From contig JAMKCH010010252.1 of assembly GCA_023653785.1 (NCBI GenBank), positions 17,646 through 81,645 of the forward strand: a stretch of DNA of 64,000 bases, read 5' to 3'. The notes beneath the pieces were generated by a model that worked only from the letters and a program-made list of their open reading frames with translations, was not told where the DNA came from and made no database searches. Made by a program: the position numbers and the translations under genes. The DNA is from Ophioderma brevispina (taxonomy: Eukaryota > Echinodermata > Ophiuroidea > Amphilepidida > Ophiodermatidae). This document shows positions 1 through 64,000 of this stretch, piece by piece. The number at the start of each line of letters is the position of its first letter. Position 1 is the first letter of the stretch.

Positions 1-1130
1 GATAAAAGTATGTGGGATATCATCTTAACCTATTTCGATTATCTTAATTTTGCTGCAAAGAGAATTTCAAGCAATCGGTTAAGTATAGGCTGATGCGACA
101 GTCTTTTGAATCAGTCGTCCGTTTTTCACCCTATCCACGGATTCCCAGTTGAATGCACGGCGCCCGACTAAGCAAATGTGATTCCCGTGGACAGTTTCAG
201 CAAAATCGACTGCTTGATTCAACGACTGTAACTCGTCTATACCTAACCGATGTTGAATGATCTTTGCAGCAAATTAAACATAATGGACTAAGCTTTTCAG
301 AATGATATCACTGAGTGATAATATGTTACTTGAAAATTCAAAATGGGCAGGACACAATCAAGTGTCAATTTTTTATTGATCACCCTGTATTAGTATTAAA
401 CCAAAAATCCCCGGTAAGGGGAGTGTCCAGAAGTCACCTCACATGCACATCAATACTGCTGTTGAAGATTCATTGGAGTAAGAGATAATGACGTCAATGT
501 GCTGGATGGCCACCAGTAGGCTCCCCAGAGCTGATGCCCTTGTAGGTGGCCTCTTTTTATTTCTACCAAGGATCACCGCTACCTCCTCATCAGATTTCCG
601 TTAGAAACCTGACTTGGGTGACGGTTAATTTAGCCGCCGACAACCCTGGCCCTGGTACGGGTAGTACTGGTTACCAGGATACCAGTAGCAGGCATGTACC
701 CTTAAAGAAAACCTGACTTGACCTATAGGAATACCTAAACCTGCCACAGATGGTGTTTTTTTTTTTTTTTTTTATTTGAAATGTTGTTTATCCCAATTTG
801 CTATGTCCAATTTCAATATTCCCCCGTACATCACTTTGACATGTGGCAGGTGCAGTGTGTGGTTTGGTCATATGTGATATAACCGTATGTTTTACAAAAT
901 CGTTGAAAAAATTTTTAAAATTTGTAAATATGTAAGTCTTTTTTTGAATATGAGCTCAAAAGGTTTTAGGGTTAACATAAGATATTTCTAAAGCACTTGA
1001 ATACGACTTGCTGTTCCCAAGTGATTTGTTTCACTGCAAATCCTTGTAAGCAATGAATATCCAAAACAAGATAGGTGATACCATATGCAGATTGGTAAAT
1101 ACTACTTTGTGTATGTTTGTTACTTGACAG
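1..1130. other. Intron sequence upstream of the first visible integrin exon
   Basis: I see no exon with both splice sites here. The stretch holds an 18-T run (about 756-773) and a GC-richer patch (about 470-720) with repeated CCAG/CTGG words that looks repeat-derived but that I cannot classify. The end is a good 3' splice site: a T-rich tract followed by TTGACAG ending at 1130. Exon 1131-1213 starts in mid-codon, so the preceding coding exon lies further upstream, probably outside the window. Confidence 0.5.
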
Positions 1131-1213
1131 AACCAACCGTGACTCCACGACGAAGCCAACGAGTTATGAAATTATTCACAGATGTTGAGAGCGTCACAGA
1201 CATTCAAATCGTG
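1131..1213 (+). CDS. Integrin alpha exon 1 of those visible (start of calf-2 region)
   Basis: This is an 83-nt exon between a T-rich tract ending in GACAG and the donor GTG|GTAGGT. Only one frame is open; it uses two bases to finish the previous codon and then reads 27 codons ending VESVTDIQIV, stopping exactly at a codon boundary. The next exon (20240) starts in the same phase, and together they read DIQIV-VYKTNAG. This matches the integrin alpha calf-2 pattern in which a beta strand precedes a (N/T)xGxxxS segment; human alphaV has a similarly placed HVYELRNNGPSS. The domain is extracellular and supports the leg of the receptor. The exon alone is too short to identify, so the call depends on phase and on its neighbour, which lies about 19 kb away across a transposon-filled intron. 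Confidence 0.7.
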
Positions 1214-1678
1214 GTAGGTGTGTCAAACTTTTGACAATTCTTTGAAAACGTAAAATGAATAGTGGCATAATGCATATTTAATTCCAGCTTTTTGATTGGT
1301 TTATATTTGTGGTCTCATGGATGAGCGCAGACTCTGCTTCTGCAGATTGCTGGTGTGTGAGAGCATAATTAGATAACTGTTTGTTGCATCACGTTGCTAA
1401 TTGTTTCTTATCTTAGCAGTTGAAGATATCTGAGATGAGAAAAATACCTCCATTGCTGTCTTCACTAATAGGCCCGTCCAAATAGAATGAGTGCTGCCTT
1501 AACCCACACTATTTGCAACAGAATCAATTCCAAAGAATTGTATTGAGAATACCGTTAAAAACACATATCAAACGTCTACTACAACAAAGGAGTGGAAACA
1601 TATATTTTAAGGGGTAAAGGTTTATACAGGGTCAAAATATGACGGATCAAAACGGCGTATGCCAACGTGTCTTACTAG

Positions 1679-3032
1679 TCTTTGGCAAAGACGTCCTCGC
1701 ATTTGTATCCACAACCGCGAGCGCTGCCGAAGCCGGGGAGGCCGAGCGGAGCGAGGCGTCTTTGCGCAAATTGGTATTTCCCAGTACAGGCATAATGTGT
1801 CAATCCAATTCTTCTTCATCGTAATCACCGCCCAATTTTCATCGATGACACGTTTTCAGATACTTGCCAATATAGATGGACGTCGCCCGGCAAATTACCA
1901 TCTCGGATTTTTGCACGGCCTATTTAGCATACGATGTCAAGCAAAATGTTTTCCTCGTAACGCTCGCAAGTTCTTGACTGCTGCGAGTGCGAGTGAGTCC
2001 GTAGGTATGCGAGATGGCAGATGGGCTAGTTTTAGCCCAGCTCTGCATACATAAAAGTCCCCAGTAAAAGTTATTCCCACCTTCCCTTCCCTGGCATCCC
2101 TGCACAAACACACTAGAAATGTAGTAATGACTAGGGCATAGTCGTCATTTCAATCACAATATTCGTACTGCATTGACCAGTCAAAATTGCCAACGCCAGA
2201 AATGACAAGTGATTTTACATTAATTAAAATGATGATCCTGACCCGCTATCATCAATTCACGCAATGGGGACGTGTGGGGAACATCCCAAATTTCACAGCC
2301 AGACATGAAGTGTATTCACAATTCACAGCCAGAGAATTTTATGGGACACGCACTCTCCCTAGTCTAGACTAGAACTTACCTACCTCGGGACCCATTACCA
2401 TGACAAATTGACACTGCACCTCCAACAATACTGCACAATTAAGGCTAATTTCTGCCGAACCCATGGCTGAAACGATGCAATGAAACTACGTTTTACTACA
2501 ATTACAACATCGTTCCCTACAATGACTGAAATTCACATTTAAATAAATATCCACATCAGTACACTAGCCCATTGAGCCTTACTTACATACGCTCATAGTC
2601 TCACAGTACCCGTACGTGTAGCTAGTTCGAATAATCCTACACGGGATCCTACACACCTGGCCGTTTCACAGCATCAGAGTTTTTCGCCATTTTACATTCC
2701 CGGCTAGCGGTATCAAGGATCCTGGCTGTCATGGGTTATTCCTTTTTTTGAATCCGTTACCAAAACCCAATAAATTGATGGTTATTGATCAGTTTCAATA
2801 CACTCTATTCTGGGAACTATTTTAATTAAGTTTTAAGCGAACGATGACATCATCATTGACCAAGCAACATCGCTAATATTTTCGGCAGAAATATCCTGAA
2901 ATCAATGAGTAACAAAGAAACAAGGAAAATATTTGCGAAAGGCTTTGATTACGAACTCAGCTTTGAGCGTCCAGAGAGGGGCGGACGCGGACTCACACAA
3001 ATTGAATAAATTAAAATCAAAGCCTTGATAAG
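1679..3032 (+). mobile_element. 1.4-kb nonautonomous DNA element A, copy 1
   Basis: This stretch is similar over almost its whole length to the reverse complement of 14091-15561, with many substitutions and small indels. Shared landmarks, in order, are CTTTG(G/T)CAAAGACG at the start, GCCGAGCGGAGCGAGGCGTC, GCGCAAATTGGTATTTCCC, TTTTTGCACGGCCTA, GGCAGATGGGCTAGTT, CCCAGCTCTGCA and a final CAAAGC(C)CTTGATAA. The two ends form an imperfect inverted repeat of about 13 bp. No transposase is visible, so it must be mobilised in trans. Open frames of 60-131 codons inside it are not conserved between copies. An LTR reading was considered and rejected. Confidence 0.8.
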
Positions 3033-3059
3033 TCTAGTTCATATTACATTTCCAGGATT

Positions 3060-3489
3060 AAAAAAAGGTATAGTTTGCAGGTTGTAGTTCAAAGTTTGCA
3101 GTCAAAATAGTTCAAGTCACAATGGGGGTAAATTTTCAGATTAATCCGTTCGTTATAAACATGGTGGTCAAATTGTTCGTCTAATGGTACGAACCCAAAA
3201 AAGTATACTGATGCACATCGTAATATTTGTTGCTACTTGGAAATGCAAAAGTGACTGGGGGCTACAGGGTTCTATGGGAGGTCACTATCATAGCTCTGTA
3301 ATTCTTATATAGAAAGTTCAAACAAAGAAAGATCGATTAAATTACTGATCTAGGGGACAATTAAACAGGTTAAACAGTCCGATAAAATCGGAACCATTTC
3401 ATGAATTTTCCCAGGATGACCTTGACGTATCTGGAGCTATTTACTAAAACTATAATGCGTAGATAAGGCAAAACTATACCTTTTTAAAC
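3060..3489. repeat. Possible small MITE with a 14-bp inverted repeat
   Basis: AAAAAGGTATAGTTT at about 3062-3076 is mirrored by AAACTATACCTTTTT at about 3471-3485. The inverted ends are short and I could not fix a target-site duplication. It lies directly beyond element A copy 1. The interior is AT-rich without an open frame. Confidence 0.3.
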
Positions 3490-6400
3490 CTTAGGAGCAG
3501 CCCAATAAATTGATAATCATTAAATCAATTCGAACAATTATAATTTTTTACACCTGTACAAACGTTTGCCCACTTATTTATAAATTGGCCACTAGGTTGA
3601 TTTTTGGTCGTTTTAGACTTTTTAATAGATATTTTGGACTATTTCAGAGGTATAATTAAACATAATGGTTCTGTTTGCCATTTTTTGGGTGGGGTCAAAT
3701 CATAAATTAGTGGATATAATACCCCATTGCCATCTTACACAAAAACAATCCTATACCACCCAACCCTCCACCAATACTAAACTTCCCATACATACAGTAC
3801 AACAAGAAAATTCAAGGGCGTTACCGAGGCAGTCGATCCAGAGGGGCCAAAATTCCAAGTCGTCCGGCCCGGAAGGGGAAAAATTCCAAAAATGTCCCGC
3901 CAAAAGGGGTAAAAATTGATACGTTGTCTCAGGATTGTTCCAGTGTTGTTTGCACTTGATAAATGTGCGCAAAGCTCGCAAATTGCCAATTTACATTAAT
4001 TTTGCCCCAAATTTAGGCTGAAATTGGGGGAAAATTTAGAAGAAGAAGGATGAAAAAGCGTATTTTAGTCCATATCCGCTTTTTGATAGCCAGAGGGGTA
4101 GAGGGTGGTAACTTGGCGACCCCCAGTTCGTACGCCTATACACAAACACATACACCGTCTCCCCATCAAACCTGCTTCACCTCACTGCTAAAAATGAGAA
4201 AAAGTGACTATAAGTATAAAAATCAGCAAAGTTAGTTTGTTCTGGTTAAAGTTTCAGCTTTGTAGTTCAACTTTTAACACTCTTGATACAATCCTACTTA
4301 CGGTAGTTCCCCAGATCAGGACAGTTCTTGGAGGCGACGGTCGAGGTACGAGGAGAAACGGGCAATGGCATATGCAGACCCAAACGTGTGCCAGTTCAAA
4401 GCATACCGGACGGTATAAGTGCCAAGGATAGAGTTTATAAACAAGGATGACGCATAAAAAATAAGTTAGCTGATAAACTATTATAAGCTTCATTTGAAAT
4501 GATTATCCTCTGTGGTAGAATAATCCAAGCATCCGCAGAGTGAGAGTGTGAATGTCAAATGTAGTTATCCCATGTGCTATTTCTTCAGTAATGTTAAATA
4601 AAATCTATACTGCTAACGACACCATTTGTTGGTTTAAATTGCTGGAGGAAATAGAATGCCTTCCAGTGTTCCTGATATTAATCAGTTAGAATTTTTCACA
4701 AATCGGAATCTCGCCAATGCAACAAATAGTGCTCAGCAGACAAATGTGACGTCAGTTACCCACACAATACAGTTGAGTAAAAAAACCCTACATTCAGAAT
4801 AAAAAATTAATTTTAAAATAGTAAGAATAGTTTTGCTCAAATGTTTGCTTTGTTATAAAGAGGGAAACAGACTTTCAGAAAAGTTATTTGTGTAATTTGC
4901 GGCTTGTGAGGGGAGGAAGGAATTATGCCTATTTTACTGAGAGACTTAAAAATTAAGTTTGGACGATTTGACCCAAACAAAAGATGCACGCCTCCCTTCT
5001 AAAGTAGCCATGGTCTTCAGCAGTGATATGAGTAAAAACATTTAACACCATATTGTGTAACAATGGGTGGGATTAGAATCATTGAAGGATTATAAAAATA
5101 ATATCCAGAGATAACCAGAAAATGCCGAGCAGTCCCAAAAAATTCAGTTTCCTAAAGAAGAAAGTCAAAATAGCTGGTGTAAGACCATAGTTAACTTCGG
5201 TTCAGCAAGATTTCGTGGTTTTAACCTACAAGGAAACTTGGGAGCTAAAGTGAAACCATAGAAGGTTTTGTATTCCGCTTGAAAAACAAAGTGCGATATT
5301 GAAGTTCAAGTTTTTAATTCCAATTTATTTACAGAAAACTTCAACTTTAGTTCTTCTTGCAATTTATGAACACTGAGTATACTGTATTTGTGCAAAATAA
5401 TTACCTGAGAGATGTAAAACAAAAATCTCTGAGCAGTTCATTATGTTCATGAACTGAGACATTGATATGGAGTGATTTTCAATAACTGACTCTTTATGGT
5501 TGAACAATGGTATTATATTTTGTTGAAGATATTTTTTCTTATAATTATGTTACACGATAGATCATTTTATTCAAACTGATATGCTTTTTATCGAGAAGAA
5601 ATCGATACGACCTGAAATTGCATGTGTGAATTGTGTTTGCTAATATGGAATACGTCTGTGTCAGTCTCTCCGCATTGTATGGCTAAAATCGGCCAAACGG
5701 AATTTTTAGGTCTCTCCGCAAAATTGCCATAGTTTCTGAACCCAAAGGCCGAAAGACACCGAATAAAATTCTTCTGATAGCCTGTTTATCCCTGTAAACA
5801 ACCAAAGCAAAGATTCAAGCAAAAATAACGTTTAACCTTTGAAGAAAAATTCTTTCCTCAATGTAGGGTTTTTATTGACTCACACTGTATATGGCAATGA
5901 GACTAACAATGTTTACATAAAATTTCTGTTGTGAAATTGATCGTTCGCAAAGGTGAACTATCGCCCAAATTGCAGTGCAAAGTACCTTTTCTTGTGAAGT
6001 TAATCTTACAGAAATGTAGAAGAATATCCAACGAACAAAAACAAACGAGGCACTGATGTTAAAATTCATGGCAAAAGGTGGACTATTCAATTGTAACCAT
6101 GCCCTAATTGTCGCCTACCCAGACGATTTACCGCCATCTTAAAGTTTACAGTATTACTGCGCACGCATAACCAGGTTTTAAAAAGAAATAAAATATATGG
6201 GGCGTGCAGGCCTTGAAATATCCTAAGTTACGCCCTCAATTTAAATTTGCAGGCACGTACATGTTGAAATATTTGCATAGACTGGTGATTTACAAACCTT
6301 ATCTTATTGTTGGCTTACGAAGTAAGTCTATATGAGAGTGCTGGGTGATAGATTAATATGCTCATCAAACTTAATTTCCAATTACTACACAGTATGAAAA

Positions 6401-7534
6401 CAAAACAGTGATATGGAGGAGTCAAGCAAAAGGTCTATAGGGCCCAAAACACTCACCCCTCTTGGAATACATTAACACGCAAGAAACAGGGCATAACTTT
6501 CAAGAAACGCACAGAAAGTGTTACACTTGTAACACTTGTAACACACTTCTTGTTAGACTAATCAATACTCTTGGTTCACTGTAGTTGTCTGGTGACTCTT
6601 TGCATGCATTGTTAGTAGGGTCTCTACCAAGAAACAGGGAACCATTTTTGGACATCAAGGTCAGGTAACTGTCAAGTGTAAGTGATATACACACATGTGC
6701 TTATGTGTAAGCCTGGATATTTATGTTTTGGCATAGAGGGCATTGAAGGGCATATTATTTGTCACACATGGAGTATGTTACCTCTTAAATGTAGAAAGTT
6801 TTCTTTTATGGACCAACTAAAAAATTGATTTAGTTTGTGCATTTGAATGCAAATTCATGCAGTGTTTCGCTCCCCCGAGGAGTCTGTTTGTTATTGTTTT
6901 CCCACCATATCTCCCCAGTTGTCTAAGTCCATGTGCCCCTTGTACCATGTGTACTTTACACACATTCCCAGTTGCCTCATGAAGATAGTGCGGAGTTTGC
7001 AAGTCGCATTCAACCACTGCACGTTCAGGCATATAGTTCAAAAGAGCACTATAATAACATTAGCCATGTTCACTGACGTCACAAAAAAACTCCAACGGTT
7101 TTTGAAACTCCATAGGTGAAAATTAAATCCATTACATTTGTATTTTGTTTCATTCCAAAGTACGATCCACACGATGGCCCACAGCAAACGATGGCCAGAA
7201 CTCTGAATCAATCCTGACCATCTCCTCCCGCTTCTCATATCGGAGTGTGACCGGAAGTCACCATAACAGTACCTTCACTTTCGCGTTGTATAATTCAACA
7301 CAGGAGTGTCAAAAAGATGACCTTACGAGGTCACCTCCGCTCACGATAACAGTTAACAATCCTACGTCACTTCTTTTGTGGCCTGCGAATCCATTCCTGC
7401 GAATCGTTATGGCCCATCGTATTAAACTCTAACAGATACCATTGCCCAGTGTGTAACAGTCAGGCAACCTATTTCTAGATACCAGGCCCTAACAGTTTAA
7501 CAAACATTGCTGTTAACTGGTCTATACCCCGATC

Positions 7535-7728
7535 TGTCCACACGGCACACACTCCAAAACACTCCGAGTGTTATTGGCGTTTGAGTTTCATCACCCCCTA
7601 GTTTTAGGTTAGAACCCGCTAGATCCTCGATAACCCTCGCGGAGTTAAACTCCGAAGACGTCCACACGCCAAACCCCCGTCCGACACTTCAGAGTTTTGA
7701 ACAACTCCGAGTTCAGCTTCGTGTGGAC
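7535..7728. mobile_element. Small MITE with GTCCACACG ends
   Basis: GTCCACACGG at about 7537 is mirrored by CGTGTGGAC at about 7718, and a third copy (GTCCACACGCC) lies inside near 7660. Between them AACTCCGAG-type words recur in both orientations, as in subterminal repeats of small DNA transposons. It is about 190 bp and noncoding. Confidence 0.5.
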
Positions 7729-8524
7729 ACTGACTAGTAATCTGCCCTTATCTTTAAACTTTAACTGTGTTAACTTGAAACAGCTAGCCCAAATTCCCTC
7801 ACTTCAACCATCATAAGTGCCGTAGAACACACCAAGAGAGTGTAGTTAGTCCATCCCACATGCATCAGTTTTTTATACATTTCCCTCAATAATCTCATGT
7901 GATCCCACCAATGACACCCATTTATACAAAAACTCGGCCTTTTTCACCCATTCCTGCACACAAGGCACTAGTACTTTATAAATTTTTAATCATGAAGGTT
8001 TTGTACTCCTTAAACTTCTTTACAATGCCCAAAAAACTAATTAACTGACATGTGTTAGTACAAACATTATAGCCACATTGCAATGTAGTATGGGATTAGT
8101 TCAAACACCCAGCTGCTACTATGACAAGTTCAATGTCAACCCTTGTTTATTTCTTGGGAACTCGCATGATTACATCTAACCATGTAGCTTGTCACATAAT
8201 TACTAAATGTGAATCACTGTTTTGCTTTTTCAATCTTTTATGGGATAAAAGTTTTAAAACCTAGTGTGGTATTATAAGTGGGGTAAAATTAGCCAATTTG
8301 AAGTGTCAACAATGGTTGAAATCGGTTGTTATTTATTCGCTTTCATTGATGTGTATTTTTAGTAATTTTGTATACATTGACCATTCTACAATACTCTGTT
8401 TCAGACACTCACGAGTCCATATGTTGACAGTTGACATGCCCTGCAACTGACCGCTGTGCCAACTACCACCTTGTGTATACTCTGCCATCTTCCAGGGGGA
8501 TCGCACCAATTACTTGCTGTATTT

Positions 8525-8765
8525 TAGTTCCAGTGACCCCCATTTTAAAGACCATTTCATTTCCAGAGACCCGCTATTTTCATGTCCAGCCATATTTCTA
8601 TTAAAGAGAAACCTAAAATTATCTTCAAAACTCCTCAAAAATAGCTGGAAATCGAGGTAGAATGTCGCAGCTTATCTTCTGAAATTTTCTGAAAACCTAG
8701 TTTGGGAGACCCATTTTGGGGGCCTGGAACCTCACCCATCACCCCCTCCTAGTTATTCGGAGCCC
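8525..8765 (-). repeat. Dispersed repeat family B, minus copy
   Basis: The reverse complement matches 54700-54965. Shared words include GGTCACTGGAA, GAAATGGTCT, GGACATGAA, GAGGAGTTTTG and TTTTCAGAAAATTT-like segments next to a CCTAGTTT/AACTAGG box. The element is GA/CT-biased, lacks coding capacity and has no visible terminal repeats. I cannot assign it to a named class. Confidence 0.6.
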
Positions 8766-9649
8766 CCATTGTTTGGGGCCGGGAATCCCCCCCCCTATGA
8801 CTGTGTTAAGAGGGTCACAGATTAGTAATGGGGCCCTCCAAAACTTTGAAAACACTATCTGTGGGTAATCTTTGGTGTAGATTCAATATCAAGGAAGTTC
8901 ATAGCGTGTTTTACTTTTAGAGGGACCTAAATATGGCCGCCTTTGTTCCTTGGGACCAATCTGGGGGGTAATACTCTCCAAAAGTAAGAACATTTTTATT
9001 GTCCCATCTTTTGGTCAATCGAGGGTTTACAGAGAAACTTTAAAAACCAAATTAACCAATCAATTATGAACACATTGAAAAGTAATAAGTTAGGTACACA
9101 CGCCCTTAAAAATTGGTAATTGTACTTTTTTTGAACCGTTGTACGCGGGGGCCCCCTGAAAACCAATGTTGACATTCTACACCTAAAATACACAAATCTA
9201 CAAAAGACCCGCCCTATTGTCTGCTTCAGATATGTTGAGAATGTAGCATGAAACAACTTCCCTGAAAGAACTAGCGTGTCTTTATTTTTTCACAACAAAA
9301 TACCACTCAAAGTTACCACACAAGGTATCGTGACCCAGAGGTCATTGTACCTGCACAGTGTATATCACCATAAACCTTCTATGGGGATATCAGCAAAAGT
9401 ATCTTGGGCAGAAAACAATGAAAGACAATCGAGACACAAGCTGATGATTCTTTCCAAGAATAGTTTCTTTGTGATGTCTCTTCAAATATCTGAAGTATGA
9501 GGTGTGATGTTATGCATAATGTCACCATTGATTGTTCAGGGTGCCATACATGTCAAATTGCAAAATTAGGATTTTTTCATCAATAGGCTCTATCCTAACC
9601 CTCAGCTTATTACTATACTAAACCAATGTATTTAATTTTTATTTATTCA

Positions 9650-10075
9650 AATCTAGGAGGACCCGAGACCTCATAGGTACATACCCAACATGGTTAACCA
9701 ACTTCTACTATGGGTATCCCTCGAAACTTACCAGAATGGCTTGGGACAATCGGGGTTACCACCTACTGACTGTGAATATACATGTACAGTGCTCTCTGTA
9801 CAGGGACCGACGGCTTAACTCCCCTCTGGAAGGACGGGATATTCTCGTGGCTCATTTGCCCAGTCCCAAATGAACCCCCAGGGATAGGGCGGAATTCTAG
9901 TTTTATAAATAGTGCTTATAATACAAATTCAATATCCAGACTTTAGACACCCGATTAAATCACAGGTAGTGGGGCCCACCCGGGTTTTGAACCGGGGACC
10001 TCCTGCACCAAAGGCGAATAATCTAACCAGTTGGGCCTGCTCTCCCAGTACTTATTATTATACTGGTAGAATGTC
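9650..10075 (-). mobile_element. tRNA-derived SINE, minus strand
   Basis: Read on the minus strand it starts near 10072 with a tRNA-like head. An A-box-like GGCCCAACTGGTTAG is followed by a B-box-like CCCGGTTCAAAACC and a paired CCCGGGTGGG arm. About 200 bp later comes ATCCCGTCCTT followed by AGTTAAGCCGTCGGTCC. The same body motif occurs in the plus-strand SINE at 33108-33545, so the two are members of one family. The tRNA head is too diverged to be a functional gene. Confidence 0.75.
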
Positions 10076-11238
10076 CTGCAGTGTGACTCAGTGGGTCACA
10101 AGAAACGCACATTAACAATATTGTTCCCATACTTACAGAGTTCTTACCCCCCCCACAGCTTGGTCCCAGGTGAAAAATATTGCATTTCTACAAAACTACA
10201 ACCACCCAAATCACTTTAAAAGTAAGGAGCTATCCCATTTTTTATGCCAGATTTGATTCTACAACATCACACCAAACAAATTCCCCAGATAGGTTGATTA
10301 TCAGAGTTGGGAAGGGTTTCATTTCAGTTTATGGCCCTCTCAAATTGTCTTTTGCATCACACGCATGTTTGATGGTGACACCCCCTAAATTTCTGAATGC
10401 TCCTGCGGAAAACGAAAGGCGGTATGAAGCGCAAAATTTCAGGATTTGTTCATTTCTCATCATATCTATCATCCACACCAAAAGGAAAAAAAACCCCCTT
10501 GGACATGCTGGCGGTGCACATCTCATCTCTCGGTGTTTGACATGGAATAGCCCAGTTAAGGGGACGTTAGGATAATGGGAATTCTCCTTAGCATGATGCC
10601 ATTTGGTTGCTTGTATACCTATGTGGTTGTGCTTGTACCCATAAGTGGTTTCACTTCACTGCAGGCAATTCAACCCACACCTCTGGAGTAAGCCACAGCC
10701 ATCCCTGTGCTCTCACGTTAAATTAAACGACTGAAATCCTGTCTATTTCTTCCTTTCCATTTCCTCAGCCTCTGCGCTGCCCAATCTTAGTAGCTGTTTT
10801 CCACAGGTTTTAATGATGTATACCTGAAGTAAGTATAGTACAAAAAAGACCTGAAAAGATAGATTCTTATTCATTGGCATGGGTAACCATATTACCACAA
10901 ATTTCATTGGTTTAGGTCAAAGCTTCGCCCATCAATTACTGGGTATAGAATGGATAGTGCGTGCAGCAATTACACAGTGTAGTCAAATATGCAGATGCGA
11001 AAACGGCGCGTTTATACTGCTCATGCTGCGCGTTGTACAAAATGCAATTGTGCACAGCGTGATGATCATCGCACGATTACTTTGATTCCTTGAATTGAAA
11101 ACATTGTTTTCAAGAGGGGTGCATTATTTAAATGAATAAAAAAGAATGATGTAAGAATATTTTTGACAAATTTATGCCAATTAAAAAGCAAAATTACCAT
11201 TCTCTAAATAGAAGAGATAAAAGATGGGATTTTTTGTT

Positions 11239-11240
<2 letters not shown>

Positions 11241-11273
<33 letters not shown>

Positions 11274-11285
11274 ACCCCCCCCCCC
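11241..11285 (+). repeat. 31-G homopolymer followed by a C run
   Basis: A run of 31 G (11241-11271) is followed by CCA and then 12 C (11274-11285). The G and C runs could form a hairpin, and the G run could form a quadruplex. The assembled length is unlikely to be exact, because such runs are rarely read correctly. Confidence 0.8.
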
Positions 11286-11319
11286 TATTAGATGGTGTCA
11301 TTAAATGGATGGGCAATCC

Positions 11320-11535
11320 AATATTTTTGTGGTGGATACCCGGCGTCTAATCTAATCTCGATCAGCAGGCTTGATTTAATTTGATGCCCACACTCCTCCC
11401 CCGTAGAAACTTTCACAAAATCTTCCACAGAGGGGGTGTGTCTTTCAAATGAAGCTATCCAATGGGCTGTTCCATGTGGATCTGTACTTACTCCCTCTGT
11501 AGAAGATGTCACGGCTATTTTCTACAGGGGTTAGT
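11320..11535. repeat. MITE-like repeat with a CACAC/GTGTG hairpin core
   Basis: CACACTCCTCCCCCGTAGAA at about 11390 is mirrored by TTCCACAGAGGGGGTGTG at about 11426. CCCTCTGTAGAAGATGTC follows near 11493. This nested arrangement of CCCTCTGTAGAAGAT-type words in both orientations is typical of small foldback repeats. Its end (TTTTCTACAGGGGTTAGTGATGT) resembles TTTTCCACAGGTTTTAATGATGT near 10798, which may be a second fragment. Confidence 0.4.
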
Positions 11536-11559
11536 GATGTATATAGCCCCAATAATTAC

Positions 11560-11800
11560 ACTGAACTGATTTCTTTACAATCCTTTACATCCAATGTTGA
11601 CTGAAATATACGCATTTTCCCTTCTGAGAATTGGAATACCCCAAACTAACCTATTTTAATAAACACCCCGAAAAGAGAAAATGGTCTCAACCAGTGCCCC
11701 CAAGGTCACACCCTGTCAAGCCATTACTCTTCCCTCAATTCCGTTTTGGCCGCCATAAAAACCAAACGGACGCGTGTTCATCGCACTCTGTTTTTAGCAG
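11560..11800 (+). repeat. Left inverted arm flanking the A-depleted block
   Basis: This segment is clearly related to the reverse complement of 19965-20190. Matching pieces in order are CCAATGTTGACTGAA, GCATTTTCCCTT, GGAATACCCCAAA, AAAAGAGAAAATGGT, AACCAGTG, CCAAGGTCACAC, CATTACTCT and CCCTCAAT. A third, shorter relative (CACTGAACTGATT, GACTGAAATATA) lies in inverted orientation at about 19820-19880. It could be the left terminal region of a larger element or an independent copy of the same MITE family. Confidence 0.65.
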
Positions 11801-12836
11801 CCTCAAAATTACTGAGATATTTGAATACTAGAACTGTTGTCGTCTCAAACGGAATACTCTACTACTACTACTACTATAACAATACTATCTGGATATATTA
11901 CTGATATATACTGGGGTTTTTATAACGCTCTGTTTGGACGGAATAAACGGCAACTTTTACGCCCGTCGAAGAGCTTTTATTGTGTATCCTTTTGTTGTTT
12001 TGCCGCAGATGCGTCATGTATCTGTGTAGCGGGAAAATAAGGTAAAACAAAGGCAACAGAGCCCGTGCCGCAAACCGTGTTTGCGTGCTTTGGAAGCCTT
12101 GCTTTTTGTGAGCCTGTTTCTGGTTCTTGTAGGTATTTGCCATACTATCAATAAAAACAGTTCTATTGGTGAGTGTGTCTATTATTTTATCTTATATGCT
12201 TTTTGGTTGTATTTGTAATAAAATATGTGAAAACTGACTTTTGGAAATTCTTTACCTTTACCGTGTGGTGACTTTGTTACCGCGACGGTAATCTTGTCCC
12301 CCTCCCGCGTGGCGGGCCGCGTATTCCACCGCGGCACGCCTTTGTTGTTTTTCAAATCGCTCGTTTTCGTTCCCGTTCCGGCACGCGTGCCCACTGGCTC
12401 GCTTCACCCCACTTTTTTTCTCTGCTGCGTCGTTTTGCCTTGCCGCCACCCGCGAACCCGCTTTTTTTCTGTGCGTTATTACGGTCTGCTTCCCCGCTGG
12501 CTGTCGCTCCGTTGGTGCTTGTTCTTTTGCGGTGGCCTGTCTGTTTTCAATGTTCGCCATTGGACACAGTTTCCCTGTTTATGTTTCGCTAAGGGAAAGG
12601 GGGGGTGGTGTTTCGGTGCTCCAGGTCCGAGGTTCTTCACAGGCGGCCCCGCTGCTTTGGGAGCACCTAAGATGTTGTAGCTTCGGGTACTTCATGGCGT
12701 GTTTAGTAGGGCGTTTCTCCTCGGATTTCCGCCCCGTCTACCACCCCACAACCTCGCTCCCAACCAAAACAACCCGCGTTCACGTTCCCTTTCTCATCGC
12801 CTGGGGTTCTAGCTCTAGGGGCTTCTTCTCCGTGCG

Positions 12837-13725
12837 GCTAGCGCGGTCTGGTCTGCCTTTTTCCCTTGGGATTTTGGCGGCTGCAGACATCCGGTATAGC
12901 AGCCTCGATTGCTCCAAGCGTGCTAGTCGGCCGCCACCCTCGGGGGGCTTGCCTGGCTAGCATCGGCCGGCGCTGGCCGGTCGCCTGATATTTAGGCTCG
13001 CAGTTGCTTTATTGGTGCAGGCTAGCGTGGTTCACTCTGCCTCTCCCTGTGGGATTGGCGGCTGCAGTCCGTCCGTTAGCGGTGTTTTGGCAATGGTGAC
13101 GCCCGGATTTTCTCTTCCCTCGGAAACCGATCCATCGGCCAGTACCCGACACCACCCGGCGCTCGTTTGTTAGGGGATCCGGACCTGCGACCTGCCGTCG
13201 CTGCCTTTGTTCCCCATTCTCCCGGTCCTTGCTTGATCGTCCAGCCCTGAGGTGGTTTTCCCCTCCTCGTGCGGCGCCCCGTTACGGGCGCCGCGGGTGT
13301 CGGTTATACTCACTGCTCCTCACTCGGCTCCTCGTATGGCTGCCTCTACCATGCGGTGCAATCTGCCACGTGCTGCATTCTTCACCAGGCCTTCACGGGC
13401 AAGGTGGGGCGCGCAGCGCTTCTCCAGGTGGTCCCCCCCTCTCCACTTCGGGTTACCGTGCCGGTTATACTGGTGCGGTTCGACCAGCACTGGTTCCCGC
13501 TACGGTTTCATACCGTTTCGGCACACACACCCTCATGTTAGCCTGCTAGCCCCTGCGTTGGTATCTGGTCTCATTGCAGTTGCATGCTTAATCACACCAG
13601 GCCTTCACTGTCTAAGGTGGGGCCGCAGCGTTTCGCCAGGTTGGTCCCCGTTCACGCGGGGTTCCGTGTGAGGTTACTGGTGGCGGATTGTCCTGCGCTA
13701 GTTCCCGCTACGGTTTCGCCTTACG
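12837..13725 (+). repeat. Degenerate tandem repeats at the left end of the block
   Basis: GCTAGCG...TCTGCC...TCCC(T)TG(T)GGGATT..GGCGGCTGCAG occurs at 12837 and again at 13021, 184 bp apart. CACCAGGCCTTCAC...AAGGTGGGG...GCAGCG...CCAGG..GGTCCCC...GTTCCCGCTACGGTTTC occurs near 13384 and again near 13595, about 210 bp apart. A weaker third copy may precede it near 13240. This suggests the block grew by tandem duplication and then diverged. Confidence 0.6.
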
Positions 13726-14090
13726 GACCCCCCGCCACCCCCATTTGTGTTTTCCCTTCCTCCTCCTCCTCTTCTCCCTCGTTATTTTCCCATCCTTTGC
13801 TTTCCTTCTTTTTCTCTTTTCCTTTCCTTCCTCATTCCCAATCATACATCATTTTCTCGCTTCGTTCTGCCTTGAGGGTCTTAGCCTCTTTCTTCTACTT
13901 GCCTCATCCTTCGCGTTTTTTTACCCTCTTTGCTCACGTTCCTTGCAATCATGGTTTGCTTTTCTCCCCGCCTTCGGGCCGGAGTACTCCTCCCTTTAAT
14001 AGCGTCTCACCTCTCGGAGGTGATCGGCGTGGGTTATGTTCACACTCATCCTCTTGGGGCGCGCCTTCCTTCCCAATGTGCGCTGCATGT

Positions 14091-15561
14091 AGCCTTTTAT
14101 CAAGGGCTTTGATTATTATTATTTTTATATTCATTTGTGTGAGTCCGCCCCCTCTGGACCCGCTCAAAGTTCAGTCGTAATCAAGCCGTTTCCGCAAATA
14201 TTTCCTTTCTTCCTTTCTTTGTTACTCATTGTTTTTCCGGGATATTTCTTCCGAAACTATATAGCGATCGCTGATTGGTCAATGAATGTCAATCGTTCGC
14301 TTAAAATAGGTCATAGAAATTACGAGTTTATTGGAACTGATTCAAGAACATTCAATAATTGGGTTTTGGGGGTACCGATTCAAACAAAGCGAATAACGGG
14401 GCGAATAGCGCCAGGATCCCCATATGCAAGCCTTACAGCTAGCTTGGGAATGTAAAATGGGGTAAAATGGCGAACATCTTTGCTGGTGTGAAACGGCACG
14501 TGACAATCAATGGTGGAATTAATTACCTGAACGTTTTGTCAGTGTCAAACTGTGTGACTGTTGGATCCCGCGTTGTCATGGTGTAGGATTATTCCAGCTC
14601 GCTACAAACCAACACGCGAACGTTACGGTACTCTGTGCTGAATATGACTATCATGAGGGGGGTATTTGAAGCAACGGCTACGTGTACTGATGTGTTCGCT
14701 TACTATAATGTGAAATTTTACAGCATCTGTAGTGAACGGATTTTGTATTTTACACGTAGTTTCAATGCAATCATTCAGCCATGGTTCGGCCGAAAGTATT
14801 AGAAGCCTTAAATTGTGCAGTAATAGTTGCCTGTCAAGACATGGTAAGTTCCCGAGGTAAGACTAGGATGTGCGTGTGTCCCCTAATTCCGCGTGAAATT
14901 TGTGAACTGGACTTCATTTTTGCTTGAATTTTGATGTTTTTCGCCACACGATCCATTGCGTGGCATGGTTTGATACGCGGGTCGGATTCATCATTTCAAT
15001 TTACTTTCCAAATCACTTTCCATGACAGGTCTGTGGACTGGTCACTCTGCAAGTACAAATATATTTTGATAAATGCCTGACGTATGCCCTAGTCTAGTCT
15101 CATATTCATCAGTGTGTTTTGTGCAGGGGGGTGGGAATACTTCACTAGACCTTTTACTTGGGACTTTTATTTCTGCAGAGCTGGGCTACAACTAGCCCAT
15201 CTGCCATGGACATCCACATACCTACGACTCCACTCGCACTCGCCAGCTGTCAAGAACTTTGTCGATTTTGCTTTGCTAATTTATGCGTAATTAGGCCGTG
15301 CAAAAATCGATAATATGGGTCAATTTTGAAGGGCGACGTCATCGATATATTGGCAAGTATATGAAAACGTTGTCATCGAGGAAATTTGGGCGTGCTACGA
15401 TGACGACTTACTTTGATTGACACAGTATGCTTGCACGGGAAATACCAATTTGCGCAAGACGCCTCGCTCCGCTCGGCCTCACGCCGTCGGCGGTCGGACA
15501 TCGCCTTCGGCTCGCTCGCGGTTGGTGGATAAAATGCGAGGCGTCTTTGACAAAGAAATAA
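14091..15561 (-). mobile_element. 1.4-kb nonautonomous DNA element A, copy 2
   Basis: This is the inverted homologue of 1679-3032, at 1471 bp, and it interrupts the A-depleted block. GCTGCATGT occurs at both borders (14082-14090 and 15562-15570) and I read it as a 9-bp target-site duplication. The ends (CTTTTATCAAGGGC and, inverted, CTTTGTCAAAGAC) form an imperfect terminal inverted repeat. Its base composition is ordinary, unlike the DNA on both sides. No transposase frame is seen. The superfamily is uncertain; an 8-9 bp duplication would fit hAT-like or MULE-like elements. Confidence 0.8.
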
Positions 15562-18500
15562 GCTGCATGTGGCAGTTTTATCCGCCGTCGTTGGGGTGGA
15601 TTTCCGGGCTTAACCACAGCGAATGGTACCTCTTACGGGGGCTGTTGCTGGGGTGTTGTTGGTCCGCCTTCCCTGGTTGTGGTTGCCTTTCAACTCACGG
15701 CGCCGCGGCCTGTCTCCCGTGCGGGGATGTTGCGCCGGCTCTTGGCTATCGGGCATCCCCTCGGGGGATGCTTGTGCTATAGGTCTCTGTGGTTCTCTCG
15801 GGTCAACCAAGTCTGGGGCTTCACCCTGGCTGGCTTGTTGACCTGCCTTGGGTGGGAGCCCTCTCAGCCTTGTGTTGTTTTTTTCCCCCCGGGGTTACGC
15901 GGCTATTCTCCGACGTTGCTCTAGCTTCTCAGCATGCAGGGTCCCCTACTGGGGTGCTCCTGCCCTGCCGTTGGCTGGCCTGGCCGCCTCGGCCTGGGGC
16001 GCATCCTGCCGTGATATAGCTTGCAGCTTCGTTCGGGGCCCAGACCTTGCATTGTGCACCTGCTACGGCTTCGCTGGGGTGTGCTTTCGCTGTCGGGCTC
16101 CCTTGGAGCTTGGGTAGCCTTGGGCATGTCTGCTACCCTCCCAGGGGGCTTTTCAGCTCTGGGTCGCCGGCGCTTCCGTCGCCGCCTCTAATGGCGTTCT
16201 GCTATTGCTGCCATGGTACCTAGCTCCTTGTGGTGCTAGTCCGGGCACGTTCCGTGTGCACATCGGGGACTTGAGGACGTGGTGTCCTCTGCCATTGGCG
16301 CTGGGCCATTTAGGCCCTGGCTGTCCTGGCTAGTAGGATATGCTCCTGTTAGGCTTAATGCTACCTAGCCTGGTCGCTGTCTCCCTTGGGGAACTTGGAC
16401 TCAGGCTATAGATGCCCAGCTTCGCTGCTCCCCTCCTGGGGGATCAGCTGGGCCTAGGCGCCGCTTCCGAGGTGGGCCTAGTGACAGTTGCGTCTGGGCG
16501 TTAGTCTCTGTTCCCCCTTGGAGTCTAGACCATGTATCAAGCTTCGGCATGTTACTGGTCTTTGGGTCTTAGCCCCCGACTTCCTTGGGAGGTCGTGCCT
16601 TAGCCTTGGCGGTCTTTTGACTTTCGCCTTGGCCAGGCCTTGGGCCTGTCATCGCCTAGGCTTTGCTACTCGACCATGACCCTTCATCTCCATTCGGGGT
16701 AGCTCGGCCATAGCTGGCCCTGGTTCTTTCCCCGCAGCTTGACTGGGAATTGTTGGGCCTAGCCTGGTCTAGGGCTGATGCCGTGCTGCTTGGTGTATTA
16801 CCTTTGCCCCCTTCGGGGTTTTTGTGGCCTGTGCCTATGCCGGTCTGGCGTGGCCCCTCCCAGGGCTCACTGGGACGGCCTAGGCCTGGGGTAAGGGGCT
16901 TTATGTCCTTCTCCCTTGACCTTACCACCCCCGTACGGGTGGTACCTGATCATCGCGCCCTGGCTGTTCTCCCTTCCCCTTCTGTCCTCACTCTGTGCGG
17001 GAGCGAGACCTCGGCTTACATGCCAGCTGGTGCCCTCTGGGCCTAACCTGCTCTGGCCGGTTCTCGGGCTTTGGTTATTGAGTCTTGACGCTGATGCTAG
17101 GGTTTCCCCCATTGGGGCTTGGCTCCCACCCGGGGGATGCACTCGCCCCCTCTGGGCTCGGTTTGTCCTGGCGCGATGGTGTTTGGCTTCTGTTGTTGTC
17201 TAACCTTACCTGTGCATCCAAGGCCTTACTCCTCGCCCCATGGGGCTAGCCCTTGAGGTCTTTCGACTTGTGCCTGGACACTGCCCACTGTGGGGTCGTT
17301 TTTTGTCTTCTTGACCGTGGTTCCCTTCTCCCGTTGCTCGGGAGTTAGGGGCTGGCTTTGACAGTTCTCGCAAATTCCTTTGTGGCACTCTCGGCTGGAC
17401 TTAGCCTGGTCCGCTCTGTTCCCTTGGGGGGGACCTGGACAAAGGTTGTGGGTCGCCTGACAGTGCCCCTCTTTGGGGCCCGTTGTATGGGCTTAGCGTC
17501 AGGCTTCCGGCCTAGCTTAGCGTCGGGCCTAGCGTTGGCTCGTCCGGGCCTTAGCGCGGGGTTCCCGGCTTCAGGTCCGGGGTTGTGGCATCCCGATTAG
17601 TCGGGGTCTTGTCTGTCTTAGGGGGTTCTCCCCCTCCAGCGGTTTTCAGGCATCCGTTGTCGATCTCTTCACTTGCAGGTTTTTCTTTGCCTTGCCTTCT
17701 GTCTCAACGTGCTGCTAGTGGGAATCACCGTGACGGGTGGTATCCCTTGTTGGTGTTCTCAGAACTAACCTTCACTGGCGGCTTCTCAGTTGTTATTGGC
17801 AGTTGGCATGGTCCTGTCTTCACCACCGTGTGCGATTGGATCTTGTGCTTTTTCCCCTCAGTACCCTCGGGGTTTACTGGGGGCACGTTCGGTTGCTCTG
17901 GCTCCTGCTTTACGACAAGGGAGCCATTCAGGGACCCACACGGGGGGGGATTACTACCCCCGTCGTTTTCCATTCCGATGGGATTTTATCCCTCTTGTCT
18001 GTGACCTGATATTAAGGCGGTTGGGAGCTCTCGCTCCCGGGTGGGAATGTCTCTGGGGGGTACGGTAAACCCCGCTTGGAGTCATTCTTCCATGTCTGGA
18101 GTCTCGAGTTTGGTTGACGAGTTGATTACTTCCTTTTTCTCAGGCGTTGGTGATCCTTATTGTACTCGCCCCATGCGGATGGCACCTCTCCGGTGGCTCT
18201 CTACACTTTCTTCTCTGGGACAAGATGTTGTGTCGAAGCCGCTGTGCTGTCCGAGGAACCTCTTCTTTTGGTGGCATCACTTTGCCAGTAGCCGGAGTTC
18301 GGTTACGCGGCTTCTTGTTGCCTCCTCGATACCGATTTGTCGGTTCAGTCAGAAGTTCCTAATGTTAGGTTCATTATGTCCTTCTACGACTTTGTCACCT
18401 ACTTTCTGCTGACAGTCGCCAAATGGTTCGGCTTCTGATCGGGCTTCCCCGACCAGTTAGTGAGCTCTCGGATCGGGTCGCTATCGGGGCTCGACTCGCT

Positions 18501-19819
18501 TGTTTCTGACAGAGGCTACCTCTGGGTCTCCCTCTGGTAGATTCTCGGTGGTTCCACTTTGTCTACCTTTCGGCTCAGGATTGACTCTGGCCCGATTCTG
18601 GGGGGGGGAGATGCTAGTTTATTATTAATCTAGCCCTTGACGGCTCTTCGGTTGCCCGGTTCAGGTGCCGCGGCTCCCGGTATTGCGGAGGTTGGCCTCG
18701 TTCTTTCCTCGGTGGTTCTGTTTACCTCCGAGTCGAGGCCCTGCAAATGTCCCTCCATCTCCTGGGTTGTGATAGTCTGAGTGGGACTTTTCGCTTATCT
18801 TTGAGGCTTTGTTAGCTGGCTCCCTCCGATCCGTCCGTTGTTTGGATCTTCGGTCGACTAGCTCAGCCTACCACAGCTAGGTTGTTCGGTTCGCCTTTCC
18901 GTGACGTTGGTTCGTTCCATTGACTCCTGCAAGGCATCCGTTTCTGACCCGAAACCTAGTTCCCTCATGGGATTCGAGTCCTAATCGTCGGCCGAATTTC
19001 CTTGGCAGAGCCCCCAATCACTACTATTGGGTGCGGCGTCGCCTAAAAGCCCTCCGCCTTTCGGGTTTTCCCTTTCCCGGCTGATTACTCCGGAGATTTC
19101 CTTCTCCTTGTTAAAGCTTTCTTCTTCTAGGTCAGGGGTGGACTTTTCTCTCAGCCCTCCACGGGGCTGGGCCTTTTAGCATTCATTCAGTGGGAGTCCC
19201 TCAAACCTTTATCTCCCCCGTCCTCTTCTCCTCTCCCGTGGGTTCCTCTGTGGTTGTCTGATCGGACCCCCTCTCTAGGGGCCCGCGCCTCCGTTTTTTT
19301 GGGTTAGCTTCTTTGTTGCCGCCCGCGGCTCTGGTTCCTTCCCTGATCCTCAGTTTTTCGCAGGCGTAGGCCCTTGGTTCTTCGCACTTTGCCGCGGGGT
19401 GCTGCTTTCGGGTCCTGTCCAGGGCCTACGTCGCACTCCAGTCTCTTCAGAGCTCGTCCCTTCCTCTCGCCGATTCCTTAGGCTTGGGTTTCCTCTGCGG
19501 TATTCTCGCTCTGCCTCCTCAAAAAAAAAACTTTTGGCCAGGTCCTTTAAAACCATTATTAGTCTAAGGTCCGATTACTCACCCTGGTGTACTCCACTGT
19601 CCAGGTGCGTTGTATTGCCTTTCCTGACCTTTTGTTTAGGAATCTAGATTCATGTGTTTTTTCGACTCTGGCATTTTTGGTCTACCTTGGACTGCAAATA
19701 CCTATGGCTGCATCTCGCTCTCCAAATATCATGTTCCCATTGTCCCATTCCACACCACACCATTTCACCACCTCCGACGAGTGAAGTCAGCTGGATTGAT
19801 TGAAAAATATTCCTTCACC

Positions 19820-20225
19820 GTGGGTTAATGCATATATTTCAGTCAAACAATTGGTGTAAAGGAATCAGTTCAGTGGTATGATTTTTATTCAAAAACACAT
19901 TATGTTTTTATAAATCATTTTAACTCGAAGCCTGATTTCCTTTCCAAGTTTGACTTTCCCTCTTCCAGACCCGCCCCACAGCATGATATGTGCATGCGTC
20001 CGTGTGGGCTCTGAGCCAACGGATTGAGGGAGAGTAATGGCTGACAGTGTGTGACCTTGGGTCACTGGTTATACCATTTTCTCTTTTAGGGTGCTAAATA
20101 GGTATTTTGGGGCATTCCACTTTCTCAAAGGGAAATGCATATGTTCAGTCAACATTGGAAAGGAAAAAACAGGCTTCAGTTAAATGATTTTAAAAACAAA
20201 TGGGTTTTTTTTTGAATAAATTATC
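19820..20225. mobile_element. Foldback element abutting integrin exon 2
   Basis: The left arm (about 19880-19958: TTTTTATTCAAAAACAC, AAATCATTTTAACT, AAGCCTGATTTCCTTTCCAA) is the inverted counterpart of the right arm (about 20138-20225: TTGGAAAGG, ACAGGCTTCAGTTAAATGATTT, TTTGAATAAA). The interior (19965-20130) and right arm also match 11560-11800 in inverted orientation. A partial extra copy lies at 19820-19885. The right end stops about 14 nt before the exon acceptor at 20239. Confidence 0.7.
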
Positions 20226-20239
20226 CTCTGTCTTGGTAG

Positions 20240-20428
20240 GTATACAAGACAAACGCTGGCGCCAGGCGTAGTAGCGGATCACTAGTGACAATCTACTTTC
20301 CCTATGAGGTTGAAAATGGCAAGTGGCTGCTTTATATGATGGAGGAACCAGTGGTAGAAAACCACTTCAAGAATGAATGGGGCTACTGTGAGTGGGAACC
20401 AGGCACTGTCAACCCACTTGGTATAAAG
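20240..20428 (+). CDS. Integrin alpha exon 2 (calf-2 domain)
   Basis: This is a 189-nt exon (63 codons, phase 0 at both ends) between TATCCTCTGTCTTGGTAG and the donor AAG|GTAGGT. The frame contains SLVTIYFPYEVENGKWLLY and ends TVNPLGIK. These are hallmarks of the integrin alpha calf-2 domain: the WPYE/FPYE...GKWLLY strand pair is typical of alpha3/6/7 chains, and NPL.IK resembles INPLRIK of alphaV. The region between contains one Cys (WGYCEWEPG). The domain is extracellular, close to the membrane, and carries no ligand site. It joins the exon at 1131 upstream and the exon at 23548 downstream in phase. The frame is intact. Confidence 0.93.
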
Positions 20429-20625
20429 GTAGGTGTAGACTCTCACTAGGGACAGTTCGTCATGTGAGTGCAAGAAGGTCGTAAGTGATACATCTGTGAG
20501 CTGCCATGTATTAAGATGACTCTTAATTTATCTTTCCTGGAGTCAGTGGCCCCTAGCCCTTACACGCTCAAACACTAATATAACTCAATGAGCTGAGTGG
20601 GGAAAATGCACTAAGTCCAAGAAGA

Positions 20626-20643
20626 TGCGATGACGTCATCGCA
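20626..20643. promoter_or_regulatory. Perfect 18-bp palindrome with a CRE core
   Basis: TGCGATGACGTCATCGCA is a perfect palindrome centred on TGACGTCA, the consensus CREB/ATF site. It lies about 200 bp into intron 2. It could be an intronic enhancer site or only part of the tRNA-like repeat that starts just after it. There is no functional evidence. Confidence 0.35.
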
Positions 20644-20649
20644 CCAACA

Positions 20650-20830
20650 CTCATATGGGCACGAAATCGCTGGCCGGGCCAGCGACTCCCTTGTGGCTTG
20701 CCATGCCTGGTCATATGGAATGGTGGGCCGGAGGCCCCGGGTTCGAATCCCGCCAGGGCCCTTCAGGTTTCTTTAGTTTCTATCCCTTTACCCCTTTCCT
20801 TCCTCTCTGGAGATAGGCTAGAAACCAAAA
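20650..20830 (+). repeat. tRNA-derived SINE fragment
   Basis: GGCCCCGGGTTCGAATCCCG near 20735-20754 is a B-box/T-arm like that of a tRNA, and GTGGCTTGCCATGCCTGG about 45 bp upstream could be a decayed A-box. The acceptor stem does not pair well (GGGCC with GGCCC only), so this is not a functional tRNA gene. A pyrimidine-rich tail follows. Confidence 0.45.
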
Positions 20831-21639
20831 GGCAGTTAGGGTTAGAATGACACAGTCACCTGAAGAACCATTTCATGAGCCACTAACTAAGACTTGGCAT
20901 AAAAACATGTTTGGAAGGAATTTCTAACAAATGTCAGCTATTGCACTTAAACCTACTTGCACTCACAAGAAGAGTTGGTGAATACCCAAGTTTAAAGGGT
21001 TTTAATGGGGTTGGAGAGCATCTTTGATCACTTATTTTAAGAACACTAAGAGTAGCACACAGCTCTTTGAAAGTCAAATTTATTATGACAAAACCAGAAA
21101 AAAACAAAAATATCAATGGCGACAGTTTTGACAACTGATTTGGATTATTTAGTCCACTGACTACATCCTGTGTAAATTTAATGAAATTTTATTTCGGGCA
21201 ATATGATCGTTCTTAAAAATCTAGTTTTATGTTTACACATCTTTTTATGGAGAATGGGCATATAGAGGGCGCTATAATATACAATTCATGACCTTTGTAG
21301 GCCTATATGGCAAGATTCTCGCAACAGATGTTTCTGATTTTTGCAGAGATAAAAGCTCTTGTAAGCCCCTACTTTATAAGTTGTCAAAATTTGTCACCGC
21401 TGCTCTGAGTTCTAAAAATAAAAGAGACAATTGTATGGAGTCAAACAGCTGTGAGCACTGATATCAAGACTCTACCACATGAGGCAGGTTTTTGTCTGAA
21501 CAATAGACTCTATTTGAATCCTGTACATCTTTGAACGATCATGGCACACAATCAAAATTATGACATGACTAACAGCTGCATCAATCAACACTGTAAGAAA
21601 GAAGTAGAATATCTCTGGTAAAAGAAAGCGGTCATTTAT

Positions 21640-21795
21640 ATAATATTGGATGGCTGAGGTTGATAACAGAAAATATCGCCCGAGCCTAGATCAAATATCG
21701 GGCGAGTCGAAGACGAGCCTGATATTTTCTTGGCGAGGGGCGATATTTTCTGTTATCAGCCGAAAAAACCATCCAATATTATTATTATTATGCAT
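21640..21795. mobile_element. Foldback element of the ATTGGATGG family (short copy)
   Basis: ATAATATTGGATGGCTGA at the left is mirrored by CCATCCAATATTATTATT at the right. Inner arms (AACAGAAAATATCGCCC and GGGCGATATTTTCTGTT) pair around a CGGGCGAGTCGAAGACGAG centre. It belongs to the same family as the longer copy at 21838-22240. Confidence 0.75.
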
Positions 21796-21837
21796 GAAGA
21801 AGCTGATTTGACCAAAATAGTTTTAAAATTGCTTCAA

Positions 21838-22240
21838 AACTAATAAAAACAGAGTATTTGCTTGATGAGTTGCATGACCGAATGCCCGATATATTTGCGT
21901 ATTGTGCAGTGTTGGGCGGTGCGCGCTAATCGCACTGTGGTATTGCACCACAGATGCATAATAATATATAATATTGGATGGCTCTGAGGGTGATATGAGA
22001 ATATACCGCACGAATCATGAAAATATCGAACAAGCCGAAGGCGAGTTCGATATTTTCTTGACAAGTGCGGTATATTCTCATATCACCCGAAGAAAAAAGC
22101 CATCCAATGTTATATATTATTATGCATCTGTGGTGCAATACCACAGTGCGATTAGCGCGCACCGCCCAACACTGCACAATACGCAAATATATCGGGCATT
22201 CGGTCATGCAACTCGTCAAGCAAATACTCTGTTTTTATTG
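21838..22240. mobile_element. Nearly perfect 400-bp foldback element
   Basis: The left half (AATAAAAACAGAGTATTTGC, CCGAATGCCCGATATATTTG, CGGTGCGCGCTAATCGCAC, TATAATATTGGATGGC, GATATGAGAATATACCGCAC) is mirrored almost base for base in the right half, leaving a small centre around GCCGAAGGCGAG. Only a few mismatches separate the arms, which suggests a young copy. A transcript through it would form a hairpin with arms of about 190 bp. It encodes nothing; open frames of 62-114 codons across it are palindrome artefacts. Confidence 0.85.
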
Positions 22241-23547
22241 TTATATAATATGAAGCTGACTGTAAAATGCAACACAATTTGCGAAGTGGGGTATGGTAGT
22301 CACTTTCAAGTTTCATGACTTTGCCATGGCCTACGAATTCTGTTACCCGGCCTGGCATTGGCAGGCAGACTTACTCAAAGCAAGCTTCGAAGGCTAAGCC
22401 TTGTCCAAGTTGTGACACTGTTACTGACACCGAGTTGTTTTTTGTCAAGATACAACCTGGTTTGCTATATCCGGTGGTATATTCTCTTCTGTTTTGTGTA
22501 GGATTCTTCTTCCTCATGTAACACAACTGCGGTGTTTTTGTCGTCTGTGTGAACGCGGCCATTTTCAATGTTACACTTTGAATACGATTTACGACGCTAC
22601 TGGAGCACCAACGCGGCCAGCAAGCAAGCATGAGCAGATTAAACTCATATAAAAGTCATGGACGCTAAAAGGAGCACGTAGTACCTAGTGCTAAATAAGC
22701 TACCATTATAAACCAAGTAACAAAACTAACTTGCACGGTATCAAAAATTACTGTTCAATGATTATGAAATTACTGTACCAGTATTACAAAAATATGCGGT
22801 AAGGTGGAAGCTTCAGATATAGATAATACTCTATACTGAAAAGAGTAAGTTTTAGGAAAAACAAATGAGCAATTATTTGAAAAAAATGGCTCTGATGAAA
22901 TCAGAAAGATTAAATGTGTTTCAAAAGGTCTCATCAGATTGTTGTATTGATGGTTGTATTACCCAAATGACATCAGGGGGCATTCAGTGCAGAGGCATTG
23001 TAATCTTTTCTACTTCAGGCACGAGCCTTTGGGTTGTATATAAGATTTGTTTGATTTTGAATCAGTGCTTATAACCTGATTATGCCTTGTGGGAAAGACG
23101 TCGCCGAATTGGTCCTCTACTAGATCACCAAATATTACAGTCATCTATTATTAATTTGTTTCAATTCATGATGTAATCTATCTACATGTAGGGCTGGTAA
23201 GATGGTAAACTTACATCCATCTGGATTGGCAATTATTTTTTGAACACATTAATATTTTTTTGTGTTCATTTTATTTTTGTTGTTTGATGGTTAATAATAC
23301 GAATTAAAATATGTATGCGAACAGACTACGATTGGCATCTTATGGCGTCATTTGCCATGGAGAATAATATGAACGACCCTATCCCTTAGCTTGTGCTCTA
23401 CCTCTAACCCCCCCCCCCCCAAAAAAAATATCACGGACAAGATTAAAAAGAGCTCTATTTCACATCGAATCGTGTGAGCGATTCTGATTTGCCGGGCCGA
23501 CCGCATCCAAACCCACCGAAGGCAACGCACAAGGACGCCTATCAGAG

Positions 23548-23726
23548 GATCCGGGTGTAGTTGATCAAGGAGAGAAGTTTGATGACAAGGATAACAAGAT
23601 GATACTAAATTTGATGATGGCACCAACAGAGGCGAGCCGCAGGAGTAGTAGTCGCCACGGCGAGCCACAACTGGAGAAAGAAGAGCCACCCAAAAGAAGA
23701 AAGAGGAATTGAAAGAGAAAATCTTA
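23548..23726 (+). CDS. Integrin alpha exon 3 (linker with furin site), frame broken by one base
   Basis: The frame starts DPGVVDQGEKFDD and runs through a charged, serine-rich linker to EEPPKRRKRN. KRRKR (23692-23706) fits the furin-type site that cuts alpha3/6/7-type integrins into heavy and light chains. A TGA (23710-23712) follows at once. Adding one base in AATTG (for example AATTTG) restores NLKEKIL, ends in phase 0 at the good donor TTA|GTAAGT, and joins in frame to DCDSGTARC of the next exon. I therefore read the stop as an indel, either an assembly error or a real mutation. The 5' boundary (CAGAG|GAT) has the right phase but a weak pyrimidine tract, so the start could lie elsewhere. 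Confidence 0.75.
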
Positions 23727-24785
23727 GTAAGTAGTCATTTAGATTTATTGATTTCAGTTTGTTTGGGGAATTTTTTTATTTGTTGGAATTAGCATCCATT
23801 CATTCGATCTGAATGTCTTCTGAAACTGATATCAAACAATATGTAGGCCAGCTAGAGGTCATCTTTAAACATGATAAAAGCATTAAAATTCATAAAGATG
23901 GCAATACAGGTATATAGAAGGTCTATTTTGAATAGTTACTCAAAGGTTATATCACATTATATCATGATTGAGCCAAGAAAAAAAACATGTAAGATAGGTG
24001 GAAAACCTCAGGGGGTTTAACCTTCTACCTGTAGTCCAAATTGATTATGATGAAACTTGTTGAAATGTGCTTTGGGTGGGACCCGGAAGAGGTGGTTCAA
24101 CCATTCATTATTGCAATAATGCGTACAGAAATTGAGCGCTGCACGAAATGGTTGTTGCCTTTATTTTTTGCAACGGATGTTCTCAGAATGATGCACCTGA
24201 CACATGTAGGAGTCAGCAGTTTGGGGTCAAACGGTTATCTAGAGGGTCATTGTTGAGCAAATATGTAAATATTTGAATTGAGTGATTAGGATAGCTAAAG
24301 ACTGTAAGCTCTGGCATTCACAGCATCCCACCATTATTCATTGAATATAGCAGCCAAAATTGTACTCAGAGTGAGCTATGTCATATGGCTCAGCAGAAGC
24401 TCAAAGGCATCCGGACAGATGGAGCTACAAGCAACTCCAGCAATATGCTCTGGGGGAAGTGCAATGGTTGAGCGCTCACAAAACCAGGTTTAACCCTCCA
24501 AAGTCTGGTCCAAATTCAAGAGACCTCGGAACATATTAATCTAGACAAAGAGATACTGCATAAGGTGAATTTTTCCCTACTAAGTCACCTTCACAGAGAG
24601 AGATATACCAGGAGTGCTTATCTTAAAACGGATAGAACTAGGCTCGGAAGGGGAAAGCGCCGGTGTTCTACCAGTGAAGTGCATTCCTCAGGAAAACTAC
24701 AAAGTGCTTTTTTGCAATCAGCATATTTTCAGGAGAGTGACACTCATGATATTGATAATAACACTGTTTTTCTTGCTTACAACAG
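23727..24785 (+). other. Integrin intron 3
   Basis: It is bounded by GTAAGTAG and TTTTTCTTGCTTACAACAG. I see no further exon, and none is needed because the exons on each side join in phase once the indel in exon 3 is corrected. No repeat is recognised. A 71-codon frame near 24041 and an 85-codon frame near 24565 look like chance. Confidence 0.55.
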
Positions 24786-24908
24786 GATTGTGACTCGGGC
24801 ACAGCCAGATGTGCTAAGATAGAGTGTTTTATAGACAAATTAAATGCCAGTGTGCCTGAAGCTAGGATCATCATCAAGTCTAGGCTATGGAATAGTACAT
24901 TCTTAGAA
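24786..24908 (+). CDS. Integrin alpha exon 4 (membrane-proximal Cys cluster, LWNSTFLE)
   Basis: This is 123 nt, 41 codons, phase 0 at both ends, between CTTGCTTACAACAG and GAA|GTAAGT. It starts DCDSGTARCAKIEC and ends KSRLWNSTFLE. The cysteine spacing followed by a (K/R)-rich strand and LWNSTFLE is diagnostic for the end of calf-2 in laminin-type integrin alpha chains (alpha3, alpha6, alpha7). AlphaV has the related CGVAQCLKIVC and LWTETFM. The NST motif is a potential N-glycosylation site. In the mature protein this belongs to the light chain, which in other integrins is disulphide-linked to the heavy chain. The frame is intact. This is the strongest single piece of evidence for the gene. 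Confidence 0.97.
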
Positions 24909-25047
24909 GTAAGTACAGCTCAGTAAACACTTACACTGCTAACATAAAGTGCTTGGTTTTGAAAAATCATCTTGTTTAAATTCACTGAAATGAAAGGGGA
25001 ATTAACAGCAGATAACAATACCATTCCCTCTTAATACTAGTTGAAAC

Positions 25048-25110
25048 AAGCAGAAACAAGCACATAGCAAGCACATAGCAAGCACATAGCAAGCTAAAGC
25101 AAGCTATAAA
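25048..25110 (+). repeat. Short tandem array, 11-bp unit
   Basis: The unit CAAGCACATAG is repeated three times in a row, with degenerate units (CAAGCAGAAA, CAAGCTAAAG) on each side. Related CAAGCACTTG and GAAGTACTTAGC words continue for another 100 bp. Confidence 0.7.
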
Positions 25111-25335
25111 ATAACCAAGCACTTGAACAACAATAGAACCACTTGAGGGCACTCAAGTGAAGTACTTAGCTTCAAAGTGCTTGTTTATCAAGTGGTTTGC
25201 TGTTTTTCTTTTGTTAGACTTGCTTTGAGCTTGGTTCTGGTTTGATTTTAGCTTGTCTGGAATAAGTTTATTGTTAGTTGTTGTAATCCCCTTTCAACCA
25301 GAGGATTAGAGGACATAGATAATGGCTACCAGGAC

Positions 25336-25445
25336 CCCCCCTGCACCCCCCCGGGGGATTTTGGAGACAACCATTTTTGTTGGCTATGACCATAAGGCAA
25401 ATGAAATCAGGTTGTCTGCAAAAATTCCCCCTGGGTTAAACGGTT
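25336..25445 (+). repeat. Dispersed repeat family C, plus copy
   Basis: CACCCCCCCGGGGG, TTTTGGAGACA, a spacer, then ATCAGGTTGTCTGCAAAAAT, CCCCC and GGGTTAAA. The reverse complement of 28495-28600 carries the same words in the same order. It is short, noncoding and of unknown class. Confidence 0.6.
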
Positions 25446-28400
25446 GAGGGCGCTTTTTTTCAAAATTGGCTGCCCAAAAAATGCAAACCCAACCCCCCTT
25501 CGGGAGAGAAGTACTAACATGCCTAACACAACACAGAACATACAGGGCACTTGATTGTGTACAACGATGGTATGTCCCCTCCTCCTTCCATTGATACCAA
25601 AATGAGTACCAACATGCATAGATAATCACAATGACTCATAAAGTTCGGCATATAGCAAAATTTGTCAAGTTCATAGACACACATAGGGGAAAATTCAATT
25701 TTTTTCGCCAAAAATGTTAGGAATATCCAATTTTCATCGGAGGGTGGTGGGGTTTTGGCTTCTCTACTTGAGGGAAAATGGCTAGTTTTTTTTTTTTATA
25801 AATGGTAAAAAAATGTTTACAAGTGATAAATAATGTTTGTGAGTCGAGTTAATAAAATTGCGAAATATCAATTTTCCACCCTATATTAGTACATGGTATT
25901 TTCAACGTCCAATTATGAACGTCATAGTGACGTCATAATGGGGCTGTTGGCATTATTTTGTACATGAAGAAGAAGAAAACCTCTAACCGCTATCCGTGGT
26001 ACCAAATTGACCTGGAAATCGGATGTCAGTAACGAAAATCATTGGGGGGGGGGTTCGGGAGGGGAGTTTGTTACAAAAATGGCTCAGGTAGACGGAGTTA
26101 ACTCAAAACACGGTTGGAAAAGTATATCGAGGCATTCTAAGCCTTGGAAGATCAACTGTGGCCAGAGTATCGTATGAGAGATTTGTTGAGGATGCCAATC
26201 CAGAAAATCCAATATCAAGCCCTGATTTGGTTAACAGGCAGATGTGGCAGAGCCAGAAAATCCTCCACCAGATGATCAGGTTGGAAGTTAATGATGGCGC
26301 ACTAGATTCAGTGGCCATCAGGAGAGTTGATTGCCACAAAGTTGTCTGACGTAATAGTAGAGGAAGAAGAACTGAGACAGAAGAAGACAATTAAGATATG
26401 ACTCAAGAAGAGAAGGAGGAAGAGAAGATCAATTTCTGAATCAAAGGAGTGACCATTAAGCTCGTATACCAAGGAAACAGAATTGCTTAAAATGATCGCA
26501 AGTGAACAATAACAATGATTAGTAAAATGGACAAAATCTTATTATTATTATCACAAACACAGTGGTTACTCAATGTGAATTTCTAGCAGAGGTGGGGACA
26601 ATGTTGGCCTGCTGCCACTGAATGCTGCAAGGTCCTTGTCTGCATTGTTGCATATACATTGGGGCAGACCAAGAGGATGCTCCAGTGTCCTGTCTGCTTC
26701 CAGGTAGACTCACTTCTGCCAAAAGAAAACTTTGAGCGGCCGATTATGATCTCAATCAAACTGAGACAACGCCACTCAGCCCACGAAAACAGCCTCAGGC
26801 GGAAGCGCTCACTAGGCTCATACCAATAGACTACCACTTGAGTGGACAGCAAGTAGTTCTTTCCACAGCCACTCCCCCAAATCCTAGAGACTATTCCAAA
26901 GGACCAGACTTGCCGAAGAAACTACATTACCTAAGGCGGTCAGCAGCCGGGCTGGCCCCCAAAACACAGGGGCTCCTACCAGATACCTTTACAGCTAGCT
27001 CAGACCTGCTACGCTGCGGCATGTATAAGTTGTCCGTCGGAGCTGGCCGAAGACACCCCGCGACAAGCCGGCGGAGGCAACTAACGAAGGGTCAAGCTCT
27101 GGCTGACCCGTCCATACAGGTCAAGCTACTCCACACATGAGAAGCAAGGGCAAGCGCCGTCGATCTCAGGCATGCGGAGCATACGGGTTAATGGGGAAAA
27201 GACCTCTTGTTGGGGTTCAGGGGAAAGAGACCCCGGAAGCTTTTGCGTTTAACATGTTCGAGTGCTTCAGGGAGGGGTTATTGTCATTATCTGGAAGCAT
27301 ATGAACTATTTATGAACGTTCGGGGGGGTCCGGAGCGGAGCCCCCAGAAGATTGGGTTTTGCATGTTTCAGCCCATCAGAGAGCTCTCGGTTATCTCACA
27401 ATCAGGAAGAGATGAAATATACTAGGCCCCTGGCGGGTTCCAGGGTCGGGCATGTGCCCCCTCCCAATTTTTTTTTTTTTTCTTTTTTTTGCCCATCACT
27501 AGATACGCCCACTGCTTCGATTGTGGGGCTATAGTGAGTGCAGTCCAAGGGTGACCCTTCCTAAGTAAACATGGACATCACGGTGCTCCAGTGACGCCTG
27601 GTACGGCAGCGCAGACGGAAAGCATAAACCTGTGCCCCGGATGGACTTGAGCGCTGTTGATGGTTCTAACGGCCCTTTGAGTCTCCGTTTGCATCCTGTG
27701 CGCCAAATTCCAAGATTGTCTTTCCAGAAAAACGACAGGCTCCACCGCACTCTTAAGGCCGGTCGCTGGACACAGAGCCGAACAGGAGAGGCATGAGAAC
27801 GCTCCCCGGGGCATTCCACCCCTGATCCCACATAGGACCACAACCAAGCACACTGCTGTAGTGAAGGACATTAGTAATTCTATGAACAACAAACTTATCG
27901 GTGGCGCGTTGGTTGCGACGCTACGCGTACACTCCTTATCTCAGTGAAGCTCTCGCAAGCAGGAATAGTAAGAAGCTTGCTGCTCACGTAGTAACCATCC
28001 GTCAACACATCAAGAATCAAAGAAACATGGTTATGAGGATTCAAGGTGATCAGGGATTAAGGAGGCTGTGGTTTTGGTGAGTGATAGAAAGTCATAGACC
28101 ATTTTACATAAAGTGCCCTCTATATATACACATAAAGGCTAACTTATTCATTTTTAAGTGTGTACTTACCTCAAACTATCCAACAGGGAGTGACAAAGTA
28201 TTTATAATAGGTGGACACCGGCAATTGTGCCTTTAAGAGGCATTAAGTGTGTAATACACGGTGTTGGTGTGATTTGTTTCATTGTTTGGTGGCATTTGAA
28301 ATATGACGCCCTCTAGAGGCAGGTTAGAGCAGTGTTCAAAGGGTCCTGTTCAACATCATGGTGTGTTTGGTCGGGGACTAAGTAGTCACATTAGTTGCAT

Positions 28401-28494
28401 GATTTGGATTCAAAAATCAAGATATAGTCAACAAAAGGGTATAATGTGAATCGTGGCCGCCATTATTGAAAAAGAAAGCGCCCATCATCTTTAA

Positions 28495-28600
28495 CCCGAT
28501 GGGGGATTTTTGCAGACAACCTGATGTTGGATAGCTATATGTATAAGGTTCCAAAAATAGTGTCTCCAAAAAACACGGGGGGGTGAAGGGTTTCGGTTAT
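28495..28600 (-). repeat. Dispersed repeat family C, minus copy
   Basis: ATTTTTGCAGACAACCTGAT and TGTCTCCAAAAAACACGGGG match 25336-25445 in inverted orientation, 3.1 kb apart within the same intron. The two could pair in the pre-mRNA. Confidence 0.6.
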
Positions 28601-28659
28601 GGGCTGATGACCTAACAAGACATTTTCTTACAATCAAGCATGTAGTTAGCAGTGTGTAG

Positions 28660-28941
28660 GACTGGTATTCTCAAGAGAGTCTAACTTTAGACCCAGGTTT
28701 AAACAGGGTTAGTCCACATGAGTGGACTTGTTTCCTTTCAGCATACTGTAAAATTTGAAAAAAATGGTGAGAAAATTCCTCATGAATTCCTCACGGATGT
28801 GCCGGAATGGCCCATCCAGAGGAATTAACTGCCCTTTACAATCCAAACCTTTATAGTATTCAAAGGAAAAAAGTCCACGCATTTAGGATAGCCGGTTAAA
28901 CCCGGGTCTAAGTTAGACTCCCTTTCAGAATTACCAGACTA
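28660..28941. mobile_element. Foldback MITE, about 280 bp
   Basis: CTGGTATTCTCAAGAGAGTC and TAACTTTAGACCCAGGTTTA at the left are mirrored by TAAACCCGGGTCTAAGTTAG and ACTCCCTTTCAGAATTACCAG at the right. The arms are about 45 bp and the interior is AT-rich and noncoding. Confidence 0.75.
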
Positions 28942-29232
28942 AGAGTATAACTTGTCCTTATAGTTAAGACTTTCAGAAAGTAAAGGAAATCATTTAAGCA
29001 TACGCGTGCTTTAAACAACTTACTCTGGTTATCAAATGGGCTTTCAAACAGGTGATACCCCCGTGCGCCTAGTTCAAGATTTTTGAAAAAACCGGTTACT
29101 TTAAAACTCATTGAGTTCTATTAATGGTTTTGATAGTAAAATTGTACTTGTACCATTGTGCAATAGGGAATAGTATTTGTTTGAGTACAGAGGTACAGGG
29201 TAAATGCAGAGAATAAAGGTATGATTGTGGCG

Positions 29233-29372
29233 AACCAGTACTCTCTTTAGGACGAAATGAAACCCAAGGTGCATGCCATTTTTCAAGTGGAAGAACGAGG
29301 GCGGAGGCCGAGTTCTTCCCACGTGAAAATATATGATCATCACCGTGTTTCAATCCGTCGTAAAGAGAGTAC
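29233..29372. mobile_element. Foldback MITE, about 140 bp
   Basis: CAGTACTCTCTTTAGGACG, GAAAC and AAGTGGAAGAACGAGGGCGG on the left are mirrored by GGCCGAGTTCTTCCCACGTG, GTTTC and CGTCGTAAAGAGAGTACCG on the right. The element folds nearly end to end. Confidence 0.75.
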
Positions 29373-30062
29373 CGGGTCCCAAAAATCTACCTTAATTATC
29401 ATTCTTAAACAAGATTATAATCAAGGTAATCTTCGTTAGCCTTAATTTTGTGATCCTTCTGGCGCTTATAATGTACAAACAGAAAGACTGCCATAACTCA
29501 GTGAGAAAAATGGACTTCTTGACAACCCGTGTTTGGAACGCAAAGAACAGATGAATTGAGGCACAACGTGCAGGCGCGCGCAAAGGTAGAAAACGCCGTT
29601 TCTGATTTGGAGCACAGCAACTCCAAATAACATCAACAACAACAGCGCGTCCTACTGGGTTCAATATCAAATGGAACCCCGGAAATCAGGTCAACTGGAA
29701 AATTGCTTACATTTTCACAAACTGTTTAAGAATGAAGGTTGATCCCTTAGTCAGTCCTGGTTAGCTCAAGTTCGATAGGTCATAGTGTCACAGGTACCAT
29801 GGAAGGTATGAGAGAGTCATGTCTGCAGCACTCCATTTACTTTGTTGTAGTAAAAGTCATGATACCATATGTGTAAGCTGGAACACTAAGTAGCATGAGA
29901 TACCACATGTAGTATTTGTAGTTTCGAAAAAGAAGTAGTAGCCAAGTTAAGACCAATGCCCATTAACCTGGGGTTACAATCGGGCAAGATGATGGGAAAA
30001 AAAATTGGTAGAGGCCTGTCATCTAAAATGCAATCCTGTTTTTTTTGTTTCCTTGGATATAG

Positions 30063-30160
30063 ATTGAAGTGCAGATGGTACGCATCTATTCTCAGGGCAG
30101 TATTGAGATACTCAATGCTCCATTTCTTACACAAGACATCCAGAAAAAGATAAGATACGG
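30063..30160 (+). CDS. Integrin alpha exon 5 (last extracellular segment)
   Basis: This 98-nt exon lies between TTTTTGTTTCCTTGGATATAG and CGG|GTAAGT. One frame is open and, following phase 0 from exon 4, reads IEVQMVRIYSQGSIEILNAP and continues to QKKIRYG. In other integrins the segment between LWNSTFLE and the membrane has the same pattern: an alternating hydrophobic strand with a small-residue pair (LDILMRASIDV in human alpha6, SLKSSASFNVIEFPYKN in alphaV), then a charged stretch before a proline-rich stalk. The phase at its 3' end differs by one base from the start of exon 6, so one indel near that junction is implied. Identification rests on position, splice sites and pattern rather than on a unique motif. 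Confidence 0.78.
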
Positions 30161-31276
30161 GTAAGTCGAGGTCTTTTGTGTCTTGTGCTGCAAATGCACG
30201 TAGGGCGTACTTAATTGGGCAGTACGATTGTATACCTGATGTGCATTTGTGCGTGCGAATCCGTGTGTGTCATATGTGTGGGTCCGTGTTGTGGATGGGA
30301 AACTGTAAAAGTTAACTTAATTGCACTCATACTCTTACTTATGATCCATTATTAAACTCATTATCAGTCAAGAAAAGAACCCCAATTGGCCCCCGCGACT
30401 TTAGGAAGTGGTCGCAAAATTTTAGTCAATTTTGTCCAATTTTATATAATTCAGACGATGTCCCAATAGACTCCAAAGGTAGGTGGGGATCGGGACTACT
30501 AAACAAATGAGGGTCAAGGGTATATAGGGTCATTTTTAACCTACTATAAAGATAAAAGGGAGAATGGAATCTCTATGTATATATTCAAATCACAAGCCTG
30601 GAATCGGGCATCCTGCGCTTTGTGGTGGTGGTTGCGTTATGTTATCAGGATTGCAATTTTCCCAATGTTCCATAGTCTCATCAGCTGAATTTTCTTTAAT
30701 TGGCAATTATTAAGCAAAAACAATTAGTAAGAAAAACTTGCCTCTAACAAGATTCCTAATTTGTAATGTAACAAACAGTCTCCCAAGACCCCTGCTAATA
30801 TGAGTCATAACGACAGCATAAGGCATTAGTTGTTTGTTTTTCACTTGTTGTAATGGACAAAACACAAATACTTTGCATGTAAATACTAGCATAAGGGCTT
30901 TCCAAATGCGCATAAGGGCTTTGCCAAATACGATTTGCAAACCAAATATGGTGGGGCCCAAAACCATGATAATGAAGTGCAGATACTCATTATAAACTTC
31001 TGGGCACCGTGAATTTGGTTACGTTTTTCATGGAAATCTGCATATTTACCATCACAGACTCGGCTGGACTCATTCCACATCTCAAAAATCTGAGTTCTAC
31101 ATGTTATAGACTGGCAAATATGACACTTCTAGAGCATCTTCAACCCAATAATTGAGGTCACAGCAATTTTGTTTCTTATCTGTGGTCAAGAAATAGTGCA
31201 TATGTCGACCTCCCAACTTACTGAAAAAACTAATATTTAATATTTCTACACATTCCACAGCTTAAAATGTATGCAG
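30161..31276 (+). other. Integrin intron 5
   Basis: It runs from GTAAGTCG to ACATTCCACAGCTTAAAATGTATGCAG. AT-rich; I see no repeat, exon or RNA gene in it. The acceptor could be CACAG at about 31260 or GCAG at 31276; the latter fits the frame of exon 6 better. Confidence 0.5.
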
Positions 31277-31392
31277 GTGAACCAGGTATACAAACGCTAC
31301 CACCGCCAGCTCCGCTCGAATGGTGGATAATTTGCTAGCCGGACTCGGATGCCTTATAACTACTTATGCTTATTATTTTAATTTTATGGAAG
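31277..31392 (+). CDS. Integrin alpha exon 6 (transmembrane helix), frame broken by compensating indels
   Basis: The frame EPGIQTLPPPAPLEWWII leads from a proline-rich stalk into the membrane, as in human alphaV (PMPVPVWVII) and alpha6 (VPWWII). Read literally it then meets TAG (31336-31338) and TAA. One missing T in ATTTGC (31330-31335) and one extra A at about 31359 restore LLAGLGCLI and then LLMLIILILWK, a typical integrin transmembrane helix that ends at the conserved WK before the GFFKR motif. The exon should end after AAG (31392). The donor there reads TTAAGT; one lost G would give the normal GTTAAGT. These faults are all single bases in homopolymers. The exon also appears to carry one surplus base near its acceptor relative to exon 5. 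Confidence 0.88.
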
Positions 31393-31779
31393 TTAAGTTT
31401 GAATGCCCCTTATTTTGTTAGAAATTAAGAAAATTTTTGGTTTACTACACCTTTACCTTCATTAATATTAATTGTTAAGGAGTTAGCAGCATATGGTGTA
31501 TGTTGAATATAATTGGCATAGTGGAGTATGATAACAAATTATTCACAGGCATATATTAACTACTTGCCCAATCTAACATAATCCATACAGTAACAAAGTA
31601 CCTGTTAAGTTTAGAAATCCATCTAAAGTCAGGTTTTTGGTGTTGCCTGCCTTAAGGCAGAACGACACATAGGGATCACTTTGTCCACGTAGTATGTTTT
31701 TGTTGTTGTTGTCTGTTTTCTGTCTGTTTTGTGAAAAGGTTAACATTTGCCTGTATATCCAACATACTTGAATGGAGTT

Positions 31780-32170
31780 AAAACAAATTGGGTCACAGTG
31801 TTCACATGACATACCCCATTTGTTGAGAGGTCACAGGTCACATACCGGGTCAAAGGTCACATACCAAGGTCAAAGTCATGGGAGTCAAGTTGTAAAATAT
31901 GCTAAAACTGTAAAATTTACCCTCTTTTGGAAGTTGAAGTTCAATTGGAACCAACTTGAGTCATAGGTGCAACATGGATCCCTAATTGTTGATAGGTCAA
32001 ATGTCCACATACCAAGGTCAAGGTCATGTGGGTCAATTTAAGATTAGGCTTAAAATCTAAAATTGACCTCATTTGAAAAGTTGAGTGCAATTGGAACTAA
32101 GCTTGGTTTATGGAGTGTACATCAATCCCTCATTTGTTTATGGATCAAGGTTACATATCAAGGCATGTCC
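31780..32170 (+). repeat. AGGTCA-rich tandem repeat, about 2.5 degenerate units
   Basis: Units of about 160-170 bp share a core of (A/T)GGTCA-type words, ACATACC(A)AGGTCAA, TCATG(T)GG(A)GTCAA, AAAATT(T/G)ACC and TTGAAGTTCAATTGGAAC(C/T)AA. The cores start near 31820, 31990 and 32135. GGGTCAAAGGTCAC (31848-31861) is a DR1 arrangement of nuclear-receptor half-sites, created by the repeat. Confidence 0.65.
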
Positions 32171-33107
32171 TGTGAGGCCTATCATTCACAAACCCGATGG
32201 CAGGTGGACACAAGCGGTCCCAGGACCGATTATTTTTTTGGTGATAAGCCATCATACCCTGATACTTGTGTGTAGCAATAAACATAGGATTTCAAAATGC
32301 ACTATTCATGCTGCATACTCGAAAAAGTATGTTGGACAATGCTTGCCCTCACACATTTTAATTGGTGCTATTTTTAGATGAGTCCACCCACCCCCCATGA
32401 AAGGCACTACAGTCGTTGTGTAAATGCCAGAGTCATAAGTGCAATAGCCTGCATTTGTCAGAAATCCCATAAATATACTATTATGCCAGTGGCTCTTGAA
32501 AATTGTTCTTGAGCTGTATTGCCTGAAGAACCAAGAGCCACTGACTCGAGGACAGATCAATTAAGTTATCTTAATACATGGTAGAACATAGATATATCAC
32601 GTGGCAGCTATTGACCAAAGACTTGGCATGATAATATGTTGATGGGAATTTCTGACAAATGGCAGCTATTGCACTTACGGGCTTCTTGTACTCACACAAG
32701 GAGTTGTGCCTTTCATGGGATGTATGGAATTCATTGTGAATAGCACATTTGATGATACTTATAGCTCATGTTCAAACAGATATTTTGACATTCCTAGATT
32801 TAACATATTTTATAAGTAGTGAAAAATTAAGGCAAACATTTTATTCAGACATCTTATTTGGTAGGACATATAAGTAAAGGTAATTTAGCTAGCAGAATGA
32901 GCCACATATTGTGCAGAACAAGCACAATTTCTTGCATCTTGATTTTTAGATGAGATGTGGAAATGATATGTAGACAAAATAGCAAGAAGCTAGATCAAGA
33001 TTGTACAAGCATTTCTATATCTTCCCCATTTCTATTCTATTAGCATGAATGACGTGTCACAGCATCTTGGCAGATTTTTCCTTTACAACATTATTAGCGC
33101 TATACCA

Positions 33108-33545
33108 AAACACGTGGGAGAGCGTGGCCTAGCGGTTAGGGTGCTTGCCTCTGGCGCAAATTTACCATCAAAATTCCCGGGTTCGAATCCCTGTGGGGTC
33201 GTGGCACTTGCTGGGATTTATTCGGGTACTACCAATTCTGATTTGTGTAACAGCTATTGATTAAATACAAATTACCGCTCTCCCTGCCATGGTTCCCTTG
33301 TGAATTGGTCAAATGGAAATCTGAAAGCATCCCGTCCTTCGGAGGGACGTTAAGCCGTCGGTCCCCCGTGTAACATGGAGAGTCACACCTGTATATGTAC
33401 ATCGCAGTCGTCGAATAAAGTAGGTGTGTAAACCCCTGACTGTGCCCACTCCGCCCCAGCCTCAAATAGCGGTCCATGTTAGGAGCGTCCTTATCATGAT
33501 ACACGCGCCCCGGATAAGCTCACCTAGCTGAAAAACAATCCTGAC
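33108..33545 (+). mobile_element. tRNA-derived SINE, plus strand
   Basis: The head carries an A-box (GTGGCCTAGCGGTTAG near 33124) and a consensus B-box (GGGTTCGAATCC near 33179) flanked by a CCCGGG...CCCTG arm. The body includes ATCCCGTCCTTCGGAGGGAC, a hairpin, followed by GTTAAGCCGTCGGTCCC, shared with the minus-strand copy at 9650-10075. A CTGTGCCCACTCCGCCCC segment follows. The tRNA-like part does not fold into a full cloverleaf and is not a tRNA gene. It is a nonautonomous retrotransposon that depends on a LINE. Confidence 0.82.
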
Positions 33546-35504
33546 ACCACCACCAAAGCCATTACCATGACTTGTGGATAACGAGCAAACAAAAAACCAA
33601 AAACACAGAAGCTTGGCCCTGGGCCAATTCTCAATTACATTTCATTTTCCTTTTGCTCATAATATTTTCGTAGACACTTGTGTTTGCAATAGATCAAAGT
33701 CCATATTAGCGAAATGGTCAGTTGTTTTAAGTTCTGACACTCGTCTTTGGTGGCATTGAAACTTTGCTAATATGCCCAGGCAAACGGCACTTCAAACATT
33801 TCCCATCCATGACATCTTTCCAGTATACCATTTTGCTAGTTTCGATATTCCGTATTTTTTCATTCATTTTTCAAATGGGCTATGGAACTTTGTGTCACAG
33901 CGCATTGGCCTTTCAAGGGTTTCCCCTGATTGTACAATGCATGACCCCGTCAGTAATTGGTTGGAATAGATACACAACTGTGTTTATGATGTGTGACATT
34001 GTAATATGCAAATCGTGCCTTCTTTGTTGGTGTTTGAGGATTCTTTGGTGTGTGTATCGCAATGGGAGTAAGCGGTGCCCAACGGCAAACTAGTGTCCGG
34101 TAAAAGTTTTTGTTCGTGTTGTGTGCACATTCACTTGGCCATTTCTCGGAAGTTGTTTTTTATGAGTCGGCAAAACTAAATTAAATTTAAATAAATGCGC
34201 AAATTAAAAACTAACTGGCAGAAAAGTTGTTGTACAAAAGTAGATTAATTACTTTAGACAGAGTCTTGGTATAGTAACGATAATGCAAACATGAAGAAAA
34301 TTCTTTTAGGTGATAGGAAAAAAATGTTCTGTGAACCTGAAGGTTCCATATTTGGAGTTTGAGGGATTTTAAAAAAAATGTTTATTCAACTGTAGGCCTA
34401 TGCTGGAATTTTCCCAAAAGGTGGCGATTCCTTCTCCAGAAGGGATCTATGCGGATTACCTTTCAAATGTTATAATAAATTTGATATCTCAAGTTGACCA
34501 AAAAGAGAAGTGATTTATGACTTCCTCAATGTATTTACTTCAAGGATTGCATGCTATTTTAATGAGTAAAGTTAGCAAGAACACAGTGTTAGAACTGCCA
34601 ATGTGCTGTGTCCCTAATTAGCTAGGTGTCCCCACTTTTGTCCCACATTACATCTTGCACACCTTCATACACAATGTCAATTTCCCCTCTTATTATGGCA
34701 TTTCTGGTGCACGATTTTCCATGTTTTTAGGCACGAGGTACAGATTAGTGTATGCTAATTTAATATGATTCTGCAGCCATATTTTTGTTTTACATTTGGC
34801 TGTTTTGTTTTGTGTCTTGTGTGTTTTGTTCATTTGCTCCGTTGATGGGTTGCCAGGAAACGGGAAGTCAGGGTTAATGATGATTCATGCTAATCCTAGA
34901 CTCCATATATACTTGAATCATGGGAAAATCCCTGAAAAATTTGGGCAATTCCAAACTCTACAATTCATGGCAACCCTGTCATTATTTGTCTTTTTCTCAG
35001 TCCCGTCTTGTTGTATATAGCTGTTTTTATGCATCAAATTGAAAATGAACACAGGGGGGAAAGGCCAAGTTCCGATTAAGTTTGCGTTTTAAGCAAAAGT
35101 GTAACTGCATCAATTCTTGTCATATTGAACTTTTTGTTTTACAATGAATTGTACTTTATGGCAGACTATCGTTAATTGCATTAATTGCATTAATGCATGA
35201 TTTTAGTAAATAGGGAACTAATGTTATGCAAGTGGAAAGCAAATAAAATGAACTTTGGTTACTGTTTCACTGTATGAAAATAAAACATTAGAACTACTGT
35301 AGAAGAAAAATTGCACAGCATTTTGCAAAACAGCTTTATATTCCTCTTGTAACATGCCTTTTTCACCATTGTAACATGTGGGTCTTTTGGATTTGCACAG
35401 ATATGTATGGGTTCCCTGATTAAAAAAAAAATGTTACATTTTGACAAAATTACTAAATATAAACATGCGGTGTTCCATTTTTTTTGTACTAGACCAGTGC
35501 AGTT

Positions 35505-36485
35505 CGCCTTCATAAACTGTTTTTTCCTCATTAGGCTTCATAACCTGTTTAGCCAGTTTTACCTTCATAAACCCATTTATCCAAGTTAACTTCATAGCAT
35601 GTTATCCCATTATTCAACATGTTTGATCCCAGTAGCTAACCTGTTTATCCAAGTTAGCTTCATAAACCTGTTTATCCCAGTTAGCTTCATTATCTGTTTC
35701 ATCCCAGTTAGCTTCATAAACCTGTTTATCATACCCCATTATGCTTCAAACCACCTGTTTTTAGCCCAGTTAGCTTCATAAATAACCTGTTTGACACTCC
35801 ATTTAGCTTCATAACCTGTTATTCCCAGTTACTTCATACCTTGTTTATGCCCAATTTAAGCTTCATAAAACCGTTTTATATCCCAGTTAGCTTCATAACC
35901 TGTTTATCCCAGTTTGCTTCATAAACTGTTTATGCCCAGTTAGCTTCATAACCTGTTTTATCACCACTAGCTTCATAACCTGTTTCTAACTCCATTAGCT
36001 TCATACACCTGTTTAATATCCCAGTTAGCTTCATACACCTGTTTATCCCAGTTTCACAGTTAGCTTCATAAACCTGTTTATCCAAGTTAGCTTCATAAAC
36101 CTGTTTATCCAAGTTAGCTTCATAAACCTGTTTATCCAAGTTAGCTTCATAAACCGTTTGTCCGAGTTAGCTTCATAAACTGTTTATCCCAGTAGCTTCA
36201 TAAACCTGTTTTATCCAGTAGCTTCATAATACCTGGTTGTCCTAGTAGCTTCATAAACCTGTTTATCCCAGTTAGCTTCGCCAAAAACTGTTTATCCAAT
36301 GTTGAGCTTCATAACTGTTATCCCAGTTGCTTCGCCAAACCTGTTATCCAAGTTAGCTTCATACAACTCGTTTATCCAAGTTAGTTAACTTCAGAAAACC
36401 CATTTTATCCACGTTAACTTCATAACCCATTTATCCCAGTTAACTTCATTAAACCTGTTTATCGCAGTTAGTTAGCTTCTTACCT
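35505..36485. repeat. 27-bp minisatellite, about 35 degenerate units
   Basis: The unit is GTTAGCTTCATAAACCTGTT + TATCCAA/TATCCCA. Four units are exact or nearly so at 36059-36160 with a 27-bp step. Elsewhere units gain or lose one to several bases. On the minus strand the regular part reads as a nine-residue repeat (DKQVYEANL), but the frame is lost on each side, so this is not a gene. The ragged unit lengths may partly reflect assembly errors. Confidence 0.92.
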
Positions 36486-38142
36486 TTTTATCTGTTTCAA
36501 TTAGCTAGACTACATCAAGAGGATAGCCAATTTCACTTGGGCCATTCTTGCTGACGTGTGCATGGTTGACAATCCTCTGGTGGTTATCAATATAAAGCAA
36601 ATTTCAATGAATAAGGAAAGAACAAAAGAAAAAGCCCAGCAATCTTGGAGTCCTCTGCGTTATGACCAGATATCCCCTTCTTGTGGATTTTTGGCATTTT
36701 AGAATAGGTCCTACTCTCTATTGCCGACAGTTTTGCGTAGTCGAGAGAGTATTCCTGACTACCAATATATCAGACCCGGATTTTTTTATTCCTTGTGAAG
36801 TTTAGCCAGAAGGGAGATCTGTTCTTTATTAATCATATAAAGTTTTGACTTAAAATTACATTCTTCATGATTGAAAAAGAAGTTGTCCAATGATGTAAAT
36901 TTTTTATAGACACTTTGGTACTGGTTGGGAAATGTTAATTTCACAGCTAAAACATAAATAATTTTGTAATCGGGGGCAAAATTTCAAGCATAGCATCGGT
37001 ATTTACGTGCATGCTTGAATGACATTTTCTAGCATAGCTTAATTTTGTCATAGATTGACATGCAAATTACATATTAAATCAAAATGTATGATCGATTTAC
37101 TCTAATTAGCATTGACATTTGTAATTATTAATTACATTCAGTAAAACACCAAAGACTCTAACAATATATAAAAAGTGCATAAGACCCTGAATATTAACAA
37201 TTTACAAATTTGTTTTTCAATAACACACATTATATTTGTCATATGTTATCTGTGTCTGTATTTATTGCTTACTGGTGTTATGTCAAGTAGATCATTTGAG
37301 GACTTACAAAACGACAAATACAAAATAAGTTGGTAATTTGTTTATGGAAAAGTATGAAATTCAAAACTTTTCTCCCACAGTTTGCACAAAAATGTCCTAA
37401 GTTTCTTTGTGGACACCTTTTGACAGACAAAGAGTGATTAAAACAGTATTGAAACATGGAAAAATAAATTGTCCTCTATTATGTCGTGTTCATATAGCCA
37501 GAGAGCGGGACATCCGGGGCATTTGACAAAAATATTGCTTACAACAATATGCGTACAAACAATTCATTTGATACGCACTGAAAGCGTAGGTCTTCGATGT
37601 GCAGTGATCATACCTATTGATTTTGCCCGCACGTGGTTTTCACTGCGATACAGGGAATTCCTGGCTTCCCCTGGGTTTGGTTTCTTTGCAAGGTGAAGCG
37701 ATGTGACGTCAGCCCCCTCCCGGCCCACATGCAAGAAACTGTTGTGAAATCCTTGGTGTTAATGTTAATTGTATAGAATTGTTTGTTATTGTATTTTTTT
37801 AATTGCTTTCTTTTTTTAATATTTGCTGTAATATTGCATTTTGTGGCATGCTTCAGTAAACTTTTTTTGTGAAAAAACGTGACAATGTGTTTTGAAGGGG
37901 TAATTTGGTGAACAAAATTGAAATGCTTCACTCGAAAGAGTACCCATTTTGCGGACTTATCAGAACACATTACCAATATCATGTCTAACATTTTGATGCC
38001 TATGACAAATGTTTTATTTTTCTTCATTTCTCTGCATTCTCCCAAACCCCGCCTTCTTCATCCCCCGATACATCCCTACCAATCATCACCATGCATGTCC
38101 ATGGGGTGTTGACATTTCACGGGGCTGACATTCCTACAACAG

Positions 38143-38188
38143 GTTGGATTTTTCCGTCGTCCGGGGACTACATCGGGTGGACCTGTGC
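38143..38188 (+). CDS. Integrin alpha exon 7 (GFFRR juxtamembrane motif)
   Basis: After CATTCCTACAACAG the frame starts at once with VGFFRRPGTTSGGPV. In known integrin alpha chains the transmembrane exon ends at ...WK and the next exon opens with xGFFKR, which binds the beta-chain membrane-proximal segment and keeps the receptor inactive. Position and phase (0) match. R replaces K in GFFKR, a conservative change. I chose the donor TGC|GTAATT (38189), which is weak, because it leaves one base and joins in frame to the terminal exon at 50191. Reading through instead gives a low-complexity tail with no integrin feature. Confidence 0.82.
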
Positions 38189-39924
38189 GTAATTTAAAAC
38201 AAACACCTACTAATAAACATAACACATTATGCTTGCATCTTTTTCCCCTCTTCACTTGTTGTCTTCATTTTCATTTGCATGCTTTCAACTCTGAATTGAT
38301 TTTCACTTTTATTACTCATTTTCAGTGAAATTTGCACCAATTGCTGTGTTCTGTCCTTGTGACATTTTGACACAAAATTGTTGCCATTTTAAGAAGTTGG
38401 TAATTTCAAAGGGATGGGGGCAGAGTCACATTTTTAGGTGCCAGTAAAAGTTGAATTTGTCAACATTTTCAAAATGTTGTGCATTGGGTTATCTTAATTA
38501 GCTGACAATTGTGTATTGTTTCAAAATTTCATTTCAAATATCTCAAGAAACCCAGTAGAAATATTATTACAACACTAATTTGGATTAAGTGGATATCCCT
38601 CATAACTTCATAAACAAAGTCAATGCTCTGAAATATATATTAGCTTTGACAAAGGAAGAGCATATAAATGGATTACAAATATTGGTGTGTCTATGTGGGA
38701 AAAAATGGCAAAAATTTTACACCGTCTCAAGTATGTCAGCTAACCAAAAGTTGTCATGTCATGCCAGTTCAAAAAGTTGTCAACTATGTGGCATAAAAGT
38801 CTGTGGATGAGGATGTGATCTCAGTCGACGGGAACCATGGCAACTGCAGTGGGCTTTTCCAAACGAGTTCTATAATGCCTTTTGCACAGAATGGCACAGG
38901 CAGTAATACCAAACCTCAAAATCCATCATTGCTTTTTAGTCTTTTTGTAGTGGTCAAAGAGAGAAAACATTTATAATATTTTTGTGTTTAAGGATGCGGA
39001 TGAACAGAATTGTACAAAATATGGTGGTTTGGTGTGAAAACAATAATTCCAGATTAACAAAAAAAAAATAATTTCTAAAAGGTCACAAAAGTCCAAATCT
39101 CACAAATTCTGATGAGATAATTAGTTGCTTTCATCCAAAACTGTAAGAAAAAGGTGGAGAACCATTACATTCCTTTATATTTATTATGAGTAGTATGGCT
39201 CTAAAAGGTCAGGACCTCTCATGTTCTTTTCAGTGATAAATTTTATTTTGTTATAAAATCAGCATGGCAGTTGGACAAAGTTTAAAGCTTTTTAAGTGCA
39301 AACCAATTCTAGTTTTCTGTCAACCTGATGCAAAGTTTTTAAAATAGAAATAGGTTTGTTTTTTTGTTTAAAAAACATATTGTTATCCATGGTACAAAGT
39401 TAACATTTTCAGGTAAGTTGTCTGTAAATGCACTAAACTGCACTATTTGTTTGCTTGGAACATCAACGCCACTGTGGTTTTGAGAACAGAATATAAACTG
39501 GAAAAAAAAAATAGTTTGACCTGGTTCCATTTAGGTTCAAGTAAGTAAGCCCCTGCAGTAATCCATATGTGTAAAATTACCAGATGTTTCACACCTTGGG
39601 AAAATTTGTTATTCACATAATTCATTATTTTTGATATTCTTTTTCATTAATATTGATTAGCTTAGGATATAGACACAGTAGAACGTTTTAAGGTGTTTAG
39701 TTCGGTGGTTGTCACTGAGGATATTTTTAGTTCTCTATGTGTTATTCCGCGAGTGTTTACTTTTGGAGCTTTTGAAAAATGGGGACATGGAAAATTCAAA
39801 AACAACACAAAGTCTTTGTAAACCTATGGTTTCAGAGTGATTTCTTATTAAGTCCTTTTTAATATTTTGGATGGGATTGTTATGCAAAATTTTTAAGTTT
39901 CTAAAACAACACTGATTGTGTATA

Positions 39925-40995
39925 CACAGCCAGATTCTTTTTAGTAGTACCTTTTGAAGTACTCCTTGAGTGTCAGGCAAGTACTCGGCCCGTTGTAGGT
40001 ACCATATCACAAACGCAAAAGGTGGGTTATTCATCCACCTTGGTTCATGTGGAGTACCTGTTTTTGGGCAGTACGGAACCAATATCACTAAGCTATAAAA
40101 ATTATTACAGTTACACAGCAAGATTCCTACTCCGGTAACCCAGCGCTTAGGCTACTCATGTGTACTCTTATGTTCTACTCTAAGGGTACCCCCCTTGATA
40201 CATTATTGATGCAGGACCCACAGCTAAAGACTTGTGAAGTACCAAGCACACTGGGTGAATAGCAGCCATGTTTAACTTAGCAGTACCCATCCGATAGTGT
40301 ACTCTACAGTTGCCTGCTAGGTGACTAACAGGTACCTATGTAGCCACCAGTAGTGGAGTACTCTGCAGCTACTCCCGGAGTAACCATTCACGGTACTCCC
40401 CACCGGCTGCCTCAGTCGGCAGCACTTTGGTAATAAGGTCGCCAAACATTCTATTGTTGTTTCCGACTTTCTATCATTTTCACTTGTAACATCTATATTT
40501 GAGTTAAGCATCACCAAAAACCCCTATAGACATTTGTGTAAAAACTATCACATTGTGAACCAAATGTTTAAGGATGGATAAAATTACTACAATAATCCCA
40601 CAGGGCTCAAGCTCATTTGCATGGGTGTACCCATGCAGGTACTCCAGCATGGGGGTGACTATTGTTAGGGCTTACGCGTGTGTACCTAGGTGGGATTAGT
40701 ACCCCCCACTTTTGGGCGGCCGGCGATGTGTACCCATTCGGGTGGTACTCCATGGCTACTTACCAGCTACTTCACAGGTACTCTCCATAAGAAATTGTTG
40801 TGATTAAAAATCAACAATTGAATGTTTGATGCCCTTTGGTTGCCAAAGTTTGTCCTTCTAGACATCTAGTAGGAAGTACCTGTGAAGTACTCAAGTAGTT
40901 GTGCAGTACTCTGTTACTCGCTGGCACTTGGAAAGCAAACTAAGAGTACGCTACATGATAGATAATGCTAAGAAAACATAGCTGCCAGTACAATT
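39925..40995. repeat. GTAC-crowded tract
   Basis: I count about 26 GTAC tetramers in about 1.07 kb, mostly within AGTACT, GGTACC or mixed words such as GAAGTACTC, CAGTACTC, GGTACTCC and GTGTACCC. About four are expected by chance. No fixed period is apparent and no open frame is favoured. It may be a decayed tandem array built on a short palindromic word. Confidence 0.7.
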
Positions 40996-41724
40996 AGTAG
41001 TGGCCCATGCCCACAAGTCAAAATCTGGCACTAAAGTTTATTAAAAACACTGTTAACTAAGCCCGGGATATTTTTCATCATGTGTGAAAAGCTCTCACTG
41101 CCTTTTAAATTTAACACAGACAAGCCAGCTTAAATGCATACAGTCTACTAGAAGTTGCTTTTTATTCCCAAACTTCTAGCTCAAATTTTTCATCAGAATT
41201 TTGTTTTTTTTGTGTTTTTTTTTCCAGATTTTGTTAACATTAAATTCCAATTAAGAATTTTCCTTAATCAGCTCAAAATGTTGGCATTATTACCTAAAAG
41301 CCCTCAAAACCCTGATCTGGGATTACATCTTGAATTTTTAGACTTAAGCGTTGTCTAGTTTTAGTGACGCTGTACTGATGTATTTTACTACCTTTCTAAT
41401 AATAATACCAGCATTTTGGCGCTTTGTAATTTTTTGATTATTTTTGCATTCTTGCAAAAGGTGTAAATCTCTCTCAAATGATGAGGCATGTAATTTTAAA
41501 ATGTCTGCCTCTGAAAAAGAAAGTTGATGGACTTGGTGTTGGGAATCTATCCAAATGCCTGGTTTTGAATTTGTCTTTCAAGCTAGTAACTGTAATATTG
41601 GAATTGATTCTTATTTCCAGTCTTCACCACCCTATTTCTAACCTTCTCAATTTTCTTACTGGGTGTTTTCAGAGGAATATTGTGTAGGAAGGAGAAAAAA
41701 AACCTGAATAAAAAAAGGAGCTTG

Positions 41725-41810
41725 AAAGATTGTTCAAAAATCCAAGTGGATCTGAAAAGAGCCGTTCAAAAAATTAAGTGGATCTGAAAAGAGCCGTTCA
41801 AAAAAAGTGA
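41725..41810 (+). repeat. Tandem duplication, 36-bp unit
   Basis: GTTCAAAAA(A)TCCAAGTGGATCTGAAAAGAGCC is repeated twice in full, with a third partial GTTCAAAAAAAGTG. Confidence 0.8.
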
Positions 41811-44639
41811 AAACCCTTCCCTTACTTACAAAATTTCTGAACAAACAGGTTTGCTGTCAAACAGGTTCGGAATTTCGTAGGAGTTAGGTTAACAGTGTAC
41901 AGAGTTATTTGGCAAAAGGGAAGGATTCTCTTAATTCCTTTAAAAGTAATATTATTATCCATGCGGAATAGTATATAAAAGTTAAAAATATAGAAAAAGA
42001 AAGCAGACATGGAGGTTAAATAAAAGATTACCATTTGTCCAAAAAGGGCCAAGATGCGGACATGTACTCCTCACAAATTTTAGGAACAAATGTTGCTATG
42101 TACCCCGCTTATCCATTTCTTTCTTTGGTTTCTTTTCTTATTTTAAAAGCCTTCCACACTAGTGTGTTTATTTTTGTATCGACTCCTGGTTCCAGAAAAA
42201 AAGCAACTTTTCATTTACAAAAAGAATATTTTTTGTATATGTGGTGGATTGAATGAATGAAATTGAGCTCAATCATTAACTCCTTTATTTAGACCTAAGT
42301 GGCCAAAAAGGCAAAATTCAATAGTTACTCAATGTGTGGGAAAAAAATAGAAATCAGCTTTCAATGTTCCTTATGCTAAAACAAATCAGGCCCAAAGGGA
42401 TTGTACAAAGACTAATTTCAGTGATTTACAGTGTGGATAAACAGGATTCATACTTTTCTCTTTTTTAACCATTAAAGAGTCAATTAATTTTACTAAGATA
42501 TTCATTTATGAACATTATTGTAAGAAAACATGCACATAAGGAGGTTTGTTACCTGTCCTTCCAAACATTGACCAAATTTTGAGTCTTTAATGTTTATTCA
42601 CAGATCATTCTAAATAAGGGGCTACTATCCATTGCTCTTGAAACTGTTTATTTTAATTTTGAAAATTCGTGCTGTTTTATTTATGGAAAAGGAACTGTAT
42701 TGTTTCACCAATATCCATTAAAAATACTTCATTGGATTTTCTTTTCTTTCATGCTGTGAGCACGTTCCTGATTGCAGTGATGTAGAATAGATTTTTTCAG
42801 TTTTCTCATGTTTTTTTTGTAGATGGTTTTCTTTTCTTTTTGTTTAAAAGTACCCCAGTATTTATTTTCATTGTTTACCAACAACAACATTTCTTGGTGG
42901 AAAGAATTTAGTCAAATAAGGTATATATTTGGTCATTCTTGAAAATACATTTCTTCTAAAGATGCTATCTTCCTTGATTGGAAAGATGGTTTTGATATTT
43001 TTAATAAATTGTAGAAATTTTTTGGTGCTGTATTTTGGTAGGCGCTGAATTTGGTTAAAAACTGGAGTTTGGCAAGTCAAATCTTTTCAATACATTTCAA
43101 ATTGAATAGTAATTCAAATGTTAACTTTTTTTTCTCTTTTACTTTTTTTTTTCCTTTTTCCGAAATTTCCAGGATTTTTGGGCTATAAATTAAACAAAAT
43201 CCGGAATGTTTAAATTTTTTTTTTTTTTAGTTTTTATTTTTTTTGCCAATTCTGAATCAAATTGTTTCATGATTAAAGGTAAACTTGCTTCAAAAACCCA
43301 AGTTTTAAGTACCAATTTATTGAAGAAGGGGTCTTGTACCATGAAAATGCGTTCCCGAAGATTCTCCGGATGCTTCGCTAAAGTTTGGCCATCCCGTTGG
43401 TTTTCAATTTTGGATTTTCAGGAAATGGGATACTCCTCTGTGCATTCGGTAATTTCTGGATCGTTAAGTAGCCATTAAACTATTACTAAGCAACCTTAAA
43501 AGTTGACATGCCTCGCTTGTTTCTCTTTCAGTGGGTTTCTGATCGAACATTTGCATGGCCCCCCCCCCCAAGTACGCATCCGAACGCAAACAAAGGCTAG
43601 TGGCAAAGCTAGATATAAGAACGGCTACTACCGACGCTCAGTATTTTTGGCAATTCACCCACATAGGGAAAGTTTGCTATGAAATCTTTTTTAAGGTTAG
43701 GTTTTTTTCTTTATTTTTTTAAGTGGTGTGGCATCAGTCAGTGACAAGTCTCTCACATAAACACGGAATACCCACTGTAGTAAGGTTTGGTCTTCAATAA
43801 CCTTGCTACACAGGAATGTGTGTATATGAGCAGAAGGCACCTGAGGGACCACGATGTAGTACTACACTCTTAACACGTCCAGACAGATATCAATGCATGT
43901 GGCATTTCGCACAAGCCTCACAGAGGCACTGGCACATTGGAAAAATAGTGCGTCCCTCAAGGTTTTTGCAAAATCGATCGTTATTTTGGGTACTGGTGTA
44001 AGCTTTTATATACAAAAGCCCTCACCGCAAATAATTAAGACCAAATCACTTCCTTATTGGTAAACTGAGACTGAAAAAAAAACTGAGCACTATTGAAACA
44101 CTGAAAAAAACGGAACGATTTGTTGTAAATTTAGCGAGTCGCCGGCGACGCGAAAATTCATTATAACAGACGAAATGGCGTTTTAACACAATACGCACGC
44201 TGTATGCGTGTTTCTCACGCTATGTACACTGTTTCACCGGTCTATAACCTTTAATCTTTCATGTATATACAATTTGTTGATTAAAGTTTAGGAAACCTTA
44301 AAAATTGGCCTACAATTAACCTGGATGTCTTTATCCTCATATCAATGTCCCTACTGTTTTGGGGTATGTTATTTTTATGTAAAATATATCCTGTGTCTTC
44401 GCAATGGCCTAGAACTTTCATTTGAGAGCAAATTGAAAGAAATTTCATATTTGTGAAAATGTGCCAGTGCCCGCCTTTCAAAATACGCGCGCCATGTGTT
44501 GCCAGCGCTTTGAATCAGTGCCCGCGTTTTTAATGCTGCTATCACTGCATCCGGACTGCATACCAATGACATCACTGACCGAGGAAGGTCAAAGAAGCAC
44601 TATATCGTGTGTAATAATTTGTCACACCACTGGGCACTA

Positions 44640-44845
44640 CTGTTAAAATGTGGTATTTTCGCGTGTGGTAATTTTCGTGTTTCAGCGATTTTAACATTTT
44701 TGCTGTTTTTTTAATTCGCTCTTTTCAGCTATCCTACATAGACCACACACAAAATAACATTTTCACGGTTTTTTAAATTCGCGCTAGCTCAGAAGCGCGC
44801 GAAAACGCGAAAATAATGTAGCTGAAAAATTTTCCACTTTTACAG
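44640..44845. mobile_element. TA-flanked MITE, about 206 bp
   Basis: CTGTTAAAATGTGG at the left and CCACTTTTACAG at the right form an inverted repeat, and TA lies outside each end (44638-44639 and 44846-44847). This fits the Tc1/mariner superfamily. The interior is rich in TTTTCGCG/CGCGAAAA words. Confidence 0.75.
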
Positions 44846-44869
44846 TACCTTCTAATCTATCGCTTCTGA

Positions 44870-45055
44870 CACTATTTTGATTAGTCACTTGTAAGGTTAT
44901 ACATTTAATGAGCAATCAAGATGCTATAAGAATGTTGGTATGGTTTACACAGAGATCTAGAAGCACTATTTTGATTGGTTACTCAGAAGGCTATCTCATG
45001 TTGTGTCCTTACTGAGCCAATCAGCCATATTGTATCAGAGAGATAGTGGCCCCGG
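44870..45055 (+). repeat. ATTGG-palindrome repeat family D, copy 1
   Basis: AGAAGCACTATTTTGATTGG, TCAGAA, ATCTCATGTTGTGTCCT, GAGCCAATCAG and ATATTGTATCA occur in the same order at 55125-55240. GATTGGTTACTCAG and CTGAGCCAATC form a hairpin. It is probably a small MITE. Confidence 0.65.
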
Positions 45056-46279
45056 GAGTTTTCCCCAGAGAGGCCAATGCACAGGACCAGTAAAAAAAGC
45101 TCTCTCTTCAGAAGTAATTTTACACAAGAATTTACGATACCTCAACTGCTTTAGACTGCCTAAATTAAATATGAGGACTTCAAACACGAAGGAGCAGGTT
45201 ATGCCTAGATTTCTTGCAATACAACAAGGTGAAGTTTTCAATCACAAATCTTATTTCAAAATCCATAGACAAAGAGCGTCGGGATGCAGTTATTTTTCCA
45301 CAAGGGAGGGGTGTAGGCTTAAAAAGAGTATTATCTGGGAAATATAGAATCACCAAACAGAAGAAACACCAAAGGGCATGAAAAACAAGAGTTTGTTCGT
45401 AAGTGGTGTGGGTGGTGCACAGTTCCACATGCTAAATGCCATCTTTGTAGACATACATATGCGATGGACACTAGTTTCTGTTGGTTGATGGCATGTAAGT
45501 TCCTTATCACAAGGTCTGTATCCAAAGAGATTCAAAAACATTTCGTATCACTCTTGAATGGTCTCTAACAAAGAAGTCATTTGACATATTGACCATTTGT
45601 ACCTTGTAATGCAGGTCATGAAAGGTCTTGAAAAATTCAAGTGGCCGTCGGGTGGCACATAGGGGATCGTCAACGGGAGCCCCCAAAAACAATGTTATTT
45701 TTTAAGCAGCTTAAGGTACATTATGTAGATTCTGTACCTGGCCTTATAAAAAGTGTTACATTTGGATTTAATGTCAGTAGTGAAATAATAATGACGATTT
45801 TTTAAAATCCATTCGATGGTGGTAGTGGAAGATGGGTGTATTCACAAGCTTTTGCCAGTGGGAGGTATGTAACCAATCGAGTACCCATTTCTTTATCTGA
45901 TATTGCAAAGCCTAACGGTTTTGGTTCATACTTCATCGGCAGAGGTTGATTTTGCTAGACTTTCACGAGCTTTCAGGCCAAACATATATCAGCACTCAAG
46001 GAAAAAGCCTGTTAAAAGGCAAGCGCAGTTGACATTATGCCAACCAAAGTATGAATCCCGCATGATGGGTAGACATTTCATAGAAGTACAAGGATGCAAA
46101 TGAGGTAATGCAATTAGTACGTCAAGTGCTATGCATAACATCATATAGCACATGACAGAATCCATTGTAATTCCTCCTTTGCATACTTGGGAACTTCTAT
46201 ATGAAATGTTACTGCATTAGAGACTAGCCCATTGGACAATTACATTTGAAAGCCAAACTAATCTTTGAAGAAAATTAAA

Positions 46280-46715
46280 GTCCGTCACTGGAGAGGGTAG
46301 GGTTTTTAAGATGAAGTAATACTATGTTGACATGGATGGACAACACGCCTCTGGAAGAATTAAAACCCTTCATTACATGGCAGAGGGGGGGGGGGGTTGT
46401 GGGATTCAGATGAAGTAATCTTAGTATTTGACATGGTTGGACAAACAAATTGCCCTCTGGAAGAATTAAAACCCTCACTGCACTGGAGGGGGGGTGTGGA
46501 TTTGCGATGAAGTAATTATTAGTATTTTGACCATGGTTGGACACACTGCCCTTGAGAATTAAAAACCTTCACTGAACTGGAGGGGGGGTGTGGATTTCAG
46601 ATGAAGTAATCTATTAGTATTTGAAGGTTGGACAACCCTGCTCTGGACAGAATTAAACACCCGTCATGGAGGAGGTTGTGGCTTTCAGATGATGAAGTAA
46701 ATTATGGGCACATGG
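46280..46715 (+). repeat. Tandem array, unit about 97 bp, 4-5 copies
   Basis: GATGAAGTAA marks each unit at about 46310, 46409, 46506, 46600 and 46691, giving steps of 99, 97, 94 and 91. Each unit continues with TTAGTATTTGACATGGTTGG, then AGAATTAAAACCCTTCA, a GGAGGGGGGG run and TGTGGATTTCA. Units decay towards the right. Confidence 0.88.
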
Positions 46716-47224
46716 TTGGCTCACTTTACATCAAAAGGAATTGACTCAATTCAAAGCTGAAATTCAACAGTCACCATAGAAACATGCCTCTATACCAGTA
46801 CCTTCCACTTGCATTAAATTAATTTGGCTTGTTTTGAACAATTAGTGAATATAATTTTTAAGTGTAAAAACCTTTCACTTATGATGTATGAACTATTATT
46901 TTTTTTTAAATATTGTGGAATATAATGTGTACAGTCAGTGTTTGTACTTAATTTAAACTATGGTATGCAAGAGCTATTGTACCAAAATATGTAATGAGAT
47001 TTTGGAGTCATAGCCACAAAAAGTGTTTGACCTTCTTTCCTACCTACCCATTATTTATAGTCCTGTGACCTACAATGGTTATGTCTCAGAGTTACCATGA
47101 TGAATGTCAAAAAGTGAAAAACTGGAAATATCCTGGAATTTAGACCTGAAATGTATAATGAGTCAACTTGTCAAAACAAATGAGTATTTGCAGGCATGAT
47201 GATCTTTCAATTAAAAATATGCAG

Positions 47225-47320
47225 CCTTTTTTTTGGTAGGTGTGCCATATAGGACTCTCTAGAACATCAACTTTTTTTGGTAGGTGTGCCATATTAGGCT
47301 TCTCTCTAACACCATTTACT
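47225..47320 (+). repeat. Direct duplication, about 50 bp
   Basis: TTTTTTTGGTAGGTGTGCCA followed by TAT(T)AGG and CTCTCTA(G)AAC(A) occurs twice in a row. Confidence 0.75.
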
Positions 47321-47864
47321 GACTCTGATACCCCAAGTTATGCATGATGTACTTAAGTACTCAAGAGTAATAGAGTGCTAGAGAACTAAGACTTGTGTGA
47401 TCTAACATGGACCCTTAACCATTTTTCAATGATTGATTTCTTTTCTCATCAGAACAATTTTGAGCATTTGTCTAATTTTTTTGTTGTCCCTGGGGGGGGG
47501 CAAAAGGTTTCTCATGTTGACATGTAGTAAATGCTATCGCCCATCCCCTGACCTAATTATGTCTGTGTATATACCAATAATAAAAATGGAATTTCTTTAT
47601 TATTTTGAGGAAGTTGTTTTTTGAGGCTATCCCTGACTGCTATAACCTCATCCCCAAGTTCAGAAGTTCATATCAAATGTATCTGAACCTTATCCCATCG
47701 GTAGCCATCTGTTTGGGTAGGGTATCGTATATGGTACCCATGGTAATTGAGCCATTAATATGATACTAAACGTGTACATGTGAAGTTTTTGGACTTTGTA
47801 TATTTGACAAGTTTTCTTTAAAGGATACATCTGCTGGTCCTGGGTATCGTAATATGGTACTTAA

Positions 47865-48230
47865 AGACCACTATCAGTGATTTGCTAAATCAGCAAATCG
47901 AAAAAATCATTCAAAAATCAGATTTTTTGCATGTATCAACAAGTGCAGGCATCCTAACATACCCAAGCAATGATAAGACCAGAAGCAACCTATAAGGACC
48001 GAATCTGAGATTTTAGTTACACGTCAATTACTGGTCGCGACAGAACGGACCACTAACTACAACAGCGTAATTGAATGGAGAATCGTATCTTGGGAACCCT
48101 GCGTTTCCTCCCTTTTTCGTCAATTCTACGCTGGAAAGGTAACTTATGAGAATTCTAACAGACTTAATACCCTTCACTTTGAAGCTAATCCTGCAACTTT
48201 CAAATATTTTTTCAATCACTAATAGTGTCT
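47865..48230. mobile_element. TTAA-flanked MITE 1, about 366 bp
   Basis: AGACCACTATCAGTGATTT at the left and AATCACTAATAGTGTCT at the right form the ends, each bordered by TTAA (47861-47864 and 48231-48234). TTAA duplication is characteristic of piggyBac-type insertion. No transposase frame is seen. Confidence 0.7.
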
Positions 48231-50190
48231 TTAAATATTACAGTTCAATCCTTCACATCGTACATTGTGCATTTTAAGGTACGGATCTTTGTTGTTAGAT
48301 ATGAGTCTTTTGTAGTTTCTTTTAATATTGGAATAAACAGTCTATATAGTGATGGAACCATAAAGACATGATGTGCATGTACAATGACAAATTTATATCT
48401 AGTTTCTTTTTACGAGCAAGATTTGTACAGTTCATAATTAAATGTCTTTTTTGAAACATGTTGTTGTATTCAACAAGTTAATCGAACACTAAAAATCAAG
48501 TTTAATTCTTACTCAAAAAATGCATCTTTGTAAACATTATGAAAACAAACTAACATGCTAAGAAACTGTGTAAACATCATCGTTTTTACTTTTCAGAAAG
48601 TTAAAACTTTTAGGAATTTTTAAAAATAGGCGTCGGTATTCTTTTGCCAGTAAGGAAAAAAAAATTTGTCCTGATTTCAAAATTAGGGTCGGTTCGGATG
48701 GTGGACAATCAATTTTTTTTTTTTTTGCCTAAGTATGAAACTTTCACCGCGCTGTCAGTGAGGCAATATTTGATTAGTACCACGAACTGCAGCGACTCTA
48801 GAAACTTGCGTATCTTTTGTCAGACGGTCTTAGTGTGACTCAAACAAGGGAGCATAATTCTTTTTCAATTTCTGCCCTGCCAAGGTATCTTTGCAGCAGG
48901 GGTTCTAATTGGAATTCCTATAGAAGTTTGCTCGGATGAGTTTAATGCAAATGGACGTAGCAAGTGATAGGCCCTGTATGGAGAATATAAATTGAAAGTC
49001 ATCATTTAGGCCGTTGAAGGGCTATGCCTGGGTCTAGGCCAGAGGGTGTATTGAGGTCAATTTCCACAATTGCACACTGTTTTGGGAAAATCACCTCAAT
49101 ACGGGTCATGTATCACACAAAACTCTTATCTTAAACACATAAAAAACATGACTTCTATACTAATTTGGGTAGCATGATCATGAAATGTTATTGTGGTTGT
49201 TTTAAAATGCTAGGGATACTTTTATCCCTAAGTACTGACATGTGTTAGTACAGTACAGTATAGCGAACATATGAAATGCATTATGGATTTGATTCAAAAC
49301 ACTATAGGGTCTAGCTAAGTGTTAAGTAAGTAAGGTTGACGATTTAATGACAAGGATCTACCTTAAAACAAACTAATGAAGGTTGTAATTCATGGAGTGA
49401 ACATTGTCATTGTTGAGGATGGAATCTCTATTCAACGATGGATAAGCACGAGGTTGAAAAACATCCAATTTTCAACTCGGGAAAATAGTCTTACCATGCA
49501 CTCAAAACATTCATTTTTGTTATACTGTTTGTCTTTTGATGTACATGACCCCATCTTTTTTTGGAAAATGCTCATATTGCTAGGAGGGGGAAAACAGTCA
49601 TTTTAAACACAAGATTGTGTCTCAATGTGCATGTGAGATCAAGGATTGAAATGATTATTCGCTAAACCTAACAATGTTGTATGAAAATGCTTTTGCTTGT
49701 ATACTTTCTGTTGTGGCTTGACTATGTGCAAAAATGCACAGACTTCAACAAACCATGCAGTTGACCATTTATTTGAAACATGGTATGTTTCCGATCCTTT
49801 AATCTAATATTTAGAATTGTGTTGTCTTGCTAAATGATAGTTTTACCACATTCCCACTAGTATTTTTTGCCAAGAGAAGGATGTGTGACCCTCTGCAGGT
49901 AGCACTTGCATTGTGGGAAATAAGGTGGTTGTCATGGCAGCCTATGGTATTTGTCAGCTTGGAGCATTTGCTTGTGTACCTTAAGATAATACCTATTTGG
50001 GGTAATTGGATTGATCAGTTTGCTAGTTGTACCTGGACAGAACGGGCATGGGGAGGGAGAATCCTTGACTCCATTATTATATTTGTTTTGTAAATAAAAA
50101 ATAGTGATTAGTTTACACTTGTGTTCAATAACTATATTTTCTATTTATGCATGGTGCCGATCTTAACCTTACCTCCGCTTACAAACCTAG

Positions 50191-50342
50191 TCCATCAAGA
50201 AGGGAGTCTACCTCGCTACCACTGTCACAGGACGTCAGTGGGAGGCTTATGCTATGCTAACACGCTCAATTGCTGGGTCAATGGAGACAAGGTCAGGTCC
50301 TTGACGGATAAGCTAAACCCTATACCTCCTGAAGGGTTATGA
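50191..50342 (+). CDS. Probable terminal integrin exon (cytoplasmic tail and stop)
   Basis: CTTACCTCCGCTTACAAACCTAG precedes 50191. Joined in phase to exon 7 the frame reads LHQEGSLPRYHCHRTSVGG and on to TGA at 50340-50342, about 50 codons. SLPRYH resembles the SVPRYHAV segment in the B-type tail of vertebrate alpha6 (alpha3 and alpha7 have relatives). The rest of the tail has no match I recognise. A second frame is also open across most of the exon (VYLATTVTGRQWEAY), so an indel could change the true C terminus. The 12-kb distance from exon 7 and the short match keep confidence moderate. Confidence 0.55.
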
Positions 50343-51300
50343 CCTCCTTCTACCACCACCAGCTCCCTTCCCTCTCCCCTAACCATGAATTGGTTTGTAG
50401 ATCTTTTGGTTTGAATCTGTTGTGTTTTATTAAATCATTATAATATACATGTATCAATTGTTAACAGCAGTATTGGGATTCTGTTAATAGAAACTTGCTC
50501 TCATATTCTGGGTAATCCATGCAGTAGCTAGTTTGCAGTGAATCAAGCCAGCACTTACAATCTGCAAGAATTTTGTTGTGTTCTCTAAGAACAGTTATGC
50601 AAATTTTACCTCTTCGTGCTATACTAGATTCCACTACTGTCTGGACTAGCTCTTATTTATGTGAAGGTATTGAAAGAGCAACAGAGGACTACACAAAGGC
50701 AAAAGGCCAGTTGTACAGTTGTTTATAAATCAATGATAACAATTGTAACCCTTTATTACCTATTTGAAATAATGGACAAGGTCCATTGACCTTTTGCACT
50801 TGCCCAAAAGTCTAAACAGTGATGGACTCTACTATAATATAGTGGGGAACAAGTTTCATGCAGCAGCAAGTAATGTGCTGGGAATTAAGTTAGCAGTGGC
50901 AATCTGCTGAAATTTGTGTTGTACTCTTAAGGGCAATTCCACACATTTTAACTCTGATTCTAGCCTGGATGTTAATTCAGTGAACAAAAGCAATGCTTGA
51001 AGTTACGATCTATGCTGCTTGCAATAAACTAGCAACTTGGTGTATAGTAATTCTTTGGACATATGGACAACATAATTAATGATTATTTAAATTTTAGGTG
51101 CGTGCCTGGTGGGGGGTGCTTTAGGGTCTTTTTTGGGAAAATGTGAAAAATCAGCCTATTTGGGGCCACATTTCAGCCGTGTCAGCACCCATGGGTTGAT
51201 GGTTTATGGGCATGCCTCTGAATTTTGCTTATATACTGCATAATACATCTATGCAACAGTCATCATGGTGCTGTGTGGTACCCTGTGTGGCACTTAGCAC
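50343..51300 (+). other. Putative 3' UTR and downstream sequence
   Basis: If the terminal exon is right, the 3' UTR begins here. Candidate poly(A) signals are ATTAAA at 50429-50434 and AATAAA at 51023-51028. The sequence is AT-rich with no repeat that I recognise. Confidence 0.35.
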
Positions 51301-51306
51301 AGTTAA

Positions 51307-51844
51307 AGCAATAATGGCACATTTTTGAAGAGCGCCCTCAATTTTCAAAAGTTGATATTTTGGCACAGTTACGTTGGTAATTGTCTAGGAAACTATACCT
51401 ACGAACGAGCATGCTAAGAAATGCGTATTTATCATAAAATAAGCGATTTTGTAATTAGAATTGGGATCCCAGATTGGACTTAACGGCAGAGCTGGAAATG
51501 CTACATTTATGTCCGTCCATGATGAAATAGTGCCACCTCGAGAAAATAACCTCTAACTTGACTTGCCTGAACCAATAAAACAGCTAATGAATGAGCGTAG
51601 ACACGTACATGGCGCTATTTCCCGGCTATTTCACATTGGAAGGCCGTTTCCAGCAGCCGTTGAATTATTATCGGGATCCCCGATAATAATTATTCTAATT
51701 ACAAAATTCCTTTGTTTGTGACACACAGACATTTTTGAGCTTAACCATTCACAGGAATAGTTTACTAGCCAATGCAACCGTGTAAAAATCTCAATTTGTT
51801 TGAAAAATTGGGGGCGCTCTTCAAAAAAATGTGCTAATATTGCT
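51307..51844. mobile_element. TTAA-flanked MITE 2 with arms of about 180 bp
   Basis: AGCAATAATGGCACATTTTT, GAAGAGCGCCC, TCAATTTT, then GTTACGTTGG, AACTATACCT and TTTTGTAATTAGAAT in the left arm are mirrored from 51844 backwards in the right arm. TTAA borders both ends (51303-51306 and 51845-51848). The arms are diverged by about a quarter. Noncoding. Confidence 0.78.
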
Positions 51845-51999
51845 TTAAAAACTGACCAAACGGAAATCAGATGTTTGGTAGCAAGTTCCAATGTAGTAGA
51901 TGGGATCACTGAAGCCAAGTGCATAAAATTTGTTGGAAAACATGCTCCTACCAGGATTCAAACTCATCAATGAAGTAGCCATTGTTCCATCCTCTAACA

Positions 52000-53915
52000 A
52001 TATCATTTTAGTAATATGTTGGCAGAAGGTGCTTCAACGGGGACAAATTCCAAATCGGAAATCAATTCCAAATGTCTAATATTTGTGTGTTGAACTCTGG
52101 CGATAGTTGAAAATATGGTTTGATGCAGATGTATGGAAAGAGCATTTTTTACATTCATACTTTCATAAGCTGGGTTTTTTTTTAGCAAAATTACAAACAT
52201 GCAGAAGTGTTTGCCTCATGTGTTAGACATTTCCTTTTCTCTTTTACATGGTTTGAATGTAAATGGTTTAATCAAGTACTTCTTAATATTGTACAGATGG
52301 TATATAATTGTTTAGCATATAGCATGGTACCAAAGAGATTCTAAAAAAGCTAGGGTTTTGGTTTTCCTTTTATTTTCCGTAACAGGAAATTTGATGGCCA
52401 TGTGAACTGTTATCACACATAATTAATTTCAAATTAAGTGAATTTGATATTGGTGGTTCAAATCCCCGGGGCCATGTGTAGACTAGGCTTTGTTTCCATT
52501 ACAAAACACATTGTGTCCATGGTACAAAGTTCCTGTACAGAATTGACTTACTGGAATCTGATGCATTCAGTTCTACAATGGTCTGTTAATGATAGAATGA
52601 CTTATGCCATGGTTGACCAAGATGTTAAATCCGCTTTGCGCTAATCTCTTATAGTCTGATTTTTTATTCCTGTCAGTAGATGCATATTGTCGATGGTAAG
52701 AATTGATTTGGAGGGGATGTGTTGAGATTAAAACTAAAAAGCCGTAAATGCTCAACTTTGTTCAACTGAACTGATGCTGTAACCCATTTTACATGAACCT
52801 TTTTGTATCAAATTATTGTTAAAGGCTAGAACCAGAATACAATTGATTAACATTGTCGTACCGTCTGAGAAACTGTATCGATTCTTTGTTTGGTTCAATC
52901 AAAGAACGGATATTAAAGTTTATGAAAATCTAGGCAGGGTGAACCTTTTACGGTTGAGGAGGATTAGCCCACGTAAATATTGTAGTTCGTTTGAGTGGCC
53001 CAAAACTCTTAGTATTTAGACAGGTTATTGCCCCCACAGATGTCATGCATTAGTTCTGAACCGATTTTACAATATTCCTTAAGTGACGTAGAAGAATCTT
53101 TGGCGGGTAATAATTAGTCCTATTCCATTTCTTTTTTATGTTGAAGGCTTGAGAGTTTGCTCAAGTTTTGTGTGTTGGAATTTACTTCAGTTTATTTCCT
53201 TGCATTTTTGTTGTGAGAAAAGGGTCATTGTTTAATGTATGCCCTTAAGCTGATCTGGTATCGCACATAGAATTTCATTGTTTGATTGGGTGAAGTAGAG
53301 TAGGTCTCTCTCAGAACGAATGGAATCGTCGACCCGCCCTACAAAATTTTAATGAACTGAAGGAATAAAAATTCTACTTATAATACAAGGTTGGCCCATT
53401 TTGAAGGCAAATAAAACTGTAGATGTGTATGTGTGCATTGATATAAAAAAGGATTATTTCTCCAATACTTGATATTAAGGAATGATATTTAGATAATTTT
53501 GCAGTGTCAAAGGTTAGTAGTTCAACTAATGTTTATTGAAATAATTGAGGGTATTTGCTCCTGATACTGCAACATCCAAGCTATCTTAAGATGTGAAATA
53601 ATTATTTTTGGTCAACATTTATCTACTAGCTACATTACCATACATTGTATGAGTACCGTATCAAAATAATACCTCTTACCTCTCATGGTGAATGGACAGG
53701 CCTAAAACTTTTAATGAGGTCTCACTTATTTTGAAATCTACTATAGTAGATTCTGTGAAGGTTATAACACCTAAGCGAGTGGCTTCTAAGATGGCTTCCT
53801 AAATGACCTGAAGCCATCTTAAAAACCACTGACCTAAGACTAGGCTTGTTTGGACTCATTTGAATGCATTCTTCATGCTGATTCTAAATATCTTCGTGAA
53901 AATGCTTAATTTTGA
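52000..53915. other. Unannotated AT-rich stretch
   Basis: No exon with paired splice sites, tRNA or repeat family is recognised. A B-box-like GGTTCAAATCCCCGG at 52456-52470 may be a SINE scrap. Confidence 0.4.
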
Positions 53916-53921
53916 AATTAA

Positions 53922-54255
53922 AGGTGCTTGTTCCGATTTATGTCTATCGTGTTCTATACTTTATATAAGAGCCTAGCACTTGCACATACACCCCATCAAG
54001 TACCGTGGGGGAAACACTTGCGGTTTGATGGTAGAAGCAATAATGCGCATTGCAAAGCCCTTTTCAATACTGTGCTAATATTGATGGTTAACCATAAATT
54101 CTGCAGTTTTTTGTTTATATCTTGGGAATGAAATGTATTTGAGGGCTCAAATTTCAGGACGACAATGAGAAAAATATGGCCTTTCATCTGATATCAAAAT
54201 CGATACTACTTCCGGGTAAATCAGGGGGTCCCAAAGACGATCGGAACACGCACCT
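53922..54255. mobile_element. TTAA-flanked MITE 3, about 334 bp
   Basis: AGGTGCTTGTTCCGAT at the left and ATCGGAACACGCACCT at the right are bordered by TTAA (53918-53921 and 54256-54259). The terminal inverted repeat is about 16 bp with two mismatches. No coding capacity. Confidence 0.8.
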
Positions 54256-54699
54256 TTAAATGAGAAAATGTGATCTAGATTAAGAAGAAACTTCATACAA
54301 ATCATAGGGACCAGGACTTGCCATTATGTTCTGTAAAACCGACAGATTTTGTACTAAATTTTTGGTGGTTTCAAATAAATTTGGACATGTATGAAAGCAA
54401 ACATAAAGTACTGTGAGCATATATTATGCAGATTTTATATGTATAGAACTGTGTGTATAGAATTAACAGCGTGTATTGTATGTATTTAAATGTACATAAT
54501 AAGAACTTGATGTGCATGCTGCATTTTTTTTGCAGATATATCTTAGTATTTTGACTTGTAAATGTTAAATGATAATTTTTTTTTTTGATATTTTCTGTTC
54601 AATTATAGAAACAGACTGGGTTGAATATGAATAGTAAGTGAATCGGTGAAAGAATATTCAGTTATCCGGGGGGGGGGAGGTTCTCAAACTTCACTGTTG

Positions 54700-54965
54700 G
54701 TAGGTCTGTCCGTCCGAATTTCAAAAATTGAGGCTCCGGAGCTGAGTTGAGGCCCAAAAATGGGGTCTCCGGAACTAGGTTTTCCGAAAATTTTGGAAAA
54801 TAAGCTGCAATTTTCAGCTACTGTTTGAGGAGTTTTGCCAAGAAAACTTGGTAGATTATGGCTTTGGACATGAATTATGGTCTCTGAACTGAAATGGTCT
54901 AAAATGGGGGGTCACTGGAACTGAAAAAGAGCCTGAAAATGAGGGTCTTATAGGCGGCACGTACC
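54700..54965 (+). repeat. Dispersed repeat family B, plus copy
   Basis: This is the inverted counterpart of 8525-8765 (GGGGTCACTGGAACTGAAAA, GAACTGAAATGGTCTAAAAT, GGACATGAATTATGG, TGTTTGAGGAGTTTTGCC). It consists of GGAACT/GGTCTC(C/T)GGA-type words. Confidence 0.6.
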
Positions 54966-55124
54966 CATACTACCTTCCTTCCCCCCAGGCCGTTCTATCC
55001 CCCCAATCATAAATTAATACTCCGCACTTATATATGGCCTTAAGAACTATCCTTTCATTGGCCTTACTTGGAAAGATTAATACCTCTAATGGGCAAAGTA
55101 GAGATCTGTCTTAGGATATGCTCT

Positions 55125-55240
55125 ATGGTTTACAGAGCTATAGAAGCACTATTTTGATTGGTTCCTCAGAACATTATCTCATGTTGTGTCCTGTAATGAA
55201 CCAATCAGAAATATTGTATCATAGATAGTAGTGTAAGGCA
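55125..55240 (+). repeat. ATTGG-palindrome repeat family D, copy 2
   Basis: Direct-orientation match to 44935-45055: AGAAGCACTATTTTGATTGG, CTCAGAAC, ATCTCATGTTGTGTCCTG, AACCAATCAG and ATATTGTATCA. Confidence 0.7.
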
Positions 55241-55644
55241 AGGATTGTCATAATTATTTGGTAAATCTGCAATTTGAAAAGTTTACCAATAATTAACCTG
55301 GTTATATTTGTTCATTGTATTAATTTCACGCCAGTGCCAAAGACCATTGTGATCATTGTATTTTGACCAGAGCAAATATCAAAGAAAGCTGACTTAAGTT
55401 ATTGATCCCTTTCTTCCATCATTTCGGTTTGAATTTTATTTTGTGCGATGCTTGAGAGCTGCTATGCAGGGCAGTCGAGCAGGCAGCCAAGATCACGTTT
55501 GAGATTCTGTCAACGTGTGGTGGTCCTAGAGTACGTCTACGTACTGAGGCTATCTCAGATGTGTGTGTGTGTGTGTTAATCATCATAAAATGTCAAACAA
55601 ATGTTAAAACAGACTAGCAAATGAGTGGGGTTGATTTTGTACTA

Positions 55645-56180
55645 CGAGGGGTGATTGATAAGTTCTAAGCCTAAGGTAGAAAGAGATATGCTACAAAGTT
55701 CAAATTTACACCGTCTACAGTTTCATTCTTCAAAATGAAAATTCCAGAAGTTTCATGTGCATATCTGTTCTATTGTTTACCTTGCAGGTAATCAAACATT
55801 GAGAGTTTTGCCGGACCTATTGAAGCAATTATGCAAGAAAATTAAAAAGTTGAGAGGAAAGCTGACATCGGGGATGCTCTTCCATCATGACAATGCCGCA
55901 GTCCATAAGTCTATGGTAGCCATGACTGCAATCCATCAGTGTGGCTTCAATCTGGTAGAACATCCAGCCTATTCACCTGATTTGGCACCGTCTGACAAAT
56001 CTCTTCCAAAGATGAAAAACGAACTCCTCAACTTCTTTAATTTTCTCGCGTAATAGAACAGATATACACATAAAACTTCTGGAATTTTCATTTGAAGAAT
56101 GAAACTGTAGACGGTGTAAATTTGAACTTTGTATCATATCTCTTTCTACCTTAGGCTTAGAACTTATCAATCACCCCTCG
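55645..56180 (+). mobile_element. Mariner deletion derivative with long terminal inverted repeats
   Basis: Terminal inverted repeats of about 135 bp start CGAGGGGTGATTGATAAGTT and are nearly identical. TA lies at each border (55643-55644 and 56181-56182). The interior encodes the C-terminal part of a mariner transposase on the + strand (frame about 55757-56053). HHDNAAVHKS is followed by HPAYSPDLAPSD with 34 residues between the two aspartates, the mariner DD34D signature. The N-terminal DNA-binding half and the first catalytic Asp are missing, so it is not autonomous. Confidence 0.92.
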
Positions 56181-56182
56181 TA

Positions 56183-57780
56183 ACTTATATGAATGAAGGA
56201 TATTTTTAAGTCTCTCAAAATGTTTCCATTATTTTTATGAGTGGGGTTGACTTTGGACCATTTTGCACCATTTTGCCGGGTTTAGTCAACGGTATTATCA
56301 CGCCGCTGTACAAAAAAATAAGCATAGAGTGACTTAAGTTCCCGGATTACCGGAGCGACCTATAGTATAGGTACATTACAGTGCATTATGACTTCCATTT
56401 AATACTGAAATGTATTATTATATTTGACTTGCAAATTGTCTGTTTCAAATATTTTGACATGAACAGATGTGTTTTCTTTTAAAACAAAGGTGTCTTCAGA
56501 CATTGATGAAGGTGTTTTCACTTTAATTTTGCAATATACCAGGTGAATTGGCCAATTTAGGCAACTTTATGTATCTCCTTTTGTCACTTTTTTTGCATCA
56601 CTCATCACTCTAATTACATGTGTTGGGTGACATTTATCACCATGCCTTCAATCATGTATAATAAAGGGTATTATTGTGTTCACAACAATAGTCAATTAAC
56701 AAGATTAAATAGATTCAAGTTGAGTGACATCGGGTAATAAACCAAACCCTGCCCAGCCGTATGCGTGACATCTGCAGGGCTTGTGCTTTTAAATTCGCGC
56801 TCAATCAGGCGGGATAAGGCTATTGAATGCTGTAACTGTATGGGTATACTCTTCGCACCTCTAACATGTTAGTAGACCACGTGCTAACTTGTGTTTGTAA
56901 ACATTGATATCACCTCATCTATAATCAGGCCTGGAAAAAATGGGAAAGTCTGAAAACACTTTCCCGTGAGATTTTGGCATCTGGAGGGAAATTTAGTTTT
57001 CCCATTGGTAAGAAATAGTGGAAAATTTGGTTTGATCTTTCTTGAAATTCAACGTATTTCCCAAGCCTAGGGATAATGATGTATCCTTAATAGGTGAGCC
57101 ATAACGAATAATTGTGTGAGAGCTCTTTCTAAGCTGTATGATTTTTAGCATTGCATTCTATTATTTATTTTGGATCCATTTCATGTACATAGATGTGAGT
57201 GTGGCTTTTTATCTGAAACCCTCCATTTATCTGGTGTGTATTCTTCATAATTAGGTATTTTGTATCTTTTGGAATCAAATTTCCCAACTTGATGGTCTTT
57301 GTATTAGATTTGACAGTCCTCCTTAACAGTAAGATAACAATTGTCAACATAATGTCATGATTTTTGGGATGTTTTTTGTCCAAACTGCATAATAAAACTT
57401 GACTTTTATACAAAATTAGTATGTCTGTGTGTCAATTAGTGACTGTGAAGTTACTGTATTCCTTGTAGAGCGTCATGGCCAGTTCTACCGTGGTTATCCC
57501 CTGGCGGCTTACAAAAAAGGGGGATCTTCATCATCTCTTTAAATCCAAAGTTTTAAATCCTCGTTTTGTCCCCATGAACGTGTGACCGATTTACCTCACA
57601 CTTCGTAAAAAAACAATTGTCCTTGCCCCCAATCCTCCCACTTTCCTATTAGTTGCATTTCTCCTAACAACCCCACATCCCCCGCTCTCCTCCACTTGCT
57701 TCATTCTTCTGTGTCTAACTTGTGTCGTCCCCCATCTGATTTTTCCGTAGCCGGACCTGTTTCATCAAATTGTAAAACTC
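56183..57780. other. Unannotated AT-rich stretch
   Basis: No feature is supported. GAGTGGGGTTGA near 56239 repeats the sequence just outside the left end of the mariner element. Confidence 0.4.
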
Positions 57781-57789
57781 ACAAATGAT

Positions 57790-59480
57790 AATGTGAGAAG
57801 TCTTTAGAGCTTTGAAGAGTGTCGTAAGACAGGCATAATCTTGGTGGACCTTACTGCAGCATATGATACCTTGTGGCACCAGGGCTTGACACTCAAGCTT
57901 CTCAGGACCATCTCGTATCATCACTTTGTACAATTCATATGTAACATGCTTGCAAACCGTAACTTTGTTCTTAAGACCAGTGATTGGATGGGCAGAGCAG
58001 TTGATTGCGTCGTCTGAGGAACGCATTCCCACAAGGATTAGTACTGGCTCCCACGCTGTTCAACTTGTATATAAGCGATTTACCTCAGACAATATGGCTA
58101 CGCCGACGATCTTGCCCTTCTTCACTCAGGCAGAAGCTGGATTAAAGTCGAAAGTACACTTACTACAGATAAAGCCCTACTTGCGGCATATCTCAAGACC
58201 TGGAGACTCAAGCTGAGTGAAGCCAAGACCACCGCTACTGCCTTCCTTCTTAATACCAAAGAAGTTCATCGCCAGCTTCAAATCAACCTCAATGGAGTGC
58301 CTCTGTCATACAATCCTACACCAACTGGGAATGAAGCTTGATCTGCAACTTACTTATCGGCAGCATCTCCGATCCATATGTGCAAAGGTATCTATCTTTG
58401 AGGAATAACCTCCTGTTGCGACCTGCTGCTGGATGCAGTCATGTGGTGCTAGCCCATAATAAATTATAATAATTGTATTTTTAAACGAAACGCGCGACAT
58501 CTCCACGTAAACGTAATCAAGGCGCTGTGCGGCAGCCATGTAAGGCACTCAGCACATCAAGAAACCATATACGCAAACAGATTAATGCCAAGAAGCTCGA
58601 TTTTAGAAGCAGGAGGAAACGGAGTACCCGGAGGAAAACCTGCGTGAACGCGTATGGATCGAGAACCAAATTCCATAAAGCCGACCGAAAACGATCCCTG
58701 GCCGGGAGATCGAACCCGAGACCGTCATTTGGTGAAAGGCGAGGGAGATACTCTGCGATCCAACCGTTGCCCCCCTCCCCATCCATCTCTACGCATACCA
58801 CCACCCTGCTCTGGTCTCCGTGCTGTCTGATTTTCGCGCCACCCAGCATGGTGACAAACTCTCACACAAAGAAGCTGGACACAGTACTCAACGAGACCAT
58901 GAGAACCATTACTGGCTGCCTTCGTCCTACTCCATCTGAGTTCCTACCAGTGCTTGCTTTCAGGCATTGCACCTGCAGTGCTTCGGAGAAAACATCATAC
59001 ACATAAACTGGTGAATAAGGCTCTGTTGGACAGCAGTACCTGCTTCATAACACTGTCAAAGAATCACAAAAGCTCGGCAGACAAAGACTGTGCTCTCGTC
59101 GACCTTTCTGTTGACACTCTGCTAAACTCTCTGACCAGCTTCCCATTCAACATCTTACAGACATGGAACACTTCCTGGATAGATACTCCAAGACCAGACC
59201 AATTTACTCTCGCACCTATGACAGAACTCTGGTAGTAATCTTCTACTTAAGGAGTGGGTCACCTTGAACAGGAACAGATTCACACATGAGTGTCTTTTCA
59301 ACAGAACATGCACCGATGGTGGCTGCGACCATCTCCAGCCTGCCAATATGGCTCCTCCATCGCAGACTGGTTATCACATTCGCAATGAATGCCTACCTAC
59401 CGTCCACCGGGATCAGACTTCTCAAACCCCAACCAATCAGAGTGAACTGACTCCACCAACCTTCAACACATTTAGCTGCT
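57790..59480 (+). pseudogene. Degenerate jockey/CR1-like LINE (reverse transcriptase), interrupted by a SINE
   Basis: Translation shows RT motifs in order: KTGIILVDLTAAYDTLWHQG (palm motif A, Asp at 57847-57849), then FPQGLVLAPTLFNLYISDLP, and YGYADDLALLH (YADD at 58099-58110) after a frameshift. LKTWRLKLSEAKTTATAFLL and LGMKLDLQLTYRQHL follow. After the SINE the C-terminal part resumes with RTITGCLRPTPSEFLPVLA and, later, WVTLNRNRFTHECLF and a remnant of the CxC...HxxxxC knuckle region. Frameshifts and stops show it is dead. The endonuclease domain and 5' end are absent. It is not part of the integrin gene. Confidence 0.9.
58480..58800 (-). mobile_element. SINE inserted in the LINE, minus strand
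   Basis: On the minus strand a tRNA-like B-box (GGGTTCGATCTCC, near 58716-58704) follows GGATCGCAGAGTATCTCCC. Downstream come GTTTTCCTCCGGGTACTCCG and an AT-rich tail near 58455-58490. It separates the two halves of the LINE, so it is the younger insertion. The 159-codon frame over it is a chance fusion with LINE sequence. Confidence 0.75.
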
Positions 59481-59499
59481 GCGTCACACGCAAAAGTTG

Positions 59500-61180
59500 A
59501 ATCACAAACAGAAATATCGGATATGAGTTGCTAATGGTCAGAGACATGATACACCTTTATTGTACACATCTAATAAGTCTTTTGGATGATATAATACTAA
59601 TATTTTACATATTATGTTAATTTGAAGTTTTATCTTGAAGGCATCATGTTTGGCCCACGATCTTGAATTTTAACATTTATGAAACTAGAATATGCCAAAG
59701 AATATATTTTCCCAATTCATGTACACACCTTTACGGTATTTTAATTTTTCTATGAGGTTTTCAATGAGGTCATATTCATTTACATAAATGATATACGTAT
59801 TCGAGTTTTGGAAGTGGCTATGTTTATACCGTATTCATATGACGTCAGCCACCCAAGCATTTTGGTGACAAGAATGCATACATTCCAGGACTACAATTAC
59901 TTAAGCTGGCAATCGATCCATGTTTAGGGCGATTGCACAGGGATCATTGACAGGTGCATGTATTGTAGTACTGGAATCGTCTATCTTGTCCACCAACATT
60001 ACTGGCTATTGAATACGAAGGCGGTAAAGGCAGCACACCTCTCACTTGTTCGCAGAGAGATTAATAGAAGATTAACAATTAATGGTGCCCTGATGTGCAG
60101 GTCGTTATTGATCACGTACCGTTATATATCGTTGGTACAAAGAAATGCCTGGCTGGTCGCGTGTATGTATACAAACATTCTACATTGGGCACTAGTAGGA
60201 CACTGACTAAGATTGCTTCGTATTTATTTACTGACGGCTCCCAAATTTGTTCGCCATAGAAACCGTAAAAAGTGTCAGATTTACTCTGATAACTAGCCAT
60301 ATCTTATAGTGTTTTTTTACTCTGATAACACATGGCTTCAGACTTCCTTACGATGTTCATCATTTTCTACAATCTCCTTTTTTACATATTTATTAATGTG
60401 TGTCAATGTCCCCATATTTTTTTTTTTTTGTTATGCACAGTATCCTATGGTAATGCTAAGTGTTTACTGCATCAAAACAAAAATACCAATTCATCTACGA
60501 ACTTGTGCAATTTAGGTTACTATATTTACTTTTAGTTGAGTATTTTAATTAACATACACACCCAGAAACATAATAACCCGCACAACCCCTCATGCACAAC
60601 CTCACTGGAATTCCGCCAAACAATGACAAGCAATCACCAGTAATTACATGCTGTCACGATCGATTCCAGGGACTGCATTTGATCGGCTAAAAAAATCCCC
60701 CCTCTCTGGCAAACAATTGCGAGGTGTGCTGCCTTTACCGCCTTGTTTTAAATCCGATCTATACCCCTGTGAAGCAGATATAGTCCGGCGGAGCCACATT
60801 CCGGGGCTCCATAGACGATACGGTATAAAGCGTGAAACATGTTACGTGAAGAGTCAAATGAATCGCTTGCCCTATTGGTCACCAATTTTCCCGGACTATG
60901 AGTACCCTGACTACATTACTTCTACAACCGGAATCCAAATAGAAAATAAGCAAGAAAGCCACTGGAGTCGTTTTTCTTGCTACATACGGGTAGGGCCTAT
61001 ATAAAGTGCATATGCACTGGTCATGGTAATTTTAAAATTTTATTGCTTCAAAGATCATCATAATTAGACCGTATGGCCAATAAGAGAATATTCAAATTAT
61101 ACTAAACGAATGTTTCTAAAAGCTTTCCACCTATTAAAATAATAGTGATTTTTATATATTGCGTAACTTGTAGGGCACAT
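59500..61180. other. Unannotated stretch
   Basis: It is mostly AT-rich. A 118-codon frame at 60648-61004 lies in somewhat GC-richer DNA but has no recognisable domain or splice context. Confidence 0.4.
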
Positions 61181-61186
61181 GTTGTT

Positions 61187-61300
61187 GCAGTGGATCATCG
61201 CTCGCCTCATAAGCAATAAGGTTGTGGGTTCGAGCCCCACTGCCGCCAAATGTGTAGTCACTTGGGCAAGGCGATAGAACGCAAAATGTTAACATTAAAC
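61187..61300 (+). mobile_element. SINE fragment with a tRNA-like head
   Basis: GCCTCATAAGC resembles an anticodon loop with CAT, and GGTTGTGGGTTCGAGCCCCAC a T-arm with B-box. CACTTGGGCAAGGCG follows, a common SINE body word. The 5' acceptor strand does not pair with TGCCGCC, so it is not a functional tRNA-Met. Confidence 0.6.
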
Positions 61301-61329
61301 GGGACTTTGTTCTGCACCTTTTTTACACA

Positions 61330-62540
61330 TCTTCTTTTTGGAGTGGCCCCAAGGATCAGTGCTGGGACCAATGACCTTTTCATAATCGATCACGCCCTAT
61401 TAGCAGAATAGACGTTAACATGGACCCTGAAATGTGCCACCTCTATGCCAGATGATACACAACTCTATTTCTCTTATGACCTAACTAATCCCCTGATTGA
61501 TGACTCCATTGTTGCGCTCAAAAAATTGAACATGGGGTTGCCGATAATCAAGTCATGGTGACGGCAAACAAAACTTAAACTCAATGATGATAAGACTGAA
61601 CCTTGTCATGGTTCAAACCTAAGCGATGCAAAGTCTAATAAAGATAATCATATTCAAATTGTAATGCCAAGACATTCAGTGTGCCCATTCTGCGCGAAAT
61701 TAGGAGTTAATCCTGAGGAGAAAAATGGACATATGGCTGAAACATGTAAAGAAAGGTAGGTCAGTTGCATATTTTCAAATACGTAAAACATAGCTCAATT
61801 CGAAAATTGTGTCAGATGACATGGCCACAATTCTAATTCATGCAATCGTCACTTCTAGACTGGACAATGGGAATGCACTTTTATAGGGATTTCAAATATC
61901 TCCTTGATAAACTTCAGAGGTACACAAAATGCAGTGACTCGGTATTGTCAAAAAACTCGCAAGCATGATCACATAACTCAAATCTATAAGCTTCCTGGTT
62001 ACCCATCCGTCAAACGGATCGTATTCAAAATTCTTTTGCTCACACGGAAATCGAGGTCCACACGTCTGCGCTAGTCGAAACGCAGAGAGCACCATATTAT
62101 ATAAGCCAACTTCTCACCCCTATATACCAAGCCGCACTCTCAGATGTTCGATAAATTTTTGTTACCCACCCCCCCCCCCACCCCCGACTCATAGAACGTT
62201 ATCCTCCCCTTGGTGATAGGGCGTTTTCTTCATGTACTCCTAAATTAGGAACCTATTCCCTGGACATCCGTTGCAGGGTTCCATAAAGACTTTAAAAATT
62301 CAGCCTTACGACATTTGTTCCAGTCTGCATATGATGTTTAATTGTATGCATTTATTTTGGACTGATGCTTTGGTCCACTATTGTCTGTTTATAAGGAATT
62401 TTCATTTTGTTTTTTGCACAAGTTGTCATATTTCAGGTTCTGTAATTTTCTGTTGTAATTTTGCTTGTTTTGTATCTTATTGTTTCAGCGCCTCGAATAG
62501 GCGCCTAGATAGATGGCGCTTATAAATGCTGTTATTATTT
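61330..62540 (+). pseudogene. Degenerate L2/CR1-type LINE, 3' half
   Basis: Pieces of the RT domain are visible across frames: GSVLGP-like sequence near 61340-61370, DDTQLYFSYDL near 61450, then IIKSWWRQTKLKLNDDKTE. The downstream connection domain is FKYLLDKLQRYTK, a LPIRQTDRI-like stretch, YISQLLTPIY and GDRAFSSCTPKLGTYSLDIR. Several frameshifts and stops are present. The 3' end carries GGCGCTTATAAATGC and an AT-rich ATTATT tail. There is no endonuclease domain. Confidence 0.82.
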
Positions 62541-64000
62541 TATTATAAGGCACTTTACCTCGCTTGCCTCCTCCACGCAGGAGTATAAATGGGTACCGGT
62601 GTCATATCCGTGTGACTGAATGGCCTACCACCCATCTGTCTATGGTTATCCATTGATATTGAGTGCTGTAGGCCTATGCATCATTTTGTTTCAGCAATGT
62701 ACCCAAATGGCATCGTCTATAAGGTCACGGTTTAGTCCGTACATGTTGCTATGGTAGATAGGACACACTCTCATGGGGGACACTCAATTCTTTACAACGG
62801 ATATGATGGGATGCCAAAAACAGAGATCGCGGTGTGGGAGGATTGGGCGGAAAAACAAACCACCACCCCCCTCAGCAATGAGGGTTCTGGCCCAAACGCC
62901 AAAGACAGAGAGAGGAAACTCCGCCTGGGGTCGCACCATGTGCAATTGCATAGGAGTAATTGCAGTATTATCTCATCATCTTAGTTGGCTTGCCTGACAG
63001 CCCGGGCATGACGACACTACCAGGCATTCATTGTGGTAAGCAGGATTAGTTAGGCTTTTTGGTATTTCTGGAAACATTGACAAACTGGGAACCGCGGAAA
63101 AAAAAACAAAGCTGTTAAAAAAGCATGTCAGATGCACACTGAATGCTGGCAATGATGTCAATTGCATTTGCCCTGGGCTAATGGCAAATCGATGAAACTT
63201 ACTCCTGAAAGTATTACACCAAAAAAACTGCCATAAGATATGGTTTAAATAACAACTGACCCTCCATTAATCTTTTCACTTGCGTCCGTTTCACTCTCGC
63301 TGTCAGCACACCCCCCCTCTCTGTTACTTTCAATAAACCTTGGTCAATTCAAGGTCACAGAGATGTTCTCTCTATCCAAGAGTCTCCACATTAGGATTCC
63401 GGGATGTGTCACACTGCATAATTGTCCAGTCAGAAGCTGCAAAGTTGTTGCACTGCCTCATCAAATGATTCTTTAATCGATGCCATACATTGAAATTGGG
63501 TATTGTGTAGAAAAGAAACCCTTAATTGTTGGCCAAAATCAGCTCTTCAGGGTTCAAGTCACAGTTGTTAGGAAGGCAAACGTACAATTTAATGGCCGTT
63601 TTTTTTCGGGTCGCCTTTATATAGGATCCTAGAGGGAGGAGCAGAATATCGAAGTAGGGGAATGATTTAAGTGAGCATGCGGTTAACATCCAATAAAAAA
63701 AAAGGGTTGGACACATTTGGTTATTTTAGTTAGGACCCTCTACATGCTAGGTAGGTAGTACTCTCAAAATTGTGGTACAATTTTTCAATAGGGGGAAAAT
63801 TTAAGTTTACGCAGGGGTCAAATTTTTAAAATGCCTATATGTGAAAGGTAGGCCATATACCCTCTAATCATATTGGATTCAAAAATGATAGTTTGGACCA
63901 CTACGACCATTGGTTTTGGATTTATAGGGAAAAATGACAAAAAATGATTAAAAAAGGTCCAAATCTCAATTGTACAGGGGTCAACATTAAAAGGTGACTC
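62541..64000. other. Repeat-derived and unannotated right end
   Basis: AAGGCACTTTACCTCGCTTG followed by CAGGAGTATAAATGGGTACC (62547-62598) looks like a retroelement 3' end attached to the LINE tail. The rest shows no exon, RNA gene or repeat family that I recognise. Confidence 0.4.

Follow-up and report, generated by a model that had tools for sequence, protein, structure and literature searches.

A large, non-autonomous DIRS1-like retrotransposon very probably accounts for an A-poor block in Ophioderma brevispina

Results

Organization of the element

The window, i.e. the whole stretch of 64,000 nucleotides of Ophioderma brevispina DNA analysed here, carries at approximately 11551-20219 an element whose interior is a long A-poor block. 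At its left boundary lies an inverted terminal repeat (ITR; 11551..11745, + strand) with a divergent outer part (~11551-11590) and a conserved inner part (~11590-11745), and the same end is present in other copies. The ITR is followed by an AT-rich 5' leader (11746..12248, + strand), common to the coding DIRS partner described below, and by the first part of the A-poor core (12249..14101, + strand). This part is delimited by its composition and includes three patches (12597-12713, 12797-12896 and 13014-13105) related to the gag region of the partner, which is likewise A-poor, as well as a local duplication (13383-13509 and 13595-13717).

The core is interrupted by 1.46 kb of DNA foreign to the element (14102..15561; - strand, as guessed from its tail), bordered by an imperfect duplication of ~20 bp. 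Since the site is empty in copy L010, where the equivalents of window positions 14101 and 15562 adjoin with a 20-base overlap, and since a second copy of this segment lies in opposite orientation at 1679-3031, it represents a later insertion. The second part of the core (15562..19521, + strand), with no partner similarity and no coding content detected, leads into a 3' leader (19522..19826, + strand) that is shared with the partner from ~19768 on.

Two internal complementary regions (ICRs) follow. The left one (19827..19884, - strand) is the inverse complement of the left end, with a 73% inverted match to 11551-11616, and the right one (19884..19955, - strand) is the inverse complement of the right end, with an 82% inverted match to 20147-20220; they adjoin at what we call the circle junction. 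The element closes with the right ITR (20018..20190, + strand), which is likewise found as the same end in other copies and matches the left ITR in inverted orientation (11590-11745 versus 20018-20159, 83%), and with a right extension (rE) of ~28 bp (20191..20219, + strand) that ends in GAATAA in the window copy. An Rfam scan of the window gave nothing at gathering scores, and no match was obtained when phage records were searched with 12240-14230.

Base composition of the A-poor core

A first description made from the letters alone (the sequence-only reading) had placed an A-depleted block at 12240..19560. These limits are edges of composition, and their abruptness is borne out by the best change points, 12248 (A falling from 0.28 to 0.12) and 19521 (A rising from 0.12 to 0.27), but they are not the ends of the element: both lie inside it, and the element's own ends are AT-rich, unlike its core. 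Counted over 5,861 bp (12240-14101 plus 15562-19560, with the 1.46-kb insert left out), the core contains 674 A, 1,813 T, 1,589 G and 1,785 C, or 11.5% A, 30.9% T, 27.1% G and 30.5% C, as compared to 30.3% A, 30.9% T, 19.5% G and 19.3% C in the rest of the window with the element excluded. Thus, T is at the level of the host, A is down to approximately one third, and G and C have risen together; in other words, A has been exchanged for G and C.

The break of A/T parity in the presence of G/C parity was therefore correctly seen, and our recount of 16081-16140 returned exactly the 4 A, 19 T, 19 G and 18 C given for it. The AT skew of the core is -0.458, while 5.8-kb windows outside the element range from -0.092 to +0.082. 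In windowed counts, which had been proposed as a check, all of the 24 lowest-A windows among 256 (250 bp each) fall inside the block.

Dispersed copies in the genome

The genome search covered 2.51 Gb in 65,844 contigs. With a 1,501-bp query from the core we obtained 1,350 first-look candidates; scoring 40 of them yielded 44 matches, including the window itself. Many dispersed copies thus exist, and the absence of any second copy, which the sequence-only reading had named as grounds for abandoning its proposal, is excluded. Twenty places were fetched from the scored matches (up to 10 kb each), and the A-poor core was present in all 20; these copies are collinear with the window, with truncations or interrupting insertions in several of them, and the near-complete ones measure ~6.5-7.0 kb as read from the alignments.

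The window copy reaches at best 84.1% identity in the core to its nearest aligned kin. Four other copies (L009, L010, L012 and L014) share ~95-96% mutual identity, and the closest non-coding pairs lie at 94-96%, L012 and L013 aside, which have flanks in common and are 99.5% alike. L013 was consequently left out of the mutation counts, trees and RNA alignments as a near-duplicate; it was retained in the copy mapping, core count, end listing, ORF and Pfam sets and majority analysis. The suggestion of a large, unfamiliar fossil element hence holds: the element is dispersed and ~7 kb long, and the window contains an old copy of it. The alternative suggestion of an expanded satellite was discarded, as no head-to-tail array was found in 11000-21000, where the search for tandem repeats gave a 31-base G run only. 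Local duplications do occur within the element despite the lack of a tandem array.

Termini and circle junction

Imperfect ITRs were found in the window and in other copies, and we examined 14 left and 20 right ends. Eleven of the left ends were readable; eight of these are TAAATCATT-like (one being TAAACATT), and eight start with TAA, with L012, L013 and L016 diverging. Right ends read GACTA or GAATA in 15 of the 20 copies, followed by a variable base, and deviate in the other five; the right end reaches ~28 bp past the repeat homology, which corresponds to the right extension.

At 19827-19955 the inverted left end is joined directly to the inverted right end. This internal circle junction was found in the window and in 11 loci, one of which (L030) is without the A-poor core. 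When one mismatch was allowed, a 30-base pattern for the junction was counted 244 times genome-wide (135 forward, 109 reverse), and the reversed pattern, employed as a control, not once. The trinucleotide at the junction is TTA, i.e. TAA on the opposite strand, and no target duplication beyond the trinucleotide was seen by eye in five two-ended copies.

The accessible text of PMC3266345 gives the anatomy of DIRS1-like elements as ITRs, two ICRs with a 3-bp overlap and a right extension, and that of PMC5633606 also describes their layout of ITRs, ICRs and circle junction. Among the elements covered in the former, NvDIRS2 has TAA/TAA/TTA termini (PMC3266345), which resemble those of the window family.

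Absence of coding content in the core

Three-base periodicity was evaluated along 12240-19560 in 300-bp windows, and 1 of 25 windows passed the 5% level (chi-square of 18.2 at 18240; the next value, 12.1, falls within the insert). The 20 copies contain 255 stretches of 100 or more amino acids between stops, and the 90 longest were scanned against Pfam, with no match at E<=0.01 for any of the 90; coding regions for Gag, for reverse transcriptase (RT)-RNase H-methyltransferase (MT) or for a tyrosine recombinase, which DIRS1-like elements carry, were thus not detected among these pieces. On the + strand, the longest ORFs of L010, L009, L012 and L017 (204, 178, 193 and 179 amino acids) compare with shuffle medians of 211, 176, 215 and 214, and on the - strand the corresponding values are 217, 129, 140 and 125 versus 164, 148, 165 and 169. 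The 217-residue ORF of L010 is longish (p ~0.075).

If the core were a coding transposon with frames decayed beyond reading, an old window copy (core identity of no more than 84.1% to any aligned copy) with ORFs of up to 222 amino acids between stops, from A-poor DNA, would be in line with such a history. Decay does not hide the frames, however, since some copies are young (L009, L010, L012 and L014, ~95-96% identity); copies 94-96% identical likewise lack frames, with + strand ORFs at shuffle level in L010, L009, L012 and L017, and neither the Pfam scan (0 of 90) nor the periodicity test (1 of 25 windows) favours former coding sequence. We regard a decayed coding origin as extremely improbable.

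A coding DIRS partner with matching ends

A query from the 3' end of the element gave 3,841 first-look candidates, and among the 40 scored, 13 match mainly from 19768 on only. Upstream DNA was fetched for 10 of these 13 loci, and six (L031, L032, L034, L036, L037 and L038) have an interior in common, at 71-95% identity. Nine ORF pieces from five of the six loci (L032 was left out) were scanned against Pfam. RVT_1 was recognized in L031, L034 and L037 (best E-value 1.6e-23; L037 scored under the curated cut-off). Phage_int_SAM_1 is present in L036 and, again under the cut-off, in L037 (best 4.2e-5), and L038 carries Phage_integrase (8.8e-7). No hit at E<=0.01 was obtained for three pieces, including the 507-residue frame of L034, and RNase H and MT had no Pfam match in the nine. 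As for the remaining loci, L033 overlaps the six coding ones over ~600-670 bp only, L029 is an additional A-poor copy, L030 comprises the right 450 bp only, and L035 contains the right portion of an A-poor copy, with another 3' end lying beyond it.

Left ends of the partner, taken from three of the six coding loci, match 11551-12353 at 72-74% (L039 and L040) and 11555-12054 at 71% (L041), and beyond the leader all three match parts of 12597-13105. By arithmetic, the partner measures ~6.7-6.8 kb from end to end, which is near the length of the A-poor family. A query from its pol region yielded 1,241 first-look candidates (40 scored), versus 1,350 for the core query, with best matches over most of the piece at 91-94% identity. 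Judged from these searches, partner and A-poor family are alike in candidate numbers and appear comparably young. A genome-wide profile search for tyrosine recombinases gave at least 41 matches with 150 of 229 candidates scored, and a protein search with the partner RT gave 1,788 relatives among 7,998 scored.

The A-poor family and the coding element of the same genome therefore have their cis-acting ends in common, the left end and leader being related and the 3' end and circle junction the same. In a tree of 5' ends (20 rows), the three coding sequences group with L009, L014 and L015 (three of the 17 non-coding ones) on a branch with 99/100 support; the 5' piece of L009 lies ~2 kb off its core and may come from a different copy. 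In a tree of 3' ends (26 rows), coding and non-coding labels are mixed as in shuffles and no branch was starred. By these trees, ends seem to have been traded between coding and non-coding copies. The sequence-only reading had held that alignment to a known coding transposon would speak against it; such alignment exists to a coding DIRS of the same genome for the ends, the leader and some patches where the core begins, but not for the core from 15562 on.

Origin of the low A content

The gag region of the partner is itself A-poor, with A at 0.11-0.15, T mostly at 0.20-0.24 (maximum 0.27) and G and C at ~0.3-0.37 each, and its product contains a stretch rich in Ala, Pro, Gly, Ser and Val. At its fourfold sites A is 0.142 and T 0.258, with 0.178 and 0.212 in a second gag-side stretch (L038). 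The core aligns piecewise to this region up to ~13730 (L010 versus L039, L040 and L041; 68-80%). The remaining ~4 kb, from 15562 on, gave no alignment to gag or pol in the available partner pieces, and the core and gag share nine 11-mers versus 4.0 +- 2.5 in shuffles; with no alignment and such a weak excess, we did not accept gag or pol as the source of the deep core. Composition alone cannot derive the core from gag either, as T amounts to 31% in the core and mostly to 20-24% in gag.

When the majority base of each alignment column was taken, A came out slightly lower than in the copies themselves for 10 of the 11 A-poor pieces, with an equal value for the remaining one, a result which is supportive but no proof, because majority rule slightly favours common bases. 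Low A thus looks ancestral and now eroding. An unusual mutation pressure on the inserted DNA, as had been proposed, is for the most part not upheld, given that A is low in 20 of 20 copies, although a weak effect is possible.

Mutation spectra were analysed for private changes with a filter demanding three matching flank bases. C>T and G>A numbered 77 versus 73, A>T and T>A 19 versus 27 (rates of 0.0077 and 0.0036; z of 2.5), and C>A and G>T 66 versus 87 (z of -2.3). With a 5-base filter, the z values were 1.6 for A>T/T>A and -1.9 for C>A/G>T, and C>T/G>A went the opposite way (-1.6). An unfiltered count had displayed a strong strand asymmetry which was reduced once flanks had to match, indicating that part of that signal stemmed from misalignment in low-A sequence. 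Variants present in at least three copies, counted with the same 3-base filter and small in number, comprised 9 A>T versus 5 T>A (0.036 versus 0.007 per column, z of 3.0), 2 C>A versus 10 G>T (z of -2.2) and 37 C>T versus 22 G>A (z of 1.6).

These spectra bear on a mutational account, in which strand-specific mutation during the DIRS replication cycle would strip A from the sense strand. Indeed, variants in three or more copies gain A less than the complementary changes gain T, private A>T/T>A and C>A/G>T changes (z of 2.5 and -2.3) go the same way, as C>T/G>A does not, and in the pol stretch of L036 fourfold A is 0.158 and T 0.275. However, pol shares the cycle, and A and T are about equal at its fourfold sites in L031 (0.154 and 0.143) and L038 (0.207 and 0.207); L034 gave 0.258 and 0.247, possibly out of frame. 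The variant counts are also small, and without filtering misalignment mimics the asymmetry, so that we consider this account unlikely. More generally, the data suggest that A was avoided during the active life of the lineage, via selection or via the replication cycle.

RNA-level readings of the core

Selection could have acted on the RNA, in that few polyadenylation signals would let a 7-kb non-coding transcript reach the circle junction at its 3' end. AATAAA and ATTAAA occur 7 times in sense and 29 times in antisense orientation in 52.35 kb of core from nine copies, as compared to 74 in 17.1 kb of flanks from the same loci, counted on both strands (the flank of L026 contains an end fragment of a different copy). 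An asymmetry of A versus T is detectable by a single strand only, as such selection would imply, and the second part of the core is well conserved, with a majority fraction of 0.908-0.930 as compared to 0.892 and 0.901 for the left and right terminal regions. The scarcity of sense signals is nevertheless a consequence of low A itself, and the window copy shows no depletion other than that set by composition, with 49 ATG versus 55.0 expected and 0 signals versus 0.1. The first part of the core, at 0.871-0.895, is no better conserved than the termini, and the conservation of the second may merely reflect exchange of ends with other subfamilies. GTRAGT donors are no rarer in sense (17) than in antisense (16) in the nine copies, and a version based on splicing is therefore not favoured. 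On balance, selection for transcript read-through is a less likely possibility that we retain tentatively.

A conserved structured RNA that happens to be low in A is very unlikely. Short hairpins do exceed shuffles in three parts of the core (z of 2.2, 2.6 and 3.1, versus 1.0 and 0.6 in flanks), and one 901-nt piece surpasses 20 shuffles on both strands (z of -2.6 and -5.4). This folding effect on both strands is itself unfavourable to an RNA explanation, and two of five flank controls reach z of -5.6 and -5.4, versus at most -3.7 for the + strand of the core. In alignments of 14 and 19 sequences for two 250-bp pieces, the covariation term was also unfavourable (+1.95 and +1.67 kcal/mol), and kept double changes were seen in just 3 of 56 and 8 of 48 pairs.

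Discussion

The ITRs, right extension and circle junction, the dispersed copies with no coding content detected, and the matching coding DIRS in the same genome together point to a large non-autonomous DIRS. The A-poor block thus very probably forms the inside of such a DIRS1-like retrotransposon, in whose family low A content is a long-standing trait. The family was probably moved in trans by the proteins of the coding partner, to judge from the ends that both carry.

A full-length sense RNA (+ strand) would run from the left to the right ITR and be copied by the partner's reverse transcriptase, after which the circle junction would serve as template for restoring the termini and closing the circle. 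The partner's tyrosine recombinase would then insert the circle at a TAA-like trinucleotide. A replication model of this type, with a circle junction, has been published for DIRS-1 and is termed not fully proven in the accessible text of PMC5633606. As to the core, the A-poor leader and gag sequences of the partner probably gave rise to part of its start, which grew in part by local duplication; the remaining ~4 kb would probably have a like origin or have been captured, with low A kept while the family was active.

It is conceivable, if rather doubtful, that a protein-less, parasitic DIRS lineage retains the A-poor sense strand as a working part, i.e. as filler RNA. Low A would then permit read-through without premature polyadenylation or other A-dependent processing, and would yield an RNA of about the partner's length (6.5-7.0 versus 6.7-6.8 kb), which the partner would copy and circularize. 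If true, this would be an adaptation of base composition in a non-coding retrotransposon.

As far as the accessible text of the two articles goes, DIRS1-like elements, including DIRS-1 of Dictyostelium and those of animals, share with the window family the ITRs, the left and right ICRs meeting at a circle junction near the 3' end, and the right extension of ~28 bp; here, RT and tyrosine recombinase reside in the partner. In contrast to them, the window family has no detected coding region and an A-poor core, and its ~6.5-7.0 kb exceed the 3.97-6.2 kb of the DIRS1-like elements tabulated in the accessible part of PMC3266345. The anatomy of DIRS elements is known already. A phrase search of the partly accessible open literature, where other wordings may be in use, turned up no DIRS family that is large, lacks proteins and has a coding partner, and within that same literature a family of this kind, dependent on a partner, was not found described.

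A circle junction without proteins separates the sequences that DIRS elements need in cis from the functions supplied in trans, which bears on the replication model that PMC5633606, in its accessible text, terms not fully proven. Moreover, annotation of repeats by protein similarity would label a parity-breaking, A-poor core of this type simply as 'unknown'.

Among LTR elements, LARDs are large non-autonomous forms, for example Dasheng with RIRE2. By analogy, the window family would be the DIRS counterpart of LARDs. Both have a long non-coding interior, ends like those of a partner and a high copy number; LARDs, however, rely on LTRs and integrase, whereas the family described here has ends of the tyrosine-recombinase type, inverted repeats and a circle junction. 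The window family is also non-coding with inverted ends in the manner of MITEs and other transposons with internal deletions, from which it differs in being long, in carrying a circle junction and in not being a simple internal deletion of its partner.

Insertion and open reading frames

The A-poor core of the DIRS1-like element (12249-19521) is interrupted by a later, unrelated insertion, a 1.46-kb repeat at 14102-15561 that is bordered on both sides by an imperfect 20-bp duplication. A second copy of this repeat is present at 1679-3031, on the opposite strand, and the repeat carries an ATT-rich stretch at one end; with this stretch and the bordering duplication it resembles a non-LTR retroelement. 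The window also holds two GC-richer stretches (26500-28000 and 58485-59003) with open frames of at most 173 amino acids; a Pfam scan of three frames from these stretches gave no match at E<=0.01.

Sequences beside the right end of the element

Within 20220-20434 we detected an integrin alpha exon (PF20806, E 8e-8), whose start was placed by eye at approximately 20240. Its AG acceptor lies approximately 20 bp downstream of the element end, and thus element sequence, including a T run at 20205-20213, fills the usual branch-point zone. Further downstream, short direct and inverted repeats, 68-96% alike, are clustered at 21637-22239, where strong folding was also observed (z = -5.6 at 22000). This cluster recurs at 86-90% in L014 and L018, two loci of other A-poor copies from the same genome.

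Paired copies elsewhere in the genome

Two further loci, L012 (contig C65109) and L013 (contig C16588), share one insertion of the element together with its flanking sequence, and their cores are 99.5% identical; they perhaps represent separately kept haplotypes or a segmental duplication. At locus L020, two partial element copies lie approximately 0.5 kb apart in like orientation, an arrangement that could be the product of a recombinase favouring its own sequence.
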